This document shows positions 1-64,000 of a stretch of DNA of 64,000 nt, piece by piece. Made by a program: the position numbers and the translations under genes. The stretch is from Desulfitibacter sp. BRH_c19. Lineage in GTDB: Bacteria; Bacillota; DSM-16504; Desulfitibacterales; Desulfitibacteraceae. The notes under the pieces were generated by a model that did not search any database, had not been told where the DNA came from, and saw nothing but the letters and a program-made list of their open reading frames with translations. How positions within the stretch are numbered: position 1 is the stretch's first letter; each line of letters opens with the position of its first letter. Where the stretch lies: NCBI GenBank assembly GCA_001515945.1, contig LOER01000017.1, positions 1-64,000 on the forward strand, read 5' to 3'.

Positions 1-562
1 CCATATTGATCTCTTCAAAGGAATTTACTTTATCCCTCTGCTGCTCTGCAAAACTTAGTATGGTCCAACTAATAATATTCATTGTTTTTTCAATATCAAT
101 ATCATCACGAAATTTTGTCAGATCTATATTTTTATAACCCATTTCAGAACCGCTTTTAATGAGATGCTTACCCATTTTATCGATTTCAGATTTAACCTCT
201 ACAGCATCCTCATGGGAAGTAGTTTTAAGAAAATCAAATGCTTGTGGAAACTTTTTCATGATTTTAAACTTAACTAATCCTATTTTTTCCATTCTTTTAA
301 AAATATCTGTTTCATTCCAATCCACCTCATCGTAGATTTTATCAATAACCTCAACCACATAATCAAGCAAGAATAAATACAATTGCTTTTTACTATTAAA
401 ATAGTTAAATAGCGATCCTTTCGATATATTCGCTTCTCTTATAATCTCGTTTGTAGAAGCCTTTTCATAACCATTTCCTGAAAACTCTTTAAGAGCTGCA
501 TTAATAATACGTTCTCGCTTCTCAAGTTCTAAACTGTAAAATTTCGAATAAATGATAGCCAC
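1..562 (-). CDS. TetR/AcrR-family transcriptional regulator, cut by the left edge
   Basis: DNA-binding repressor of the TetR family. Reading from a GTG at 562-560, the N-terminal region contains REQRI-like REINAALKEF-type helices and the hallmark segment EIIREANISKGSLFNYF, the TetR helix-turn-helix, followed by SKKQLYLFLLDYV. The remaining visible part is the helical ligand-binding domain, which continues beyond base 1, so the C-terminus is missing here. The GTG is chosen because the frame opens directly after a purine-rich GAAATGAG; an ATT start a few codons later cannot be excluded. The gene is monocistronic at its 5' end, with a near-consensus promoter and two operator copies upstream, implying autorepression. 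The ligand and any downstream target are unknown. Confidence 0.85.
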   Translation of the reverse strand, partial: MAIIYSKFYSLELEKRERIINAALKEFSGNGYEKASTNEIIREANISKGSLFNYFNSKKQLYLFLLDYVVEVIDKIYDEVDWNETDIFKRMEKIGLVKFKIMKKFPQAFDFLKTTSHEDAVEVKSEIDKMGKHLIKSGSEMGYKNIDLTKFRDDIDIEKTMNIISWTILSFAEQQRDKVNSFEEINM

Positions 563-591
563 CTCATTTCTTTGTTTAGTATGACGATAGA

Positions 592-641
592 TGACCGTGA
601 TGGTCATTTATTATTATATAGCAAATGACCAATCTGGTCAA
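592..641 (-). promoter_or_regulatory. TetR promoter with two operator copies
   Basis: On the minus strand a TTGACC (641-636) and a TATAAT (618-613) are separated by exactly 17 bases. Two copies of the palindrome TGACCNNNNNGGTCA lie at 626-640, overlapping the -35, and at 592-606, just after the -10. The copies differ only in the five central bases. This arrangement is that of an autorepressed tetR gene, with one dimer blocking polymerase binding and the other the start site. Confidence 0.85.
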
Positions 642-704
642 GATACCACCAGAAACCTACCCCTTCATATTTGCATCTACAACAGCTATTAAAATGAATT
701 TAAA

Positions 705-800
705 CTACATGAGTAAAATTAAAACAATAGCCATGAATAATCCGGCTATAGCTATTCTAGTACTGTATTGATTTTTAGGTTGCAAAAAAATGGCATGTAG
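705..800 (-). pseudogene. possible remnant of a membrane protein C-terminus
   Basis: A 31-codon open stretch on the minus strand ends in a TAG at 705-707 and encodes a hydrophilic piece (QPKNQYSTR) followed by one convincing membrane helix (IAIAGLFMAIVLILLM). It has no plausible start or ribosome binding site and is preceded in frame by a stop. It looks like the surviving tail of a decayed membrane-protein gene, but chance cannot be ruled out. Nothing else is recognisable between 642 and 848. Confidence 0.25.
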
Positions 801-848
801 TTAAAACATGCACAAAATTGCTGGTTTGTTTATATTAGGTAGTATAAA

Positions 849-890
849 TTGACATATTAGCTAATATTTATTATAATAATAGCTAATATA
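849..890 (+). promoter_or_regulatory. promoter and paired palindromic operator of the Phd-Uma2 gene
   Basis: TTGACA (849-854) and TATAAT (872-877) are spaced by 17 bases, a full consensus promoter. A perfect 14-bp palindrome, ATATTAGCTAATAT (854-867), sits between them, and a near copy (TAATAGCTAATAT, 877-889) follows the -10. Two sites bracketing the -10 are typical of antitoxin autoregulation, which suits the Phd-like N-terminus of the encoded protein. Confidence 0.8.
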
Positions 891-918
891 AATGGTAAGT
901 AGAGGTGATATATATATA

Positions 919-1653
919 ATGCGTATTAATACTACTGATTTACAGAATGCTTTTGGGAAATATCTTTCCTTGGTAGAGAAGGAAGATATTATTATTACGA
1001 AAAACGGAAAGAGCGTCGCCAAACTCATCCACTATAACGAGCCTGATTATTTTCTTGTTCATGAAGAAACATTAAAATACAAATCGACCAGAAGAATTAG
1101 CTATGAAGAATATATGGCTCTGGTTGAATCCTCTGATCAAAGATACGAACTCATTGATGGTGAGATTTATCTATTGGCTTCACCAAGGTTTGATCATCAG
1201 GTTGTGGTCAATGAAATTGCATGGCACTTCAACAACTATTTTAAGGGAAAGCCTTGTCGATCCTTAACAGCACCGTTGGATATAAGGCTGTTCGGTTTTG
1301 CAACTAAATTCGAGGAAGACCCCAATGTTGTCCAGCCGGATGTGATTGTGATCTGTGATGAAGATAAGGTCAATGAAGATAACAAGTATGAGGGCATACC
1401 AGCACTACTTGTCGAAGTCTTGTCTCCCTCAACCAAAGGCAAGGATATGATTACAAAATTAAATCTTTACATGAAAAGCGGTGTTTCAGAATACTGGATT
1501 TTAAATCTGGACAGCAAAAGCATTACTCAATACACCTTTTCTCGTGAAAGAGAACTTGAAAGTGTAAAAGACTTTCGAGAAGGAGATACCATACAATCAA
1601 CAAATTTTAATGGCCTGGATCTCCATTTAAGAGATATTTTTTCTGAAATCTAG
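919..1653 (+). CDS. Phd/YefM antitoxin-like domain fused to a Uma2-family nuclease
   Basis: Residues 1-40 (starting MRINTTDLQNAFGKYL and containing IIITKNGKSVAKL) match the Phd/YefM antitoxin fold, which binds DNA and normally neutralises a toxin. Residues 60-240 match the Uma2 (DUF820) PD-(D/E)XK nuclease family: an RYELIDGE segment, NVVQPDVIV supplying the PD, LVEVLSPST supplying the E-x-S strand, a downstream lysine, then SGVSEYWIL. The upstream ATG at 892 is rejected because it lies only about 8 bases after the expected transcription start, whereas AGAGGTGA precedes the ATG at 919. The nuclease activity is predicted only; many Uma2 proteins have no known role. No separate toxin gene adjoins it. 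Confidence 0.8.
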   Translation: MRINTTDLQNAFGKYLSLVEKEDIIITKNGKSVAKLIHYNEPDYFLVHEETLKYKSTRRISYEEYMALVESSDQRYELIDGEIYLLASPRFDHQVVVNEIAWHFNNYFKGKPCRSLTAPLDIRLFGFATKFEEDPNVVQPDVIVICDEDKVNEDNKYEGIPALLVEVLSPSTKGKDMITKLNLYMKSGVSEYWILNLDSKSITQYTFSRERELESVKDFREGDTIQSTNFNGLDLHLRDIFSEI

Positions 1654-1708
1654 TCAATCAACAGTTCACAGTTGAAACTGGGGTTTCTTAACCAAGTCTT
1701 TATATAAT

Positions 1709-2641
1709 TTACATATCCAACTCATAGCTTTGTTCAACTAATTCCTTACCCCACAGCTTATTTTCTTGCTCTGCTACTTTCTTAAAACCCCTTTTTATAT
1801 ACATTCCTATTGCCGTTGTTTGGTCTTCTGTGGTCTCTAGAAATATTTGTTGATAGCCTTTCTCTTTACAGTATCCCATGGCTTCACTTAGAAGTATTCT
1901 TCCAAGACCAATCCCCCTGAATGCAGGATGCAGGATGAACCATCTCAACTGAGCTCGTGTGAGTGAATGGCCAACAATTGCAATGGCACCAATCATTTTT
2001 CCATTCACTTCTGCAAACCATAATCTATCCTTTTCAGGATTATATTTCTCAAAAAAATCATAAAAGGTCTTACAGACATAGCCCTCAAACATATGATTAT
2101 ATCCGCATTCCTCTGCATAAATCCAACCATGCAGGTGAATTAAATAACCCACATCTCCCGGTCTCAGATCACAACGGATTTTAACACTTTCTCCTGTAAG
2201 CACAGATTTCTCTGAGAGAGCATTTTCGATAGTTTTCATGCTCTCTACAACGCTTATTTGATCTTGTTCTGGTAAGGAGCTGATCATTTGATAGATTTGA
2301 TTATCGGACAGGTCTTCCAGTTTCGATAGGGTATCTTTTCCTTTATCCGTCAGGTAAAGGTAATAAAACCTTCCATCCTCCATGGATTGTGCCCTATATG
2401 TAAGGCTATTTTTTTCAAAGCGTTTTATAATCCTGCTTAAATAGCCTGGGTCAATCCTTAGTTCTTCGACTAACCTCTTGGAAGTACAATTCTTCGTATG
2501 TCCTATGTCGTATAATATACGAGTTTCCGCGAGTGAAAATTCACTATCCAGCAGATGTTGATCCAGCAATCCTAGAATATTTGTATAGAACCGATTAAAT
2601 CTACGAACGATATGTATCAAAGGCATATATGCTAAATTCAC
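1709..2641 (-). CDS. MarR-type regulator fused to a GNAT acetyltransferase
   Basis: About 310 residues in two halves. Residues 5-145 are a MarR winged-helix domain, with helix segments around EFSLAETRILYDIG and RIDPGYLSRIIKRFEK and the wing around MEDGRFYYLYLT. Residues 155-300 are a GNAT N-acetyltransferase domain, with acetyl-CoA loop HPAFRGIGLGRILL and a C-terminal AIGMYIKRGFKKV. Such bifunctional MarR/GNAT proteins are a known family; substrates are usually unknown. The GTG start at 2641 follows AGGGAGGT by seven bases. The gene faces the lipoprotein gene divergently and has its own promoter with an operator over the -35. Confidence 0.9.
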   Translation of the reverse strand: MNLAYMPLIHIVRRFNRFYTNILGLLDQHLLDSEFSLAETRILYDIGHTKNCTSKRLVEELRIDPGYLSRIIKRFEKNSLTYRAQSMEDGRFYYLYLTDKGKDTLSKLEDLSDNQIYQMISSLPEQDQISVVESMKTIENALSEKSVLTGESVKIRCDLRPGDVGYLIHLHGWIYAEECGYNHMFEGYVCKTFYDFFEKYNPEKDRLWFAEVNGKMIGAIAIVGHSLTRAQLRWFILHPAFRGIGLGRILLSEAMGYCKEKGYQQIFLETTEDQTTAIGMYIKRGFKKVAEQENKLWGKELVEQSYELDM

Positions 2642-2676
2642 AATGATACCTCCCTATAATTTGTCATTGCATGACC

Positions 2677-2707
2677 ATTGTAATAAAATTACTTGACAAA
2701 GTCAAGT
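2677..2707 (-). promoter_or_regulatory. promoter of the MarR-GNAT gene with operator over the -35
   Basis: TTGACT (2705-2700), a 17-base spacer and TACAAT (2682-2677) form a good vegetative promoter on the minus strand. A perfect palindrome with arms ACTTGAC and GTCAAGT around AAA occupies 2691-2707 and covers the -35. This is the size and symmetry expected for a MarR dimer, so autorepression is likely. Confidence 0.8.
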
Positions 2708-2806
2708 ATATTTGTTGTTTCAAATCCCTTCCACCGCAGAAACAAAGAGAAGTTTTTTTGCGTCTATTAATAATGAAAAAGCATACTAACACTAGGAGGT
2801 AGCATC

Positions 2807-3745
2807 TTGAAAAAAATACTTTTAGTAGTACTTATTCTTTTATTAAATGTTTCATTGTTTGGCTGTATGACAACCTCACTTGGGGAAAACGAAGCCCAAC
2901 CTGAAAAACAACAACAGACTGATGAGATCAATGAAGAGACCGTTGGAATTCTAGTAGAGGAGTTCGGCAGGAAGCTTCAAACAGTTTCGCTTCTAAGTCC
3001 AGAGGATATACTGGAAGAGAGTATGCAGAAGAACTATGGTGATTATGTATCCCAAGAGCTTTTGGACAAATGGTTAAGCGATCCTCAAAATGCTCCTGGG
3101 AGACTAACTTCAAGTCCATGGCCAGAACGTATAGAAATTCTATCCATAGAAAAAATATTGGAACATATTTATGAAGTAAATGGAGAAATAATAGAAATAA
3201 CGAGCGTGGAAAAGGAAAGCGATGGGATTGCTGCAAGGAAGTCAATTACCCTTGTGGTAGAGAAAATCGGGGATCGTTGGCTTATAGCCAGCGCTAACCT
3301 TGATGATTATGAGGATAGAGACCAAATAGTGTATAGTAATAGCCAATATGGTTTTAATTTCTCTTTACCCAAGAGTTGGAAAGACTATTCCATTGTAACT
3401 GACAAATGGGAAGGCTTGGCACTCGGAGGTTCACAAGATAATGAAATTATTGAAACTGGTCCCACGATTTCCATCAGACACCCACAATGGGCTTCGGAAA
3501 ATCAGCGACAAGATATTCCCATCATGGTCTTTACACTTACCCAATGGGATGCTCTACAGCAGGAGGAATTCCATATTGGTGCAGCACCTATCGGACCAAA
3601 AGAACTTGACCGTAACACTAGATTTGTTTTTGCCCTTCCTGCGCGTTACAACTATTCATTTCCAACAGGATATGAAGAAGTAGAAGATATTCTTAATGAC
3701 AATCCTCTTCAGCCAATTGAGGAGAACCATTTTAATAATCAATAA
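2807..3745 (+). CDS. lipoprotein of unknown function
   Basis: A 312-residue secreted lipoprotein. The N-terminus is a lipoprotein signal peptide (MKK, then a hydrophobic run ending in the lipobox LFGC at residue 20), so the mature protein is probably lipid-anchored on the outer face of the membrane. A charged, glutamine-rich linker follows. The middle and end contain motifs such as YGFNFSLPKSWKDYS that are common in clostridial secreted proteins with a PsbP-like fold. The TTG start at 2807 lies six bases after a perfect AGGAGGT (2794-2800). No partner gene is evident; a hairpin at about 3753-3786 follows the stop but lacks a T run. Confidence 0.75.
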   Translation: MKKILLVVLILLLNVSLFGCMTTSLGENEAQPEKQQQTDEINEETVGILVEEFGRKLQTVSLLSPEDILEESMQKNYGDYVSQELLDKWLSDPQNAPGRLTSSPWPERIEILSIEKILEHIYEVNGEIIEITSVEKESDGIAARKSITLVVEKIGDRWLIASANLDDYEDRDQIVYSNSQYGFNFSLPKSWKDYSIVTDKWEGLALGGSQDNEIIETGPTISIRHPQWASENQRQDIPIMVFTLTQWDALQQEEFHIGAAPIGPKELDRNTRFVFALPARYNYSFPTGYEEVEDILNDNPLQPIEENHFNNQ

Positions 3746-3863
3746 AAAGCGTGAGGGAGGCAAAGGACTATCCCTTCGCTTCCCTCTATACTATAGATAG
3801 TAATACTACCCATTTACTTCCTTAGGATTATCAAGGTTCAATAAGTATAACTACTCTACCTTT

Positions 3864-3977
3864 TTATATCACTCGGTCTCCGTCCTTTAAGTCTAACGGC
3901 GGATTCTTAATATACCTTTCGCCCGTCTTCAGACCTTCTATTATCTGAATGTCAAAATTTGTTTTAATTCCTGTCTA
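3864..3977 (-). other. in-frame continuation of the membrane fusion protein beyond a TAG codon
   Basis: Directly after the TAG at 3977-3975 the same frame stays open for 36 codons and ends in TAA at 3866-3864. The peptide begins TGIKTNFDIQIIEGLKTGER and later contains PPLDLKDGDRVI, which is the normal C-terminal end of MacA/HlyD-type adaptors. The TAG therefore interrupts, rather than ends, the ancestral gene. A single base change from AAG (lysine) would create it. Confidence 0.8.
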
Positions 3978-5129
3978 AACGTATTTCTTAACTGCCTTTT
4001 CATTTTCTATTACATACACAAATTCTTTTCCATCATTTTCTTTTTGTAATGCTTTGAGGTTCACAGCCAATATATTGGGGATTTCTATAACTGTTATGTT
4101 GATATCAGCTTCATATCCTGCTTTAATCTTATCATCATGGTTGTTAATGGTGATTTCGATTTTTACCTTTACTCTCTCATTGGTCAAATCCATCTTAGCT
4201 GCATCATCTATTTTCGATACAGTTCCCGCGTATTCTCCATCCAGCCCCTTAACTTTAATGCTGGCCTTCTGTCCTTGGCTAATCTTCACAGCATCATATT
4301 GCCTCGCTTCTATTACAATCTTGTACTCTGAAAGGTCATAAATGATAATGCTGCTGTTCTTCGATGTGGGATACTGGTTTTCTTTTATGTCTAGGCGGAC
4401 GATTGTACCATCGATATTAGCTTTTATCTCACTCATACTGATCTTATCTTGAACATTCGCAATATCGGCTTTTACCACTTCTACCTGATTCCTCTGGTCT
4501 GCAATTTCATATTTAAGGTTGGTATCAAAATCAGCCAACGAATTTTTTGCATTGATCAGTTGAATCTCTGAAAGCTCCACCTGACTCTGCAGATCATTCA
4601 TGTGTTTCTCAATACTGTTAAATTCCTCATTTGAAATAGCACCATTTTCAAATAAAATTTCGCTTTTCTCAAATTTTCCTTTTTCATCCATATAGCTGGC
4701 TATGGCATTTTCAAGTTTGATCGCTGTCTGCTTAATTTCATTCTCAAATGTTTTCTTATCATTCAATGCAACTTTATTTTGAAGCTTTTCCAAATTCCTG
4801 CTAAGCAGTTCAAAATTAAGCCTATGCTTACTAAGTTGGTACTCAAGGTCTGTCGTATCAACTGTAACGATAGGATCATTTTTCTTTATTTCTTGGCCTT
4901 CGACGGCATGAATTACTTTTACCTTCTGCTGCGTAGAGAGTATTATCTCCTCCAAATTCTTTGCTTCTACGTTGCCGGTAACAGAGATGCCCTGAGATAA
5001 ACTTCGAGTTTGTAGAATTTCTGCTTCTACCTCTTTAACGGTGTTTTTGTTGGGAGTAAAATTCCAAACCATGACAATTGCTAAGACTAACACAACTGCC
5101 AGGATAATTCTCTTTTTTTTATTCTTCAT
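3975..5129 (-). CDS. membrane fusion protein of the PadR-linked ABC exporter, shortened by TAG
   Basis: Periplasmic-adaptor-type protein (HlyD/MacA family), 384 residues to the TAG. It has an N-terminal membrane anchor (residues 7-24), a split lipoyl/barrel domain (VEAKNLEEIILSTQQKVK early, IKANIDGTIVRLDIKENQYP later), and between these a long alpha-helical coiled coil (about residues 90-225). In Gram-positive bacteria such proteins assist MacB/FtsX-type ABC transporters. It is the last gene of the padR operon, after the ATPase. About 36 C-terminal residues are cut off by the TAG; because the membrane-proximal domain loses its final strands, function may be impaired unless the stop is read through. 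Confidence 0.85.
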   Translation of the reverse strand: MKNKKKRIILAVVLVLAIVMVWNFTPNKNTVKEVEAEILQTRSLSQGISVTGNVEAKNLEEIILSTQQKVKVIHAVEGQEIKKNDPIVTVDTTDLEYQLSKHRLNFELLSRNLEKLQNKVALNDKKTFENEIKQTAIKLENAIASYMDEKGKFEKSEILFENGAISNEEFNSIEKHMNDLQSQVELSEIQLINAKNSLADFDTNLKYEIADQRNQVEVVKADIANVQDKISMSEIKANIDGTIVRLDIKENQYPTSKNSSIIIYDLSEYKIVIEARQYDAVKISQGQKASIKVKGLDGEYAGTVSKIDDAAKMDLTNERVKVKIEITINNHDDKIKAGYEADINITVIEIPNILAVNLKALQKENDGKEFVYVIENEKAVKKYV

Positions 5130-5187
5130 TTTCTAATCCTCCCCACTATTCAGCTTTACGTTTTGACATACTTAAATTCGGGTTAAT

Positions 5188-5862
5188 TTAATTAAGTTCT
5201 ATTTTTTCTATCAGACCATCCTTCAACCATATGACTCTATGCACATAATTTTTATCCTCTGGCTCATGAGTAATCAGAACAATCGTTTGACGTAGTTCTT
5301 TATTCAACTTCTTGAAGAGTTCCAATACCATATTAGCTGAAACACTATCAAGGTTTGCAGTTGGCTCGTCTGCAAAGACTATTTTAGGCTTATTAATCAA
5401 CGCTCTGGCAATAGCGAGACGTTGTTGTTCCCCTCCGGACAATTCATTTGGATAATGGTGTATACGATGCTTCAAGCCAACAATTTCAAGGAGCTCTGAG
5501 GCACGTTTCTTATATTGCTCAGAATTATTTCCAGAAGCCATGGACGGTAGACACACATTTTCCAGGGCGTTTAATTCATAAACTAGTGCATACTCTTGAA
5601 AAACGTATCCCAGGTTTCGAAGCCGAAATTCTGTTTTCTTAGCATCGGATAAGCCTAGTACATCTGTTCCGTCAATAAGAATTCTACCTTCACTTGGTGT
5701 ATCAATAAGTCCCATTTGATTTAGCATTGTTGATTTACCCGAGCCACTCCGTCCCATAATTGCTACAAACTCTCCCTCGGTTATTTCAAATGAAACACCT
5801 TTCAGTGCCTGGATAGGAACTTTACCAGGGTAAGTCTTCTTAAGATTCTCTACTATAATCAC
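5188..5862 (-). CDS. ABC transporter ATPase, MacB/LolD type
   Basis: Cytoplasmic ATPase of an FtsX-type exporter. Walker A is GRSGSGKST, the signature is LSGGEQQRLAIARAL, Walker B is KIVFADEPTANLD, and the switch histidine is in LITHEPEDK; all are intact. The open frame reaches back to 5910, inside the permease gene, but the GTG at 5862 is preferred: it lies eight bases after the permease stop, follows GGGGAGG and makes the protein begin with the family-typical VIIVENLKKTY. About 224 residues, normal for the family. Translational coupling to the permease is likely. Confidence 0.9.
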   Translation of the reverse strand: MIIVENLKKTYPGKVPIQALKGVSFEITEGEFVAIMGRSGSGKSTMLNQMGLIDTPSEGRILIDGTDVLGLSDAKKTEFRLRNLGYVFQEYALVYELNALENVCLPSMASGNNSEQYKKRASELLEIVGLKHRIHHYPNELSGGEQQRLAIARALINKPKIVFADEPTANLDSVSANMVLELFKKLNKELRQTIVLITHEPEDKNYVHRVIWLKDGLIEKIELN

Positions 5863-5869
5863 TGTAAAT

Positions 5870-7090
5870 TTAACCTCCCCGAATTGATTGAAGAATATCT
5901 TGTCTTGCAACTCTGGATGAAGGGACAGCCCCTGCTAAAATTGATGCCAGAAATATACTTGCAATGCTCAAGATAATTCTCAATACACTTAATGATATAC
6001 CAACATTTCCCATGGGTAATTCGACTGGGTACGCCTTAAGAAGTGGAACCAGCAGCAAAAACACCAATACAGTTCCTATGATTGATCCACAAATAGCGTA
6101 GAAGAGTGATTGGAAAACATAGGATTGAACGATAATTCGATGTTTTATGCCAATAGCTTTAAGTACTCCTATCTGTCGGCGTTTGTTAAGGGCATTTACA
6201 TATATGAGGACGAAAATAGTGATTGCTGCTACAATAACGCTGACAAAACTTATAACTAATGAAATCCCGTTAAACACAGCGATAATTGCCGCACTAGCAC
6301 CTAGAAGTTCGGTATATTTCCTTACTTTCAGGTTGGGATTAATATTTTTAACTTGAGTAAGGTAATTATCTATAGTATCCTGCTTAAGGTCTACCTTAAC
6401 CAATATATCTGATGCTTCATTATCCAGGTAAAGTACAGATTCCATTTCCTTAGAGGAAACAAACCCTATGCCGGAGAAAAATCCAACCTGATAAATACCT
6501 TTTACAATGTAGGTTCGTTTAACTCCGTTATAATAGCTTATCTTTACTTCATCACCTACTTTAACCCCACCTAAATCATTACCCGTTGGCTCACCAAAAC
6601 CACCTGCTACATCTGCACCCAGAACAATTTCATTCTCCTGAAGCACATCGGGGTATTCTCCCGCAACCAAATGGTCGGCAATAGTGAGTACTTTTTTATC
6701 TTCTTGAGGATCAATCCCAAACATTCTTACCGAGACACTTTTAGAGTTTCCACTTTTATTTTTGTCATAGGAAATGGAACCACCGGAGATATAGCGACTA
6801 GATGTAGCTAAAACTCCAGGAATTCTCTCGATTTCTGAACGCAGTTCATCTTGGTTGTCGATGAATTCTTTCTGTATAGGCTCCTCTTGAGGTGTTATAA
6901 CGATATGGGATGTCTCTGTATCAACCACCAGCTGCTCTGTTGTTTCAGCTAAGCCTCCTAATAATCCTGATATAAACATCAAGTTTAAGAAACTTATGGA
7001 TAAAATAAAAATTAAAAGGGCTGATGTTAATTTGCTGCCTCTTGTAATGGATTTATAAGCAATAAATACTGCTGTCTTTAGATCATTCAT
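5870..7090 (-). CDS. ABC transporter permease, FtsX/MacB family
   Basis: Integral membrane subunit of 406 residues with the standard layout: one N-terminal membrane helix (around residues 20-45), a large extracellular domain of about 220 residues, then three C-terminal helices (around 265-300, 325-350 and 360-385). The ending RVARQDILQSIRGG is typical. It lacks a peptidase or ATPase domain, so it needs the adjacent ATPase. Transporters of this kind export lipids, peptides or antibiotics or act mechanically; the substrate here cannot be told. Confidence 0.9.
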   Translation of the reverse strand: MNDLKTAVFIAYKSITRGSKLTSALLIFILSISFLNLMFISGLLGGLAETTEQLVVDTETSHIVITPQEEPIQKEFIDNQDELRSEIERIPGVLATSSRYISGGSISYDKNKSGNSKSVSVRMFGIDPQEDKKVLTIADHLVAGEYPDVLQENEIVLGADVAGGFGEPTGNDLGGVKVGDEVKISYYNGVKRTYIVKGIYQVGFFSGIGFVSSKEMESVLYLDNEASDILVKVDLKQDTIDNYLTQVKNINPNLKVRKYTELLGASAAIIAVFNGISLVISFVSVIVAAITIFVLIYVNALNKRRQIGVLKAIGIKHRIIVQSYVFQSLFYAICGSIIGTVLVFLLLVPLLKAYPVELPMGNVGISLSVLRIILSIASIFLASILAGAVPSSRVARQDILQSIRGG

Positions 7091-7137
7091 TTCACTTTGC
7101 CTCCGTTCCCATTCCTATACTTCACATTGAGGTTAAC

Positions 7138-7204
7138 TGCAGCAACTCAATTGGATTTTTAATCCTCTGGATGTCATTAATATCATTAATTTTGAGTTGC
7201 TGCA
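7138..7204. repeat. 13-bp inverted repeat between operon genes
   Basis: TGCAGCAACTCAA (7138-7150) is matched by its exact reverse complement at 7192-7204, enclosing 41 bases that contain a smaller hairpin, GGATT/AATCC (7153-7165). It lies in the gap between the DUF4097 gene and the permease gene. There is no T run, so it is not a classic terminator; mRNA processing, stability or partial attenuation are possible. Confidence 0.6.
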
Positions 7205-7256
7205 ATGAAATTTTTTACATATAAGGTCAATACATTTTCTATTTTAAACTTTATGT

Positions 7257-8177
7257 CTATCGGCCTTTTCTAACAGAAATACTACCAGAAGATGTCCTCA
7301 AGTCTATTAATTCTGTTGGATTTTTGCCTACAGTTCCCGCTATTTCCTTATTGTTGCGGCTACTGTGCGTAATTCGTACAGGAAACTCATTGCTATATTG
7401 GCCCGATGATACCCTGCTATGGATTTTAAACTCACTATCCTCAGGTAAAAACACATTAATATTTCCTGAGCTAGCTCGGGCATGAAAGTTGCCAATCATA
7501 TCAAATTCTATTTGGGAACTGCCAGATGACGAGTGGAGATTTTGATTGCCCACAAATTCCTTAATTATGATTTTTCCCGAAGAACTACGGACGGTAGTTT
7601 CGTCGCTGGTTAGTCTGCTCACAGTAATTGCCCCAGATGAACTAGAAATTGCGCTCAAACTTGCCCCTGTCTGGTCAACATTAATATTTCCGGAACTACT
7701 GCTTAGAGTTATTCTATTGAGTTCCAGATCTCTAACAATTATTGAGCCTGATGAACTATTGACTGACAAAGCATGATAATAGTCTTCAGGAACATAAATG
7801 GTTAAGTGTGATTCAGAACGTCCTGTGAAATTGGACCAACGCTGTATGAAATTGAACAATGAGTTGATAATATTACCTTCAAGACTGATCAATAAAGTAT
7901 TGCTCTTTTCCTTTATAGTAAGTTTTCTAGCTTTTTGGTTTGTTTTGCCTGGATTTTCATAATAAACTGCTTCCAGATAATCGCTGTTTGTGGGAATAAT
8001 CTCAACTTCAGTTAAAGATGTTTTTATGCTAATATTTTCAATATCCGATAACCAGTGTTTCTCTTTTTGATTCAAATCATCTTGAGAGTCTGCCAAAATA
8101 ATTAAGGTAATTGAAAATGTTATTAACATCAATACAGTAATCAAGCCTATTCCATACTTAATGTTTTTCGTGTACAT
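7257..8177 (-). CDS. DUF4097-type membrane-anchored beta-repeat protein
   Basis: About 306 residues. An N-terminal membrane helix (about residues 8-30) is followed by a domain built of repeated strands, each containing SSSG or a close variant (at least nine occurrences), the signature of DUF4097 right-handed beta-helix-like proteins. These are often found beside PadR regulators and ABC exporters in Firmicutes. The ATG at 8177 is chosen because AGGAGG precedes it by nine bases; the longer frame to 8207 would lack a ribosome binding site. Its role in the operon is unknown, perhaps an extracytoplasmic sensor or scaffold. Confidence 0.8.
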   Translation of the reverse strand: MYTKNIKYGIGLITVLMLITFSITLIILADSQDDLNQKEKHWLSDIENISIKTSLTEVEIIPTNSDYLEAVYYENPGKTNQKARKLTIKEKSNTLLISLEGNIINSLFNFIQRWSNFTGRSESHLTIYVPEDYYHALSVNSSSGSIIVRDLELNRITLSSSSGNINVDQTGASLSAISSSSGAITVSRLTSDETTVRSSSGKIIIKEFVGNQNLHSSSGSSQIEFDMIGNFHARASSGNINVFLPEDSEFKIHSRVSSGQYSNEFPVRITHSSRNNKEIAGTVGKNPTELIDLRTSSGSISVRKGR

Positions 8178-8340
8178 ACAAATTTGCCTCCTGAAGAGTT
8201 TTTTCACTTTTTCCTGTTTTAATATTTCTTTCTAAGCACAGCCTACACATTTGTGATTATTCTATTTGCTAGCAGGAAAGAAATTGCTAAATGATTTAAT
8301 CCGAATATTTCTCCATCTCCATCAAACTTATTCAGGGTTA

Positions 8341-9021
8341 TTATGTTTTTCGGCGATCAGTTTCCGTAAGGATTAGAAATAAGAATAACCCAATCCCTCC
8401 TAAAGAAAACACCATTAATGATGCTATTGCTTTATACATTTCATCAGTAGAAAAATGTGTAACAAAAGCTGTAAACAGTCCAAATAGCAACAGTCCTATT
8501 GATAATCCATAGAGTGCGGCTCTAATCTTGTTCATTGAATATTTTCTCTGAGTTTCTCTTGTCAATATGCTGTAAGTGATTAAAGCACCACCGGCAACGA
8601 TGAATATTCCGGGACCAGCTACACCTTCTCCGGATAAAGCAGCTTCTCCTGATGAGTTCATGAAAAACAGCATAATCACAGTAAACATTCCAAATAATGA
8701 TAGCAACGCTCCGGCAATGATTCCGGCCGTTGAAATCCGAGATGTCATTGTAGAGTAAATCGCTTGCCTCGCTTTATCCTGTCCCAGCTTTCGCATATCA
8801 TCAACCAATCCGCTTAAATCACCCATTGATATTACTGCCTCTTTAAATGCCTGTTCACCTTCCATGCCTCTTGATTTATAATCTCCAATTTTTTCTTTCA
8901 TGTTAGTCGTAAGCTCTTCCTTTAGATCAAATAATTGTTGACTTGCACCAACTTCAAAGAATAAGTTATCAATATATTTTTTCACTTTATTATCTATAGG
9001 ATTTTTTTTATTTGTCATCAT
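8341..9021 (-). CDS. membrane protein with permease-prefix-like N-terminus
   Basis: 226 residues. The first 85 residues are soluble and helical (VKKYIDNLFFEV, then SMGDLSGLVDDMRKLG), resembling the short prefix domain found in PadR-linked membrane proteins and permeases (DUF1700-like). Four hydrophobic helices follow (about 97-120, 138-152, 166-188, 195-217). It begins inside the last codons of padR (14-base overlap), so it is translationally coupled to it. In related operons such proteins accompany PadR regulators of envelope stress; the exact function is unknown. Confidence 0.75.
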   Translation of the reverse strand: MMTNKKNPIDNKVKKYIDNLFFEVGASQQLFDLKEELTTNMKEKIGDYKSRGMEGEQAFKEAVISMGDLSGLVDDMRKLGQDKARQAIYSTMTSRISTAGIIAGALLSLFGMFTVIMLFFMNSSGEAALSGEGVAGPGIFIVAGGALITYSILTRETQRKYSMNKIRAALYGLSIGLLLFGLFTAFVTHFSTDEMYKAIASLMVFSLGGIGLFLFLILTETDRRKT

Positions 9022-9358
9022 TAAGACCTCCTTTGATCAATTTATCTAGAATATCCTTTGCAAAGCTCCAATCTTTTTTGTTTTGTTCATAATGTTCTTT
9101 TCCCTCTTCAGTAATGCGATAATACTTGCGTCTACCTCCCTGGGTTTCATCACCCCAATAGGAAAGAATATAACCGTCATGCTGTAATCGACGAAAAGCT
9201 GTGTACAAGGTGGCTTCCTTTAATTCATACTGGTTGCCACTCAACTCAATAATTTTTTTGTATATATCATATCCATAGCTATCACCTTGGCGAAGTATAT
9301 TTAAGATGATAGTGTCAGTATTTCCACGGATAAGATCAGTTGAAATTGTGCTACTCAC
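9008..9358 (-). CDS. PadR-family transcriptional regulator
   Basis: A 116-residue winged-helix repressor. The motif ILNILRQGDSYGYDIYKKI and the wing ending GGRRKYYRITEEGKEH are diagnostic of PadR. It is the first gene of a six-gene operon ending in an ABC exporter and membrane fusion protein, the usual arrangement for drug- or peptide-responsive export. The GTG start at 9358 follows GGAGGT by eight to nine bases. Autoregulation is likely because a dyad lies over the promoter just upstream. Confidence 0.92.
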   Translation of the reverse strand: MSSTISTDLIRGNTDTIILNILRQGDSYGYDIYKKIIELSGNQYELKEATLYTAFRRLQHDGYILSYWGDETQGGRRKYYRITEEGKEHYEQNKKDWSFAKDILDKLIKGGLNDDK

Positions 9359-9381
9359 AATTACTCACCTCCTCAAATACA

Positions 9382-9410
9382 TTCTACGCCACATTACTGT
9401 GTCTGTCAAT
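9382..9410 (-). promoter_or_regulatory. promoter of the padR operon
   Basis: TTGACA (9410-9405), exactly 17 bases, then TAGAAT (9387-9382) on the minus strand, about 25 bases before the padR GTG. An inverted pair, ACATT and AATGT, separated by 12 bases overlaps the -35 and spacer; PadR operators are usually ATGT/ACAT dyads, so this is the probable PadR site. Confidence 0.8.
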
Positions 9411-9425
9411 GTACTTTGTCAAAAA

Positions 9426-9464
9426 AATACCCTCCTCCAAATAATTATTAGAAGAGGGTATTTC
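9426..9464 (-). terminator. intrinsic terminator of the decayed histidine kinase
   Basis: Perfect 10-bp stem AAATACCCTC/GAGGGTATTT with a 19-base loop, followed on the minus strand by a T run. It lies 20 bases after the stop of the kinase remnant and directly before the padR -35. Confidence 0.85.
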
Positions 9465-9483
9465 AATTTCTTTAACAGAATTT

Positions 9484-9792
9484 TTACCAGCACCCTGGTA
9501 ATGTAAAATAAAAAGTTGTACCTAAATCTAGCTCGCTTCGAACCCATATCTTTCCTCCATGATCTTCAATAATCTGTTTACAGATTGCAAGCCCAAGTCC
9601 GGTACCTCCAAATTGTCTTGACCGAGATTTCTCTCTATATATCTTTTTGCATTGCTTATAATATTTTCAACCACTTCTGAAATACGGTTACTATCAGCTT
9701 TAATCGGTAAAGACGGAAATGGTCTATCTACTGATAATGTTATTGTATTATCCTAAATTCCATTTCAAGAGGATTTACGATTTTCTCTAGCA
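9484..9792 (-). pseudogene. decayed sensor histidine kinase, C-terminal part
   Basis: Three pieces of one histidine kinase catalytic domain can be read in different frames: LEKIVNPLEMEF (from about 9792), then ITLSVDRPFPSLPIKADSNR with the N box [12 protein letters not shown] (about 9735-9640), then the G2 box [20 protein letters not shown] with [17 protein letters not shown] up to the stop at 9484. At least one frameshift separates pieces one and two, and a deletion with another shift removes the G1/F box between pieces two and three. Nothing of the dimerisation domain or sensor remains. The terminator downstream is intact, suggesting recent decay. Confidence 0.85.
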
Positions 9793-9821
9793 TTTCCCTC
9801 TAAAGGCCGCTGGAAAGTTAA

Positions 9822-9858
9822 AGTCGGTTCTGGATCTTATTTTGACCCAGAACCGACT
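9822..9858 (-). terminator. terminator after the ABC1 kinase gene
   Basis: Perfect 12-bp stem AGTCGGTTCTGG/CCAGAACCGACT with a 13-base loop, about 60 bases downstream of the stop at 9917. The tail is only moderately T-rich, so termination may be incomplete. Confidence 0.7.
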
Positions 9859-9916
9859 ATTTCTATTTACACACTATGTTAGAATTGTTGTTGTCATATT
9901 GCTCCTAGTAAAGTCT

Positions 9917-11605
9917 TCAAAACCGTCCTGATCTAATAATTGAATAAATCAACCAAAAGAACAATATAAAGGAAGAAATAAAGGCAATTTCTAAAACCGG
10001 TATTTGCCAGAAAAATTCACTACCTCCCCTGCCAATAGCAGAAGCAATAATTAATCCTGCCATTACCAAGCTGAAGGATAATAACACTATACTAAAAGAC
10101 AATTTATTGGCAATCCTGTCTATATATGCAAATATTCTACCCAGATTTTGGAGTTCGAACTTTATAGTAATGTCATCGTCTATTGCTTTATCCAGTATAC
10201 GATCTGCTTTTTGGGGAATCTTGGACACAATGTCAAAATAATCTTGAAAATTTTCAGCCCAGTCCTTAGCTAGGTTTTTTGGATTATACTGGTGGGCGAT
10301 TAGTTTAGCAGCAAAAGGCTCCGCTATTTCAACTACACTAATGCTAGGATCAAGTTCCTTAAGGACTCCTTCTAATATAATAAATGTTTTTGCCATTAAT
10401 GTCAGTTCAGAAGGTATCTGTACCTTGTGTGTGAATGCAAGCTCTAAAACTTCTGTAATTACTTCTCCTATATTTATCTTGCTAAGTGGTACGCTATAAT
10501 ATAAGCTGATAAGCATATCCATATCTTTTTTCAACTTATCAATATCAGTACCTTTACTTAAAGAACCCATTTCTAAAATAGACTTTACAATTTTAATACT
10601 GTCTTTTCGTACTAGCGCTAGAACAAGTTTGATTACCTGTTTTTTTCTCTCGTCAGAAAGGTACCCCATTAACCCAAAATCCATAAAACAAATTTTGTTA
10701 TCCTTTTGAACAAAAAGGTTCCCTGGATGGGGATCTGCGTGGAAAAAACCATCGAGCAGAATCTGTTTTAGAATTGCCTTTGAAAGGTTTTCAGCTATAG
10801 TTCTTTTATTATAACCCAACTCATCAAGGAGCTTAAAATTGCTGAGTTTGATGCCTTCAACATACTCCATTGTTAATATCTTACTACTACTATAATCCCA
10901 ATAAACTTTAGGTACTTTGATATCTTCTTCTTGCAAAAAGTTTTTATCTAACCGTTCCGCATTACGACCTTCAACTGAATAGTCTAATTCCCGCTTCAGT
11001 CCCCAAGTAAACTCCTCAACAATTTCAACAAGATGATAATGTCTGCTTAGAGCAGAACGGCTTTCAGCAAGCCTTGCCAGGTCAAATAAGATCTCTAGAT
11101 CAACTTCAACAACTGACTCTATGCCTGGCCTTCTAACTTTTACTACACATTCCTTCCCATTTTTTAAACAAGCTCTATGAACTTGTCCAATTGATGCAGC
11201 TGCCAGGGATTCCTGGTGAAAACACTCAAAGATTTCTTCGATAGGTGCCCCAAACTCTTCCTCAATATGTTCTTTAACCTCTTCATATGGAAAAGGTGGA
11301 ATCCTGTCTTGCAACTTCTCAAGTTCCACAATTATGTCTTTAGGGAGCAGGTCAGGCCTGGTACTTAGTATTTGCCCCAATTTAATGAAGGTTGTTCCTA
11401 ATTCAGTAAGGGCAAGCCTCAATCTTTCCCCTCTGGTTTTCTCAGAATGCTGCTCTTCCTCAGAGGTTTGTTTTATTCGCTGATGGTATGGCAAAATATC
11501 TGTTAGGTTAAGTTTATCTAACAGATATCCAAAGCCATGTCTTGCTAAAATATTTGCCACCTGTCTATATCTTTTAAAATGTTTATATCTTCTCTTTATT
11601 AACAT
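9917..11605 (-). CDS. ABC1 kinase-like (UbiB/AarF) protein
   Basis: A 562-residue atypical kinase of the ABC1/UbiB family. Family signatures are visible: the alanine-rich AAASIGQVHRA that replaces the glycine loop, the lysine in CVVKVRRPG, FFHADPHPGNLFV in the catalytic loop and FMDFGLMG for metal binding. Two membrane helices end the protein (about 505-530 and 535-558), which anchors it to the membrane. In other bacteria the family supports ubiquinone synthesis; in Firmicutes lacking ubiquinone the role is unclear, possibly menaquinone or lipid related. It lies 25 bases after the LmeA-like gene and is probably co-transcribed with it. Confidence 0.9.
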   Translation of the reverse strand: MLIKRRYKHFKRYRQVANILARHGFGYLLDKLNLTDILPYHQRIKQTSEEEQHSEKTRGERLRLALTELGTTFIKLGQILSTRPDLLPKDIIVELEKLQDRIPPFPYEEVKEHIEEEFGAPIEEIFECFHQESLAAASIGQVHRACLKNGKECVVKVRRPGIESVVEVDLEILFDLARLAESRSALSRHYHLVEIVEEFTWGLKRELDYSVEGRNAERLDKNFLQEEDIKVPKVYWDYSSSKILTMEYVEGIKLSNFKLLDELGYNKRTIAENLSKAILKQILLDGFFHADPHPGNLFVQKDNKICFMDFGLMGYLSDERKKQVIKLVLALVRKDSIKIVKSILEMGSLSKGTDIDKLKKDMDMLISLYYSVPLSKINIGEVITEVLELAFTHKVQIPSELTLMAKTFIILEGVLKELDPSISVVEIAEPFAAKLIAHQYNPKNLAKDWAENFQDYFDIVSKIPQKADRILDKAIDDDITIKFELQNLGRIFAYIDRIANKLSFSIVLLSFSLVMAGLIIASAIGRGGSEFFWQIPVLEIAFISSFILFFWLIYSIIRSGRF

Positions 11606-11630
11606 TTTTAGAACTAATTCCTTCCTCTTA

Positions 11631-12329
11631 CTATATCTTAAGAAAACCTATGGTTCCGTAGAAGGTTATGGTTTTTTCTCCTGTTTCCAAGCGGTTTAAT
11701 CTTGTGTCATATGGTAAAGTGCCAAGTTTAAACTCTAGGTTAGTTCCAGCTTCAAACTTATCCTTAAATAAGTCCCCTAAGGAGTGCTCATCCACCTTAA
11801 AATCCTCCGGTATAAAAAGAAGATTATCATCCTTCAAAGTAAACCTTCCCAATAATGTAAAATCTACCTGGGTACCTAGTATTGTTATCTGGCTTTTAAC
11901 CCTAGAGATATCTTCCGATAATTCTACTGCTATATTGCTTAATCCATCTATAGGATTAGCTTGAAGGTACTCATTGAGGCGCTTCTCTGTTATTTTGAAT
12001 TCAACAGTACCAGTTCGGTGCATCTTATAATTAAGGTCATTTTGAAGAACGCCTATTACCCCAACTTTTATTTCGTGTAACTCTATATAGATATCGTTTA
12101 CAGGTACCATTCCAAAAACAGTTGATGGAGCAAAAATTTCTGCTCTATCAACCTTACCTGTAAGTATTTTTACTGCAGGAAAAGCATATATATTCACTTG
12201 AACTTCCTGTAATTTCCACTGTTCTTGAAGTGCATTTTCCATAGCAGTAGCTACAGTACCAGGCAAGAAAAACTGGGCAATTATGATAAGCAAAAGAAGA
12301 ACAAAAGTTACGCGGAGTATCCATTTCAC
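11631..12329 (-). CDS. LmeA-like (DUF2993) phospholipid-binding protein
   Basis: 232 residues: a signal anchor at residues 5-22 followed by a beta-rich domain (GKVDRAEIFAPSTVFG, TVEFKITEKRLNEYL, and a C-terminal KTITFYGTIGFLKI) that fits the DUF2993/LmeA family. LmeA in actinobacteria binds phosphatidylinositol lipids in the cell envelope; the Firmicute members are uncharacterised, so only an extracytoplasmic lipid-binding role is inferred. The gene is between prfB and the ABC1 kinase on the same strand. Confidence 0.75.
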   Translation of the reverse strand: MKWILRVTFVLLLLIIIAQFFLPGTVATAMENALQEQWKLQEVQVNIYAFPAVKILTGKVDRAEIFAPSTVFGMVPVNDIYIELHEIKVGVIGVLQNDLNYKMHRTGTVEFKITEKRLNEYLQANPIDGLSNIAVELSEDISRVKSQITILGTQVDFTLLGRFTLKDDNLLFIPEDFKVDEHSLGDLFKDKFEAGTNLEFKLGTLPYDTRLNRLETGEKTITFYGTIGFLKI

Positions 12330-12390
12330 TTAAACTCCCCCATTTTTCAAAGAAACTAACTATAGGAATTCCCAACACCTACTAAAAATG

Positions 12391-13498
12391 TCAATTTGTC
12401 AAGCCTGACCCCTTGTGGAGATAGGCGGATATAAAAATATCCAAATCTCCATTCATAACTTTTTCCACATTACCAACCTCTACATCTGTTCTGTGGTCTT
12501 TTATAAGACTGTAAGGATGAAAAACATATGACCTTATTTGGCTACCCCATCCTATCTCTTGCTGATCTCCCCTTATTTTCAGCATTTCTTCTTCATTTTG
12601 CCTCTGCTTTAATTCAAATAATTTCGCTGTTAATATCTTCATAGACGCCATCTTATTTGAATGTTGTGATCTTTCATTCTGACACTGCACCACAATTCCA
12701 GTAGGAAGATGTGTTATCCTAACTGCTGAATCAGTTTTATTAACATGCTGCCCACCTGCTCCACCTGCTCGATAGGTATCAATTTTTAATTCAGTAGGAT
12801 CTATCTCAATTGCCTCTTGATCTGATACTTCAGGAATAACATCTACTGATGCAAAGGAAGTATGTCTTCTTCCAGAAGTATCAAAGGGAGAGATGCGTAC
12901 TAAACGATGAACTCCCTTTTCTGATTTCATATAACCATAAGCATTTTCACCTGTCACGCCAAATGTAACACTCTTAATTCCAGCTTCGTCACCTGGGAGA
13001 AAGTCTAGTATCTCTACACTAAATCCAGTCTTTTCCGCCCAACGCGTATACATCCTGTAGAGCATTTCAGCCCAATCTTGGGATTCAGTACCACCAGCCC
13101 CTGGATGAAGAGAAACAATGGCATTGTTCCTATCGAAAGGTTCATTTAATAAAACCTCTATCTGAAGACTTTCAATTTTATCTTCAACATAGGTAAGTTT
13201 ACTTTCAATTTCTTTTAATAGTGATGTGTCATCCTCTTCTTCGCAAAGCTGACACATTACTTCTATTTCTTCTAGAACTGTGTCCATCTCCTGAATTTGC
13301 TGGATTCTTTCCTTAAGCCCATTAAGCTGCTTCATAATTTCTTGAGCTTTTTGCTGATCATCCCAAAAGTCCTGCTGATTAATTTGTTTTTCTAGTTTTT
13401 GGACAGATTCCTTTTTGCTACCCAGGTCAAAGAGACACCCTCAATTCCTCAAACTCTTTTACAATCTTACTTAGTCTTGCCCGTAATTCCGTAAACAT
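12391..13498 (-). CDS. prfB: peptide chain release factor 2, with programmed +1 frameshift
   Basis: Recognises UAA and UGA stop codons and releases the peptide. The gene is in two frames: ATG at 13498 opens 23 codons ending in CTT, directly followed by TGA (13429-13427); skipping one T in CTTTGAC continues in the +1 frame from GAC (13428) to the stop at 12391, giving 368 residues. A purine-rich GAGGG stretch a few bases before the shift site provides the internal Shine-Dalgarno contact known from E. coli RF2. The tripeptide SPF (in VRISPFDTSGRR) selects UGA/UAA, and GAGGQHVNKTDSAV carries the catalytic GGQ. Low RF2 permits the shift, so the protein limits its own synthesis. Confidence 0.97.
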
Positions 13499-13542
13499 AG
13501 TTTAACCCCCAGTTACATTTTAACTTCTAGATAACACTCATA

Positions 13543-13729
13543 AGAAAATGGTATAATGAAGCGAACCATTAATTGAGTTTGTGCAATTGTTGGTTTATGG
13601 CGGTAAAAAAGGCGTTTATGCTTTGCTTGTCTGAGCGAAGCGAGTTTGCAAAGCATAGGCTTTTTTGCCAGAATAAACCTTAGAGTTGCTAGAACTCAAT
13701 TCCGGGTGAGCGAAATTATATCATTTTCT
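13543..13729. repeat. long-hairpin structured element, copy A
   Basis: About 187 bases fold into one long interrupted hairpin. Pairs from outside in: AGAAAATG/CATTTTCT, GCGAACC/GGTGAGC (GC and ACC pairing around facing GA/GA), AATTGAGTT (13571-13579)/AACTCAATT (13693-13701), GCAA/TTGC, GGTTTAT/ATAAACC, GGTAAAAAAG/CTTTTTTGCC and ATGCTTTGC (13618-13626)/GCAAAGCAT (13648-13656), with a 21-base loop containing GAGCGAAGCGAG. It sits between secA (its right end touches the secA stop) and prfB. A second copy with different but still pairing stems is at 57850-58028. It could be a structured RNA or a mobile miniature element; it has no T run. Confidence 0.85.
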
Positions 13730-16217
13730 AATTCCCGCAGCACTTCTTATGCTTTTTACCACTACCACAAGGACATGGATCATTTCTACCAACTCTTTTT
13801 TCAACTTTAACAGGCTTTTTCTCAGCTTGTTCTTCAGTATATTTATTCTCTGATACTTGCCGTGGTTGTTCAGATTTTTTGACAACATTTATTCTATAAA
13901 TATAACGTACTACGTCATCTTCAATACTGTCAACCATTGCAGTAAACATAAAGTGTCCTTCTTTGGTGTATGCAACCAGCGGATTCTGCTGCCCATATGC
14001 CCTTAATCCTATACCCTGTCTTAATTGGTCCATGGATTCTAAGTGATCCATCCATTTCTGATCAACTACTTTTAAGAGTACATACTTTTCTATGTCTTTA
14101 AATAGTTCTTCACCAACTTCTTGCTGTCTTTTGGTGAAATTCTCTAAAGCTAATTCATGAAACATTTCCCTTAGTTCATCACTTTCCAGCCTAGCAAGAT
14201 CTTCCGTTGTTAATTTATTGTTCATAAGGAATTGCTGTCCTGAATAGTCAAGTAAACTCTTTAAATCCCACTCCTCTGGATAGGGACTTCCCCCAGCATA
14301 CATATCAATTGTTTTATCCACGACACTTTCAATCATGCCCAGAATAGTCTCATGAACATTTTCTCCATTTAAAGCCTTTAACCTTTCAGAGTAAATAACC
14401 TCTCTTTGATGGTTTAGCACATCATCATATTCTAAAACATGTTTACGAATATCAAAGTTTCTGCCTTCTACTCTTTTCTGTGCATTTTCTATGGATTTTG
14501 TTATTAAAGGATGATCTATTGGAGTAGTATCATCCATTCCTAGCTTATCCATAATTCCACTCAAACTATCAGAACCAAAGAGTCTCATAAGATCATCTTC
14601 CATGGAAGCATAGAACCTACTTGAGCCAGGGTCCCCTTGACGTCCAGCTCTACCTCTTAACTGGTTATCTATCCTACGACTCTCATGTCTTTCAGTACCT
14701 ATAATATGGAGACCTCCAACACTTTGTATACCTTCACCCAATACAATATCTGTACCTCTACCAGCCATATTGGTAGCTATTGTCACAGCATTTCTCTGTC
14801 CAGCTTTCGCAATGATTTCAGCTTCCCTTTCATGGTGCTTAGCATTTAACACTTCATGGGAAATTCCCTTTTGAGAAAGCAGCTTTGATACCAATTCTGA
14901 TTTTTCAATGGAAATAGTTCCAACCAGTACAGGCTGCCCTTTTTTATTTCTTTCTGCTATTTCTTCCGCAACCGCCTCATACTTCCCCATTTCAGTCCTA
15001 TAGATTTTATCAGATTTATCCTCTCGAATCATGGGCTTATTAGTTGGAATTTCAATCACATTTAAGCTGTATATTTTAACAAATTCAGGTTCTTCAGTTA
15101 GGGCTGTACCTGTCATGCCTGCAAGCTTGTTATACATCCTGAAATAGTTCTGGAAGGTGATAGAAGCTAGGGTCTGGGATTCGTTTTCTATTTTAACACC
15201 TTCCTTTGCCTCAATGGCCTGATGCAAACCTTCGCTGTAACGTCTACCAAACATTAATCGACCAGTAAACTCATCTACAATCACCACTTGACCTTCTTTA
15301 ACCACATAGTCTCTATCTCTTTTCATAAGACCATGGGCTCTTAAACCTTGGTTTACATGATGACTTACTTCCATATTATCAGCAAGGTTTTCTATACCAA
15401 GCATCTTTTCTACTCGTTCTGTCCCCTCTTCAGTAAGGGTAACAACCCTTGCCTTTTCATCTACTATATAGTCTTCAGTTTTCTTTAAATTAGGAATAAG
15501 CTTTGCAATTGTATAATACAACTGCGTTGGCTTGTCTGTCTGGCCGGATATAATTAGAGGGGTCCTTGCCTCATCGATTAAAATACTATCAACCTCATCA
15601 ACGATCGCATAATTAAGCTCCCTTTGAACTAGTTGATCAATGCTTATTGCCATATTATCTCTAAGATAATCAAAACCAAATTCATTATTAGTCCCATAGG
15701 TAATATCAGAACCATATGCTTCTCTTCTTTGTTCTGAATTTAAACCATGAACTATTAATCCTACATTCAGTCCTAGGAAGCTATATACTTCTCCCATCCA
15801 TTCACTATCACGAGTAGCTAAATAATCATTAACTGTAACAATGTGGACGCCCTTTCCTGCTAAGGCATTAAGGTATGCCGGTAAGGTAGCTACTAATGTT
15901 TTACCTTCACCAGTTTTCATTTCTGAAATGTTACCCTGATGCAATACGATTCCACCCATTAACTGAACATCAAAATGTCTCATTTTTAGGACACGCCATG
16001 ATGCTTCTCTAACAACAGCAAAAGCTTCTGGAAGAATGGCTTCCAAACTCTCTCCATTTTCTACTCTAGTTTTAAATTCAGGTGTCTTTCCTTGAAGTTC
16101 AGAATCACTAAGTTTTTTGATGTCTGCTTCAAAACCATTTATTAAATCCACAGTTTTTTGCATTTTTTTTATTTGTTTACTATTATCATCCATTAAATTC
16201 TTAAAGAATTTCAGCAT
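13728..16217 (-). CDS. secA: preprotein translocase ATPase SecA
   Basis: Motor of the Sec export pathway; it pushes unfolded precursors through SecYEG. About 829 residues, normal length. Visible: Walker [17 protein letters not shown], the DEAD-type ATPase box [13 protein letters not shown], motif [10 protein letters not shown], the [15 protein letters not shown] arginine finger region and the C-terminal zinc motif [13 protein letters not shown] that contacts lipids and SecB-like partners. The ATG at 16217 is preferred over an upstream GTG (16226) because GAGGAG precedes it by eight bases and the GTG lies inside that site. It lies between hpf and prfB, a common order in Firmicutes. Confidence 0.98.
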
Positions 16218-16265
16218 AATATGCACTCCTCAAGGTTTACTATTCAATATTAATCATTCTAATAT

Positions 16266-16294
16266 AGTTTATCACTGAGTTCCATTTATTTCAA
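16266..16294 (-). promoter_or_regulatory. probable secA promoter
   Basis: TTGAAA (16294-16289), 17 bases, TAAACT (16271-16266) on the minus strand, about 50 bases before the secA start. The -10 is a partial match. The rest of the 16218-16566 gap holds the hpf terminator and an imperfect hairpin at 16516-16547 (CTCCACCTTA/TAAGATGGAG); no gene is seen. Confidence 0.5.
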
Positions 16295-16354
16295 CTTATC
16301 TTATAAGGAATGCCTGGCAAGGATTGGTTTTTGTTGAAAGTAGGCATTAAATAG

Positions 16355-16381
16355 AAAGAGAGGGTTTAATTTCCCCTCTCT
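16355..16381 (-). terminator. terminator downstream of hpf
   Basis: AGAGAGGG/CCCTCTCT stem with a nine-base loop; on the minus strand the tail is TTTCTATTT. It lies about 190 bases after the hpf stop and ahead of secA. Confidence 0.65.
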
Positions 16382-16566
16382 ATGCTATAAATATGCTATC
16401 TAAATGGTTTACCTGCTTATATTTTACCAAACATATGTTCTTTTAGAAAGTGTTGCCTGTGTATTAGTGATAATTTTTTTTGGTTTATTCACTTTGTCCA
16501 GCGAATTGGCAATTCATCTCCACCTTACGTTTTACTTATAAGATGGAGACTTCTTGCCTAGGTCGG

Positions 16567-17091
16567 TTAAAATTCTGGCTCAATCAAACCATAATTTCCA
16601 TCTTTTCTTTTGTAAACTACATTTACTTCTTCAGTATCAGCATTAGAAAAAACAAAAAAGCTATGTCCAATTAAATTCATCTGCATAATTGCCTCATCAG
16701 TTACCATTGGTTTGAACGCAAACTTTTTGGTTCTCACAAGTTTTGGTACTTCTTCTTCAGTTATTTCACTTAGTGGAGACATTTCCTTGATACTAGAATC
16801 TCTCATTTTCTTAGAAATTCGAGTTTTGTACTTTTCGATTTGCTTCTCAAGCTTGTCTAAAACCATATCGATTGATGCGTACATATCCCCAGTTTCTTCT
16901 TCACCTCTAAGAAGATATCCATTGAGCGGCATGGTAACCTCAATTCTATGTCGGTCTTTTTCAACTGTAAGTGTTACTTGGGCTTCTTGAGTAGTGTCAA
17001 AAAATTTCCCCAACTTACCAATACGTCTTTCAACATGATCCTTTAAAGCTGGAGTAACCTGAACGTTTTTGCCCCTAACATTAATATTCAT
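16567..17091 (-). CDS. hpf: long-form ribosome hibernation promoting factor
   Basis: Binds the decoding region of idle 30S subunits and pairs 70S ribosomes into 100S dimers in stationary phase. 174 residues, the long form used by Gram-positive bacteria: an N-terminal S30AE/YfiA domain (MNINVRGKNVQVTPALKDHV to about residue 105, with HRIEVTMPLNG) and a C-terminal dimerisation domain (VRTKKFAFKPMVTDEAIMQM, ending near VVYKRKDGNYGLIEPEF). The ATG at 17091 follows AAAGGAGCGGG. A sigma-H-like promoter lies just upstream, fitting its stationary-phase role. Confidence 0.97.
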   Translation of the reverse strand: MNINVRGKNVQVTPALKDHVERRIGKLGKFFDTTQEAQVTLTVEKDRHRIEVTMPLNGYLLRGEEETGDMYASIDMVLDKLEKQIEKYKTRISKKMRDSSIKEMSPLSEITEEEVPKLVRTKKFAFKPMVTDEAIMQMNLIGHSFFVFSNADTEEVNVVYKRKDGNYGLIEPEF

Positions 17092-17118
17092 AACACCCGC
17101 TCCTTTCTCTTTTTAATT

Positions 17119-17148
17119 ATATTCAATTTTTAAACAAGATAATCCTCT
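17119..17148 (-). promoter_or_regulatory. sigma-H-type promoter of hpf
   Basis: On the minus strand AGAGGATTA (17148-17140), 12 bases, ATTGAATAT (17127-17119) matches the sigma-H consensus RNAGGAWWW - N11-12 - RNNGAATWW at every specified position. The start site would be about 20-25 bases upstream of the hpf ribosome binding site. B. subtilis hpf (yvyD) is known to use sigma-H and sigma-B. Confidence 0.7.
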
Positions 17149-17353
17149 TTTGAAAGTATTTTTCCATAGTTTCTTCAATAATATGCCTATTTATGGTAAT
17201 AATTGTCGAGAAAAGTTTATATTTCTAAAAGGCTAAATGTATATTTATACAAATAAAGGTATGGATATGTTTCTACAAATTCTTTAGATACCTGCAATCA
17301 TTAGCATCTTATGTCGAACTAACTTAGTAAATAGCGAATATGGATGATAGGCC

Positions 17354-17371
17354 TGTGGACAATGTGGATAA
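17354..17371 (-). promoter_or_regulatory. two abutting DnaA-box-like 9-mers
   Basis: On the minus strand TTATCCACA (17371-17363), the perfect DnaA box, is followed without a gap by TTGTCCACA (17362-17354), one mismatch away. They lie in the 17092-17457 gap, which otherwise contains only the hpf promoter and AT-rich sequence; I see no gene in it. Two boxes are too few for an origin. Confidence 0.45.
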
Positions 17372-17457
17372 AGATGTTAATAACTTGTATTACAAAGGGT
17401 CTAGCTGGGGAAAACGATAAATGGCCATCTATATGCTCCAAAAAGTATGCATATTTA

Positions 17458-18180
17458 TTACATAATGCCACAACCTGTTGCAAATGTTATCACATAAACC
17501 TTTTTTATTCCTGCTTTTTGTAATTCACGACAACATACTGATGCTGTGATTCCTGTAGTATAAACATCATCTACTAGAATTACACTTTCAAAATTTACCT
17601 TCTCTTTGTACTTAAAAACTCCTGTAAGGTTTTCAAGACGTTCCTCTCTAGTTAGCTTAGCCATGGGCTCAGTATTGATAACCTTGTCTAAAAGGCTATT
17701 AACAGAAATTTTTAAATAACTCCCAATTTCTCTTGCTAAAAGTTCAGCTTGGTTATAACCCCTTTCTTCTAAGCGTTGATTGCTTAGAGGTACGAATGTA
17801 ATAAGACTACAATCCGTGAATTCTTTGGAAGTTAAAATCTCAAGGGCCATCATTCTTCCCATTGGTACTGCCAAACTTTGAAATCCTTGATATTTAAATT
17901 TGTGGAGTATTTCTTTTATTAAATCATCATATTGACCTACGGCTTTTGCACTAACAAAAGGAGGTCTTGTTTTTCTACAATCAGCACATATTAAATGACC
18001 CTTAATATACTTGCCACAAATTCTACAGGTATTATAATTAATATTCCTTGAGCTTATCCTATATAAGCATTTATTACAAAAAATATTTTCATAAAGTTTG
18101 AGGTGTTTATTACAAAAACAGCATTTATTTGCTTCAGGATACAAAACCTTTTTGAGACCTTGCATGGCTTCATGTAACAT
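17458..18180 (-). CDS. comF: ComF family phosphoribosyltransferase-like protein
   Basis: 240 residues. The N-terminus holds zinc-binding cysteine pairs (CCFCNKH, CNKC, CRICGKY, CADC); the C-terminal half has the phosphoribosyltransferase PRPP loop SVILVDDVYTTGITA. ComFC proteins act in DNA uptake during natural transformation, probably with the ComFA helicase and DprA. The gene overlaps the end of comFA by 11 bases, so the two are translationally coupled. The role in competence is inferred from the family; no other competence genes are in the window. Confidence 0.92.
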   Translation of the reverse strand: MLHEAMQGLKKVLYPEANKCCFCNKHLKLYENIFCNKCLYRISSRNINYNTCRICGKYIKGHLICADCRKTRPPFVSAKAVGQYDDLIKEILHKFKYQGFQSLAVPMGRMMALEILTSKEFTDCSLITFVPLSNQRLEERGYNQAELLAREIGSYLKISVNSLLDKVINTEPMAKLTREERLENLTGVFKYKEKVNFESVILVDDVYTTGITASVCCRELQKAGIKKVYVITFATGCGIM

Positions 18181-20077
18181 TTTTTATCCTAAACCTCCCA
18201 GTATCAGGCAATCTCTTTAAGTAACCCTTATCTGCTGCTTCCTTATTTATATTTTTTATCCAGGTTATTGCTTGTTTCATAAATGAAGTAGTATAAGCTC
18301 CAACAAACCATACCTTACTTTGGGGATTATTAGTCATGCGTCCTGCTCTGCCTGCCATCTGTACTAATGTAGCAGTATCAAAAATATATTGATTTTCTGC
18401 AAACAGCACCATGACATTTACCTTCGGCACGTTTATACCTCTCTCCATCAAGGTTGTAGTCACCAAGACGGGAAACTCTCCATTGAGAAAACTCTCCCTC
18501 TTTTTGTCCCTTTCAGGATCCTGCGAATGAGTATAATTTACCCAACTTCCACCAAAGTTGTTAAAGGGCGGAAGCTCTAAAGTCCTTTTAAGGATTGCCC
18601 CGACTCTTTCAGACAGAAAAATTGTAGGTACAAATATGAGTACCTGAGAAAACTCCCCCTCAACGCTTTGATGAAGAAATTCAATGGCCTTTTCCGGGAT
18701 AACTAATTTATCATCCTTTACCTTTAATGACTTATCTATAACAAGCTCAGGTACAGGCAAAGGATACCCATGATGTCTTGCAGGAATTGTAACAATCTGA
18801 ATATGATTTTTGTTCATTTTTAATAGATACTCTGGTGGTGTAGCAGTCATATATACTATTTTACCCTTTGGATGTAAGGCTCTATTTAGAGCATTGTACA
18901 ACATAGCACTTCCATGGTATGGGAAAGCGTCTACTTCATCTAAAACTACAAGATGGAATGCCTCATAAAATCTTAAAACCTGGTGAGTTGTAGCCAGCAC
19001 CAAATCAGCCTTTTTAAACCTTTCGCTACTTCCTCCATAAAGGGCCGCAATTTCTACTCCGCTAAAGCACTTTTTGACTCTCTTTTCAATATCAATTATC
19101 GTATCCTTTCTCGGTACCGCAAACAAAACTTTATAGCCCTTTGTTAACACATCGGCTATAGCAGGAAATGACACCTCAGTTTTTCCTGCACCACAAGCAG
19201 CCCAGACCAGGCACTTACGAAACTGGCTATTTTTAGTGAATTTCCATACACCTACTGCTGCATCCTTCTGAACAGCTGTAAGCTCAAAATCAAATCGTAT
19301 GTCTACCTGTTTAGGATTTGATTTGCCTAAGTAAGGAAAACCATACAATGGTTTACATTCTCTGGATTCTCCCATGGAAATACAATTTTCACAATAGCAA
19401 CATTCATTTGAACCGCAATCCAGGCAATACGATTGTTTAATATTTTCACTACTACCACATCTAAAGCATTGCATCTGCCCTTTTTTCCCATAACCAACTC
19501 CCGGAAAAACTTGTGCCTTACCCTGAAGATAAAGGAGCTGAAACAAGTCTTCTAATGGACTTTCTACATTAATTTGGCAGTAATTTAGAAAAGAATCAGC
19601 TTCATCAGATAAAAGGTACCTTCCTTCAACAGATGTCTGTATCTTATGTGCTTCTTTTCTTTTTTCTAATATTTTAATCCTTTTTATCTGACTATCTGAG
19701 CATGTTATTAACTGGGGCTCATCAAATTCCTCTAGGCCCAGCTTTTTAAGATTATTTTGAACTAATTCAAATTTTTCCCGTAGTTGGTTTCCATGGGAGG
19801 GTGTAAAGGGTATCTTGCCTGCAAAATATCTTGCAATACTCTTTAACGATGAATTGTTAGTCCGATTAAAAACCGTGCCTCTTATCTCTTCTTGAGTAGA
19901 AACTGAATTTAAAACTAGGCATGCTTGTCCAAGAAGTAACAACGGAGTTAATATCCATAATTGCTGACATTCCCAAGTATCCATATGGTAGTTTAAATCT
20001 AATACAGGGTCATGTGATACATTCATTAAGTATTTATCCTTATTCCATGCAATATATACCATATAACGCATTCCCAT
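18170..20077 (-). CDS. comFA: ComFA-like DEAD-box helicase
   Basis: ATP-driven translocase thought to help pull transforming DNA through the membrane. About 635 residues. A four-cysteine zinc region (CFRCGSSENIKQSYCLDCGS, then CCYCENC) precedes the helicase core: Walker A AACGAGKTEVSFPA, motif II VVLDEVDAFPYHG, motif III YMTATPPEY, and motif VI QMAGRAGRM. The N-terminal 220 residues are longer than in B. subtilis ComFA and poorly conserved. The ATG at 20077 follows GGGGTGG by five bases; in-frame ATGs at 20071 and a GTG at 20086 are alternatives. It overlaps comF. Confidence 0.88.
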   Translation of the reverse strand: MGMRYMVYIAWNKDKYLMNVSHDPVLDLNYHMDTWECQQLWILTPLLLLGQACLVLNSVSTQEEIRGTVFNRTNNSSLKSIARYFAGKIPFTPSHGNQLREKFELVQNNLKKLGLEEFDEPQLITCSDSQIKRIKILEKRKEAHKIQTSVEGRYLLSDEADSFLNYCQINVESPLEDLFQLLYLQGKAQVFPGVGYGKKGQMQCFRCGSSENIKQSYCLDCGSNECCYCENCISMGESRECKPLYGFPYLGKSNPKQVDIRFDFELTAVQKDAAVGVWKFTKNSQFRKCLVWAACGAGKTEVSFPAIADVLTKGYKVLFAVPRKDTIIDIEKRVKKCFSGVEIAALYGGSSERFKKADLVLATTHQVLRFYEAFHLVVLDEVDAFPYHGSAMLYNALNRALHPKGKIVYMTATPPEYLLKMNKNHIQIVTIPARHHGYPLPVPELVIDKSLKVKDDKLVIPEKAIEFLHQSVEGEFSQVLIFVPTIFLSERVGAILKRTLELPPFNNFGGSWVNYTHSQDPERDKKRESFLNGEFPVLVTTTLMERGINVPKVNVMVLFAENQYIFDTATLVQMAGRAGRMTNNPQSKVWFVGAYTTSFMKQAITWIKNINKEAADKGYLKRLPDTGRFRIKNVT

Positions 20078-20131
20078 GGTTACCACCCCAGTACAAAAAA
20101 GATTTCAAAATATTAGATAGGACAAAGTTTA

Positions 20132-20231
20132 GGACATTCCTCGACCCTAAGAAATAAGATTTTGATTTTTGAAGGTGTTATTCTGACTTCTGAATTCCGA
20201 CTTCTGACTTCTGAAATAGAGGTGTGTCCCC
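20132..20231. repeat. composite of two short dispersed repeats
   Basis: The outer ends GGACATTCCTCG (20132-20143) and AGGTGTGTCCCC (20220-20231) recur at 31171-31253 and 36764-36791. Between them lies a run of TTCTGACTTCTGAATTCCG-type units (about 20181-20216), the family also present at 27831-27866 and 57773-57834. It lies upstream of comFA and downstream of the 146-residue gene. Confidence 0.7.
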
Positions 20232-20266
20232 TTTCATTAATATTCTTGATTTGTTAAATCTTTCCT

Positions 20267-20707
20267 TCAATGAAAGCTAGTATTATATGTAGATGAATGT
20301 CGTATTCTCTTCATCTCTGTATTAGCCTTAAAATATGTTGTATCTTTAGTTAAGACTAGCAAATTATATTTTTTTGAAATATCAAGTTCTTGTAGGATTT
20401 CATTTTTATCAAACTGCTTTTGAGTTCTGCTTAACAATGGAAAGATATATTTCAATGACAACCTTTTAAGAATTTCATATGTCTGGTCCTGAGAGTGCAT
20501 ATCTACAACAACTATCTGATAATTCCCCATCTTTTTTACAAAGCAAAGGGCTTCCCTTAATACTCCTTCGCAAACATTTGCACAATTATCTGTTGTTATA
20601 AGAAGAATATATTCATAGTGCTCAAAGCCTATTTTATTAAAATACACTATTATTAGCAATAATGAAACTAACCAAATGGTTGAAATTACCAAAATATATA
20701 CTTCCAT
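20267..20707 (-). CDS. small membrane-anchored protein with a glycosyltransferase-like segment
   Basis: 146 residues starting at the ATG at 20707, which follows GGAGGGATACA; the longer frame to 20752 has no ribosome binding site. Residues 3-24 form a membrane anchor. The next part (YILLITTDNCANVCEGVLRE, then IVVVDMHSQDQTYEILKRL) resembles the nucleotide-sugar half of GT-A glycosyltransferases (compare NEE..IEGVL and VVDDGSTDNT), but the metal-binding DXD and the acceptor half are missing, so catalysis is unlikely. Function unknown. Confidence 0.6.
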   Translation of the reverse strand: MEVYILVISTIWLVSLLLIIVYFNKIGFEHYEYILLITTDNCANVCEGVLREALCFVKKMGNYQIVVVDMHSQDQTYEILKRLSLKYIFPLLSRTQKQFDKNEILQELDISKKYNLLVLTKDTTYFKANTEMKRIRHSSTYNTSFH

Positions 20708-20794
20708 TGTATCCCTCCTTTGGTGGTGTATCATACGCACCGGGATACCCAATGGTTACACTTGCCAAGCTTTCTAATTGAAGTAAGATCTTAA

Positions 20795-20990
20795 TTCAGA
20801 GGGAGATTCTACTCCCGCTGAATTTGACGTAGTTCTTAGCTTAGTAAATTGTTTTTTATTTACTAAGGTTAGAAATGCAAATACAAAGTTAGAGCTACGA
20901 ATGAATGGCTTAGTTGGCGTTGTACTCCCACTTGTAGAAGATGGGATACTCGGAGTGAAACTTGTCAACTTGTTGACTTAGTTAAACCTG
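20795..20990. other. structured non-coding region with several hairpins
   Basis: The 20708-21121 gap lacks a convincing gene but is rich in dyads: TTCAGAGGGAG/CTCCCGCTGAA (20795-20822), perfect CTTAGTAAAT/ATTTACTAAG (20840-20867) around a T-rich loop, CCCACTTGTAGAAGATGGG (about 20928-20946), and GTCAACTTGTTGAC (20964-20977). Two of these motifs resemble, in the same sequence style, the hairpins at 47440-47490. A 64-codon minus-strand frame here (20774-20968) is low-complexity and has no ribosome binding site. Confidence 0.5.
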
Positions 20991-21121
20991 TGCAGAGCTA
21001 CGCCAAGTTAGTCAGTTAAAATTAGTGATATTTTTTGGCTTAATTCTTGTATATTTAATTTAAGATTATGGAATTATTGTTACTAAGATTGTAATTAAGA
21101 TAAAGGTGGTGCTATTTTTTT

Positions 21122-21271
21122 ATGTCAGCAGAAAACTGTATCCGCTGCGGAGCTTCCTTAACGCTACAAGATGAACTTGAACTGGCACCTGTATCAACAC
21201 TAAATGGTGACGTATGTGCACGCTGTTATAGAGAAATGTCTGATGAGGAGGTAGAAATGTATATGAATTAA
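21122..21271 (+). CDS. 49-residue double-CxxC zinc-ribbon protein
   Basis: Short gene with ATG at 21122 preceded by AAAGGTGGTG. The protein has two zinc-knuckle pairs, CIRCG at residues 6-10 and CARCY at residues 35-39, separated by 25 residues, then an acidic tail (MSDEEVEMYMN). The spacing fits a small zinc ribbon. Small two-CxxC proteins of this size in endospore formers include the anti-sigma factor Gin (CsfB), but I see no specific match. A terminator follows immediately. It is one of the few plus-strand genes here. Confidence 0.75.
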   Translation: MSAENCIRCGASLTLQDELELAPVSTLNGDVCARCYREMSDEEVEMYMN

Positions 21272-21275
21272 CAAT

Positions 21276-21315
21276 AAGAACCTTCTGGATTTAAATTAAA
21301 ATTCAGAAGGCTCTT
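21276..21315. terminator. convergent terminator between the zinc-ribbon gene and the phosphohexomutase
   Basis: On the minus strand AAGAGCCTTCTG and CAGAAGGTTCTT pair along all 12 bases (one G-U); on the plus strand one pair is lost and TTGATTTTATT follows. It can serve both converging genes. Confidence 0.85.
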
Positions 21316-21329
21316 GATTTTATTAATTA

Positions 21330-22745
21330 TTAAAAGTCTAGATCTGTTCTAACATACTCTTGAATTTTTCTTAGCTCATCCTTACTTTCTGCTTCTACAT
21401 AAACTCTGAAAAGAGGCTCAGTACCTGATGCACGTATAAGTACCCAGGAGCCATTTGCCATCCTTATCTTAGTACCATCAACTGTTAATTTTTCAACAAC
21501 TAACTGACCATTAATTTTGGCAGGTGAGTAATCCTTTACTGCAGCTAAGAAGCCTGGCATTTCTGCAGTAGGAACTCTAATATCTAAACGTTCACTTACG
21601 AGCTTGCCGTATTTTTGATACAGTTCTTCCATGAGTTCCCCAAGGTTTTTGCCAGATTGTGCTACCATCTCTATGATCAATAGACAAGCGAGAATTCCAT
21701 CCTTCTCTGGTACATGCCCTTTAATACTCATACCTCCACTTTCTTCACCACCTAGGATGCAATCCTTTTCCAACAGCAGTTTCCCAATATATTTAAATCC
21801 TACTGGAGTCTCATAGATATGTTGCCCATGATACTCGCATATTCTATCTAATAAATGAGTAGTTGCTACTGTTCTTGCAACCGGACCTAACCAACCTCTG
21901 TTCTCAATTAAATGATTTAAGAGAAGTGATAAGATTTGGTTTGGACTAAAGTAGGTACCATCACTATCAACAGCTCCAAAACGGTCCGCATCTCCATCTA
22001 AAGCCAAACCAAGGGCTGCTCCTGTGTCTTTAACTTTCTCTACAAGTTCATTTAAACTTGAACCCATAGGCTCAGGCATACCTCCACCAAAGAGAACATC
22101 TCTACAACCATGAATAGGATTTACACTACAATGACTGTCACATAAAAAATGGTCTAAATAACCTGTTCCAGCCCCAAACATGGAATCAACAACAACCTTT
22201 ACAGGTGTTTTGTTAATATACTCCCAGTTTATAAGACCATATAGATGCTTTAGGTAATCATCCAAAGGATCTATGTATTCTAAAAGACCCTCTTGTTCAG
22301 CTATTTCCTTAGGCTTTATCTTTACAAGTTCAAGGGCTAATACGTTTAGCTGTCTCTCTATTGCATCAGTAATCTCTGGTGTAGCCGGGCCAGCGTAATC
22401 AGGAATGAACTTAATACCATTGTATTCAGCAGGATTATGGCTTGCAGTAATCATTAACGCACCAATAGCTCCATATTCCTTTATTGCAAAAGCGGTAGTT
22501 GGGGTTGGTGCAGGTTTATTTATTAACATAACAGGTATGTTATTACCAGAAAGAACTTCTGCAGCTTCCATTGCAAACTTATCTGACAGAAACCTTTGAT
22601 CATAACCAATAATCAATTTGCCTTGCTTTTCACTTTCATTTAAGTAATTTGCAACTGCTTGGACTACTAATCTGAGATTATCAAAGGTAAACTCCCGTGC
22701 CATAATGGCTCTCCAGCCATCTGTCCCAAATTTAATGCTATTCAT
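21330..22745 (-). CDS. alpha-D-phosphohexomutase (phosphoglucomutase/phosphomannomutase)
   Basis: 471 residues, full length for the family that interconverts sugar 1- and 6-phosphates. All four active-site loops are intact: TASHNPAEYNGIKF with the phosphoserine, DGDADRFGAVD for the metal, GGEESGGMSIKGH for sugar recognition and RASGTEPLFRVYVEA for the phosphate. The product should feed nucleotide-sugar synthesis for the wall polymers made by the downstream cluster. Which sugar is preferred cannot be decided by eye. AGGAGG precedes the ATG at 22745. Confidence 0.93.
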   Translation of the reverse strand: MNSIKFGTDGWRAIMAREFTFDNLRLVVQAVANYLNESEKQGKLIIGYDQRFLSDKFAMEAAEVLSGNNIPVMLINKPAPTPTTAFAIKEYGAIGALMITASHNPAEYNGIKFIPDYAGPATPEITDAIERQLNVLALELVKIKPKEIAEQEGLLEYIDPLDDYLKHLYGLINWEYINKTPVKVVVDSMFGAGTGYLDHFLCDSHCSVNPIHGCRDVLFGGGMPEPMGSSLNELVEKVKDTGAALGLALDGDADRFGAVDSDGTYFSPNQILSLLLNHLIENRGWLGPVARTVATTHLLDRICEYHGQHIYETPVGFKYIGKLLLEKDCILGGEESGGMSIKGHVPEKDGILACLLIIEMVAQSGKNLGELMEELYQKYGKLVSERLDIRVPTAEMPGFLAAVKDYSPAKINGQLVVEKLTVDGTKIRMANGSWVLIRASGTEPLFRVYVEAESKDELRKIQEYVRTDLDF

Positions 22746-23000
22746 ATAAGATAAGACCTCCTTGTTTTCTTGCTTGTTACTACCCAGTAAAAGTTCTAAC
22801 TTAATATTCCCTTATATATTAAAGTTTATGAGAATAAGGATGAATACATTATATATTTTTCTTCATTTAGCAAAAAATTCCTGCTAGGATAAAAGAAACG
22901 ATAACCTTTTTAGAAATATTCAAAGAAAAAAGACTTGCAGTTAGAGCACCGCAGTCAAAATTCTAGGAGCTAAAATATTCTTCTCAAAGAATAATTTAGA

Positions 23001-23144
23001 CTATTTCACTTTAATACTTTTTAGCTGATCTTTGCTTCTTGTAGTAGCTGCATACTCAAATATTCCATAATCATTATAATCCTGGAGGAAATCATTGTAA
23101 ATCCCGGCTAATGCCCAAAAAAATAGGCTTGTTATAATTGGCAC
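23001..23144 (-). pseudogene. 47-codon gene fragment followed by a terminator-like hairpin
   Basis: An open frame from a GTG at 23144 to a TAG at 23001 encodes a hydrophobic start (PIITSLFFWALAGIY) and a hydrophilic end (FEYAATTRSKDQLKSIKVK) of convincing composition. No ribosome binding site precedes the GTG, so this is probably the 3' end of a broken membrane-protein gene. Directly after the stop, ATTCTT/AAGAAT (22977-22992) with a T-rich tail looks like its terminator. I see nothing else in 22746-22976. Confidence 0.4.
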
Positions 23145-23150
23145 AAGCTA

Positions 23151-23180
23151 ATGCGTTTCAATGCGCTTTAATGCGAAGGT
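23151..23180 (+). repeat. three 10-bp tandem units beginning ATGCG
   Basis: ATGCG starts at 23151, 23161 and 23171, one DNA helical turn apart, in ATGCGTTTCA, ATGCGCTTTA and ATGCGAAGGT. It precedes a dyad TTAGTGT/ACACTAA (23205-23211 and 23233-23239) upstream of the small membrane protein gene at 23278. Helical phasing could suggest a protein-binding array, but three units are little evidence. Confidence 0.4.
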
Positions 23181-23277
23181 ATACACTTTATTTTACCATA
23201 TTTTTTAGTGTATGATATATTAAAACTATAAAACACTAACTATACAACACGTTTATTATCAACACTAGGAGGAAAAT

Positions 23278-23796
23278 ATGAAAATTAAAGATAGGATTAT
23301 ACTCGGTGTAGTCTCTAGCTTGATAGCAGGTATTCCAATTAGGCTAATTAATGATTGGCAATACCATAAAGGTTTAACTGACGTTAAATATGGACAAATG
23401 GCAGCCAGTCTATTTTTGCCTAAAAACAAAGTAAATACACCAGAAGCAAAGTTTGTGGCGGCAGCTACTAACCATGTAAACACCGGCATTACAGGAATAA
23501 TTATTACTTATGTATTGTCAGCTACGGGACGTGACAAGGCTATGCTCAAAGGTATGGGAGTCGCTTCTACAACATGGGTTATAGTTTATGGGCTAATTTC
23601 TAGACTTGCTATCCCTGTAAAAAGTAAAAAGCCCTTATCCCCTGTATTGAGTTTTATGGACCATGCCTTTTTCGGAACATTCTGCGGTCTACTGATTCCT
23701 GTATTTGGTCATAGCTCATTATTTCCAGATAGAAAAAATGTACAGAAAAAAGATAAACTTCCTTTAATATCCACTAATACTAACTGTGAAAAATAA
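23278..23796 (+). CDS. small integral membrane protein of unknown function
   Basis: 172 residues with about four hydrophobic segments (6-24, 66-84, 96-114, 128-146) and a basic C-terminal tail. AGGAGGAAAAT precedes the ATG, so expression is likely. No catalytic or transport motif is visible. It resembles clostridial membrane proteins annotated only as hypothetical. It stands alone on the plus strand between two minus-strand gene groups. Confidence 0.6.
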   Translation: MKIKDRIILGVVSSLIAGIPIRLINDWQYHKGLTDVKYGQMAASLFLPKNKVNTPEAKFVAAATNHVNTGITGIIITYVLSATGRDKAMLKGMGVASTTWVIVYGLISRLAIPVKSKKPLSPVLSFMDHAFFGTFCGLLIPVFGHSSLFPDRKNVQKKDKLPLISTNTNCEK

Positions 23797-23832
23797 TATG
23801 GAAATGATATTGGCTAGTAATAAAAAAATAAG

Positions 23833-23866
23833 AAAGGCACCTTGTTGTTATCTATTAGGTACCTTT
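23833..23866. terminator. terminator at the end of the envelope cluster
   Basis: AAAGGCACCT/AGGTACCTTT (one mismatch) with a 14-base loop; on the minus strand it is followed by CTTATTTTTTTA. It terminates the SH3-protein transcript and may also serve the plus-strand gene. Confidence 0.8.
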
Positions 23867-23871
23867 ATGTC

Positions 23872-24483
23872 CTATTCTACAAAATCTCCATGAACCCATC
23901 CAGTTTGATTTCCTTCTACAATGATCTCATACCAGTCAGAGGATTGGGAAATTACATCTATTTTTGTTCCATCTGATAAGCTAGCTATAATACTAAAACT
24001 AATACCAGGGCCATTTCTAACATTCACTCCACTAGCAGCAGAAACTTCCATCTCCTTGGTAGTACTGGTATTACCGTCATTTTGTCCTGCACTAGAACTT
24101 TGCTCAGTACTGGAATTATCGTTAGTTGTTGTAGTTGGTGTGCTATTTGACTGACTGTTTTGGTTAGTTTGACTGCTCTGGCTTGTTTGAGTAGTTTGAC
24201 TAGTTTGACTTGAAGATGAAGTTCTTGTGCTTCCTAATTGCGATTCTAAAGCTGCAACAGTATTAGTTAAGCTAGTAATCTGCTTTTCCATTTCAAAAAT
24301 CTGATATTCTAAAGCTGAAGTTTTTTCTTCTACTGTTTGAGTAATGTAACTTTCACTCACAAGAGGGTCATCAGTAGAACCGGGAAGAAAGTTTCCTCCT
24401 GCCAAGACAAAATTTCCTAAAGTAATACCTAATACTAAAGCTGCGACCATAGCAAGTCCAACCCAAAGCTTAAAAAATCTCAC
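23872..24483 (-). CDS. membrane-anchored SH3b-domain protein
   Basis: 203 residues: an N-terminal membrane segment (8-28), a short coiled coil (about 48-90, SALEYQIFEMEKQITSLT), a low-complexity Ser/Gln/Thr linker (about 90-145) and a C-terminal bacterial SH3 domain (VNVRNGPGISFSIIASL, then WYEIIVEGNQTGWVHGDFVE). Such domains bind peptidoglycan, so the protein probably bridges membrane and wall. It is the last gene of the envelope cluster. Confidence 0.85.
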   Translation of the reverse strand: MRFFKLWVGLAMVAALVLGITLGNFVLAGGNFLPGSTDDPLVSESYITQTVEEKTSALEYQIFEMEKQITSLTNTVAALESQLGSTRTSSSSQTSQTTQTSQSSQTNQNSQSNSTPTTTTNDNSSTEQSSSAGQNDGNTSTTKEMEVSAASGVNVRNGPGISFSIIASLSDGTKIDVISQSSDWYEIIVEGNQTGWVHGDFVE

Positions 24484-24535
24484 AGATTTATCCTCCCTTA
24501 GATGGGAATTAAGGCAGACGAAGGCCCGTCTCTAA

Positions 24536-25582
24536 TTACCCCCCAAAATGCTTTGCTTTCTCTCTTTTAGTAAATGCTGTAAAGCTCAGATGATTCATGC
24601 CTATCAGCATGATAGCTGTTAGCCCTATCAATATAATAACTGCTTGCGGCGGGGCCATTAATGACATAAGAACAGCACTACCTCCCAAGCAAATGTTAAC
24701 ACCATAAATCGTTAATACTGTTTGTCTATGTGTTAGACCCATGTTTAGTAGTTGATGATGAAGATGTTCTTTGTCAGCTTGAAAGATTGGCGTGCCGTTT
24801 AAAAACCTTCGTATAATGGCATACATAGTATCAAATATAGGAATACCCAAAATCACAATTGGTATAAATATGGAAATAACAGTTGCACTTTTCGTTAATC
24901 CCACTACAGCTAGTACCGAAAGGGTAAAACCTAAAAACATGGAGCCAGTATCACCCATAAATACTTTAGCTGGATGAAAGTTAAACGGCAAAAATCCAAG
25001 AACAGAAGCTGCAAGAATCATAGCTAAGGCAGCAACTGCCACATGACCTTCCCCAAAAGCAACCACAGCTATTGTAATTGCAGCGATACCAGAAGTACCT
25101 GCCGCTAATCCATCTAAACCATCAATTAAGTTGACAGCATTAGTAACACCAACAATCCAAAGTACAGTAAATGGAATTGCTAGTTTGAAGTTTTCTAGGA
25201 AAAGGACATCAGCAAAAGGATTAGTAAGAATATTAACCTTAACACCAAATAAAACAACTACTAAAGCTGCTAGGGTTTGAACGGCCAATTTAACCTTTGG
25301 TGAAACACCTTTTATATCATCCACTACCCCAAGTATGATAATTATTGTACAGCCTATTAGAATTCCAATAAGCTTTGCATCAACAGCTTGGGTCATTAGG
25401 ACAGCAGCTACAAAACCTGCATAAATTGCTAGTCCTCCCATTCTTGGCATAGCACATGTGTGTACTTTCCTTTCACATGGCGCATCCATTGCACCCCACT
25501 TAATCGCTAATTTAATTACTAGTGGTGTAGAAAAATATGCCACCAACAAGGCTATTAGAACAGGCCAAAAAACCTGATACAT
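24536..25582 (-). CDS. undecaprenyl-phosphate sugar-1-phosphate transferase, TagO/WecA type
   Basis: Polytopic enzyme (about 11 helices, 348 residues) that moves GlcNAc-1-phosphate or a similar sugar phosphate to undecaprenyl phosphate, the first step of teichoic-acid or secondary wall polymer synthesis. Catalytic features are VVDDIKGVSPK, NAVNLIDGLDGLAAG, the FMGDTGSMFLG metal loop and DKEHLHHQLLNMGLTHRQ. The ATG at 25582 follows GGGGGAGG; the longer TTG start overlaps that site. Context with CsaB and SLH proteins suggests it starts the polymer that S-layer domains bind. Confidence 0.92.
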   Translation of the reverse strand: MYQVFWPVLIALLVAYFSTPLVIKLAIKWGAMDAPCERKVHTCAMPRMGGLAIYAGFVAAVLMTQAVDAKLIGILIGCTIIIILGVVDDIKGVSPKVKLAVQTLAALVVVLFGVKVNILTNPFADVLFLENFKLAIPFTVLWIVGVTNAVNLIDGLDGLAAGTSGIAAITIAVVAFGEGHVAVAALAMILAASVLGFLPFNFHPAKVFMGDTGSMFLGFTLSVLAVVGLTKSATVISIFIPIVILGIPIFDTMYAIIRRFLNGTPIFQADKEHLHHQLLNMGLTHRQTVLTIYGVNICLGGSAVLMSLMAPPQAVIILIGLTAIMLIGMNHLSFTAFTKREKAKHFGG

Positions 25583-25662
25583 CTGTAGTTCCTCCCCCAA
25601 ATATTACTTTATGCAATAATCATAGTGTACTAAAAATTATTAACCTTTTCAATGCTTAATTA

Positions 25663-26085
25663 CTAACCTATCATGAAAGTTAGTTCCCCTTCAGCAGCCA
25701 CTTCTTCACCCACAAAGGCTTTTCCAACACCTTTACCTACGGGTCCCTTTATTTTCACCAGTTCGACCTCTAGTCTAAGTTGATCTCCTGGAACTACCTG
25801 CCTTCTAAACCTCACTTTATCTAATCCAGCAAAAAAAGCAATTTTGCCAGCATATTGAGGCATTTTTAAAACAACAACAGCTCCCACTTGTGCAAGGGCT
25901 TCTATTATTAAGACCCCTGGCATTACAGGATGGTTTGGAAAGTGCCCCTGAAAATGAGCTTCATTTATTGTGACATTTTTTATACCTACTGCTTTCTTGC
26001 CCTCCTCAAGCTCTATAATCTTATCCACAAGTAGAAATGGATAACGATGAGGAATTATCTCCTGTATCTCTTTAACATCTAGCAT
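25663..26085 (-). CDS. fabZ: 3-hydroxyacyl-ACP dehydratase FabZ
   Basis: 140 residues, the usual length. It removes water from 3-hydroxyacyl-ACP in fatty acid elongation. The catalytic histidine and glutamate lie in [19 protein letters not shown]. The N-terminal [13 protein letters not shown] is also diagnostic. In many Clostridia fabZ lies among envelope genes rather than with the other fab genes, as here between the MurJ and TagO-type genes. Confidence 0.95.
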
Positions 26086-26185
26086 AGTATCACTTCCTTT
26101 GGTATTCGGATAAAAGCTTATAACACTATAAATTTCTACAAAGATTTAAACAATCCTTCTTAAAAATGTAAACTTCCCTTGATAT

Positions 26186-27748
26186 CTATGTCCTTTTGAG
26201 CATTTTTTTAATCAAATCCAGCTCCTTGGTTTTGAAAACATAAAGCATAGCAGCATAGATTAAAGCACCCAGGGCAACCAAGACACACAGCTGAATTACT
26301 AATCCCAAAAAGTCAGTAATACCTATTAGTTCCTTAATATAAGGCATGCCCATTGTTAAGGTAATACCCATTATAATGGCTGCAGTAAGTGCTTTCATAA
26401 ATGGAATAAATAATTGTACCATATCCAATTTGGGTAAATGTTTACGAAATACAACTAATAATAACATAATATTTATAATAGCGGATAATGAATTAGCTAA
26501 TGCCAGTCCCCCATGTCCAAGGTATGGCATAAGGCCTATACTGAGTAATACGTTTAGAATTGCAGAAAATAGACCCAATACTAAAGGAATCTTTACCATA
26601 TTCATAGCAAAATAGGCCCTTGTAACTACAGTATTAGCACCGATTGCCCAAAGTCCAATCGAAAAATACCACAATGCAAGAGCAGTTCTTTGGGTAGCAT
26701 AAGCATCAAATGCTCCTCTTTCAAATACAATCTGAATTAACGGCTCTCTAATAACCATTAATCCGACTGCAGATGGAATTGCCACTAAGGAAACTAGTGC
26801 CATACCTGATACAAGTGAATTTGCCAGCCCTTCTTTATCATCATGAGCTGCATAGCGAGAGAATGCCGGAAATATAGCTGTTACAATTGCTGCAATAAAT
26901 ATTCCCAAAGGCAATACCATAAGTCTGTAGCCAAAGTCAAGGGCTGTAATACTTCCTGGTTCCAATCCAGAGGCAAATATTCTATTTACAGCCAAATAAA
27001 TCTGATTAATAGCTATTGCTAGTGTTATAGGAACTATTGTAGCTCCTGCTTTTTTTACGGCAGGATGAGTTTTATCCCAATTCCACTCCCACTTATAACC
27101 CATTTTTTTTAAAGAAGGTAACTGTATTAATAAAAAACCTATAAAAGAAACAAGGGTTCCCGCTGCTAGTCCATGTATTCTATATTCTCCTGCAAAGATT
27201 AAAACAGACAGAATAACTATTATATTAGCAAATGCAGGAGCAAATGCTGGAATAGCAAATTTACTGCTAGCATTTAAAACTCCGGTTATGAGCATTCCGG
27301 CTCCCATGAAAATGATGGAAGGAAAAATAATCCTCGTCAGATTTACAGTTAACTCATAGGTTTCCCCAGCAAATCCAGGAGCTAATATTTTAATCAGCCA
27401 GGGAGCAAGTACCATCCCAAGTATTGTGATTACTATAAGTATTACAATCGTCCAGTTAAATAAGATACTAGTAGTTCTCCAGGCTTCTGATTTTTCTTCC
27501 TTTACAAGATATGCTGTTATTATTGGTACTATTACTGAAACAAAAGCCATACCCAGTACAGCTTGAAGAGCGTAAGGCAGGGTATAGGCAACTAGATAGG
27601 CATCAGTAGCCCCAGTAGCACCAAATTCCCTTGCAATGACTGCATCTCGGACAAAGCCAAGAACCCTGCTCAAAAGATTCATCAATAAAATTACTCCTGC
27701 AGCTTTAGCAATATTTGTGCCTAATGAAGCTTCTTTTTGTAAAGTCAT
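26186..27748 (-). CDS. murJ: lipid II flippase MurJ (MviN family)
   Basis: 520 residues and about 14 membrane helices, the standard MurJ size. The N-terminus LLSRVLGFVRDAVIAREFGA is the classic MviN signature, and arginines in the first helices line the cavity. It flips the peptidoglycan precursor lipid II or a related lipid-linked sugar. In this cluster it could serve the wall polymer made by the TagO-type and CsaB enzymes; the sequence does not settle the substrate. Confidence 0.92.
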   Translation of the reverse strand: MTLQKEASLGTNIAKAAGVILLMNLLSRVLGFVRDAVIAREFGATGATDAYLVAYTLPYALQAVLGMAFVSVIVPIITAYLVKEEKSEAWRTTSILFNWTIVILIVITILGMVLAPWLIKILAPGFAGETYELTVNLTRIIFPSIIFMGAGMLITGVLNASSKFAIPAFAPAFANIIVILSVLIFAGEYRIHGLAAGTLVSFIGFLLIQLPSLKKMGYKWEWNWDKTHPAVKKAGATIVPITLAIAINQIYLAVNRIFASGLEPGSITALDFGYRLMVLPLGIFIAAIVTAIFPAFSRYAAHDDKEGLANSLVSGMALVSLVAIPSAVGLMVIREPLIQIVFERGAFDAYATQRTALALWYFSIGLWAIGANTVVTRAYFAMNMVKIPLVLGLFSAILNVLLSIGLMPYLGHGGLALANSLSAIINIMLLLVVFRKHLPKLDMVQLFIPFMKALTAAIIMGITLTMGMPYIKELIGITDFLGLVIQLCVLVALGALIYAAMLYVFKTKELDLIKKMLKRT

Positions 27749-27799
27749 AATTGCCCCTTCATCTAAACTTACTGAGTTACCTTGTAGAATAAAGTAGTC

Positions 27800-28046
27800 G
27801 GTATCCAGGAGCCAGAATAAAATCTAGTTCTTCTCCTGAATTCTGAATTCTGTATTCTGACTTCTAGGAAGTCTTCTTATCCCATATTATTATAGGCAAG
27901 TTAATGACTACAGGCAAGTTATATCTAACTTCAAGCAGTATCATGCGTATTAATGAGTTTCATATATATAGACGATGTATGACACCAAAAGTTTCAAATA
28001 GAACTCACAAAAAATAATTAGCCAGCAGAACCGTCCCCGTGGTTGG
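27800..28046. repeat. two dispersed-repeat fragments between csaB and murJ
   Basis: 27831-27866 is a run of TTCTGAATTCTGTATTCTG-type units, with a partial inverted match at 27800-27825 (AGGAGCCAGAATAAAATC). 28021-28041 contains GCAGAACCGTCCCCGTGG, a GGGGAC-family fragment. A 10-bp direct repeat AGGCAAGTTA occurs at 27893 and 27911. No gene is visible in the 27749-28047 gap. Confidence 0.6.
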
Positions 28047-28047
28047 T

Positions 28048-29142
28048 TTACAATTCTAGGGCCCAGCGGGCGGTTTCAAGGGCTTGCTCTCTTTTTTCAT
28101 CTATAATCTGTAAGTATTCTGGGAGACTAGCATCTCTCTTGTCTAAAGCTGTTCTCACAGTATCCCACAGTTCATCTTCTGTAATTGTTTCTGCCCTGCC
28201 TGCTAGTGGTTGATATGTCTGCTTCAAAAAGCTGTCAACCTTTGGATCATAAGAAATCCCCACAATGGGAACCCCCATTACTGCAGCCATAATTAAAGAA
28301 TGTAGTCTCATTCCTACAATCATATGCAACTTACTAAGAATACCAAGCATTTCTTCAACGCTAGTCTGGTTTTTCACTAGGATAGCCTTATCTCCATGCT
28401 TCATAAATTTGATAGTATCTCTACCAGGGGTAATATCACTTGGAAAGTGAAAGGGTATAAACATGACCCTATATCCCATTTCAATTAAATTATCACATGT
28501 TTTAGCTACTGCCTTTTTATAGTTATCAGGATTTTGCCATTCACGCAAAGAAATCCCTATAATTGGCTCTCCATCCATGGTTATTCCCATTTCTTCTAAT
28601 TTCTTTTCCCCAGCTTGTTTATTTACTTGCTTTCGATCTATACCAAGAACAGCATCCACAGTAACCCTTATTTCAGGTTTATTCACTCCAAGTTGCTCCA
28701 GAAGTTTTTTTGAAGCCTCATCCCGTACTGTGATTAGGTCCGCCTTGTTAGCCAACCATCCCATGAGTTTTTTGCCTAGGGAAGTGTTAATAGGCCCTAT
28801 ACCTTGAGCATAGAACATAACCTTTTTTCGTAACAATTTTGCAAGGAAAACAACTCCTAAATAATAGATCAGACTTTTAGGACCTGTCACATCCTGTAGT
28901 AAACTACCACCACCACTAACAAGCTGATCCGTCTTTCCCAATTCCTTAAAAAGCGTGACAAGCTTCCATCTATCTATTGCCGCAACTTGATACTGTTTCT
29001 GGGTATGTTCTGGACTATTAGAAAAAACGAGAGTTTTTATATCTCCAATTGTATCAAAGGCCTGTAGCATACTAAAAAGGATAGCTTCATCACCTATATT
29101 TTGAAAACCATAATAACCAGAAATAGCAATTCTTTTAGCCAT
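28048..29142 (-). CDS. csaB: polysaccharide pyruvyl transferase CsaB
   Basis: About 364 residues. It transfers pyruvate from PEP to a wall-polymer sugar; pyruvylated polymer is the ligand of SLH domains. The opening ISGYYGFQNIGDEAILFSML and the later VKNQTSVEEMLGILSKLHMI and GMRLHSLIMAAVMGVPIVGISYDPK match CsaB. The ATG at 29142 overlaps the end of the DUF5693 gene (ATGGCTAA), so coupled translation is likely; the longer frame to 29160 is not supported. Three SLH proteins in the window are its expected clients. Confidence 0.95.
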   Translation of the reverse strand: MAKRIAISGYYGFQNIGDEAILFSMLQAFDTIGDIKTLVFSNSPEHTQKQYQVAAIDRWKLVTLFKELGKTDQLVSGGGSLLQDVTGPKSLIYYLGVVFLAKLLRKKVMFYAQGIGPINTSLGKKLMGWLANKADLITVRDEASKKLLEQLGVNKPEIRVTVDAVLGIDRKQVNKQAGEKKLEEMGITMDGEPIIGISLREWQNPDNYKKAVAKTCDNLIEMGYRVMFIPFHFPSDITPGRDTIKFMKHGDKAILVKNQTSVEEMLGILSKLHMIVGMRLHSLIMAAVMGVPIVGISYDPKVDSFLKQTYQPLAGRAETITEDELWDTVRTALDKRDASLPEYLQIIDEKREQALETARWALEL

Positions 29143-31114
29143 TAAACAGCCTACTTTCAAAGTGCTTATATGTCTTCCATAATAGTATCAACACAATCCC
29201 CAGGATAATACCAAGCCCAAGTCCATTTACAGTCCTTAATAAGGAAACAACTAGCGGTGTATGGATATGAGCAAAAGTATTTACCATTGAGATTTGTCCT
29301 ATAACGCCCAATAATAGTAATGGTAGATAGCGATGCTGGTATCCAAAATAAAATAGGAGTAGCATAATCGGATGGCCAATTAAAAATTCCTTGGTCCGAG
29401 GCCGAACAATTAATAAATCATCCAAAATAGTTCTCATTTGTAACTCAAGAGAGGACACAGCAACTGCCTCATTTCCAGTCCTTGTTAAATATATCAACCC
29501 TGCAACTGCGAAGAAACCTACTATTATTAGATATTTGTTTGTAACAACTGCATTTAGTAAAGCTTTAATTCTATGCTGTAAATATTCTCTATCCATCCAG
29601 AAGTAAAAAGCAAATGTTAGGATTAAAATTGGTAAAAGATGAGCAATCTTAACTCCTACAAATTGATCTAGCTTGAGCATAAAGTTCAAATGAGCAAATA
29701 GACCAACCATAATCAAGGCACCCGTTAAGCTGATTAATGACGCCTTAACAAGTTTAAAGACAGCTTTTACAATGGAATCAGCGGCCTCTCCATTTAAAAC
29801 CGTAATCACAGCAAGAGTAGGGAAAACTACTACTGAAGCAAGGGCCATTGCCTTGATTGCCATATCTAGCAAAGGCTCCACTACAAAGGATCCAGACCAG
29901 ACTAGAAGCCCAACTCCCCCCAGTATATATCCTAAGAGGTTCAAATCCAGCTTCCTCATTAAGATAATTCCTGCACTTATTACACCTAAGCCCGTAAGAA
30001 AGGTTAAAAGACTTCTGCCTTCCTCTGAAGTAACGTGTAGCGGAAATGATGACTGGGCCTGTCCAATGCTAAAACCCTCTTTTTCTAATGTGGGAATTAA
30101 GCCAGAAAAACTATTTGCTCCGCCAAGAAAATTAATATTTGTTTGCAGCCAATCGGATGTATCCAATGGGAAAAATAGTCTCACTAGGAGTACCCTTACA
30201 TTCCTATCAGTTACTGATAGGGTAAGCCTATCTAGAGCTCTTTGAGGTGACATATTAACCATTTCATTCGCCCCTATTGAATGCAGCCTTACAACGTTGG
30301 TGGGTTCAGCAAGTCCAATTTGCCTTGCACCTAGCTGATTAAAAACAAAGGTTTCAATAAAAGCAAAATTTGCATCAAGACTCTCTATTCCTTCATTAAT
30401 AATATGCAGATAATCAGGAAAGCCTGGAACAAAAAAGTCGTTAAATAAAACTGTGGTTATATTACCTTTAAAGGGTAGAAGAGCTTCAAACACGCCTCTT
30501 ACAGCTTCAGGTGAACTTTGAGGCCAATTACGAATTTGCACTAGCAAATTATATCCTTCAGAGACTGCCATCTCCATAAATCTCTGGTCAAAGCCTATGC
30601 CTATTGTACTAAGCTCTGCTCTGGTAATCGGAACTCCTACAAAGTAAATACTACCATCAGCTTTAGGAATGTGCACACCATGAACCTTAAGAGATAGGTT
30701 TTCTTTTATCTGATAATGAACCATTGGATCATTTGTAATAATATAGTTATATCCGTTGTATATACTATCAAGATTATCTCCCAACGCATCTATATACATT
30801 TCATTTAATAAAATCTGGCTCCCTGACAGAACCCAGGCACTATGAGGTTCAAGATCACTTATTATCTGTTCTTTTAAGAGTATTCCAGAAACCCCTGTTT
30901 GCTTAAGCTTATTTAAGATCTCTTGTTCTGTATCAGGACTATATCTAGCAAGCCTTTCAACTTCTTGGCTCTCTATGCTGACCTCTACATTTTTATTAGC
31001 TGCTTCCAAACTCATTCTTTGCACTGCAAGATAACCAGCAGTCAACAAAGATATGATTAGTATGAAAGTTAAAAAATAGTTTATATAATTAGCTGGTTTA
31101 TTCTTTAAATTCAC
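29135..31114 (-). CDS. DUF5693-type polytopic membrane protein
   Basis: About 659 residues. One N-terminal helix (residues 11-30) precedes an extracytoplasmic domain of about 350 residues (with SIGANEMVNMSPQRALDRLT near its end), followed by about nine C-terminal helices. It matches proteins annotated DUF5693 that lie next to csaB in many Clostridia, so a role in wall-polymer assembly is inferred. The GTG at 31114 is preferred: GGGGAGG precedes it, and the upstream in-frame extension to 31258 is translated from a dispersed repeat. Confidence 0.85.
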   Translation of the reverse strand: MNLKNKPANYINYFLTFILIISLLTAGYLAVQRMSLEAANKNVEVSIESQEVERLARYSPDTEQEILNKLKQTGVSGILLKEQIISDLEPHSAWVLSGSQILLNEMYIDALGDNLDSIYNGYNYIITNDPMVHYQIKENLSLKVHGVHIPKADGSIYFVGVPITRAELSTIGIGFDQRFMEMAVSEGYNLLVQIRNWPQSSPEAVRGVFEALLPFKGNITTVLFNDFFVPGFPDYLHIINEGIESLDANFAFIETFVFNQLGARQIGLAEPTNVVRLHSIGANEMVNMSPQRALDRLTLSVTDRNVRVLLVRLFFPLDTSDWLQTNINFLGGANSFSGLIPTLEKEGFSIGQAQSSFPLHVTSEEGRSLLTFLTGLGVISAGIILMRKLDLNLLGYILGGVGLLVWSGSFVVEPLLDMAIKAMALASVVVFPTLAVITVLNGEAADSIVKAVFKLVKASLISLTGALIMVGLFAHLNFMLKLDQFVGVKIAHLLPILILTFAFYFWMDREYLQHRIKALLNAVVTNKYLIIVGFFAVAGLIYLTRTGNEAVAVSSLELQMRTILDDLLIVRPRTKEFLIGHPIMLLLFYFGYQHRYLPLLLLGVIGQISMVNTFAHIHTPLVVSLLRTVNGLGLGIILGIVLILLWKTYKHFESRLFNG

Positions 31115-31170
31115 TATTACTGCCTCCCCTTCAACTAAGTTATGCCCAACTATTGAGGAAATTAAATTTG

Positions 31171-31253
31171 GGGGACATTCCTCAGAAGTGTGAAGTGTGA
31201 TATTAGATGCTCTAACCTCTGACTTCCCACCTCCATAATAGCAGGTGTGTCCC
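31171..31253. repeat. GGGGACATTC...GGTGTGTCCC dispersed repeat
   Basis: Ends GGGGACATTCCTCAG (31171-31185) and CAGGTGTGTCCCG (31242-31254) match the element at 20132-20231. The inner part includes AAGTGTGAAGTGTG and short CTGACTTCC units. It lies just upstream of the DUF5693 start and adds a false N-terminal extension to that reading frame. Confidence 0.7.
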
Positions 31254-31290
31254 GTCATTATTATATATTATATTATACCTTTATAAAAGA

Positions 31291-31322
31291 AAAAAGGTCG
31301 AGACCTAAGTCTCAACCTTTTT
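31291..31322 (-). terminator. terminator of the sodium symporter gene
   Basis: AAAAAGGTCGAGAC/GTCTCAACCTTTTT (one mismatch) with a four-base loop, 24 bases after the symporter stop; the T run is built into the stem on both strands. Confidence 0.9.
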
Positions 31323-31345
31323 AGCCAAATAATATTAATAATATG

Positions 31346-32734
31346 TTATACTGCTGTTCCAATTAGACCAAAGCCATATAGTAAAACTATAGCGATAACG
31401 ATTGGAGCTACAATGCCTGCTAAAATTTTAAATGCTGGCAACCAAGCAAAGCTGAATTTACCCTCATTTGTAATTTCTTTAAAGGCATTTTCTGGTTTCC
31501 AAACCCATACTGTGAACAAGCAAATCAACATCCCACCAAGTGGTAATAATATCTTGGCTGAGAAGTTATCATAAAAGTCAAATAGGTTTATGCCCTCTGT
31601 TCCTGGCCATGGAATTAAAATATGACTCCATGAACTCATTGAAAGAGAGGCTGTCACACCAACTAAAAATATTATGAAACCTACTGTTACTGCCGACACA
31701 GGACGAGGAACATTAAACTCGTCTTTTACATAGGCAACAACACATTCTAAAATAGAGATAGCTGACGTCAAAGCCGCGATTGCTAATAATAAGAAGAACA
31801 TTGCCCCAAAGAAAGCTCCAAATGGAAGAGTGTCAAAAACTGCAGGTAACACCATGAACACAAGTCCAGGCCCTTGTGTTGGCTCGAAACCAACCGCAAA
31901 TAGTGCAGGGAAGATTGCAAATCCAGCTAAGACAGCAACACCAGTATCAAGACCAATGATAGTCGCTGCTGATGAAGGCATATTTTCTTTTTTATTCAAG
32001 TAACTACCATAAGTAATCATAGTTCCCATACCTAAGCTTAACGAGAAGAAGGCTTGTCCCAAAGCTGCCAACACAACTGATCCAGTAACCTGTGAAAAGT
32101 CTGGCTTCAATAAGAAGCTTACTCCTGCCATGCTACCTTCTAAGGTCATTCCACGGATAATTAAGAGTACTAAAATTCCAAAGATAGCTGGCATCAAAAT
32201 AACACTCCATTTTTCGATACCGCCTTTAATACCTGCGACAACAATCCCCACGGTTAAGATCATAAAGAAAGCCTGCCAAATAATTGGTTGAACTGGGTTA
32301 GTTATAAAACCAACAAAGATATCTGGCAATTGATCAGCTGGAATACCTGACAATGCCCCTGATATTGTCTTCCAGACATAGGCCATTGTCCAACCAGCAA
32401 CAACCCCATAGAATGATAAAATCATAAATGCAGCTAATACACCAAAGGCACCAGTAATCCACCAAGGTGTACCAGCAGCTAGAGCCTTAAATGAGCCGAT
32501 AGCATTTTTCTGTCCCGCTCTACCAATGGCAAATTCACAAAGCATAACGGCGAAGCCTATCAAAAATGCTGCAAGAAGATAAATTACAATAAATGCTCCT
32601 CCACCGTTTTCCCCAGCTAAATAGGGGAATCTCCAAATGTTACCAAGACCAATTGCGGAACCAGCAGCTGCCATAACAAAACCAAAGTTAGATCCCCACT
32701 GTTCCCTTTCAACTCCAATACTTTTGTTCTCCAC
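31346..32734 (-). CDS. neurotransmitter:sodium symporter family transporter
   Basis: 462 residues, about 11-12 helices, of the LeuT/SNF fold. The first helix AAAGSAIGLGNIWRFPYLAG carries the sodium and amino-acid site and the following ENGGGAF is typical. Bacterial members take up amino acids with sodium; the substrate is not predictable here. GTG start at 32734 preceded by AGGAGGT. It has its own promoter and terminator, so it is a single-gene unit. Confidence 0.92.
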   Translation of the reverse strand: MENKSIGVEREQWGSNFGFVMAAAGSAIGLGNIWRFPYLAGENGGGAFIVIYLLAAFLIGFAVMLCEFAIGRAGQKNAIGSFKALAAGTPWWITGAFGVLAAFMILSFYGVVAGWTMAYVWKTISGALSGIPADQLPDIFVGFITNPVQPIIWQAFFMILTVGIVVAGIKGGIEKWSVILMPAIFGILVLLIIRGMTLEGSMAGVSFLLKPDFSQVTGSVVLAALGQAFFSLSLGMGTMITYGSYLNKKENMPSSAATIIGLDTGVAVLAGFAIFPALFAVGFEPTQGPGLVFMVLPAVFDTLPFGAFFGAMFFLLLAIAALTSAISILECVVAYVKDEFNVPRPVSAVTVGFIIFLVGVTASLSMSSWSHILIPWPGTEGINLFDFYDNFSAKILLPLGGMLICLFTVWVWKPENAFKEITNEGKFSFAWLPAFKILAGIVAPIVIAIVLLYGFGLIGTAV

Positions 32735-32779
32735 TTTTCTACCTCCTATTACAATATTTTAGCATAAGTGCTTCCTTAT

Positions 32780-32809
32780 ATTATAATGAAGAGGTTGTCT
32801 ATTTAGCAA
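32780..32809 (-). promoter_or_regulatory. promoter of the sodium symporter gene
   Basis: TTGCTA (32809-32804), 18 bases and TATAAT (32785-32780) on the minus strand, about 45 bases before the GTG. The rest of the gap up to 32927 shows nothing further. Confidence 0.65.
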
Positions 32810-32927
32810 GGGTTAATTTTTGTGCAATATATTAAAATTTCATTATTAGCATGGCGTATCTCTCATAATGTCAAGCAGGTCAGGCATTGGCAAGTTTTAA
32901 ACCTGTTGAATAATCTGAAAAATTGTA

Positions 32928-35900
32928 TTAATTATTTTCTAAATATAACTTACCATTTCGTACTTCATAAGCTTTTCCGTCCAACTCAATAATACCATTG
33001 ACTGGTTTTTTTGTTCTTTTATCAATTATCTGATACGTTCTGGCTTGATACCCACCAAAGTCCTTGGTAAGTGTAACCCCACCTACTATCCAAGAAGATG
33101 TCTGTCTGGAATCATTATTTTCACCTACTCCTGTAAGGTTAACATCTAGGTTAAATACACTCTTTTTGATATCATAATCACTTAAAGCTGGGGAGCTATA
33201 AACAACAACCTCCCAAATACCAGCCTCCGGTGACAATATTCCAGCCGAAGTATTATCCTTCATTACAGATCCCGATGGGCCCAAACCCACATATTCGGTC
33301 ATATAGTACTCATTTCCATTTGGATCAATTATATGAGCCCTTGCTCTTCCTGCTGCTTGTCCTCCAGTCTTACCCACCCTTAGGCTAAGAGAAAAATTTT
33401 CAGAGTTTGGGGGTACCTGGAAAAAGTATCGAGAATACTGGGCCGCAGGTAATTCACCGGATAAGGTTACTTTATACTGATTGTTTTTATCTAAAATATA
33501 TGGTCTTACTACTGTAACTAGTGCTGTTAAATCATATCCATAGGTACTGGAAATGTCACCACGTAGGAAACCGGAATACAGACCAGGTTCCTCAGGCATA
33601 TTATATTTTATAGGAATTAACCTTCTTCCCCCAGCTGCAATACGTGTTGTATCTAACTGAGGCACCAACCAGTCTACTGTAGAGTCCCAGTTAACCGCTA
33701 CTGCATCATCAGCTATATTCTTTATCCTGAAGTTGATTTCACCTGGAATAAAGTCTCTAGCATACAATCCCTCACCAAAAGCTAATCTTTTATTGTATGT
33801 TTGGGGTATAAGCGGCTTAACCTTATCTACAAGAAACAGTTTCCTCCATGCTTCTACAACATCTATAACTCCAGCACCGACCTCAGCCGGCCCAAAATCT
33901 TCCAATGTTCTAGCGCCTAGGGATATAGCTCTCCTAATATCCTCAGAATTCGGGGATCTTCCTAGCTTATTCAGGGAATCCCTCAATAAGGCTACAGCAC
34001 CCGCTACATGAGGAGCTGCCATGCTTGTTCCCTCAGCTAGTGAGTACTTATTAGTTGACCACATTGGAGCAGTTGAAACAGCACTACCTGGCGCAACAAC
34101 ATCTGGAATCATAAGGCCATCTTTTCTGGGTCCAATAGAACTAAAGTACCATAGGCTATCATCTTCCACTTCAAAGCCGTAATCCTGCTTCCACATGGAA
34201 GGAGAAATAAAAGCTCCAACTGATATTGCCTCTTTTGCATTGCCTGGTGTTGCTAACGAGGCCAAACCTGGCCCCCTATTTCCTGTCGCTACTGTAAAAA
34301 CTATATTCTGTTCTCTGCTTATTTTAGAAATAAGTTCCGTTAAAGAATTATTTCCTGCAGTCTCATCAAGATAGTAACCAAGACTAAGATTGATTATATG
34401 GGCACCATTTTCTGCTGCATAGTTTATGGCTTCTTTAAGTAAATCCCAATTTGTTTCACCCATTGTGTCTAATGCTTTAAGTACCATAATCTGACTTCCA
34501 GGCGCTACACCTTTAATATCTCCATTAGCCGCAGCAATACCCGCTACATTGGTCCCATGTCCATTAAAATCAATACCAAATCTGATCCAATCAGCATTAC
34601 CGGAAATACCGCCTATCACAGCATTAAATTGCCTCTCTTTATCATCTGTTGCAAAGGAAAAATATTGCCCATGTTCTTTAAAAATCTCATAACCTGATTG
34701 ACCATCTATTTGGCCATTTCCTTCTAGATCTATATATACAGTATCATAGTTTCCTGCGACTTCTGGATCAGAAAGAACTACAAAAAAACTATCATCAGAG
34801 CTACCGTTAAAATTTAAATCTCTCAGTACGCTTTTCTCTTGAATAAACCCATATCTGTACACTCCACTTTTTGAAGGTATATTTCTAATAGAGTAACTAC
34901 CTCCTTCAATGGAATAGCTTTTATCTCCCGCTGCAGTTATTTTACCAGTTGTATCTACCTTCATTTCGTCAGTAAGATCTACCCAGTCAATTATCTTGGA
35001 ACTTCCTCTTGTGGTTTCGTAGAGGTCAGGATGCCCTGGATCGACTCCAGTATCTATTATCGCAATAACTTGTCCCTGCCCCTGAGCCTCTGTTGCTGCT
35101 ACTAAATCTCTTAGTTGCATCTCATTCTTTGTAATTTCCAAACTTTTTCCCGGATTTGCACCTGTAAAATCAACACTTGAAAAGTTTAGACTCTTCTGAG
35201 GTGGCATCTTTTGTACAGCCTGATTATTATCTAAGATATAAGACAGTGAGTCTAATGACAAAGCCTCCAGATCTTCAACCTGTTCAAGATATCCTATTAC
35301 ACCATTAGGATCTATCGCAAAATGAACCTTCATTTGCATTGTGCTAGCTAGGTCTGATAGATTTACTAAGCTATCATTGTTGTAAAACCTAAGGCGTGAG
35401 CTATAATCAAAAAGGTGATCCTCTCCAGAAACTTCTATTCTCATTTTTTTGCCAACAATATCTATTCCTTTAAGTATTCCTGCAAACTCAAGGGCATCAC
35501 CCCTAGCTTCAAGCATTCTCACAATAAAGGTAGTAGCTTGCCCCCTGGTTGTCAGCTCTGAAGGTCTAAATGTGCCATCAGGATAACCACTTGTAAGGTT
35601 TAGTGATAAAGCTTTGGCCACAGGCTCTTGCGCCCATAAGGGTATGTAATTTTTATCGGTAAATCCAAGTTCTGAAGTAGTCTCTAGAGAATTGGAAGCC
35701 TTTAAAGCTCTCACAAGTATTGCTGTTAATTCATCTCTTCTAATTGGTCTCTCAGGCCTAAAGGTACCATCTTCATAACCATTAATGATTCCAAGTTCAT
35801 AGGCAAGCTCAATGTACCCTTTAGCCCAATGGGAATCTTCAATATCCTCAAAGGCAGAAGGTACTGCATACAAATTGTAGGCCTCTTCATCTAAATTGAG

Positions 35901-36146
35901 ACTGCTAATTATTATTTTGCTGAATTCAGCTCTGGTAACACTACGATTTGGTCTAAAACTGCCATCGTTATAGCCACCAATAATTCTCTTGGCAGATAAA
36001 AGATCAATCTCTTTAACAGCCCAGTGATTACCAGTATCAGAATATGCAAGTACATTACTAGGAAGAGCTAACATAACTACTGCTACAATCAGAGTAATAT
36101 ATACTTTTTTTACAGTAAGAGAGACGTTATGCATATAAACACCCAT
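32928..36146 (-). CDS. subtilisin-family (S8) serine protease with three SLH domains
   Basis: 1072 residues, secreted. Signal peptide (about 12-35), then three S-layer-homology domains (about 36-215; markers GNHWAVKEIDLL, GYEDGTFRPERPIRRDE, GYPDGTFRPSE) that hold it on pyruvylated wall polymer, then a beta segment like that in the SLH protein at 52.7 kb. The protease domain has the triad Asp in AIIDTGVDPGHPD (about 365), His in FNGHGTNVAGIAA (about 530) and Ser in EGTSMAAPHVAGA (about 705), with an insertion between Asp and His containing a dockerin-like DLNFNGSSDDS. C-terminal domains follow. Role: surface protein processing or nutrition. Confidence 0.93.
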   Translation of the reverse strand: MGVYMHNVSLTVKKVYITLIVAVVMLALPSNVLAYSDTGNHWAVKEIDLLSAKRIIGGYNDGSFRPNRSVTRAEFSKIIISSLNLDEEAYNLYAVPSAFEDIEDSHWAKGYIELAYELGIINGYEDGTFRPERPIRRDELTAILVRALKASNSLETTSELGFTDKNYIPLWAQEPVAKALSLNLTSGYPDGTFRPSELTTRGQATTFIVRMLEARGDALEFAGILKGIDIVGKKMRIEVSGEDHLFDYSSRLRFYNNDSLVNLSDLASTMQMKVHFAIDPNGVIGYLEQVEDLEALSLDSLSYILDNNQAVQKMPPQKSLNFSSVDFTGANPGKSLEITKNEMQLRDLVAATEAQGQGQVIAIIDTGVDPGHPDLYETTRGSSKIIDWVDLTDEMKVDTTGKITAAGDKSYSIEGGSYSIRNIPSKSGVYRYGFIQEKSVLRDLNFNGSSDDSFFVVLSDPEVAGNYDTVYIDLEGNGQIDGQSGYEIFKEHGQYFSFATDDKERQFNAVIGGISGNADWIRFGIDFNGHGTNVAGIAAANGDIKGVAPGSQIMVLKALDTMGETNWDLLKEAINYAAENGAHIINLSLGYYLDETAGNNSLTELISKISREQNIVFTVATGNRGPGLASLATPGNAKEAISVGAFISPSMWKQDYGFEVEDDSLWYFSSIGPRKDGLMIPDVVAPGSAVSTAPMWSTNKYSLAEGTSMAAPHVAGAVALLRDSLNKLGRSPNSEDIRRAISLGARTLEDFGPAEVGAGVIDVVEAWRKLFLVDKVKPLIPQTYNKRLAFGEGLYARDFIPGEINFRIKNIADDAVAVNWDSTVDWLVPQLDTTRIAAGGRRLIPIKYNMPEEPGLYSGFLRGDISSTYGYDLTALVTVVRPYILDKNNQYKVTLSGELPAAQYSRYFFQVPPNSENFSLSLRVGKTGGQAAGRARAHIIDPNGNEYYMTEYVGLGPSGSVMKDNTSAGILSPEAGIWEVVVYSSPALSDYDIKKSVFNLDVNLTGVGENNDSRQTSSWIVGGVTLTKDFGGYQARTYQIIDKRTKKPVNGIIELDGKAYEVRNGKLYLENN

Positions 36147-36165
36147 TCATATAGAATATCTAAAA

Positions 36166-36807
36166 TTATTTTGAAATTCCGGAAAACAACAGGTTAATTG
36201 TGTCGGCAGACAGCTTTGAGATATCACTATCTGCCATTTCAGTTTCATTCATCATCATGTTTTTACCAAAAAACGTTATTACAGCTGCTATAATTTTTGC
36301 AAGTAGGCATGGGTCCATCTCTTTAATCTCATCTTTGCTTATTGCTTCAGTTATATATTTTTGCAAGAAAAGCAGATAGTCATCGTGCATATCTAGAACC
36401 CACTTTTTAAATTTTTCATCCAGGGGAGGATGCTCAGACAAGAATATTCGTGACATCTCCCGGTGTTCATTAGTAAATTTTATGTTTGCCTCTAACATGT
36501 ATTTGATCTTTTCTTTAAAAGAAGTTTTATTTGCGGCGTCAACTACAAATTCATGAAAATAAAGGGAATGAATATACTTAAACATCTCCTGGAATAAATC
36601 CTGTTTACTTTTGAAATATTCATAAACAGTACCTTTTCCAACTTGTGCTTCATTTGCTATTTCCTCTACCTTAGCATTAGAGAAACCCTTGTAAGCAAAA
36701 ACCTTAATAGCTGCCTCCAAAATCTGCTCTCTTTTGCCCATGCTTTCAATTTCAGGGACATTCATCATCGCTTTATCAGAGGTGTGTCCCCTCTCCATAG
36801 CTACCAT
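36166..36807 (-). CDS. TetR-family regulator at the end of the RND efflux operon
   Basis: Up to 213 residues. The helix-turn-helix is IANEAQVGKGTVYEYFKSKQ; the rest is a helical ligand domain. The longest frame starts at 36807 in a TAATG overlap with the TolC-like gene, but the first about 20 codons (MVAMERGHTSDKAMMNVPE) come from a dispersed repeat. The homologous region starts at MGKREQILEAA (ATG at 36741), which may be the real start. It presumably controls the pump it is transcribed with. Confidence 0.85.
   Translation of the reverse strand: MVAMERGHTSDKAMMNVPEIESMGKREQILEAAIKVFAYKGFSNAKVEEIANEAQVGKGTVYEYFKSKQDLFQEMFKYIHSLYFHEFVVDAANKTSFKEKIKYMLEANIKFTNEHREMSRIFLSEHPPLDEKFKKWVLDMHDDYLLFLQKYITEAISKDEIKEMDPCLLAKIIAAVITFFGKNMMMNETEMADSDISKLSADTINLLFSGISK
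36764..36791. repeat. compact GGGACATTC...GGTGTGTCCCC repeat inside the TetR reading frame
   Basis: GGGACATTC (36764-36772) and AGGTGTGTCCCC (36780-36791) have the same ends as the longer elements at 20132-20231 and 31171-31253, here only 28 bases apart, and lie within the predicted N-terminal codons of the TetR gene. Confidence 0.6.
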
Positions 36808-38030
36808 TACTGCATACCATCAAGATCAAATATTCCATGCTGTAGCATTGTAGCAGCTAGATTATAGTCATACACAGCAGCTACTAACTCAGTTTTTGCC
36901 TTATCAAGTTCACCACTTGCTTTTTCTAAATCAAGGAGAGTCGCCATACCCACATCATGCCTTAACTTAGTTAGACGATAATTCTCACTAGCTTGTTCCA
37001 CCGATTTTTCCATTAATGCATATCCTTCTTTAGCTGTTTCAGTATTTAAATAGGCTTTTCTTATTTTTAAATCTAAATTCTGATCTGCATTTTGAAGTTT
37101 TAATTTAGCTATTTCGTAATCTCGTTCTGCCGCTTGATAGGTAAGAACATTGGGTGTATAGTATCCCTTTGCCATATCAAATGCTGCTTCTTGAACTTTT
37201 ACACTCTCATTTAATTGAACATATGTTAAATCTTTTTCACGAGCCATTTCTCCTATTTCTTCGAGGTTAAACTCTATCGGTGAAAAGCTAAACACACTTG
37301 TAAGCTTAACTTCATCATCAAGAGCTAGACCCATTAAATTATTAAAATCCATTTCAGCTTGTTTTAAAGAGTTTTTTGCAAAGGACACAGTAAGTTCTTG
37401 AGACGCCACTAGTACTTCTGCCCCTAAAACATCAGCCTGGGCATTGACCCCCACATCAAGACCAACCTGAGCAAGCCTCAGCTGTTCCTTAGCCCTAACT
37501 AGAGAATCCGTTGCATTTTCTAGTTCACTTTCTGCTTTTAATACATCATAATATGCATTTTCTGCCTGAAACTTAAGGAGGCTTTTCTTGAAATCCAGAC
37601 CTTTATCGGCAAGAATTTCTAGCATCTCCATTGTCTTTGGCAAAACTCTCTCTGCTAGATAAGTATCATAGGTATATAAACCAGGTAGTCCTTGCTCCTT
37701 TAAATCCTTAATACTTTTAGCATCTCTCTTTGCCTTCCTTAAATCTGCCTTTGCCTGTTCATGTTCAATTATTGCCACAGCAATATCAGGATGATTTTCT
37801 ACAGCCATTTCAATGCTCTCTTCTAATGATAAAGAAATAATCTTTGCCTCTTCCTCTACCGCTTCCCCTGTAGACTCCGTATTTTCTACATTTTCGACAT
37901 TTTCTACTACTTCTTCCTCTACTTCCGTTCCGTTGTCCACGTCACCATTCGCTGCTCCTACTGGCAGTAGGAACAATGCAAAAATAATTGCCAGAACCAT
38001 ACTTTTTAAAAATGAGCTTTTTAAATTCAT
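36807..38030 (-). CDS. TolC-like coiled-coil channel/outer efflux protein
   Basis: 407 residues. Signal peptide (about 8-27), an acidic Glu/Val-rich linker (about 30-62), then two long coiled-coil helical-hairpin repeats of the outer membrane efflux protein family: SLEESIEMAVENHPDIAVA in repeat one, TYQAAERDYEIAKLKLQNAD in repeat two, and the typical LRLAQVGLDVGVNAQADVL and YRLTKLRHDVGMATLLDLEK positions. It is encoded with an RND pump and adaptor, the tripartite arrangement of Gram-negative cells. In a monoderm its place is unclear; SLH and CsaB in this window argue for a wall rather than an outer membrane anchor, though some Clostridia relatives are diderm. Confidence 0.82.
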   Translation of the reverse strand: MNLKSSFLKSMVLAIIFALFLLPVGAANGDVDNGTEVEEEVVENVENVENTESTGEAVEEEAKIISLSLEESIEMAVENHPDIAVAIIEHEQAKADLRKAKRDAKSIKDLKEQGLPGLYTYDTYLAERVLPKTMEMLEILADKGLDFKKSLLKFQAENAYYDVLKAESELENATDSLVRAKEQLRLAQVGLDVGVNAQADVLGAEVLVASQELTVSFAKNSLKQAEMDFNNLMGLALDDEVKLTSVFSFSPIEFNLEEIGEMAREKDLTYVQLNESVKVQEAAFDMAKGYYTPNVLTYQAAERDYEIAKLKLQNADQNLDLKIRKAYLNTETAKEGYALMEKSVEQASENYRLTKLRHDVGMATLLDLEKASGELDKAKTELVAAVYDYNLAATMLQHGIFDLDGMQ

Positions 38031-38063
38031 TCTCCGTACCTCCCTTTTAATGTATTAATGTAC

Positions 38064-38100
38064 GGGGACACATCCCACTTCACATCTGAGGAGTGTCCCC
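38064..38100. repeat. GGGGACA...TGTCCCC hairpin repeat
   Basis: GGGGACA (38064-38070) and TGTCCCC (38094-38100) bracket a loop with CATCCCACTTCACATCTGAG. It belongs to the same GGGGACA/TGTCCCC family and separates the RND gene from the TolC-like gene. Confidence 0.65.
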
Positions 38101-38112
38101 AATTTGCTTCCT

Positions 38113-41100
38113 CTATTGATTTAGTTTTACGTCTACCTCTACGTCTGCGTCAAATTGATTGTCTTGCCAACCTATTTTTCTTCTTGCCCAGTTTCCAAGG
38201 TCATCTAACAATGTATACATGACAGGTATCAGAACCAATGTAAAGATTGAAGATACCGACAAGCCTGTCACAACAGCAATTGCCATAGGTGCCATAGCTT
38301 CTGCACCTTCACCAATACCTAAAGCAGATGGCAGTAATGCCAATACAGTAGTTAAGCTAGTCATAAGAATTGGCCTTAAGCGTATAGGTCCAGCTGATAA
38401 AATAGCCTCATTTCTTTCTATACCTCTTCTTCTAAGAACATTTATATAGTCAACAAGAACTATTGCATTGTTTACCACGATACCGGCCAGCATTATTAAA
38501 CCTATAAAAGTCGGAACACTAAACTCTTTTCCTGTAATAGCCAAGCCAAGGATAACTCCAATAAGAGTAGTTGGCATTGTAAACATAATTACAAATGGAT
38601 ACATTAAAGACTCAAACTGTGAAGCCATTACCATATACACCAATACTATGGCAAGTGCCAAAGCAAGCAGCAGACTGCTAAATGCATTAATCATCTCTTC
38701 CATTTCTCCACCATAGTGCACAGTATATCCCCTCGGAAGCTGGATTTCTGCAGCTACCTTTTGCTCAATATCTGTCATTACACTTCCTAAATCTCTTCCT
38801 AAAATTTGGGAGTTTACTGTAAATGTCCTGACTTGATCCTCTCTAGTAATTGATGCTGGACCCCTGTCTGCTTTGATTTCAGCTATCATACTTAAAGGAA
38901 CCTTCATTCCTGTAGGAGATGTAATATATGAATCCTTAAGGTTTTTTAGACCTTCCCTATAGCTTTCAGGATACATTACCTTCACATCAATTTCTGAATC
39001 TCCTGTCCTATAACGAGTTGCTACCTGACCCTCAAGTACTGCCCTTGCAGTACTAGCTACCTGAGCAACATTTAATCCGTATTGAGAAGCCTTTGCCCTA
39101 TCAACATAGATTCTATACTCAGGATCACCCTCAATTGATGGAGTTTCTACTTCTCTAGTACCTGGAACACTTTCTATTACACTTTTAATCTGTTCAGAGA
39201 GTTCTTGTAAAACAGCCAGGTCACTTCCCTTAATCTTAACTGCAATAGGAGACATTGTTCCTCCGCCGCCACCCTGGGAAGAATCTATTGCCGCCACACT
39301 AATTTCCGCTCCTGGTATTGTAGCAAGATAACTGCGAATCTCATCAGCAATTATTAGTGAATCCTTTTCTCTGCTGCCCGTTCCAACAAGCATAGCACGA
39401 ATACTAATACGTTCTGTAGCAGGCGACCCTGTCCCTGTCATGCCATCTCTAGGCGGTGCAACCGAGACAAAAATTGTTTTAACCTCCTGGATAGTTTCAA
39501 GGTATTCCTCCACCTCAGTAGCTATCGCATTAGTTTCTTCAAGAACTGTGCCTCTTTCCAGGTTAATACTAATTGATATTTCACCGCTATCCATAGTTGG
39601 CATAAAGGACATCCCCACCATGGGTACCATTGCGAAAGAACCAACCAGTGCTACTATCACAACAGCAATTACTGTTTTTCTATGTCCGAGTGCCCAATCA
39701 AGAACAGCTCTGTATTTATCACCTAGCAAATCCAAAAATCTTCCCATACCGTTGGCAGCCCACTTAATGGGAGTACTTTTTGTAGGTACAGCCTTGGCAC
39801 CCCCATTTCCATTAGTTACTAGCAATTTTGATGCTAGCATGGGAATGAGTGTCAAAGATACCAGTAAAGCCATTGCTAGAGCAAAGGATACAGTTAAAGC
39901 AAGATCCCCAAACAATTCTGCTGCAATGCCTTCAACAAAAACAATTGGTAAGAATACTGCTAATGTTGTAAACGTTGCCGCAACTACCGCACTTGATACT
40001 TCAGCGGCACCCTGCTTAGCAGCTTCAATTTTTGAATACCCCTGCTGCCCATAACGATAAATGTTTTCAAGAATAACTATCGAACTATCTACCATCATCC
40101 CAATCCCAAGGGTAATACCACCAAGGGACATCATGTTTAACGTCAAATCATTAAAGTAAATAAGTGTAAAGGTAGATATTATGGATATAGGAATTGCAGT
40201 AGCTATGACAAGGGTACTCCTTACATTTCTAAGGAACAATAGGAGAACAACTATTGCCAAAAATCCACCAATTATCGCATTTCTTACAACTCCGTCAATT
40301 GCTTGATTGATAAACTCGGACTGGTCAAAGCTTATATTAATTTTAACATCTACAGGTAATTCTTTTTCCATCATTGCAATTTCTGCTTTTACTTTGTTGG
40401 CTACCTGTACTGTATTTGTTTTACTCTGCTTTACAATGTGAACTCCAATACTGGATTCCCCATTGACCCTAGTTATCTGACTGACTTCATTATGGGTATC
40501 TTTAATCTCGCCCAGATCTTTTAAATAAATATGTCCTCCACTAGGAAGTGAAAGAACCACATTTCCAATATCTTCAATATTCTCATATTGACCCATTGTT
40601 CTCACGAAAAATTCCTTGTTACCATCGGTTACCTGCCCAGATGAGAAGTTCACGTTTTCAGAACGTAGAGCTCCCATAACCTGATCCATGGAAAGACCAT
40701 ATGCATTAAGTCTAGCCGGATCAATCAGTACATGTATCTCTCTGGTTAACCCTCCTGTTGTATAAATTGAAGCAACCCCGTCAATTCTCAACAGTCGATC
40801 TTTCATTTCATTTTCTACTAAGTCTTTTAGCTGAGCTAGATCATCACCACCAGTAACGCCCAGTTCAAGAATTGGCATCATGGATGGATCCATTTGCAGT
40901 ACCATTGGTTTACTAATATCACTTGGCATAAAGGTAGTTACAAAGTCAATCTGCTCCCTCATTTCTAGGGTAGCTAAATCCATATCCGTTCCCCAGTTCA
41001 TGGCTATGAATATCATAGATGTCCCGGGTATTGATTCAGACATTATTTCATCAACACCACTTAATGTAGCCATTGTTTCCTCTAGAGGTCTAGTGACCAG

Positions 41101-41283
41101 ATTTTCAATCTCCTCAGGAGCTGCCCCTTCATAATTAGTCATGACTAACGCATATGGAAGACTAAAATCTGGATATAAATCTACAGAAAGGTTTGTAAAG
41201 GAAACAAAACCTAAAATAATTACTATACAAACGGCCATTATGATAGTTACAGGGCGTTTAACACTAAAATTAGAAAGCCACAT
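38113..41283 (-). CDS. RND efflux pump of the AcrB/HAE family
   Basis: 1056 residues, full length, 12 helices with two large extracytoplasmic loops. Entry VKRPVTIIMAVCIVIILGFV and the loop YEGAAPEEIENLVTRPLEE are typical. Compared by eye with AcrB, the proton-relay aspartate pair in TM4 reads MMVDSSIVILENI (one Asp kept, one replaced by Ser) and the TM10 lysine position reads IVVNNAIVLVDYIN (Asn), a variant frequent in Gram-positive and other HAE pumps. Starts by TAATG overlap with the adaptor stop. Exports drugs or lipids; substrate unknown. Confidence 0.95.
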   Translation of the reverse strand: MWLSNFSVKRPVTIIMAVCIVIILGFVSFTNLSVDLYPDFSLPYALVMTNYEGAAPEEIENLVTRPLEETMATLSGVDEIMSESIPGTSMIFIAMNWGTDMDLATLEMREQIDFVTTFMPSDISKPMVLQMDPSMMPILELGVTGGDDLAQLKDLVENEMKDRLLRIDGVASIYTTGGLTREIHVLIDPARLNAYGLSMDQVMGALRSENVNFSSGQVTDGNKEFFVRTMGQYENIEDIGNVVLSLPSGGHIYLKDLGEIKDTHNEVSQITRVNGESSIGVHIVKQSKTNTVQVANKVKAEIAMMEKELPVDVKINISFDQSEFINQAIDGVVRNAIIGGFLAIVVLLLFLRNVRSTLVIATAIPISIISTFTLIYFNDLTLNMMSLGGITLGIGMMVDSSIVILENIYRYGQQGYSKIEAAKQGAAEVSSAVVAATFTTLAVFLPIVFVEGIAAELFGDLALTVSFALAMALLVSLTLIPMLASKLLVTNGNGGAKAVPTKSTPIKWAANGMGRFLDLLGDKYRAVLDWALGHRKTVIAVVIVALVGSFAMVPMVGMSFMPTMDSGEISISINLERGTVLEETNAIATEVEEYLETIQEVKTIFVSVAPPRDGMTGTGSPATERISIRAMLVGTGSREKDSLIIADEIRSYLATIPGAEISVAAIDSSQGGGGGTMSPIAVKIKGSDLAVLQELSEQIKSVIESVPGTREVETPSIEGDPEYRIYVDRAKASQYGLNVAQVASTARAVLEGQVATRYRTGDSEIDVKVMYPESYREGLKNLKDSYITSPTGMKVPLSMIAEIKADRGPASITREDQVRTFTVNSQILGRDLGSVMTDIEQKVAAEIQLPRGYTVHYGGEMEEMINAFSSLLLALALAIVLVYMVMASQFESLMYPFVIMFTMPTTLIGVILGLAITGKEFSVPTFIGLIMLAGIVVNNAIVLVDYINVLRRRGIERNEAILSAGPIRLRPILMTSLTTVLALLPSALGIGEGAEAMAPMAIAVVTGLSVSSIFTLVLIPVMYTLLDDLGNWARRKIGWQDNQFDADVEVDVKLNQ

Positions 41284-42422
41284 TACTTCTCACCACCCTG
41301 AACCACTACTGGATCACCATGGATTACAATATTCTGACCCTTTACAATTATCTTATCCCCTTCTTCTATTCCACTTAAAACCTCTACATATTCACCATCA
41401 TTTAATCCTAATTCAATTTTTTGGGAGGTAGCCATTTCATTTTTTACCACAAATATAGCCTGCCTGCTTCCCTGATCAACTACTGAAACCATTGGTACTT
41501 TAATAACATCATTCCGGGTTCTTGTTGCAAAACCAACCTCTGCAAACATACCAGACTTTATCTCATGATTCTTGTTCTCTACGGAAATTGTTACGGGAAA
41601 TGTTCTTGTAGTTTGATCAGCTGCGGGTGCAATAGTTTTAATAATACCTGTGAAAGGTTCATTATTTATGGCTGCTAACTTCACATTTACCTCTTGCCCA
41701 ACCTCTACATTGTTAATATACTGCTCAACAACACCTACTGAAATTTCTACTTCATCTAAATTCATTACTACAGCTATAGGCATAGAAGGACCTGCCATTT
41801 CCCCTGATGACACATTGACTGAAGTAACTATTCCAGAAATAGGCGCTGTAATAACTGTATTTTGTAATTGAGTTTTTATCATATCTACTCCTGCTTGTGC
41901 CTGATTTATTTGGGCATTAACAGTTTCTGGATCAGAAAGCTGATATTGCAGCCTTGCTTGTTCCAACTGCTGCATTGAAATAGCTCCCTCTTCATAAAGC
42001 ATTTCCATCCGATCCAAAGTAGTTTTAGCATCTTCAAGACGAGCCATAGCAGAGCTTTTCCCTGCCTCGGCAAGCGCTAGGCCAGCTTCTGCTTGCTTCA
42101 ACTGAGCAAGGATTTCTGTTTTTTCAAGCTGAACCAGTACTTGACCCTTTGATACTCTGTCACCTACAGTTACAGCTACACTTTCAACTTTTCCCCCTGC
42201 CTTTGGAACGATAGATACACTTTCTTTCGCTTCCACGACAGCTGTCATTTTTGTAATCTCAGTAATCTCACCCCTTGAAGCTTCTAAAATTTCCACAGGG
42301 ATTGGATTAACTGCATCTGCTTCAGTAACTTCAGCAGACTGTTTTAGTTTTCCTAGACCAATTACTACTCCAACTATTACTATAATGATGACTAAAGCTA
42401 TTACTATCTTTTTCCCCCACAT
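41283..42422 (-). CDS. RND-associated membrane fusion protein (periplasmic adaptor)
   Basis: About 379 residues. N-terminal anchor (5-22), lipoyl halves (VVEAKESVSIVPKAGGKVES and TAPISGIVTSVNVSSGEMAG) flanking a short coiled coil (about 100-165), then beta-barrel and membrane-proximal domains. It links the pump to the TolC-like protein. The ATG at 42422 follows AAAGGAG by eight bases; the TTG at 42440 overlaps that site. First gene of the adaptor-pump-TolC-TetR operon, controlled by the palindromic promoter upstream. Confidence 0.93.
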   Translation of the reverse strand: MWGKKIVIALVIIIVIVGVVIGLGKLKQSAEVTEADAVNPIPVEILEASRGEITEITKMTAVVEAKESVSIVPKAGGKVESVAVTVGDRVSKGQVLVQLEKTEILAQLKQAEAGLALAEAGKSSAMARLEDAKTTLDRMEMLYEEGAISMQQLEQARLQYQLSDPETVNAQINQAQAGVDMIKTQLQNTVITAPISGIVTSVNVSSGEMAGPSMPIAVVMNLDEVEISVGVVEQYINNVEVGQEVNVKLAAINNEPFTGIIKTIAPAADQTTRTFPVTISVENKNHEIKSGMFAEVGFATRTRNDVIKVPMVSVVDQGSRQAIFVVKNEMATSQKIELGLNDGEYVEVLSGIEEGDKIIVKGQNIVIHGDPVVVQGGEK

Positions 42423-42509
42423 ATGTATTACTCCTTTCAAATTTTAAATACCTTAGTTCCTTTTATGTGTTTCAAAATAATTTTAATATCAATACTTTCA
42501 GAAAAAGGC

Positions 42510-42575
42510 GTATACTGACCGACTGGACGGTCAGTATACACATTTCATTCTAATTACCTATACGTATAAAGTCAA
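42510..42575 (-). promoter_or_regulatory. promoter of the RND operon with a 30-bp palindromic operator
   Basis: TTGACT (42575-42570), 17 bases, TAGAAT (42552-42547) on the minus strand. Directly downstream, 42510-42539 is a palindrome with perfect 12-bp arms, GTATACTGACCG/CGGTCAGTATAC, around six bases. Its size and TGACCG core fit a TetR-family operator. It lies between the pump operon and the TetR gene at 42701. No gene lies in 42423-42700. Confidence 0.88.
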
Positions 42576-42700
42576 TAAAAAGTTTCACTCAAGGGTGCTA
42601 TATTTTCAAAACCCAATTTTCAAATTAACCTAATACCATATTATTCTTAAAATATTAAAACATCCTTAACAAAATATTAAAACATTATTAATTTATCTGT

Positions 42701-43360
42701 TTATGGCCTTAGTCCCTTCAAGAGAAATTCTATCATCATTTCAATCTCTTCCTCATCATTCCAATCATTATCGGGCAGCATAATAAGCCTTGCGGCAGCA
42801 TATCCCACGGTAGTACTGATTATCAACCTGATAATGGTTGAATCAGGTAGCTTTGCCAATTCCCCTTTTTCCTGAAAATGCTTAATAGCCTTTTGAAGTC
42901 GTGGCAAAACCCGTTCATTAAAAACTTCCTTTAACATTTCTCGTAGTTCTGGATGAAAGGATACCTCATTAACAAGAATTTTTACCGCAGCAGTATTTTT
43001 CGTTGCATATTCAAGTCTGTCTTCAATTAAAGCACGTAAAAAATCCCCAAAGTGCTGGTATTCTGCCTCCAAGACCTTCTCAAAATCCCTGATCAATATA
43101 GGTGCCCCAAGCTTTAAAATGGTTGGAGAAAGGATACTAAACAGCAAGCCTTTTTTAGTTTTATAATGCTTAAAAACTGTCCCCTCAGCAACACCAGCTT
43201 TTTGTGCAATTTCACTTGTAGATGCGGCTGCAAAACCCTTTTCAGAAAAAACTTCAACTGCAGCCTCCAAAACACGTCTTTGTTTATCAGTAACATCTTT
43301 TTCAGTCTCTAGATACTGTTGTAAAAGAACACCTAAAGCATCATCTTTTTTTTCATTCAT
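42701..43360 (-). CDS. TetR-family regulator at the end of the ABC-2 exporter operon
   Basis: 219 residues. Helix-turn-helix IAQKAGVAEGTVFKHYKTKK after VLEAAVEVFSEKGFAAAST; ligand-binding helices follow (DFLRALIEDRLEYA, SFHPELREMLKEVF). It lies 31 bases after the ABC-2 permease gene and 120 bases before the RND promoter, so it could control its own exporter operon, the RND operon, or both. Distinct from the TetR at 36166. Confidence 0.9.
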   Translation of the reverse strand: MNEKKDDALGVLLQQYLETEKDVTDKQRRVLEAAVEVFSEKGFAAASTSEIAQKAGVAEGTVFKHYKTKKGLLFSILSPTILKLGAPILIRDFEKVLEAEYQHFGDFLRALIEDRLEYATKNTAAVKILVNEVSFHPELREMLKEVFNERVLPRLQKAIKHFQEKGELAKLPDSTIIRLIISTTVGYAAARLIMLPDNDWNDEEEIEMMIEFLLKGLRP

Positions 43361-43391
43361 TTATATTTCAACCTTTCATATTTTATCACTG

Positions 43392-44510
43392 CTAGGCAAT
43401 TTTTTTCTTAAATTTCAGGGTACTCACAGTTAATAAGACCACAGTAAAGACCACCAAGGATGTAACCTGCCCCACGAGATAAGGAAAGCCAATACCCTTT
43501 AATACTATCCCCCTGATAATGTCCAGATAATACGTTAGGGGAATAAAGTTCCCGATGTAATAAATCAGACGGGGCATGGCCTCCCGTGGAAACATGAAAC
43601 CCGACAGCAAGATGCTGGGCAGCAGAACGAAGAAGCCCATCTGCATGGCTTGCATCTGAGTCTTGGCCACATTGGAAATCAGAATACCCAACCCTAGTGA
43701 GGCGGTGATGAAAAAGAGGGTTAACAAATAAAGCTCTAATAGGCTACCCCTTATGGGAACACCAAAAACAGTAACACCAATAATCAGAGCCACTGTAATT
43801 TGTAAGTACCCCAGGACAATATATGGTACTATTTTACCAACCATTAACTCCAAGGGTTTAATAGGTGTTACCATCAATTGCTCCAAAGTCCCTCGTTCTC
43901 TTTCCCGCACAATCCCCATGGAAGTGACAAGAACCATGGTCATCGTCACCACAATACCCAAAATAGCTGGTACCATGTAATAAGCCGTTATTCCGTCAGG
44001 ATTATACCAAGGGCGTACCCTTATATCATAAGGCGGACCTTCCATATTAATCTTTGCAGAGAGCATCTCCTGGGATTTAATCAAACCAATAGAATTTGCT
44101 ATAGCAATAGCCTGGTTTGCAACCATATTATCACTTGCATCCACCAGTACCTGCACCTGTGCTGGAACACCCCTATTTATACTTGCGGCAAAGTCAGGAG
44201 GAAAAACGATCCCTACCTTTGCCTTACCGCTGTCTATCATTTTGTTCACATCATCATAGTTATGCGCTACATACGTAATATCAAAATAGCCCGAAGCACT
44301 AAAAGAATCCAATAACTCCCGGCTTTCACTAGTTAAACTCTGGTCAAATACTACTGTAGAAATATGTTTTACTTCTGTCTGAATGGCAAACCCAAACACT
44401 AAAAGCTGGACCAATGGAAGCATAAATATCATGCCTAGTGTCATCCTGTCCCGACGCATTTGTAAAAATTCCTTCTTTAACACAGCAATTATTCTATGCA
44501 CTACATTCAC
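43392..44510 (-). CDS. ABC-2 type transporter permease
   Basis: 372 residues with the YhhJ/YbhS pattern: one N-terminal helix (25-43), an extracytoplasmic domain of about 140 residues, then five helices (about 180-360). Segments MRRDRMTLGMIFMLPLVQLL, EREROTL-like REREERGTLEQLMVTP and FLLPSILLSGFMFPREAMP are family hallmarks. It should pair with one or both ATPases upstream. The start overlaps the preceding ATPase gene by 17 bases. Confidence 0.93.
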   Translation of the reverse strand: MNVVHRIIAVLKKEFLQMRRDRMTLGMIFMLPLVQLLVFGFAIQTEVKHISTVVFDQSLTSESRELLDSFSASGYFDITYVAHNYDDVNKMIDSGKAKVGIVFPPDFAASINRGVPAQVQVLVDASDNMVANQAIAIANSIGLIKSQEMLSAKINMEGPPYDIRVRPWYNPDGITAYYMVPAILGIVVTMTMVLVTSMGIVRERERGTLEQLMVTPIKPLELMVGKIVPYIVLGYLQITVALIIGVTVFGVPIRGSLLELYLLTLFFITASLGLGILISNVAKTQMQAMQMGFFVLLPSILLSGFMFPREAMPRLIYYIGNFIPLTYYLDIIRGIVLKGIGFPYLVGQVTSLVVFTVVLLTVSTLKFKKKIA

Positions 44511-45417
44511 TCTCCCTTTGACGTTTGGCCAGAGCCATGAATACGTCCTCTAAAGATGGAACTATAGGTCTAGGTTCTACCCCTGTTAAGTTGCGCAAAT
44601 CTTCCATATGCTTTTGATTATTTAACAAGACATGGAGTAACGGACCGTGAATGGTACAGTCTTTAACATAAGCTAAACTTTCAAGTTCACTAATTTTCTC
44701 CATGGCCTGGGGTATGGCTAATTCTACAAGAAAACCCTCTAGTGTATTCCTTTTTAAATAGTCAGGAGTATCTATGGCCATCAGCTTTCCAGACGAAATA
44801 AAAGCAATCTTATGGCAGCGCTCCGCTTCATCCATAAAATGGGTAGTAACCATGATGGTCGTACCCTGATCAGCTAATTCCTGAATGATATTAAAAAACA
44901 TCCTTCGGCTAGTGGGACTCACACCACTTGTAGGTTCATCCAAAAACACAATAGATGGACGGGCAATAATAGCACAACCTAAGGCTAATCGCTGCTTCCA
45001 GCCCCCACTAAGATTAGCCACCAGTTCCTTCTCGCGGCCTATTAAACCTGCCATAGCTATCATTTCTTGAATACGCTGCTGACGGACTTCCTTGGGAATA
45101 CTATAAATGCCAGCATAAAAATTCAAGTTTTCCAAAACGGTAAGATCATTATATAGACTAAACTTTTGAGACATATATCCGATATGACTCTTTATTTTTT
45201 CAGTTTCCTGCAGGAGATCATACCCCAGAATAGTGCCTGATCCAGCACTAGGTTCCAGAATACCGCACAGCATTCTGATAGCTGTTGATTTTCCTGCTCC
45301 ATTTGGCCCCAGAAAACCATATATTTCACCAGGCTTAATTTGGATGTTAAGTTTATCAACAGCTGTAAAATTACCAAAAACTCTAGTCAAATCACGAGTT
45401 TCTACAACGTATTCCAT
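44494..45417 (-). CDS. ABC transporter ATPase (ABC-2/multidrug type), second copy
   Basis: 307 residues. Walker A GPNGAGKST, signature VANLSGGWKQRLALGCAI, Walker B SIVFLDEPTSGVSP, switch MVTTHFMDEAE; all intact. The signature GGW in place of GGQ is normal for this class. It is closely similar to the preceding ATPase, so they likely form a heterodimer, or act as the YbhF-like double ATPase split into two genes. Starts in a TAATG overlap with that gene's stop. The C-terminal VEPRPIVPSLEDVFMAL motif is typical. Confidence 0.94.
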   Translation of the reverse strand: MEYVVETRDLTRVFGNFTAVDKLNIQIKPGEIYGFLGPNGAGKSTAIRMLCGILEPSAGSGTILGYDLLQETEKIKSHIGYMSQKFSLYNDLTVLENLNFYAGIYSIPKEVRQQRIQEMIAMAGLIGREKELVANLSGGWKQRLALGCAIIARPSIVFLDEPTSGVSPTSRRMFFNIIQELADQGTTIMVTTHFMDEAERCHKIAFISSGKLMAIDTPDYLKRNTLEGFLVELAIPQAMEKISELESLAYVKDCTIHGPLLHVLLNNQKHMEDLRNLTGVEPRPIVPSLEDVFMALAKRQRESECSA

Positions 45418-46319
45418 TAGACCACCTCTTTCTCAGCTAGTGAAACAAAGACATCGTCCATGGAAGGCCTAATTATCTGAATGGACCTGACAATAACCCC
45501 CTGCTGCTCAAGGGAACGCCGAATATCCTCCACCGTGGCTGTCTCCTGTAGCACGAGGTGATAACGGTCTCCAAAAAAGTAGAAATCCTGTACTCCAGTC
45601 AAATTTTGGAGGACTGCTTTTTGTTTTAAATTGGCCAGCAGTTCTACAACAGTAAATGGAAATTTTTCTTTAAGTCCCTGGGGTGAATCAACTTTAACTA
45701 TCCTACCCCTGTCTATAAAGGCCACCTTAGTACAAAGTTCAGCTTCATCCATATAAGGTGTAGAAATTAAGATGGTCATGCCCTCTTTATTAAGCTGATA
45801 TACAATTCTCCAGAATTCTTTGCGTGATTCAGGGTCAACGCCATAAGTAGGCTCATCCAAGATTAGAATTTTCGGGCGGGTCACTAAGGAACAGGTGAGG
45901 GCAAGCTTTTGTTTCATTCCTCCCGAAAGATTATCGGCAAAGCGGTCCTTAAAATCGATGAGATTATTAATCTCCAATATTTCATCAGCCCGCTGATTTA
46001 TAGTTTTCTTGTCCAGTTTATACATTGCACCAAAAAAATTAATATTCTCCATCACAGTCAGATCTCCATAAAGACTGAAACGCTGGGGCATATAGCCAAG
46101 CTGATCTCTTTCAACAAGGCGTTCAGGTGCTGTGCCCAAAATGCAGACTTGGCCTGCATCAGGTGTAATAAGCCCACAAATCATCCGGATCAAGGTGGTC
46201 TTGCCGGCCCCATCCGGACCAACCAAGCCGCAAATCTCCTGTTCTTTTACCTGGAGGTCTACTGTGCTGATAGCTTTAATAGTGCCAAAGGACTTACTCA
46301 CTCCTGCGGCTTTAATCAT
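45417..46319 (-). CDS. ABC transporter ATPase (ABC-2/multidrug type), first copy
   Basis: About 300 residues. Walker [14 protein letters not shown], signature [17 protein letters not shown], Walker [15 protein letters not shown], switch [11 protein letters not shown] with proline in place of histidine (the usual THYMDEAE here reads STPYMDEAE), a possible loss of the catalytic histidine. The ATG at 46319 overlaps the HlyD stop (ATGATTAA); the longer frame is not supported. With the second ATPase this resembles degenerate/canonical ABC pairs, one active site being weakened. Confidence 0.93.
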
Positions 46320-47355
46320 CTTGATTACCCCCGGCGAAAACCACATCAGCAGGCATGCCAGGCTTAAGAATACCACCCTCGCTATTAATCCCGATTTTTA
46401 CCGCAAAGACCACATTTGTACGTTCCTTTTTGGTCTGAATAGTCTTGGGTGTAAATTCGCCTTTGGTAGCTATCTCCTCAACAATACCTTCAAAGTTTTT
46501 GGACAATCCGCTTACTGTCAAAAATACCTTTTGTCCCAAAAATACTTTGGGAAGGTCATCGGTAGGTATATAGACTTTAACCCAAAGATCATCCATATTA
46601 CCAATTGTAGCTATAGAAGCCCCCGGTGTAACATACTCCCCTAATTCATAATTTTTTGATAAAACAATGCCATCAATGGGTGCGTAGATTTTTAGATCCT
46701 CAAGCATGGCATCAGTAGTTTTAAGGATGGCTTTGTTGCGGTCTATTTCGACTTGGGCGGCATTAATCAATTCCTGGCGACTGCCCGCTTGCAAAAGATT
46801 AAAACGAGCCTCAGCAGCCAGAACTTGATTTTTGCTAATTTCAAGAGCTGTCTGAGCTTTCTCATACTCTATCTGGGATATGGCTCCTGCTTCAAATAAG
46901 GTTTGTAGTCTTTCTACATCGTCAGCTCTACTGCTCAAGTTATCTAGAGCAATATTGACGTTAGCCTCAGCTTCTTTTATTTCCTGATTCCTAGCTCCTG
47001 ACTTTAAGTCAGCCAGGGCCGCTTCTGCCTTTACTACACTTAATTGGTCTCTCTCCCGCTGGGTTACTAATTCATTGCGGCTTAATTCAGCTACTAACTG
47101 ATCTTTTTGCACCTTATCTCCTGACTTTATATCTAAGACTTTGATTGATCCAGCCAGCGTAGCATTGAGGTGTATAGTAGTTGCTTCAATGGTGCCCGTT
47201 GCCTCTATTTCTTGCTTGTCACCTTTAAAAAATGTCTTCCAAACAGCCTGAATATCTTGCTGTTCACCCCTAAAATATGCCTGCCAGACCCAGAATGAGC
47301 CTGTTATAATTCCCAGCACTACAATAAGCAATATAATCTTCTTTCTCTTCTCCAT
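46312..47355 (-). CDS. HlyD/YbhG-type membrane fusion protein of the ABC-2 exporter
   Basis: About 347 residues. N-terminal anchor (6-25), lipoyl parts ([20 protein letters not shown] and [20 protein letters not shown]), a central coiled coil (about 80-200) and barrel domain. First gene of hlyD-ATPase-ATPase-permease-tetR, the gene set of YbhGFSR-type exporters. The ATG at 47355 follows GGGGGAGAGG; the GTG at 47385 is not needed. A palindromic control site lies about 195 bases upstream. Confidence 0.92.
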
Positions 47356-47439
47356 TGCCTCTCCCCCTTTAATGTACGCGAACACACTTCTATTTAGTAT
47401 TCTAGTTTTATCGATAATATTCCATATGGGTTAACACAC

Positions 47440-47515
47440 CCACTTTTATAAGTGGCTCTAAATCAGGTGGAGTAGAGTCTCCATCTGATTCCTCAATGTT
47501 CAGCTTTGGCTGAAC
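47440..47515. repeat. three consecutive hairpins in the leader of the ABC-2 operon
   Basis: CCACTT/AAGTGG (47440-47455), AATCAGGTGGAG/CTCCATCTGATT (47461-47490, one G-T pair) and GTTCAGC/GCTGAAC (47498-47515). The compact serial hairpins resemble those in the 20795-20990 region, suggesting a dispersed structured repeat. They would lie in the 5' leader of the exporter mRNA if transcription starts at the upstream palindrome. Confidence 0.65.
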
Positions 47516-47549
47516 GACTTCACTGCTAAGGAATGCCCTTATTAATTAA

Positions 47550-47587
47550 ATAATACCATAGTGAGTAATCACTCACTATGGTATTAT
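47550..47587 (-). promoter_or_regulatory. 38-bp palindrome upstream of the ABC-2 exporter operon
   Basis: Perfect 17-bp arms, 47550-47566 and 47571-47587, around AATC; the core is GTGAGT-AATC-ACTCAC, a TetR-operator-like sequence. On the minus strand a TATAAT-like -10 overlaps its first bases, with only a weak -35. It also lies 39 bases after the activase stop, so it could act as that gene's terminator. Confidence 0.75.
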
Positions 47588-47625
47588 AGTAACATCGTCC
47601 AGTCAGAAAAGCAATCTTAATTTCT

Positions 47626-50600
47626 TTACTTTGCTTTAATCTCATCGAAAAAACTAATCTCTTCAAGTGGGTGCATTGTTCTCAAACTCTCCTCTGGAAC
47701 TTCCATATTCTTGAAGGCAACAGATAACATAAGCTTTATTCTATTCACCTGATTGACCTGGCTGGATCCAGGATCGTAATCTACCGGCACAATATTAGCT
47801 TGAGGATACCGCCTTTTGAGTTCTCTTACCATACCCTTCCCTGTAATATGGTTGGGTAAACAGGCAAAAGGTTGTAGACAAGCAATATTACTTGCACCAC
47901 TTTCAATCAGCTCCAGCATCTCTGCCGTCAGGAACCAGCCTTCCCCAGATTGATGTCCCAGATGCATAATCTCTTGAGTCATATCGGCGAGTTCAAAAAT
48001 ACTTTTGGGGGGATGGAAACGCTTACTTCTTTTCAATTCTCTTTTCATCACCCTGCGATACTTTTCCAGCGTCCAAATTAAATATCGCGAAATAAGCTCT
48101 GTTTTGAAAGTTCCTGAAAGTTTTTTACGACTGTAAATGCCCTGATATGCAGAGTACAGGAAAAAATCCAGCAAGTCAGGTACGACCGCCTCAGCACCCT
48201 CTTTTTCCAGGATATCCACGATATAATTATTGGCAAAAGGGTGAAACTTGACGAGGATTTCCCCAACAACTCCTACTTTAGGCTTCTGAATATCAAGAAT
48301 TTCCATGGTTTCAAACTCTCTCACGATGCTGCAAATATTCTGATGATACTCCTTCATACTCATCCTGGTTAAACTCGATTTCAATTCCTTAAGCCATTTT
48401 TCTAACAATTTATTTGTTGCTCCAATGTTTTTTTCGTAAGGTCTCACAGCATTCGTCAACCGCATAAGCAGATCCCCATAAACCATAGCCATAATGCACC
48501 TTTTGACCATTCTTTTAGTTATTTTGAATCCAGGGTTCTTTTCCAAACCACCGGTATTCAAAGATACAACTGGGATATATTCCATTCCCGCCTCCTGCAG
48601 CGCCTTGCGAATGAAACCGATATAGTTGCTAGCCCGGCATCCTCCTCCGGTTTGAGACATTATAACAGCCGTCCGGCTAAGATCATACCGTCCTGATTTA
48701 AGAGCCGCCATAATCTGACCCACAACAATAATCGAAGGATAGCAAGCATCATTATGGACATGCCGCAGCCCTTCTTCCACAACTCCCATTTCTACATCCG
48801 GCAAAATCTCGAGCTGATAGCCTTCCATCCGTATGGCTTCCTTTATTAATTCGAAGTGAATAGGAGCCATCTGAGGGGCAAGGATAGTATATTCTTGCCG
48901 CATTTTTTCCGTGAACACAACCCGTTGAGGAATATCGTAAAGTTTTTGAGGCTGAATGTTCTTCTTTTCCCTTTCCTTCATTGCTGCCAGAAGTGAACGA
49001 ATACGAATTCTTACTGCCCCTAAATTATTAATCTCATCTATTTTAATCAAAGTATACGTTTTTCTATATTGTTGCAGGATTTCCTGAACTTGATCTGTAG
49101 TAACAGCATCTAGACCACAGCCAAAAGAGTTAAGCTGTACCAGTTCCAAATCACTCCTTGTGGCTACAAAACTGGCAGCAGCATAGAGTCTAGAATGATA
49201 GACCCATTGGTCCAATACCCTTAAAGGTCTTTCTACTTTTCCCAGATGATCTATGGAATCCTCGGTAAGAACAGCCAATCCCAGACCAGTAATCATCTCC
49301 GAAATTCCATGGTTAATCTCTGGATCAAGATGATATGGACGACCTGCTAGAACAATCCCTTTCCTTTGATTTTTCTGCAAATAGTTTAGGATTTCTTCCC
49401 CTTCATCCTTAATATCCTTCTGAAAAGCCTTTCTTTCGAGATATGCCTTATCTACTGCTTTATCAACTTCTTGTTTGGATACCCCAAACCTGCTGAATTC
49501 TTCGTATATCCTGACCTTCATTCTTACCATATTATCTATAGGAAGAAAAGGATAAAGAAAAGTTACATCTTCTCTTTTCAACTCGTCAATATTGGCATTA
49601 ATAGCTTCGGGATAGGAGGTTACGATAGGGCAATTATAATTATTATTGACTCCCTCCATCCCTTTTTCATCCTTGGGAAGACAAGGATAAAATATCACTT
49701 TCACTCCCCGATTAAGAAGTTCTTTGATATGACCATTGGCCAGTTTAGCAGGATAGCACAAGGATTCCGACGATACAGTCTCCATACCCAATTCAAATAC
49801 CTTTTTAGAAGATCGGGCAGATAATATCACCCTAAAGCCCAGTTCTGTAAATAAGGTAAACCAGAAAGGATAATGCTCATACATATTCAGTATCCGAGGT
49901 ATCCCAATCTCCCCGCGTCTAGCTTCTTCCTTACTTAAAGGCTGATAGTTAAAAACTCTTTTATATTTGTACTCAAAAAGGTTGGGAAGCTTACTGGTAG
50001 TACTTTCAAGACCGGCTCCTCGTTCACAACGGTTTCCAGAGAAAAATTCCCGCCCATCTGAAAATCTGTTTACTGTCAGGAGACAATTATTGCCGCATAA
50101 TCCGCAATACCTCGTACTGGTCCTTGTATTGAAATCTTCCAGTTCATCGATTGTGAGTAACCCAGTTTTTGTGTCTATCTGGTATCTCTCCCTAGCGATG
50201 AGAGCTGCCCCAAAAGCACCCATAACTCCTGCAATGTCCGGACGAATCATATTTCTTCCGGTTACAATCTCAAAGCTTCTTAAAACAGCTTCGTTATTAA
50301 ATGTACCTCCCTGAACAACGACTTTTTCACCTACCTCCTCAGAACTACGTAAACGGACAACCTTGTAAAGAGCGTTTTTTACCACCGAATAAGCTATTCC
50401 TGCGGCTATACTGCCAATATCCGCGCCTTCCTTCTGGACCTGCTTAATCTTGGAATTCATAAATACTGTACAGCGGGTTCCTAAGTCGACTGGTGTGTTA
50501 GAAAACATACCCCTCTGTACAAATTCATTGAGGGGGATTCCAATGGATTCCGCCAGCGTTTCAATGAAAGAACCGCAGCCTGAGGAACAGGCTTCATTCA

Positions 50601-51918
50601 GCATGATGTTATGAATCACTCCGTCTTTAATTTGCATGCATTTCATATCCTGTCCCCCGATGTCCAGGATAAAATCCACTCCCGGGAGAAAATACTCTGC
50701 ACCCTTATGATGAGCTATCGTCTCAATTTCCCCATGATCAATTTGTAGGGCAGCCTTAAGCAAAGCTTCACCATACCCTGTGACTACTGACGAACCGATA
50801 AAAGCTTTGGAAGGCAATTTTTTATATAAATCCTTCAGAGCTGTAATGGTTGAATTTAATGGACTTCCTTCGTTACTCCCATAGTAGGAATAAACTAGAT
50901 ATCCATTCCTATCAATAAGGGCGAGTTTGGTAGTCGTCGAGCCAGCATCAATCCCCAGGAAACAAGGACCGGTCACTTCCTTTAATGGCCGCTTCTTGAC
51001 AGAACTCTCACTGTGTCTGAAGTGAAAATCCTCATATTCTTCTTGGGAGGTAAATAGCGGCTGAAGAAGCTTCGTCGACGACCCCAAACTATGCAAGCTC
51101 GGAATTTTTTCGTAGATAGCTTTGAATGTACAGGCCTCTCCTTTTTTGGAAGCTAGGGCCGCTCCAATAGCTACAAAATACTGGGCATCTTCCGGAGCAA
51201 TGATGTTTTCGGGTCTTAGATGTAAGGTTTCGATGAAACGCTGACGCAATTCTGACAAGAAGCTTAGCGGTCCCCCGAGGAAGGCTACATTTCCTTTAAT
51301 AGGCTTTCCACAGGCTAAACCTGCAATAGTCTGATTCACCACTGCTTGAAAGATAGACGCTGCAATATCTTCTTTAGCTGCACCTTCGTTCAGTAAAGGC
51401 TGAATATCTGTTTTCGCAAAAACCCCACAACGGGAAGCAATGGGATATATTACTGTATGTTTTTTTGCTAATTCGTTTAATCCGGAAGCATCCGTCTTCA
51501 GCAGAATAGACATTTGATCTATAAAAGAACCGGTTCCGCCAGCGCAAGTCCCATTCATTCTGAGCTCAGGAGAGTCTCCGAAGTAAGTAATCTTTGCATC
51601 TTCCCCGCCCAGTTCAATAGCGACATCTGTGGTAGGAATAAACCGTTCCACCGCCTGACTGCAAGCAATAACTTCCTGGATAAAAGGTACTCCCAACTGT
51701 TCTGAAGCAGAAATTCCTCCGGAGCCAGTCACATTCATGGTTACCTCCCTGGTCCGTAACTGAGTATACAATTTTTGCAAAAGATTGCTAACCGTATGCT
51801 GGACATCAGAAAAATGCCTCTGGTAATGAGTAAAAACAAGGTTATCCCTTTCATCAATAATTGCTATCTTTACTGTTGTGGAACCAACATCCAAGCCGAT
51901 ATGCAGGATTTTTCTCAT
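47626..51918 (-). CDS. giant acyl-CoA dehydratase activase (two BadF/HgdC ATPase domains plus HgdB-like part)
   Basis: About 1430 residues. Two ASKHA ATPase domains lie in series: GLDVGSTTVKIAI...ELGGEDAKI...NGTCAGGTGSF, then GIDAGSTTTKLAL...DIGGQDMK...EACSSGCGSFIE; each has the cysteines (with SRCGVF and GTRCTVF) that bind the shared 4Fe-4S cluster of dehydratase activators. A cysteine motif CGLCGNNCLL, a DUF2229-type region and an HgdB-like C-terminus (GGGCRASNYIG, QPFACLPNHI) follow. Related enzymes inject electrons into 2-hydroxyacyl-CoA or benzoyl-CoA systems; the function of these fused forms is not established. The ATG at 51918 follows GGAG. Confidence 0.9.
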   Translation of the reverse strand: MRKILHIGLDVGSTTVKIAIIDERDNLVFTHYQRHFSDVQHTVSNLLQKLYTQLRTREVTMNVTGSGGISASEQLGVPFIQEVIACSQAVERFIPTTDVAIELGGEDAKITYFGDSPELRMNGTCAGGTGSFIDQMSILLKTDASGLNELAKKHTVIYPIASRCGVFAKTDIQPLLNEGAAKEDIAASIFQAVVNQTIAGLACGKPIKGNVAFLGGPLSFLSELRQRFIETLHLRPENIIAPEDAQYFVAIGAALASKKGEACTFKAIYEKIPSLHSLGSSTKLLQPLFTSQEEYEDFHFRHSESSVKKRPLKEVTGPCFLGIDAGSTTTKLALIDRNGYLVYSYYGSNEGSPLNSTITALKDLYKKLPSKAFIGSSVVTGYGEALLKAALQIDHGEIETIAHHKGAEYFLPGVDFILDIGGQDMKCMQIKDGVIHNIMLNEACSSGCGSFIETLAESIGIPLNEFVQRGMFSNTPVDLGTRCTVFMNSKIKQVQKEGADIGSIAAGIAYSVVKNALYKVVRLRSSEEVGEKVVVQGGTFNNEAVLRSFEIVTGRNMIRPDIAGVMGAFGAALIARERYQIDTKTGLLTIDELEDFNTRTSTRYCGLCGNNCLLTVNRFSDGREFFSGNRCERGAGLESTTSKLPNLFEYKYKRVFNYQPLSKEEARRGEIGIPRILNMYEHYPFWFTLFTELGFRVILSARSSKKVFELGMETVSSESLCYPAKLANGHIKELLNRGVKVIFYPCLPKDEKGMEGVNNNYNCPIVTSYPEAINANIDELKREDVTFLYPFLPIDNMVRMKVRIYEEFSRFGVSKQEVDKAVDKAYLERKAFQKDIKDEGEEILNYLQKNQRKGIVLAGRPYHLDPEINHGISEMITGLGLAVLTEDSIDHLGKVERPLRVLDQWVYHSRLYAAASFVATRSDLELVQLNSFGCGLDAVTTDQVQEILQQYRKTYTLIKIDEINNLGAVRIRIRSLLAAMKEREKKNIQPQKLYDIPQRVVFTEKMRQEYTILAPQMAPIHFELIKEAIRMEGYQLEILPDVEMGVVEEGLRHVHNDACYPSIIVVGQIMAALKSGRYDLSRTAVIMSQTGGGCRASNYIGFIRKALQEAGMEYIPVVSLNTGGLEKNPGFKITKRMVKRCIMAMVYGDLLMRLTNAVRPYEKNIGATNKLLEKWLKELKSSLTRMSMKEYHQNICSIVREFETMEILDIQKPKVGVVGEILVKFHPFANNYIVDILEKEGAEAVVPDLLDFFLYSAYQGIYSRKKLSGTFKTELISRYLIWTLEKYRRVMKRELKRSKRFHPPKSIFELADMTQEIMHLGHQSGEGWFLTAEMLELIESGASNIACLQPFACLPNHITGKGMVRELKRRYPQANIVPVDYDPGSSQVNQVNRIKLMLSVAFKNMEVPEESLRTMHPLEEISFFDEIKAK

Positions 51919-51946
51919 TTCTTTTTCTCCTTTAATCCGCAGAAAA

Positions 51947-52420
51947 TTACTCAACATCATCGTTATCTAAATTTTTAACTATCATTCTTAGTGTTCTTAA
52001 GGTTGTCATTAAATCCTGTTGATTGATATCCTTACAAGCTGTTTCTGTGAGGCTAATGACAATGGGTATCATCTTCAACATTAAGATTTTACCTTTTTTT
52101 GTAAGGTATATTCGAAAGTTTCTTCGATCTGTTTCATCAACCTTTTTTTTAATTAAGGATTTTTTGATTAATCTTTCCAATAAACGGGTAACCGTTGTTT
52201 TATCCTTTAGTGTTTTATCAGTTAAAACTGTTTGGAGAAGTCCGTCTTCCTCCCATAGTCTACCTAGTATGGCAAACTCTTCAGGTGTTATATCAACACC
52301 TTCCTTATTAGAAATATGATTCAATCTTTTTCTCATTATAATTGCGGCACGATTAATTACAAAACCAAGTGCATCGTCTACTGAAAAACTCTGGATGGTA
52401 TTTTCAATCTCCTTGTCCAT
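51947..52420 (-). CDS. MarR-family regulator of the CoA-dehydratase activase
   Basis: 157 residues. Winged helix: TPEEFAILGRLWEEDGLLQT, recognition region KDKTTVTRLLERLIKKSLI, wing VDETDRRNFRIYLTKKG. It is 28 bases upstream of the activase and on the same transcript, with an operator over its own promoter, so the pair forms an autoregulated unit. Effector unknown. Confidence 0.92.
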   Translation of the reverse strand: MDKEIENTIQSFSVDDALGFVINRAAIIMRKRLNHISNKEGVDITPEEFAILGRLWEEDGLLQTVLTDKTLKDKTTVTRLLERLIKKSLIKKKVDETDRRNFRIYLTKKGKILMLKMIPIVISLTETACKDINQQDLMTTLRTLRMIVKNLDNDDVE

Positions 52421-52455
52421 ATCTTATTAACCCTCTTCTTTTTTGTCCTACTCTT

Positions 52456-52493
52456 ATTATAAAACATTAGTTGCAATGTACAACTAATGTTTT
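52456..52493 (-). promoter_or_regulatory. promoter and operator of marR-activase
   Basis: TTGTAC (52483-52478), 16 bases, TATAAT (52461-52456) on the minus strand. A palindrome with perfect 13-bp arms (AAAACATTAGTTG at 52461-52473, reverse complement at 52481-52493) around seven bases covers the spacer and -35, as expected for MarR. Confidence 0.85.
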
Positions 52494-52613
52494 TATTCAT
52501 AGTTGTTATTAACAAACTAATTTCAGCTATCTAAGTAGTGTTTCTCTTGAAATATCTTAGTATTGCTTGAAATTGCATGTCCCTTTCAGACTAGTTTTCT
52601 GATAGCACACAAA

Positions 52614-52708
52614 CAAGGGTGACACAGGAAACGTCCCCGCGTCACCCTTGTTGGGTGCACATTGATTGCACAAGCAAAAGGTGACGCAGGGAAACCTGGT
52701 CACCTTTT
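52614..52708. repeat. two GGTGAC...GTCACC hairpins, the second a probable terminator
   Basis: CAAGGGTGAC (52614-52623)/GTCACCCTTG (52641-52650), with ACAGGAAACGTCCCCG inside, and AAAAGGTGAC (52676-52685)/GTCACCTTTT (52699-52708), with GCAGGGAAACCTG inside. The second, with its T-rich end six bases after the SLH stop, can terminate that gene. The shared CAGG..AAAC core marks them as copies of one repeat. Nothing else is seen in 52494-52713. Confidence 0.75.
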
Positions 52709-52713
52709 TGGTG

Positions 52714-54717
52714 TTAATTGCTTACGATTACGATGGTTCTTGCCCAGAAAAGGCCACCCTCATAAATGCCAGTAATTATTACTTCATCTTTTGCTGAAAG
52801 ATAGCTGACACTTCTAGTACGGTCATTTCTGATAACCGTAGTGTCTGAATCCCAGAAAACCTGTCTGTTCTCTCTTGTTTCAGTTTCATAAATAACTATA
52901 ACCTGAGCTGCCTCGTGGATATTTTCAACTGTACCTATTAGATAACGATTACTATACTTTGCTTCAATATCAACCCTTGTGGCCTGGGTTCCTTCAATTT
53001 CCAGCTCTGCCCAATCACCAAATTCTATCTCCCTTAAGTTGATTGTAGCGCCATCCTTACGTATCCTAGCATCAGATGCAACTGGAACAGTTTTTTCTTC
53101 CCCGTCATCTGTTACTATTACAATAGCCGGTGTTGCACCCAACCTAATCTCTTTAACGGTTCCCTCTGCATCATCTTCTACACTAGTAGCATAAATGCTT
53201 GTCACGTTTCTATTTATTAGGTCTATATCAATTTCGTCACCAGCATATATCTGTCTTAAAGTAAGATCCCTGTTACGATCTCTTCTGATACTAACATCTG
53301 CATCAATATAATATGTTTCTTCTTTGTCAGTGTCCTCATTTAGAATTGTCAAAGTTACATCTGGTGAATAGGAAATTTCTACTAGAATTCCTGTAATTGT
53401 TTTTTCTAAATCATTCACATCTATCCTAGTAGCTTTTGTTCCACTTGCAATCACCATTACTTCTTGTTCTTCAATTAAGTCTTCCAAGTCTATTTCTTTT
53501 TTTGATAAGATAATCTCTGTGCTATTATCAATGTTTAAGACAATTTCCCCAAGATCACTAGTGCGTTCAAGTGTAATGGTTTTATCATCTAAATCTATTT
53601 CAGTAATCGTTCCATTTATAACCCGCTGAGCATTCGACACATGGATGGATGTAATGCTTTGGTCTGAAATTACTGCTGTTACAGCCTGTCCCTTGGCCAA
53701 CTGAGAGGCCACACCATTTTGATCATCAATTCTGATGATAGCACTAGAGCTAAGGGTATATGTATCAGATGTGTTATTATTTGATTTAATAGTTAATACT
53801 TTAATAGTCTGACCCACTATGTCAGTAATTTCACCTTCGAGTGTGATTTTATCAAATTGGTATTGGCCCTGATCTATATAAAGCACCTTGCCACCAGAAT
53901 CCTTAATAATTTCAACCATCTCACCAGAATTTAGAGATGTTAATTCACTTATTCCTCCAGCTCTAAATACTAGAACATTTGAAGCTAAGTTAATGGGTTC
54001 GATTACACCAGAAGCATTCTCAATTGTCAGTACTGATGAGGAAATTCCAAATACTTTTCCTTTGACAGTAGTAGATGTTAACTTTTGTAAATGATTATCA
54101 ACTCTATTAAGGACAGAAGCTATTTGTGCCCTTGTTAATGGGTCATTGGGATTAAAGTTACCATCAGAACTTCCAGCCATGATTTCCTTATCCTTCATAA
54201 CAGCTACATAACCGCGAGAAGATAACGGGATAGATGATGCATCAAAATAATCAAGTATAACATTTTGTTTACTATTTGCTTCAGTTGTTAATCCCATTGC
54301 TTTAACAACTATTTCTGCAACTTCATGGCGGCTTACAGCTCCTTTTGGATCACTATGGAGTAGGCTACCGCTAATAATTCCTTCTCTAACAGCATAGCTC
54401 ATCGATCCTGTCGCCCAGCTACTAACGTTGTCTCTTTGCACAAAACTTGCAGGTATAGTGCCTGATGCCTCACCCTGTTCACCAAGGACCCTAGCCAGCA
54501 TTACTACCAGCATTTCTCGTGTAACAGGGTCATTAGGAGCATAGCGTGTTTCAGAAACCCCTCCCAAAACACCCTTTGCCTTCATTCTTGCAATATCCTT
54601 TGCTGCCCAATGGTTACCAGGAACATCACTAAATACCTGACTAGCTGCAACTGCAACTCCAGTACTTAATAAGAACACCAATAAAATCAGAACAGTCAAC
54701 ATTTTTCTTTTAAACAT
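52714..54717 (-). CDS. SLH surface protein with tandem beta domains
   Basis: About 667 residues. Signal peptide (about 6-28), three SLH domains (about 30-70, 90-140, 150-205; FSDVPGNHWAAKDIARMKAK and GSSDGNFNPNDPLTRAQ) and then at least six repeats of about 60 residues of the pattern G-x-I-x-x-I...I-x-L...V..D..I.RDG...L..L..GD.V...G.VT.I. These resemble DUF5666-like beta modules; one copy is also in the SLH protease. Probably an S-layer or S-layer-associated protein. ATG at 54717. Confidence 0.88.
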   Translation of the reverse strand: MFKRKMLTVLILLVFLLSTGVAVAASQVFSDVPGNHWAAKDIARMKAKGVLGGVSETRYAPNDPVTREMLVVMLARVLGEQGEASGTIPASFVQRDNVSSWATGSMSYAVREGIISGSLLHSDPKGAVSRHEVAEIVVKAMGLTTEANSKQNVILDYFDASSIPLSSRGYVAVMKDKEIMAGSSDGNFNPNDPLTRAQIASVLNRVDNHLQKLTSTTVKGKVFGISSSVLTIENASGVIEPINLASNVLVFRAGGISELTSLNSGEMVEIIKDSGGKVLYIDQGQYQFDKITLEGEITDIVGQTIKVLTIKSNNNTSDTYTLSSSAIIRIDDQNGVASQLAKGQAVTAVISDQSITSIHVSNAQRVINGTITEIDLDDKTITLERTSDLGEIVLNIDNSTEIILSKKEIDLEDLIEEQEVMVIASGTKATRIDVNDLEKTITGILVEISYSPDVTLTILNEDTDKEETYYIDADVSIRRDRNRDLTLRQIYAGDEIDIDLINRNVTSIYATSVEDDAEGTVKEIRLGATPAIVIVTDDGEEKTVPVASDARIRKDGATINLREIEFGDWAELEIEGTQATRVDIEAKYSNRYLIGTVENIHEAAQVIVIYETETRENRQVFWDSDTTVIRNDRTRSVSYLSAKDEVIITGIYEGGLFWARTIVIVSN

Positions 54718-54836
54718 TTGTGCCACCACTCTCCTAAATTCTCCATTAATTCCTAAAAAACTACTTCAACAAGTTCTTATGAAAACCCTTTTGAAAAAAC
54801 TTTATTTTCGACATTTATCAAAGATATTTTTATTTA

Positions 54837-56330
54837 TTATCTTATTCTAAAAGTTATTTCCCCATCAATCCAACTCACTTGAGTACCAAGAAACTCAGCC
54901 AGCAATCTAATTGGAACAAGTGTAGTTCCATTTTTTATTACTGGATTTGATTGAAGAGTGGTAGCTTGTCCATTAATAAGGGCCTCTTTTTTACCTAGCC
55001 ACATTTCCATTACACTTTCTTGTTTAGTAAGTGTAATCTTCTGCTCTTGAAGATTAAAATCAACCCTAAAGTCTAATTGTTCAGCAATTTGTTTAAGGGG
55101 TATCATAGTTACGGAACTTTTTGCTAAATAAGGTGCTTCACTTAATGACACAGTTTTACCATCAAACCACATTTTCTTTTCTCCAATTTTAAAGGTTATA
55201 GCCTGGGAGCTAGATGGAAGGACTGCGTTTCCTTTAAGTATCTCAATTGCCCTTTTCATTTGTTCTTCTGGATCCTCAACTATGACATCTGGTTCGATTC
55301 CCACTCCATTTATAGCCCGTTTATTCGGAGTAAGATATTTAGCGGTTGTCATTTTTAGTGCACCACCACTTGATATCTCATGCAGATGCTGTACTGTTGC
55401 CTTCCCAAAGGTTGTAGTGCCAACTAAAGTGCCTACTCCATGGTCCTGGACGGCACCTGCAACAATTTCACTAGCACTAGCACTACCCTTGTTCACCAAG
55501 ACAACAAGGGGCAATTCAATGGATTCTGATGTAGAATAATATGTATTATCTCCATCTACCCTGCTTTCAATATGAAGTATATCTAGCCCGTCTTCTAAAA
55601 ATGGATTTGCCACAGAAATAGCAGCACCCAATAAGCCACCAGGATTGTTTCGTAAATCAAGTATTATACTTGTAGCACCCTGAGAACGTAGATTATTCAA
55701 GGCATGAGAATAGAGCACAGGACTAGAGCTGGTAAAGCTGCTCAGTTTAATATATCCAATCTGCCCCTCAAGCATCTCACTTTCGACAACCTTGATCTCT
55801 ATAATGTCTCTGGTTATATTAAATACCAAGGGCTCCGTGGTCCCTTCCCTTATTACAGTAAGTCTCACTTGCGTACCAGATTCACCTCTTATTAAATCTA
55901 CTGCTCTTTGGAGTGTCATGCCTGTCAAATCTGTATCATCAACCTTGGAAATAATATCTCCAGCAATAATACCTGCTGCTTCTCCAGGTGTTCCTGATAA
56001 AGGAGCAACAACTGTTATGTAATCTTCAATTTGTTCAATTTGTAGTCCTACCCCTCCAAAGTACCCATCCATCTCCGTTTGAAAATCATTGTAGTCTTCT
56101 TCATCAAAGTACTGGGAATATGGATCAAGCTGTTGCATCATACCCTTTATTGCCATTTCTTCTAGCGTTTTCTCATCTAATTCGTCAACATACTGGTCCA
56201 ATGTATATTGGAAAACCTCCTTGAAAAGATCAAGGGAATGGTCATTTTCTGCAGCTTGTAGAGGACCAGAAAAAAGAAATACTGCAATCAAAACTAAAAC
56301 TATTAAAAAACTCCGTTTTCTCCTAAACAT
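54837..56330 (-). CDS. S41 carboxy-terminal processing protease with PDZ and stalk domains
   Basis: 497 residues. Signal peptide (about 7-27), N-terminal helical part (LDLFKEVFQYTLDQYVDE), PDZ domain (about 90-170; VVAPLSGTPGEAAGIIAGD), catalytic core with Ser in NKGSASASEIVAGA (about 287) and Lys in TTFGKATVQHL (about 308), and a C-terminal copper amine oxidase-type stalk domain (about 385-495; NGTTLVPIRLLAEFLG). Tail-specific protease acting outside the membrane. It follows a beta-propeller gene carrying the same stalk domain. Confidence 0.93.
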   Translation of the reverse strand: MFRRKRSFLIVLVLIAVFLFSGPLQAAENDHSLDLFKEVFQYTLDQYVDELDEKTLEEMAIKGMMQQLDPYSQYFDEEDYNDFQTEMDGYFGGVGLQIEQIEDYITVVAPLSGTPGEAAGIIAGDIISKVDDTDLTGMTLQRAVDLIRGESGTQVRLTVIREGTTEPLVFNITRDIIEIKVVESEMLEGQIGYIKLSSFTSSSPVLYSHALNNLRSQGATSIILDLRNNPGGLLGAAISVANPFLEDGLDILHIESRVDGDNTYYSTSESIELPLVVLVNKGSASASEIVAGAVQDHGVGTLVGTTTFGKATVQHLHEISSGGALKMTTAKYLTPNKRAINGVGIEPDVIVEDPEEQMKRAIEILKGNAVLPSSSQAITFKIGEKKMWFDGKTVSLSEAPYLAKSSVTMIPLKQIAEQLDFRVDFNLQEQKITLTKQESVMEMWLGKKEALINGQATTLQSNPVIKNGTTLVPIRLLAEFLGTQVSWIDGEITFRIR

Positions 56331-56363
56331 TAGCTCATCTCCTTTAGTGAAAGAGACTTCCTT

Positions 56364-57752
56364 TTACAAGGAAATCTCCACCAATTGTTGATTACCATCC
56401 CAATTAACCGCAGCACCAAAAGCCTGACTAACAAACCTTAAAGGCACAAGGGTACGTCCCTGGGTTAACATAGCGGGAACATCAAGATCCTGTGATGTTC
56501 CATTAATAGTTGCAAGTTTACTTCCAATCGTTAGTTCTACATTCTTGCCTCTTCCACTTAGAATTATCTTTTGCGAATCACTTTTCCAGTCAACGTTGAC
56601 CCCTAATGCTTCGCTTACAGCCCTAACTGGAATTAATACTCTTCCGTTTTCCATTATTGGGGAAACATCTGCAGCAAGCAAACGACCATTAACTATTATC
56701 TTAATTCCAGAAATACTATCTAAATCAGTAGGAACCACAAGTTCACTAGTCAAATTGACAGTAGATATGTCTTCTCTTGATTTACTATTATCCATAAACA
56801 CAAGTCTGTTACCATCTATTGATGGATAGGTTTGATGATACTGCTTATTACTAAAGACCATTTCTTTTCCTGAATTTAAATCGTATCCGTAGATATCCCA
56901 TCTTTGGCTACGAAAATCCTGCCAAGCAATTACATTTCCAGATATCGTGGGATACTCCTGGTCCTTAGCCGCACCACAGATCAAAGTGCTTTTTTCAGTC
57001 TTAAAATCATACAGGTAAATATTACTTTGGAATTCTCTATTATCCTGATAAACTAGACGCTCTCCTTCTAAAAATGGACTATACTGATCTCTTTGCCCAA
57101 CTATAACTGAAAACTCTACACCTGTATTTAAATCAGCGCCATATAAATCCCATTTTTGGTTACGAAAATCAGTCCAGACAATCTTATCACCAGAAATTGT
57201 TACTCCAACTTGCCCATCATAGTGAGCTCTTCTGTTGCCATCACTATCCAATTCTTTTCTCAAATAATTATAATTATGCTTAGCGACTTTTTTTGTTGCT
57301 TTTGTTGAAATATTATAAGCATAGATATCCCAGCTATTATCCTTGTATTCAGACCAGACTACCCATGGATAATCAACCTTTGGACTCCTTTTTTCAGAAC
57401 CAACACTCGTAAGTTTAGTAGTTTCCTCAGTAGCTATGCTGTATAAATTGATGGACTGAACATCAAAGGAATTATCAATCCAAACTACATAGTCACCATC
57501 AGTATGGGGTGCAGACTGGCTGCTACTTGTGCTGCCTATTCTCTTTGTCTTCTCAGTTGAAAAATCATACATAAAGATACCTGGTTTACCATCAGCATGG
57601 TCCTCATAAACTACAATATCTCCCGAAACAACAGGATGCTCTTGATCTCCCTGCTTATCAACTAAATATGTAGAAGCTGCAAAAGCTGGTACAGATAAGA
57701 TAAGTATAAGAATGAAAGTGAAGAATACTGTTGACAGTTTGCTTTTTAGCAT
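56364..57752 (-). CDS. secreted TolB-like beta-propeller with stalk domain
   Basis: 462 residues. Signal peptide (about 7-26), then six or so repeats of about 45 residues with WxDxRxxxWDIYxYD-like ends (VVWIDNS, IVWTDFRNQKWDLYGAD, IAWQDFRSQRWDIYGYD) forming a TolB/WD-like propeller, and a C-terminal copper amine oxidase-type stalk domain (about 345-460; VLIPVRAVSEALGVNVDW and TLVPLRFVSQAFGAAVNW). Binding function unknown. Adjacent to the S41 protease, which shares the C-terminal domain. Confidence 0.85.
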   Translation of the reverse strand: MLKSKLSTVFFTFILILILSVPAFAASTYLVDKQGDQEHPVVSGDIVVYEDHADGKPGIFMYDFSTEKTKRIGSTSSSQSAPHTDGDYVVWIDNSFDVQSINLYSIATEETTKLTSVGSEKRSPKVDYPWVVWSEYKDNSWDIYAYNISTKATKKVAKHNYNYLRKELDSDGNRRAHYDGQVGVTISGDKIVWTDFRNQKWDLYGADLNTGVEFSVIVGQRDQYSPFLEGERLVYQDNREFQSNIYLYDFKTEKSTLICGAAKDQEYPTISGNVIAWQDFRSQRWDIYGYDLNSGKEMVFSNKQYHQTYPSIDGNRLVFMDNSKSREDISTVNLTSELVVPTDLDSISGIKIIVNGRLLAADVSPIMENGRVLIPVRAVSEALGVNVDWKSDSQKIILSGRGKNVELTIGSKLATINGTSQDLDVPAMLTQGRTLVPLRFVSQAFGAAVNWDGNQQLVEISL

Positions 57753-57772
57753 ATTATTTCCCCCTTTAAATT

Positions 57773-57834
57773 TGAATACAGAAGTCTTAAAATCAGAATA
57801 CAGAAGTCAGAATTCAGAAGACAGAAGCTAAAAT
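57773..57834. repeat. GAATACAGAAGTC repeat run and direct repeat at the edge of structured element B
   Basis: A run of GAATACAGAAGTCTT, CAGAATACAGAAGTCAG and AATTCAGAAGACAGAAG units, inverted relative to those at 20181 and 27831. Its last 16 bases (57819-57834, AGACAGAAGCTAAAAT) recur with one change at 58040-58055, on the other side of element B. Confidence 0.65.
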
Positions 57835-57849
57835 CCGCACTTCTGGGAT

Positions 57850-58028
57850 AATGGCATATGGGCGAACCATAATTAAATTATTTTACAATTCTTAGCTTAT
57901 GTAGGCTAAAAAGACGTAATGATTTGCACTGTTTGAGCAAAGCGAGTTTGCAAAGCATAGGCTTTTTAGCTGGAATAAGCTTATAGAATTGTTATAATTT
58001 AATTGCTAGGTGAGCACAGCATGCCATT
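57850..58028. repeat. long-hairpin structured element, copy B
   Basis: Copy B of the element at 13543-13729. Pairs from outside in: AATGGCAT (57850-57857)/ATGCCATT (58021-58028), GCGAACC/GGTGAGC (same as A), AATTAAATTAT/ATAATTTAATT, ACAATTCT/AGAATTGT, AGCTTAT/ATAAGCT, GGCTAAAAAG/CTTTTTAGCT and ATGATTTGC/GCAAAGCAT. The loop region (GAGCAAAGCGAGTTTGCAAAGC) and the GCGAACC/GGTGAGC ends are conserved; most stem bases differ in compensated pairs. It lies between the MacB-type and propeller genes and takes up most of the 312-base gap. Confidence 0.85.
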
Positions 58029-58065
58029 TTCCTACTATAAGACAGAAGCTACAATTCCTTGCTTT

Positions 58066-59232
58066 TTATTCTCTTTGTAGGGCTTCTATAGGATTCATGG
58101 AAGCCGCCTTCATCGCTGGCCAAACTCCAAATATTACTCCTACACCCATAGCAAAACCAAATGATACAATAACCGAAGTAGCCGATACTGCTGTCTCTGG
58201 CCCAAACTTTCCAACCAATGCAGCACCACCGAAGCCTAATAATATTCCGATAACACCTCCTACTCCACTAATAATCATTGATTCAACTAAAAATTGTATT
58301 AGAATATGATGATTCATAGCCCCTATTGATTTTTTTATTCCTATTTCCCTGGTCCTTTCAGTAACTGAAACAAGCATAATATTCATAATGCCTATTCCAC
58401 CCACAAGCAGTGAAACACTAGCAATTGCACCTAACACCAGGGTCATTATCCTGTTCATTTCCTCAACCTGCTGTAACCACTCATCCTGGGATTGTAAATG
58501 AACTGAATCAGGGCCACCATATTTTTTATCGAAAATCCTCTGAAGGTGTACTTTAGCGATTTTAGCATCTTCTGCGCTATTTGCCTTCAAGGTAATACCT
58601 TGGATCCTATTAGTGGCCATTATTCTCATTGCAGAAGTAATTGGTATAAATATATTTCTATCAGGACCCATTGCGTACTCCTTACCCTTTCTCTCCATTA
58701 CACCTACTACTAAGAATTTTTGCCCTTGTATATTAATGGTTTCCCCAATTGGATTAGTATTTTTGAAAAGGTCCACTACCACCTGATCACCTACTACTGC
58801 TACCCTACGCCTATACTCAACATCTCCACCTGTTAAAAATCTTCCATCTGTAAGCTTGCTATCCGTAACTGAAAGGTAGTTCTCTGTGGTACCTGAATAC
58901 CCAAACTGATCCTCATGATTTCTCCATCTAATATTACTCCAGTTTTCCATATTAGGAACTGCATTCTTTATGGAAGGAACCCTTTCCTTTAACTCATCAA
59001 TATCATCTAAAGTAAACCTTACATTCCATCCTTGGGCATAAACCTGAATCACATTTGTTCCCATACTTTCCATATGCATCATCATTTGCTGCCTTGCTCC
59101 TGTTCCTACCGATACTAGAGTAATAACTGAAAACACACCGATAATTACACCTAGCATTGTAAGAGAGGATCTAACTTTATTTCCCATGATACCTAGCCAT
59201 GCAGACTTAAAGCTTAATATTAAACTTTTCAT
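58066..59232 (-). CDS. MacB-type ABC permease
   Basis: 388 residues of the FtsX/MacB permease class: one N-terminal helix (20-42), an extracytoplasmic domain of about 210 residues (FRFTLDDIDELKERVPSIK-like, NYLSVTDSKLTDGRFLTGGD) and three C-terminal helices (about 270-380), with MLVSVTERTREIGIKKSIGA typical. It has no fused ATPase; the ATPase gene overlaps its start (ATGA). Forms a MacAB-like exporter with the two preceding genes. Confidence 0.93.
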   Translation of the reverse strand: MKSLILSFKSAWLGIMGNKVRSSLTMLGVIIGVFSVITLVSVGTGARQQMMMHMESMGTNVIQVYAQGWNVRFTLDDIDELKERVPSIKNAVPNMENWSNIRWRNHEDQFGYSGTTENYLSVTDSKLTDGRFLTGGDVEYRRRVAVVGDQVVVDLFKNTNPIGETINIQGQKFLVVGVMERKGKEYAMGPDRNIFIPITSAMRIMATNRIQGITLKANSAEDAKIAKVHLQRIFDKKYGGPDSVHLQSQDEWLQQVEEMNRIMTLVLGAIASVSLLVGGIGIMNIMLVSVTERTREIGIKKSIGAMNHHILIQFLVESMIISGVGGVIGILLGFGGAALVGKFGPETAVSATSVIVSFGFAMGVGVIFGVWPAMKAASMNPIEALQRE

Positions 59233-59966
59233 GAAACCACCGCCTTATCCTGGTTCATGTCTGCTAAGGAATCCTTGGCACTTATTCTGTTCTTAACCTG
59301 ACTATCACCAATAATCATTCCATCCTGAATTCGAATTAATCTTTTACAGTGATCACCTATATCAAAATCATGGGTGACCAAAACTAGTGTCATACCATGA
59401 TCATTTAGCTCTTGAAAAATAGTCATGATTTCTTCACTTGTTTTCGTATCCAAGTTGCCCGTCGGTTCATCAGCTAACAATACATGAGGTTCTGATGCTA
59501 ATGCTCTTGCAATGGCAACTCTTTGCTGTTCTCCCCCTGACATTTCTGTTGGTTTATGCTTTATTCTATGGGAAAGGCCAACCCTCTCTAAAGCGTCCTT
59601 AGTCCTTTTTACTCGTTCTTTTGTGGACATTCCTCTGTAGATCAGTGGCATTTCCACATTATCAGCAGCCGTTAGCTGTGGAATTAAGTTATACTTTTGA
59701 AAAATAAATCCCAATTCTCTATTTCTAATGATCGCCAGCTGCCTATTGTTCTTTTTCTGTATCTCTTGATCGTTAAGAAGATAAGTACCACCTGTTGGGA
59801 CATCTAAACAACCTAGAATGTTCATTAAGGTTGACTTTCCCGATCCAGATGGCCCCATTATGGCAACCATTTCCCCATCATTTATTTCTATGCTAATCCC
59901 CTTTAAAACTTCAACCGACAATTTACCAGTAGCATATGTTTTAGTTATATTCTCTAATTTAATCAT
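59229..59966 (-). CDS. MacB-type ABC ATPase
   Basis: About 245 residues. Walker A GPSGSGKSTLMN, signature MSGGEQQRVAIARAL, Walker B HVLLADEPTGNLD, switch VLVTHDFDIGD; all intact. The ATG at 59966 follows AGGTG and gives the standard MIKLENITKTY start; the longer frame to 60020 overlaps the adaptor gene. Couples ATP hydrolysis to the permease downstream. Confidence 0.93.
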   Translation of the reverse strand: MIKLENITKTYATGKLSVEVLKGISIEINDGEMVAIMGPSGSGKSTLMNILGCLDVPTGGTYLLNDQEIQKKNNRQLAIIRNRELGFIFQKYNLIPQLTAADNVEMPLIYRGMSTKERVKRTKDALERVGLSHRIKHKPTEMSGGEQQRVAIARALASEPHVLLADEPTGNLDTKTSEEIMTIFQELNDHGMTLVLVTHDFDIGDHCKRLIRIQDGMIIGDSQVKNRISAKDSLADMNQDKAVVS

Positions 59967-59976
59967 AGTATAACAC

Positions 59977-61554
59977 CTAATACCTAACTGCTTTTTCGAC
60001 CTGAGTACCACCCCGACCAAAATCTGGGTTCATCATATCCATAGAACTACCCACAACAACCATTGTGCCGAGTTCCAAGCCTGATATGACCTCTGCATAT
60101 CTATCATTTGTTAATCCTATGTTAACCTCTTGTGCTACGGGTACATCCCCTTCAAGGATTTGAACAAAGCTTTGCCCACCCTCTTCATAAACAGCTTCAA
60201 TTGGTACAAGCATCACATTATCTTTAGAATCAATGAACACAGAAACGTTAGCATTCATTCCTCCTCGTAACCCTTCAGGAGCCGGAATATCTACCCTTAC
60301 CGGAAAGCCCGCTAAACCTTCCCTGCTTTCTCCCATTAAAGCTACATCAAAAACAAGACCTGCAAATTCAGTACCGGGCATTCCATCAACTGTGACAACT
60401 GCTTCCTGTCCTTTATGGACTTTAGCAATATCAAATTCATCAATCATAACCTCAGCCTGCATCATATCATAATTTTCAATTTTAAGAACTTTAGTACCCT
60501 CAGTAATTTTATCTGTTTCTTGCACAAGAACTTCTACAACTATTCCATCTATTGGTGCTCTAACAACCATATTTTGCATTTGATTTACCTTATCTTCAAG
60601 GTCGAGTTGAAGACTGCTTATCTGTAATCTATCGGATATTACATCTGTCATTGCATCGCCTTCCTCAACAGTTGCTATTAGGTCCCCTTTAGTAACCCAA
60701 TCTCCATTTTTTGCATCTACAGAAGTGAGGTCACCGCTAACACCTGGTACTATATTTTCTTCTGCCTTATATTTTACTATCTCACCCTGCAGTTGCACCT
60801 CCTGTCCTGGAATACTGAAAATAACCTGAGGCTTCATTCCCACCTTTAGTAGCCCCGGATTATCAAGTAAGATGCTTGCTGTATAAGAAAAACCTTGTTC
60901 CCCAGGAACCGGATTACTATCAAGCTCATTAATAGTAGCCTCTAATTCACCGCTGAACTCACTGAAATGGACCTTTACGTTGTCTCCAGCTTTAATTTTA
61001 CTATATACTTGACTTGTAGTCATAACTTCAATTACAACACCACTATCATCTACAATCTTGCCTACGGAAACACCTGAATCTATTTCTTCTTTTACCTTAT
61101 GGGTAAAATCTGTAAGCCTTCCACTTGCAGGAGCAACTATTTTTAAAGCCTGCTCTGCACCTACTGCATTTAACTGATCAGGAGTTGTATTTAAACGCCT
61201 TGCAAGTTGGTTTTGTTTTTGCTCAAGTTCTAATTGCTTTTGTTGGACCTCCATTGCCAGAGTTCTATTTTCCAGAATCACCAGTTCCTGTCCTTGAGTA
61301 ACTCTATCTCCTTCCCCTACGGCAATCCTTTGAACTGTTCCAGAAGCTATGGAGCTAACCTCCTTCTCGTCAATTGGAAGCAAGGGCCCAAAACCTTCAA
61401 CCAAAACCTCTAGATTTCCCATTTCTACTGGTGCTGTTGCAATTACAGGTTCTTCATTCATAGGGTCATTTTTACCCGAGAACCATTTCCATGCACCAAA
61501 TCCGCCTCCTACTAATACTGCTACAATCACTACTGCAATTACTATCTTCTTCAT
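59977..61554 (-). CDS. long membrane fusion protein of the MacAB-type exporter
   Basis: 525 residues, longer than usual MacA (about 370-400). Anchor (5-22), lipoyl parts (VSSIASGTVQRIAVGEGDRV and VVRAPIDGIVVEVLVQETDK) and, in the middle, a second lipoyl-like segment (KIVAPASGRLTDFTHKVKEE) with its own barrel (about 150-270), which explains the extra length. The C-terminal part is canonical. ACTGGAGGTAATGT precedes the ATG. First gene of the operon. Confidence 0.9.
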   Translation of the reverse strand: MKKIVIAVVIVAVLVGGGFGAWKWFSGKNDPMNEEPVIATAPVEMGNLEVLVEGFGPLLPIDEKEVSSIASGTVQRIAVGEGDRVTQGQELVILENRTLAMEVQQKQLELEQKQNQLARRLNTTPDQLNAVGAEQALKIVAPASGRLTDFTHKVKEEIDSGVSVGKIVDDSGVVIEVMTTSQVYSKIKAGDNVKVHFSEFSGELEATINELDSNPVPGEQGFSYTASILLDNPGLLKVGMKPQVIFSIPGQEVQLQGEIVKYKAEENIVPGVSGDLTSVDAKNGDWVTKGDLIATVEEGDAMTDVISDRLQISSLQLDLEDKVNQMQNMVVRAPIDGIVVEVLVQETDKITEGTKVLKIENYDMMQAEVMIDEFDIAKVHKGQEAVVTVDGMPGTEFAGLVFDVALMGESREGLAGFPVRVDIPAPEGLRGGMNANVSVFIDSKDNVMLVPIEAVYEEGGQSFVQILEGDVPVAQEVNIGLTNDRYAEVISGLELGTMVVVGSSMDMMNPDFGRGGTQVEKAVRY

Positions 61555-61764
61555 ACATTACCTCCAGTTTTACATTTATCTATGTATGCGTGAATACTCC
61601 CTTATATATAGACTGGTTAACTGCTATCTTTGTTTCACATATTCTATAAATTTTGGAAGAATATTAGACAAGTTCTAGAAATAGTAGCCAAAACCCTTTA
61701 TAGTTCTAGTTTCTTTAACCATATTTTTCAATGGTAATTTTACCCATTAATGGGTTGTAATATG

Positions 61765-61792
61765 AAAAAGGCCCTGAAATGCATCCAGAGCC
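61765..61792 (-). terminator. terminator of the SLH/Listeria-Bacteroides repeat gene
   Basis: On the minus strand GGCTCTG/CAGGGCC (one G-U) with a nine-base loop, followed by TTTTTC, about 33 bases after the stop at 61825. A perfect 14-bp palindrome ACCCATTAATGGGT follows at 61742-61755; no gene lies in 61555-61824. Confidence 0.85.
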
Positions 61793-61824
61793 TCTATGAA
61801 ACATGGTAATCCTAAGAACCTTTA

Positions 61825-64000
61825 TCAATTGATTAATTTAGCCTCGGTTAATAGGTTTCTAATTGCTATTGCTGCTTCTGCATAGGTGAAGGTGCCTTTC
61901 GGATCAATAGTTTCATGGGTTTTGCCATTGAACACACCTACACTAACTGTTTTCTTTACAAATTCATAGGCCCAATCAGCAATTTGATTTTTATCCTTAT
62001 ATTTGTCTATCCTGCTGTTATCTACTTCCTTTAACCCTGCTATATCCATTGCCCTAGCATAGATAGTCATAGCTTCTTCCCTGCTTATCTCTGTATTTGG
62101 TCTGAATGTACCGTCTGGATAGCCAGTAATAATCTCATACTCTGTAGCTATTGTTATAGCATCTGCTAATTTATTATTTAATTCCACATCAAGGAATTTA
62201 CCTTGCTCTGCTACACCCGTTCTATATATTCCAAGAGCTTTTGTGATGTATTCTGCAAATTCTCCTCTAGTAATACTACCATTTGGTTCAAATGTTTCTG
62301 GGTTTTTAATTACTAGTCTTGATGCCATGTCATTTACAGCGTCTTTTGACCAATGATTTTCTACTGAAGCTACTGTTGTAGGATTCCAAATTACTGAATA
62401 GCTTGAGTTGGTTAGTGAATTTAGTTTTGCATACCATTTGCCATCTTTCTCAAATACTGTTGTTGGTATGTGTGAGAATGTTCCGTCTGGATTATAAACT
62501 ACCCCAGTTGAAACTTTAGTTGGGTCAACACCTGTTGGTATTTCCATGACTCTTGTTACATAACTTGAAAACTCGGAAACTGTTGTTTCTCTTACTTCGC
62601 CAGAAGTTGTTGTTGTCTTTGCTACTACTTTAAATTCTACTGGTGGGAATAGGATTTCATGCCCTTTGACTTTTGCATTCTCTTCAATTTCTTTTAGTTG
62701 AGTTTCATTTAGTTTGTTTATTTGCACCTCTACTTCTATATCTTTCAAAGAATCTGCTTTTACATCTAAGATTGCTGCTACTTGATCAATTCCTATTTCT
62801 TTAGCAGGAATGATGTAATCTACTTTTTCAGTTGTTATGGCAAGTGTAAAGTTATTTTGGTCCATTTTCTTTACTATGTCACCAGTTAAGATACTCTTGA
62901 TCTGATTTGCATTACTTGCTGCTACGGGTATTTCTACTTTGTTTTCGGTTGTACTACCACTTGTTTCATTTTCTTTTATAGCTTCATCTAATTTTTCATT
63001 TAGTGCATTGGCATCTGCTCTTAGCTCTACACTTCTTCCTCCATCTTCCTCTGTCACGGTTTCTGTTCCAGCTGCATGTTCCTGTCCGTTAACATATACT
63101 GTAGTTGCTACTTGTGTTTGTTCCGGTTTTGAATTGCTGCTATTTCTTCTATATTCAGCTGTAATGGTTAAATCACTTGTTATATTGGTAAATTCTTCAT
63201 CCCAGCCTGTAAACCTATAGCCGGACCTTGTTGGATTATCAGGAGCCGTTGCGTTACTTCCGTGATATACGGTTTCTGTTTTCAGTTCTGTTTCATCCCA
63301 GTCCTTAAAGGTGACTGTGTATCTATTGAAGCTCCACTGGGCATATAAGATGACATCGGTTGTACCCATAGTTAGATTCGAACCTGCTCCGTAACTTGTT
63401 CCACTTCCATCTCTTTCTGTATTCCAGCCAACAAAGGTATATCCTGTTTTTTCAAGTGAACCAGTATTACCCAGGACTGTAATGGTTACCTCTTCTGCAT
63501 ATCTATTGTTATCGTTTGGTATACTTCCTCCTATACTTCCATTCCCGTCATAGGCTATGCTATTAAGGGTAACTGCTACTTCTGCTGTTAATGGACTTAT
63601 ACTGGTTGTCAGCTTGCTATCGTTTAATGTAATTGTACCTATTCCTTCACTATCTAGGTTCCCATAAACCTCTGCTGTAACTGTTGTTGGACTTGTTTTG
63701 TCAACTGTTGCTATATCTAGCCCATCTAATACTCCTTCAAGGCTTATATCTGATGCATATACTGATCCTGTTACTGTGTCATTAACAATGTTTAATGTAA
63801 ATACCTGCCTAAAGCTTTTGCTGCCTAGTATGTTAGCTGGGTTAGGTGTCATCATAATGGTTTCTTTGTCTATCCACTTTGCATACAAGAGGATATCCTC
63901 TGTTACTTTGTCTACTGTAAAGTTCCAGGCATTGGTTAAGCCCGCTTCTTTATACCACCCTAAAAAAATGTATCCTTCCTTTGTTGTCTGGTCTACTGGT
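61825..64000 (-). CDS. surface protein with Listeria-Bacteroides repeats and three SLH domains, cut by the right edge
   Basis: At least 725 residues; the frame stays open to base 64000, so the N-terminus is outside the window (the TTG at 63888 is only an internal codon). Two InlB B-repeat-type domains are visible (GYTFVGWNTERDGSGTSYGA and GYIFLGWYKEAGLTNAW, the latter beyond 63888), plus RYTVTFKDWDETELKTETVY. A valine/threonine-rich domain follows, then three C-terminal SLH domains (VENHWSKDAVNDMASRLV, GYPDGTFRPNTEISREEA, and a last weaker one). Probably an adhesin or S-layer-associated protein held on CsaB-modified wall polymer. Confidence 0.9.
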   Translation of the reverse strand, partial: PVDQTTKEGYIFLGWYKEAGLTNAWNFTVDKVTEDILLYAKWIDKETIMMTPNPANILGSKSFRQVFTLNIVNDTVTGSVYASDISLEGVLDGLDIATVDKTSPTTVTAEVYGNLDSEGIGTITLNDSKLTTSISPLTAEVAVTLNSIAYDGNGSIGGSIPNDNNRYAEEVTITVLGNTGSLEKTGYTFVGWNTERDGSGTSYGAGSNLTMGTTDVILYAQWSFNRYTVTFKDWDETELKTETVYHGSNATAPDNPTRSGYRFTGWDEEFTNITSDLTITAEYRRNSSNSKPEQTQVATTVYVNGQEHAAGTETVTEEDGGRSVELRADANALNEKLDEAIKENETSGSTTENKVEIPVAASNANQIKSILTGDIVKKMDQNNFTLAITTEKVDYIIPAKEIGIDQVAAILDVKADSLKDIEVEVQINKLNETQLKEIEENAKVKGHEILFPPVEFKVVAKTTTTSGEVRETTVSEFSSYVTRVMEIPTGVDPTKVSTGVVYNPDGTFSHIPTTVFEKDGKWYAKLNSLTNSSYSVIWNPTTVASVENHWSKDAVNDMASRLVIKNPETFEPNGSITRGEFAEYITKALGIYRTGVAEQGKFLDVELNNKLADAITIATEYEIITGYPDGTFRPNTEISREEAMTIYARAMDIAGLKEVDNSRIDKYKDKNQIADWAYEFVKKTVSVGVFNGKTHETIDPKGTFTYAEAAIAIRNLLTEAKLIN

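Follow-up and report, generated by a model that had tools for sequence, protein, structure and literature searches.

Desulfitibacter sp. BRH_c19 encodes a 244-residue protein in which a DNA-binding domain of the Phd/YefM antitoxin family is joined to a PD-(D/E)XK nuclease domain of the Uma2 family, and the gene is preceded by a phased array of TAGCTA palindromes laid over its own promoter. The gene was found in a stretch of 64,000 nucleotides (positions 1 to 64,000 of contig LOER01000017.1), referred to here as the window. The best reading of this arrangement, with a probability of about 0.7, is that it constitutes a solitary, autorepressed nuclease module. Sequence comparison supports the fusion itself, the operator array and its correspondence with the class of the Phd domain, an intact active site and purifying selection, as well as the lack of a conserved partner gene.

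Gene structure and domain architecture

The coding sequence extends from an ATG at position 919 to a stop codon at 1651-1653. A longer open frame (892-1653) is also present; the start was assigned to 919 and not to 892 because a Shine-Dalgarno sequence is located at 901-907 and this start is conserved in the orthologues. The main features of the gene are as follows.

919 to 1653, + strand: Phd-Uma2 fusion gene, 244 residues, ATG start (sequence; start common to orthologues)
901 to 907, + strand: Shine-Dalgarno sequence AGAGGTG (sequence)
925 to 1047, + strand: Phd/YefM DNA-binding domain, residues 3-43 (PF02604 and TIGR01552 above cut-off; Foldseek matches)
1105 to 1623, + strand: Uma2 PD-(D/E)XK nuclease domain, residues 63-235 (PF05685; Foldseek)

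The first-pass annotation of this DNA had proposed, from the sequence alone, that a Phd-type head and a Uma2 nuclease share a single chain of 244 residues, and had recommended a domain search of both halves. The proposal was borne out, as both domains exceeded their Pfam cut-offs: PF02604 (Phd/YefM) matched residues 3-43 with 30.7 bits, only just above the cut-off of 29.8, and PF05685 (Uma2) matched residues 63-235 with 106.7 bits (cut-off 27). The head was also recognized by TIGR01552 (phd_fam; 26.2 bits, cut-off 20.8). Two AlphaFold models (mean pLDDT 84.5 and 86.0) agreed in secondary structure. Foldseek searches related the Phd head to the N-terminal domain of VapB46 (6jqy) and to a prevent-host-death protein (2odk), with probability near 1 and a weak E-value, and the Uma2 part of the first model to the crystal structures 6okh, 9y1l, 3ot2 and 1wdj.

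A survey of other Phd-Uma2 fusions, likewise recommended in the first pass, evidenced that the architecture is not an isolated oddity. Twenty-six relatives were obtained from species genomes, and a search of related genomes added more. Uma2-type matches were present in 197 genomes of a sample of 398 Bacillota genomes, and the fusion (rows spanning both halves) in 55; once these regions had been retrieved and identical proteins discarded, the set comprised 124 distinct fusions. Among 123 fusions searched with Pfam at E ≤ 0.001, the Uma2 domain was recognized in 123/123 and PF02604 in 121/123.

Promoter and putative operator array

The region upstream of the gene contains the following elements.

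849 to 854, + strand: -35 box TTGACA (sequence; survey of class A promoters, see below)
872 to 877, + strand: -10 box TATAAT, 17-bp spacer (sequence; survey of class A promoters)
836 to 841, + strand: putative operator O1, degenerate TAGGTA (22-bp register; intact TAGCTA there in many orthologues)
858 to 863, + strand: putative operator O2, TAGCTA, between -35 and -10 (10-mer 856-865; centre -14 from the -10 centre)
880 to 885, + strand: putative operator O3, TAGCTA, just downstream of -10 (10-mer 878-887; centre +8 from the -10 centre)

The three sites follow one another at 22 bp, about two helical turns, and are interleaved with the TTGACA-17-TATAAT promoter, their centres lying at -36, -14 and +8 relative to the -10 centre. 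The first-pass annotation had described a double operator, with two copies of one palindrome bracketing the -10 box. TAGCTA cores indeed flank TATAAT, but the copies are not identical: ATTAGCTAAT is found exactly at 856-865, and the second 10-mer, AATAGCTAAT at 878-887, matches it in 9/10 positions, therefore TTAGCTAA occurs only once there and the common core is TAGCTA (858-863 and 880-885, 22 bp apart). The third in-register site, TAGGTA at 836-841, was absent from that account.

A lone TAGCTA is unremarkable, with 29 copies in the window vs 23 expected. The evidence for operators is the conserved array. In 28 orthologues (at least 59% identity), the 110-bp segments preceding the gene together contain 64 TAGCTA, where the remainder of these loci would predict 0.7 and first-order Markov simulations yielded 5.4 copies (maximum 13). 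Many of these orthologues display three TAGCTA at 22-22 spacing, with an intact third copy at the place where the window has TAGGTA. A second fusion in the genome of BRH_c19 (contig C26), about 46% identical to the one in the window, is preceded by three TAGCTA spaced 9 bp apart.

Two other interpretations of the motif were considered and set aside. Restriction-type avoidance of TAGCTA is at odds with the 29 copies counted in the window vs 23 expected, and, as regards a wider regulon, the other paired TAGCTA examined in this genome (loci L064, L067 and L068) are located inside long open frames. TAGCTA-N16-TAGCTA occurs in this genome at the promoter of the window gene only.

Two classes of Phd head with two putative operator motifs

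The fusions fall into two classes according to their Phd sequence: class A (n = 85, the window gene included), mostly of the T/S-T-D/E-x-Q-N type, and class B (n = 39), of the T-A-T-E-L/F-K type. Counted over related genes, and hence not as independent trials, TAGCTA is present upstream of 80/85 class A genes (175 copies vs 1.3 expected from the rates in their own coding sequences; five genes are devoid of it) and CGTACG upstream of 0/85, whereas class B genes show YGTACR in 33/39 (CGTACG in 26) and TAGCTA in 0/39. Most of the six class B exceptions contain, by eye, related CGCAC/GTGCG sequences. A promoter score of at least 8.5 of 12 was reached by 79/85 class A genes vs 28 after shuffling, and the operator centres of this class peak at -36/-37, -14 and +8 from the -10 centre or, for the type with 9-bp spacing, at +11, +20 and +29. 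Among the controls, TAGCTA was detected in 1/26 upstream regions of Uma2 genes without a Phd domain and in 0/7 of the separate Phd genes examined. One of these seven, in the genome of BRH_c19 (L004, C41:16120), has TGTACA palindromes of the GTAC type, the usual YefM-type core, before its start, and a class A fusion with a broken frame (L013/L061) still retains two upstream TAGCTA.

Sixteen genomes contain both classes, in one case on a single contig (L039), and every gene keeps the motif of its own class. Since both classes keep their own motifs within single genomes, the motif follows the Phd domain of the gene and not the host. This observation bears on the proposal that the TAGCTA sites belong to another host regulator, which appears very remote: the type of site switches with the Phd class of the gene even within one genome and one contig, and Uma2 genes lacking a Phd domain also lack TAGCTA (all but one of the 26). 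Such a match within single genomes is hard to explain except by autorepression through the gene's own Phd domain. Comparison lends strong support to autorepression via the Phd head, and the first-pass suggestion that the N-terminal half silences its own gene, which is a prediction, gained support from the phylogenetic footprint and from an operator sequence that tracks the type of Phd.

YefM binds TGTACA palindromes that overlap its own promoter (PMC4803016); for this reason, class B seems to use the ordinary Phd code and class A a modified version of it.

The nuclease domain and the selection acting on it

The residues of the predicted active site are listed below.

1195 to 1197, + strand: H93, conserved His in the active-site region (99% of 124 fusions)
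1336 to 1341, + strand: P140-D141, predicted catalytic motif (invariant in 124)
1414 to 1416, + strand: E166, predicted catalytic acid (invariant in 124)
1456 to 1458, + strand: K180, migrated catalytic Lys of the PD-EXX-K variant (invariant in 124)

The loss of the Uma2 catalytic residues in relatives had been named in the first pass as an observation that would speak against its proposal. Instead, P140, D141, E166 and K180 are present in 124/124 fusions. The PD-EXX-K arrangement with a migrated Lys has been described for COG4636, and H93 would correspond, by inference, to H43 of all3650 (PMC551604). Median dN/dS values in class A orthologues were 0.06 for the Phd domain, 0.11 for the Uma2 domain and 0.31 for the linker, rough estimates given that synonymous changes are near saturation; both domains are under purifying selection.

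The invariance of the active site is relevant to another possible reading, in which the protein would be a transcription factor whose Uma2 fold merely aids binding or oligomerization and does not cut. Non-catalytic PD-(D/E)XK folds are known (PMC551604), and autorepression is the best-supported property of the protein; against this, all the catalytic residues are invariant in the 124 proteins, and the absence of further 22-bp arrays in the genome of BRH_c19 leaves such a factor with no evident regulon. This possibility is thus considered decidedly improbable.

The linker and the possible restraint of the nuclease

The segment between the two domains contains one conserved element.

1063 to 1080, + strand: linker motif E49-x4-Y54 (conserved inside an otherwise variable, poorly predicted linker)

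E49 is present in 98% and Y54 in 94% of the 124 fusions, and the pLDDT is below 50 at about residues 41-56 in both AlphaFold models. E-x4-Y was also detected just before the Uma2 core in 14/24 Uma2 proteins without a Phd domain vs 3.2 in shuffled segments, among them most of those with an HTH_17 head. Because it recurs in the latter, the motif looks like an element of Uma2 rather than an antitoxin tail.

The first-pass annotation had also suggested that the N-terminal half restrains the nuclease. Developed further, this idea would give the Phd half two tasks as an intramolecular antitoxin, silencing of the gene and inhibition of the nuclease, which would be freed by proteolysis or by unbinding from DNA. 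Precedents exist in one-gene YefM-YoeB fusions (PMC11980606) and in EzeT, a toxin kept inactive in cis by a domain at its own N-terminus (PMC4803016), and the conservation of E49 and Y54 in the linker would fit with such a role. However, the toxin-neutralizing segment of Phd/YefM proteins is placed C-terminal to the DNA-binding domain (PMC4803016), and such a segment was not found here: the Phd match stops at residue 43, Uma2 starts at 63, and what is present is the DNA-binding/dimerization portion only, with a short linker in place of the neutralizing segment. Moreover, the linker motif is shared with HTH_17-Uma2 fusions, hence it is not specific to Phd, and many Uma2 genes have no head of this kind. 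Restraint by the N-terminal half is therefore not supported by the comparison, and the intramolecular antitoxin is regarded as unlikely.

Relatives, gene neighbourhood and possible mobility

A tree of the Uma2 domain placed the sampled Phd fusions in one branch (100/99), within which class B forms one branch (100/99) and class A lies to one side (93/65); HTH-Uma2 proteins were placed elsewhere, apart from the Phd fusions. This topology fits with one fusion event followed by a split of the operator code within the sampled Bacillota. The head that replaces Phd in the separate branch is HTH_17 (excisionase/MerR-like), observed at L024, L025, L028, L029, L041 (- strand), L063 (- strand) and L079. 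The presence of a class B Phd-Uma2 gene, an HTH-Uma2 gene and a broken class A copy on the contig with L063 suggests that these genes cluster and decay. Tandem arrays were also observed at L034 (G012 C19) and L018 (G053 C1): two adjacent Phd-Uma2 genes that belong to different classes, and three successive Uma2-only genes.

The description of the gene as self-contained, advanced in the first pass, agreed with its surroundings, as no conserved partner was detected among 26 loci: no neighbour family occurred in more than 4-5/26, except for antisense frames of the gene itself. Accordingly, the adjacent separate toxin gene that characterizes type II toxin-antitoxin systems was not found at these loci. 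The proposal that the main role of the protein is to neutralize, in trans, a toxin encoded at an unlinked locus is scarcely credible; its membership in TIGR01552/PF02604 would make an annotation pipeline call it an antitoxin, but the toxin-binding tail is missing and no toxin gene is conserved nearby at the 26 loci. In the window, the gene is directly followed by a convergent gene (1709-2641, - strand) encoding a GNAT acetyltransferase with a fused MarR-type winged helix, which has no counterpart in the same-genus genome with the closest relative, and a divergent TetR-like regulator (1-607, - strand; identified from the sequence and its open reading frame) is located upstream, a similar gene being present at two other loci examined.

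Nucleotide similarity to 12 relatives begins at 831-854, i.e., at the first operator or the -35 box, and ends at 1541-1672, mostly at the stop codon. These boundaries are weak evidence for movement as a unit, because at 77-86% identity free intergenic DNA often would not align anyway; the different neighbours around the gene in a same-genus relative are better evidence. No relatives of the fusion were found in viral contigs, and phages yielded one Uma2-only match. Among the plasmid matches listed, Uma2 occurs without a full Phd head, and the two that reach toward the Phd region correspond to genes annotated as Uma2 only.

These data are also pertinent to a reading in which the Phd head would bring the nuclease to TAGCTA arrays, so that cutting at or near them would be its function, either for selfish spread or for self-limiting cleavage. 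A nuclease and a DNA-binding head do reside in a single polypeptide, the head being HTH_17 instead of Phd in a separate branch of Uma2, and the gene is found in unrelated neighbourhoods with similarity confined to the operator-plus-gene segment. Nevertheless, the only 22-bp array in its own genome is in the promoter of the gene, which guided cutting would then hit, TAGCTA is not depleted in the window, and the placement of the sites over the promoter is what repression needs. Guided cleavage is thus considered improbable.

Proposed mechanism and significance

Returning to the autorepressed nuclease module, a model can be proposed in which the Phd domain would dimerize and bind the phased palindromes O1-O3, which are interleaved with the -35 and -10 boxes, so that the protein would shut off its own transcription and remain scarce. 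The Uma2 domain would be a catalytically competent PD-EXX-K nuclease, acting once the protein leaves the operator or accumulates. Defence or a solo toxin is the most likely use and, at somewhat less than even odds, the weakest step of the explanation. It is proposed because Uma2 was put forward as a likely solo toxin by Makarova and colleagues (PMC2701414) and because the domain matches the PADLOC candidate profile PDC-S03 (193.7 bits, residues 56-242). This match starts after the Phd head and covers the Uma2 part only, and the phage-defence label is a prediction for which no published test was found in the available open-licence literature. Twenty sequence changes have been reported in one Uma2 gene, Tsac_2318 (PMC6997586).

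On a broader view, which is put forward tentatively, these genes may be widespread one-gene, self-repressing nuclease elements, each an operator-plus-gene unit of ~820 bp moving between unrelated loci, with two operator codes (TAGCTA and YGTACR) that would allow paralogues sharing a cell to be regulated independently, and acting as solo toxins or anti-phage nucleases.

Uma2 proteins, although abundant, lack an established function. A large branch with a built-in repressor head and an operator code that can be read offers a direct handle on them, as the control of the gene is suggested by its promoter and an activity to be assayed is predicted from the intact active site. A further suggestion is that a DNA-binding domain of the antitoxin type can work simply as an autorepressor when it shares a polypeptide with an enzyme; profile-based annotation can mislabel such genes as antitoxins.

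Comparison with known systems

The protein shares with the Uma2 family (PF05685, COG4636, formerly DUF820) the fold, the PD-EXX-K site with a migrated Lys, the patchy multi-copy distribution and the probable condition of solo gene (PMC551604, PMC2701414). It differs in the N-terminal Phd head and the matching operator array; no such fusion is described in the accessible text of these two papers, nor was a description found in the available open-licence literature on Uma2 (COG4636, DUF820).

As in the Phd/YefM antitoxins (Phd-Doc, YefM-YoeB), the DNA-binding domain is N-terminal and hexameric palindromes, here putative operators, lie over its own promoter, and TGTACA, the core of the yefM operator (PMC4803016), is one of the sequences covered by the class B motif YGTACR. 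Unlike in these systems, there is neither a separate toxin nor a toxin-neutralizing tail, and class A genes use TAGCTA, here with 22-bp spacing, vs TGTACA at 12 bp.

A parallel in design is provided by fused one-gene toxin-antitoxin modules (YefM-YoeB, BrnT-BrnA and RelE-YiaG fusions; EzeT), which likewise combine an antitoxin-type domain with an enzyme of the toxin type in a single chain; for the YefM-YoeB fusions, binding to operators in their own promoter is predicted (PMC11980606). The enzyme is here a PD-(D/E)XK nuclease in place of a BECR RNase or a zeta kinase, and the Phd-Uma2 proteins are far more numerous than the 5 prokaryotic YefM-YoeB fusions listed in PMC11980606.

Follow-up and report, generated by a model that had tools for sequence, protein, structure and literature searches.

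The two 16-mers that flank element B, a near-palindromic hairpin repeat, are probably units of an existing array of degenerate heptamers, and the element appears to have gone into or beside that array. We infer past mobility of element B from the repeat family to which it belongs and not from the 16-mers. The features concerned, all located in the window (the whole 64-kb stretch of DNA that was analyzed), are listed in Table 1. G000 denotes the window's own draft genome, and G001 and G002 are two genomes of the same genus.

Table 1. Features of the window at and around elements B and A
Feature	Position	Strand	Remark
Element B, near-palindromic hairpin repeat	57844-58033	+	Covariance-model match
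Element A, second copy in the window	13541-13730	+	Between secA and prfB
Left 16-mer, AGACAGAAGCTAAAAT	57819-57834	+	First 8 bases inside heptamer array
Right 16-mer, AGACAGAAGCTACAAT	58040-58055	+	10 bases downstream of permease stop codon, gene sense
Degenerate heptamer array (CAGAANN), five units	57792-57826	+	Overlaps left 16-mer
Intergenic spacer holding element B	57753-58065	.	ORFs, gene families
MacB/FtsX-type permease gene	58066-59232	-	Flanks B spacer
Beta-propeller/copper-amine-oxidase-N gene	56364-57752	-	Flanks B spacer
secA	13728-16226	-	Flanks element A
prfB	12391-13335	-	Flanks element A

The 16-mer pair beside element B

The original prediction stated that a direct repeat of 16 bases brackets element B and that element A lacks a clear duplication at its flanks. 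Both statements were confirmed: the two 16-mers are identical at 15 of 16 positions, or at 16 of 17 when the preceding A is added, and the best flanking match of element A spans 4 bases in a restricted search. Neither 16-mer touches the palindrome: 9 bases lie between on the left and 6 on the right. Exact matches to the degenerate word AGACAGAAGCTAMAAT were confined to the two 16-mers in the 64-kb window and likewise in the entire 3.85-Mb draft genome, and near-matches with at most 2 mismatches were found at 20 places genome-wide, versus 6 for the word read backwards. When the left and right flanks of 17 copies of the element were compared (14 from G000 and 3 from G002), B gave the best match, with a score of 14, whereas the 272 crossed left/right flank pairs reached a maximum of 8 in the restricted search and 12 in an unrestricted one. 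Because this score exceeds all crossed-flank controls, the flank repeat of B is not attributable to chance.

Heptamer arrays

By kind, the 16-mers are likely intergenic heptamer direct repeats; their tail, CTAAAAT, differs from the consensus heptamer, which speaks against this reading. Arrays of at least three heptamer units occurred 13 times in 279 kb, or about once per 21 kb, compared to a mean of 0.0 in three 50-base-block shuffles. Eleven of these 13 arrays lie at least 200 bp away from an element, and two lie within 20 bases of one. With 40 bases added on each side, 5/13 arrays hold an internal pair of 17-mers matching at 16 of 17 positions or better; in B's own left array, the best such pair reaches only 15 of 17. 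Heptamers stand on both sides of the element at locus L005, as they do at B. They were also in excess in element-bearing gaps relative to other gaps under all three settings of the comparison, significantly so in one only: 4/16 versus 11/92 (P = 0.16) in the first setting, 7/16 versus 14/92 (P = 0.014) in the second, and 3/16 versus 10/92 (P = 0.30) in the third. Besides the array at B, degenerate TTCTGNN/CAGAANN arrays occur in the window at 20181-20215 and 27834-27861, and 10 more were observed in other stretches of G000.

The available text of PMC4679880 describes intergenic direct repeats of the heptamer TAACTGA in Beggiatoaceae and cyanobacteria. Like the repeats in that text, the CAGAANN arrays are 7-base direct repeats of few units located between genes; however, their unit, CAGAANN/TTCTGNN, is different and more degenerate than the one given there.

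Source of the 16-mers

Two sources had originally been proposed for the pair, namely, a target duplication made upon insertion and insertion into a pre-existing run of repeats. In a true target-site duplication, a transposase would have produced a staggered duplication of 16 to 17 bp at B, with one base changed since then. Part of the data agrees with this explanation, which we consider unlikely. The identity of 16/17 at B lies above all crossed flanks, and in a test of the flanks of the 17 copies, with a score cut-off of 7 and allowed offsets, four copies (B, L005, L006, and L007) had flanking direct repeats scoring at least 7, versus 7/272 crossed pairs (P = 8e-4). Since heptamers stand on both sides at L005 and B, crossed flanks are no control for these two, and without the two heptamer cases the count was 2/15 (P = 0.056). 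Moreover, the outer left sequences of L004, L006, L007, and A look similar by eye, which suggests that the element may reach a few bases past the palindrome; in that case, the 16-mers would abut it.

Nonetheless, flanking direct repeats scored below 7 in 13/17 copies, and the repeats that were found are inconsistent in length, with 17 bases at B, 22 at L005, 7 at L006 (TACCCTA, matching at 7/7), and 13 at L007 (matching at 11/13); their offsets differ too. Thus, among duplications long enough to be judged at the inexact ends of these copies (longer than very short ones such as TA), none of fixed length was found. In addition, the left 16-mer of B overlaps the heptamer array, and no single-copy empty site was seen. 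A TA target duplication, with ends like TAAGAAAATG and CATTTTCYTA, was considered separately and set aside; on inspection by eye, element A was compatible with it, whereas L003, L006, and L013 were not.

We prefer an existing array as the source because the left copy overlaps one, because arrays are common and contain similarly alike internal 17-mer pairs, and because duplication is not consistent among the copies. Of the two proposed sources, then, insertion into a repeat run fits better, and the duplication reading is left weak. The original prediction had further allowed that the 16-mer might simply be a unit of a repeat family found at many unoccupied sites. The arrays are common at such sites; the exact 16-mer word occurs at B only.

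Copies of the element in G000 and other genomes

Element B represents a family of non-coding repeats of about 190 bases that are dispersed between genes. With B as the query, 15 distinct loci in G000, including B and A, matched at an E value of 2e-7 or better, and matches beyond these 15 were only short and weak; B also matches its own reverse. A covariance model added the C38 copy, which brings G000 to 16 copies, several of them partial, and detected the family in G001 and G002 with no match in G003. Sequence searches returned matches in 3 of 41 genomes of relatives and in 4 of 398 genomes of the phylum, the window's own genome being included in both counts. The fourth genome of the phylum search, a distant one, gave a weak match of 38 bases, 88% to the left arm (G252:C27:18086-18123, L230), which had no covariance-model hit and was set aside. 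A search of two large collections, one of genome contigs and one of viral contigs, for exact matches to a 26-base core pattern was negative; this is weak evidence, because the pattern is altered in both near-full copies of G001 and because the collections may lack records close to the window's genome. The plasmid search gave no match, and the family was not recognized among the best-ranked matches in the open-licence literature.

In several copies, all that is left is the outer arms or parts of arms, which looks like deletion of the center (L150:4297-4378 in G001, L232:8191-8223 in G002, and L013). In G002, a partial second copy (L147:10184-10275) follows a full element in direct orientation after about a dozen bases.

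Nine element sites of G000 were compared with G002. At five of the nine (A, B, L002, L004, and L006), G002 has no element and no recognized trace; at two (L007 and L008), the element is present; and at the other two there are remnants, a core piece at L010 and the short outer hairpin (L232:8191-8223) at L011. In G001, the element is missing from A, L002, L004, and L006 as well as from the 134 bases of the B gap that are visible; the L007 site of this genome carries one copy that has lost its center, plus another fragment. In both genomes, the gap at A contains TTCYGAC-like heptamers in place of the element. The B gap of G002 and the visible 134 bases of that of G001 were not alignable with the window; their best match to either 16-mer was 10/16, CAGAA occurred once in each as an isolated word, and neither sequence showed a single AGACAGAAGCTA(A/C)AAT at the element-free site. 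A base-exact junction was found at none of the compared sites. The pattern of presence, absence, and remnants at the nine sites indicates that the element was either gained or lost at these sites. Where G001 and G002 are without it, they may have lost it, given that there are remnants and that these two genomes are closely alike at the sites in question.

Hairpin structure and the folded strand

For the + strand of 57819-58055, the predicted folding energy is -76.4 kcal/mol (z = -6.8); for the complement, it is -69.3 kcal/mol (z = -5.5). When 14 near-full copies were aligned (10 from G000, 3 from G002, and 1 from G001, with the L004 row short at its 3' end), the consensus structure comprised 46 pairs, pairing between the two halves extended over almost the entire element, and 95.6% of cells were paired. 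The outermost helix, of 8 pairs, is paired in 94.2% of cells across the 14 copies, which indicates that terminal inverted repeats are present. When the partners were slid by 1 to 3 columns, pairing fell to 48% or less. Changes on both sides were found in 14 of the 46 pairs, and the number of double-changed cells was 36, compared to a shuffled mean of 12.1, for a structure derived from the same alignment and for related copies that share changes; these values and the 95.6% pairing were reached in 0/500 shuffles. In these aligned sequences, the hairpin is kept by compensatory changes.

The + strand has 31 G-U cells versus 6 A-C cells or, when distinct pair types are counted, 21 versus 5 (P = 0.0025). 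By type, the G000 rows alone gave 20 G-U versus 5 A-C, and the four rows from G001 and G002 gave a nonsignificant 2 versus 0. When the - strand was used to derive the structure, in contrast, the counts were 2 G-U and 10 A-C. Furthermore, the + strand folds better than the - strand in 14/14 aligned copies. These data point to the + strand, which runs antisense to the genes, as the one that would be folded; strand-biased mutation may be an alternative cause of the G-U excess.

The same G-U counts and the better folding of the + strand would be left by a structured RNA or regulatory element that is read from the gene-antisense + strand and kept by selection on RNA pairing. Such a function is quite improbable, however: related copies share changes, so that the counts are not independent; no Rfam family reached the gathering score in the window; and promoter-like matches, one each at B and A, were no more frequent than in shuffles. 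A bidirectional terminator, an idea suggested by stretches of A and of T next to the central stem, was not found either in a scan limited to loops of 3 to 8. At relaxed E values, a search of 401 bases against Rfam returned five hits that lay far below the threshold and were treated as chance.

Gene context and orientation

In 15 of the 16 G000 copies, the + strand of the element is antisense to a neighboring gene (two-sided P = 5e-4). The exception is the C23 copy (L012), and L011, which lies between convergent genes, is antisense to the right gene only. Four rows from G002 and four from G001 have the same antisense orientation, which is partly shared by descent. Of the 14 G000 rows in which the element is on the + strand, 13 have its right end no more than 50 bases from where the adjacent gene ends. 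At element A, secA takes its TAG stop codon (13728-13730) from the right end of the element. At the L008 and L031 junctions, the end of the element was likewise seen to form, or to take part in, the TAG stop of the neighboring gene. As scored by eye on the gene-sense strand, a TAG stands at, or one base before, the foot of the hairpin in 12/18 copies, and a full GTAG foot is present in 3/18; the copies thus do not share the GTAG/GTGG foot of REP/REPIN sequences.

Coding sequence in the window is strongly biased to one strand (54.4 kb versus 2.7 kb). Owing to the strong strand bias of these regions, the direction of replication is inseparable here from that of transcription. The window and the G000 stretches L135 to L144 and L151 have about 89 to 100% of their coding bases on one strand, with a GC skew of 0.14 to 0.22 in size.

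Spread of the family

The dispersal of the element and its lineage-specific presence suggest a spreading non-autonomous element. A transposase acting in trans would have spread these non-autonomous copies, inserting them between genes and close to a stop codon, and part of the copies would now be inherited vertically and decaying. No transposase sharing the ends of the element was found. A DDE_3 transposase was not found in G000, G001, and G002, and Y1_Tnp had four matches in G000. At 8 of 12 Y1 loci, including the four of G000, the covariance model detected no element copy beside them, and blastn of B against nine Y1 loci gave short matches only.

Y1 transposases of the IS200/605, RAYT type might have moved the hairpins single-stranded at replication forks, as REP sequences are moved. 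Such movement would leave no duplication and would set a single orientation with respect to replication, and it would fit the lagging-strand preference of such elements given in the available text of PMC6006769. We view it as decidedly unlikely. One orientation is indeed seen in 15/16 copies, but gene and replication direction are inseparable in these strand-biased regions. The TAG foot of 12/18 copies, some of which supply a stop codon, recalls the GTAG REPs of the available text of PMC3733652, yet only 3/18 have the full GTAG foot. Likewise, G000 has its four Y1_Tnp matches, but there was no model match near the 8/12 Y1 loci scanned. Moreover, the hairpin measures about 190 nt, versus 21 to 65 nt for REPs in the PMC6006769 text, and the G-U excess sits on the other strand. 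An oversized REP-like hairpin that combines a fork-directed single orientation, insertion beside stop codons and into heptamer arrays, and an antisense strand folded under selection is very improbable.

Among known small repeats, enterobacterial RU-1 (127 bp) and RU-2 (168 bp) are described as small mobile repeats in the available text of PMC2759123. Like bacterial MITEs and RU repeats as far as that text describes them, the element is short, dispersed, and intergenic, has inverted-repeat ends, and occurs in several copies per genome. Unlike MITEs, it was found with no parent insertion sequence sharing its ends and no consistent target duplication, it pairs along nearly its whole length, and it lies strongly in one orientation. 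With REP/REPIN sequences it has in common that it is an intergenic palindrome able to supply a TAG stop in a genome with Y1 transposases; on the other hand, it is several times longer than a single REP, and the full GTAG foot is found in 3/18 copies. In contrast to REP/REPIN systems with a RAYT, no element copy lies beside the 8 Y1 loci scanned.

The preferred reading, in which the 16-mers are units of an existing array, carries a caution: where heptamer arrays are common, alike words flanking a repeat need not be the footprint of a transposition. The near-uniform orientation of the element and its strand-specific G-U excess are testable leads. Altogether, this hairpin repeat family, detected in three genomes of a single genus, joins the small dispersed repeats known from uncultured Clostridia.
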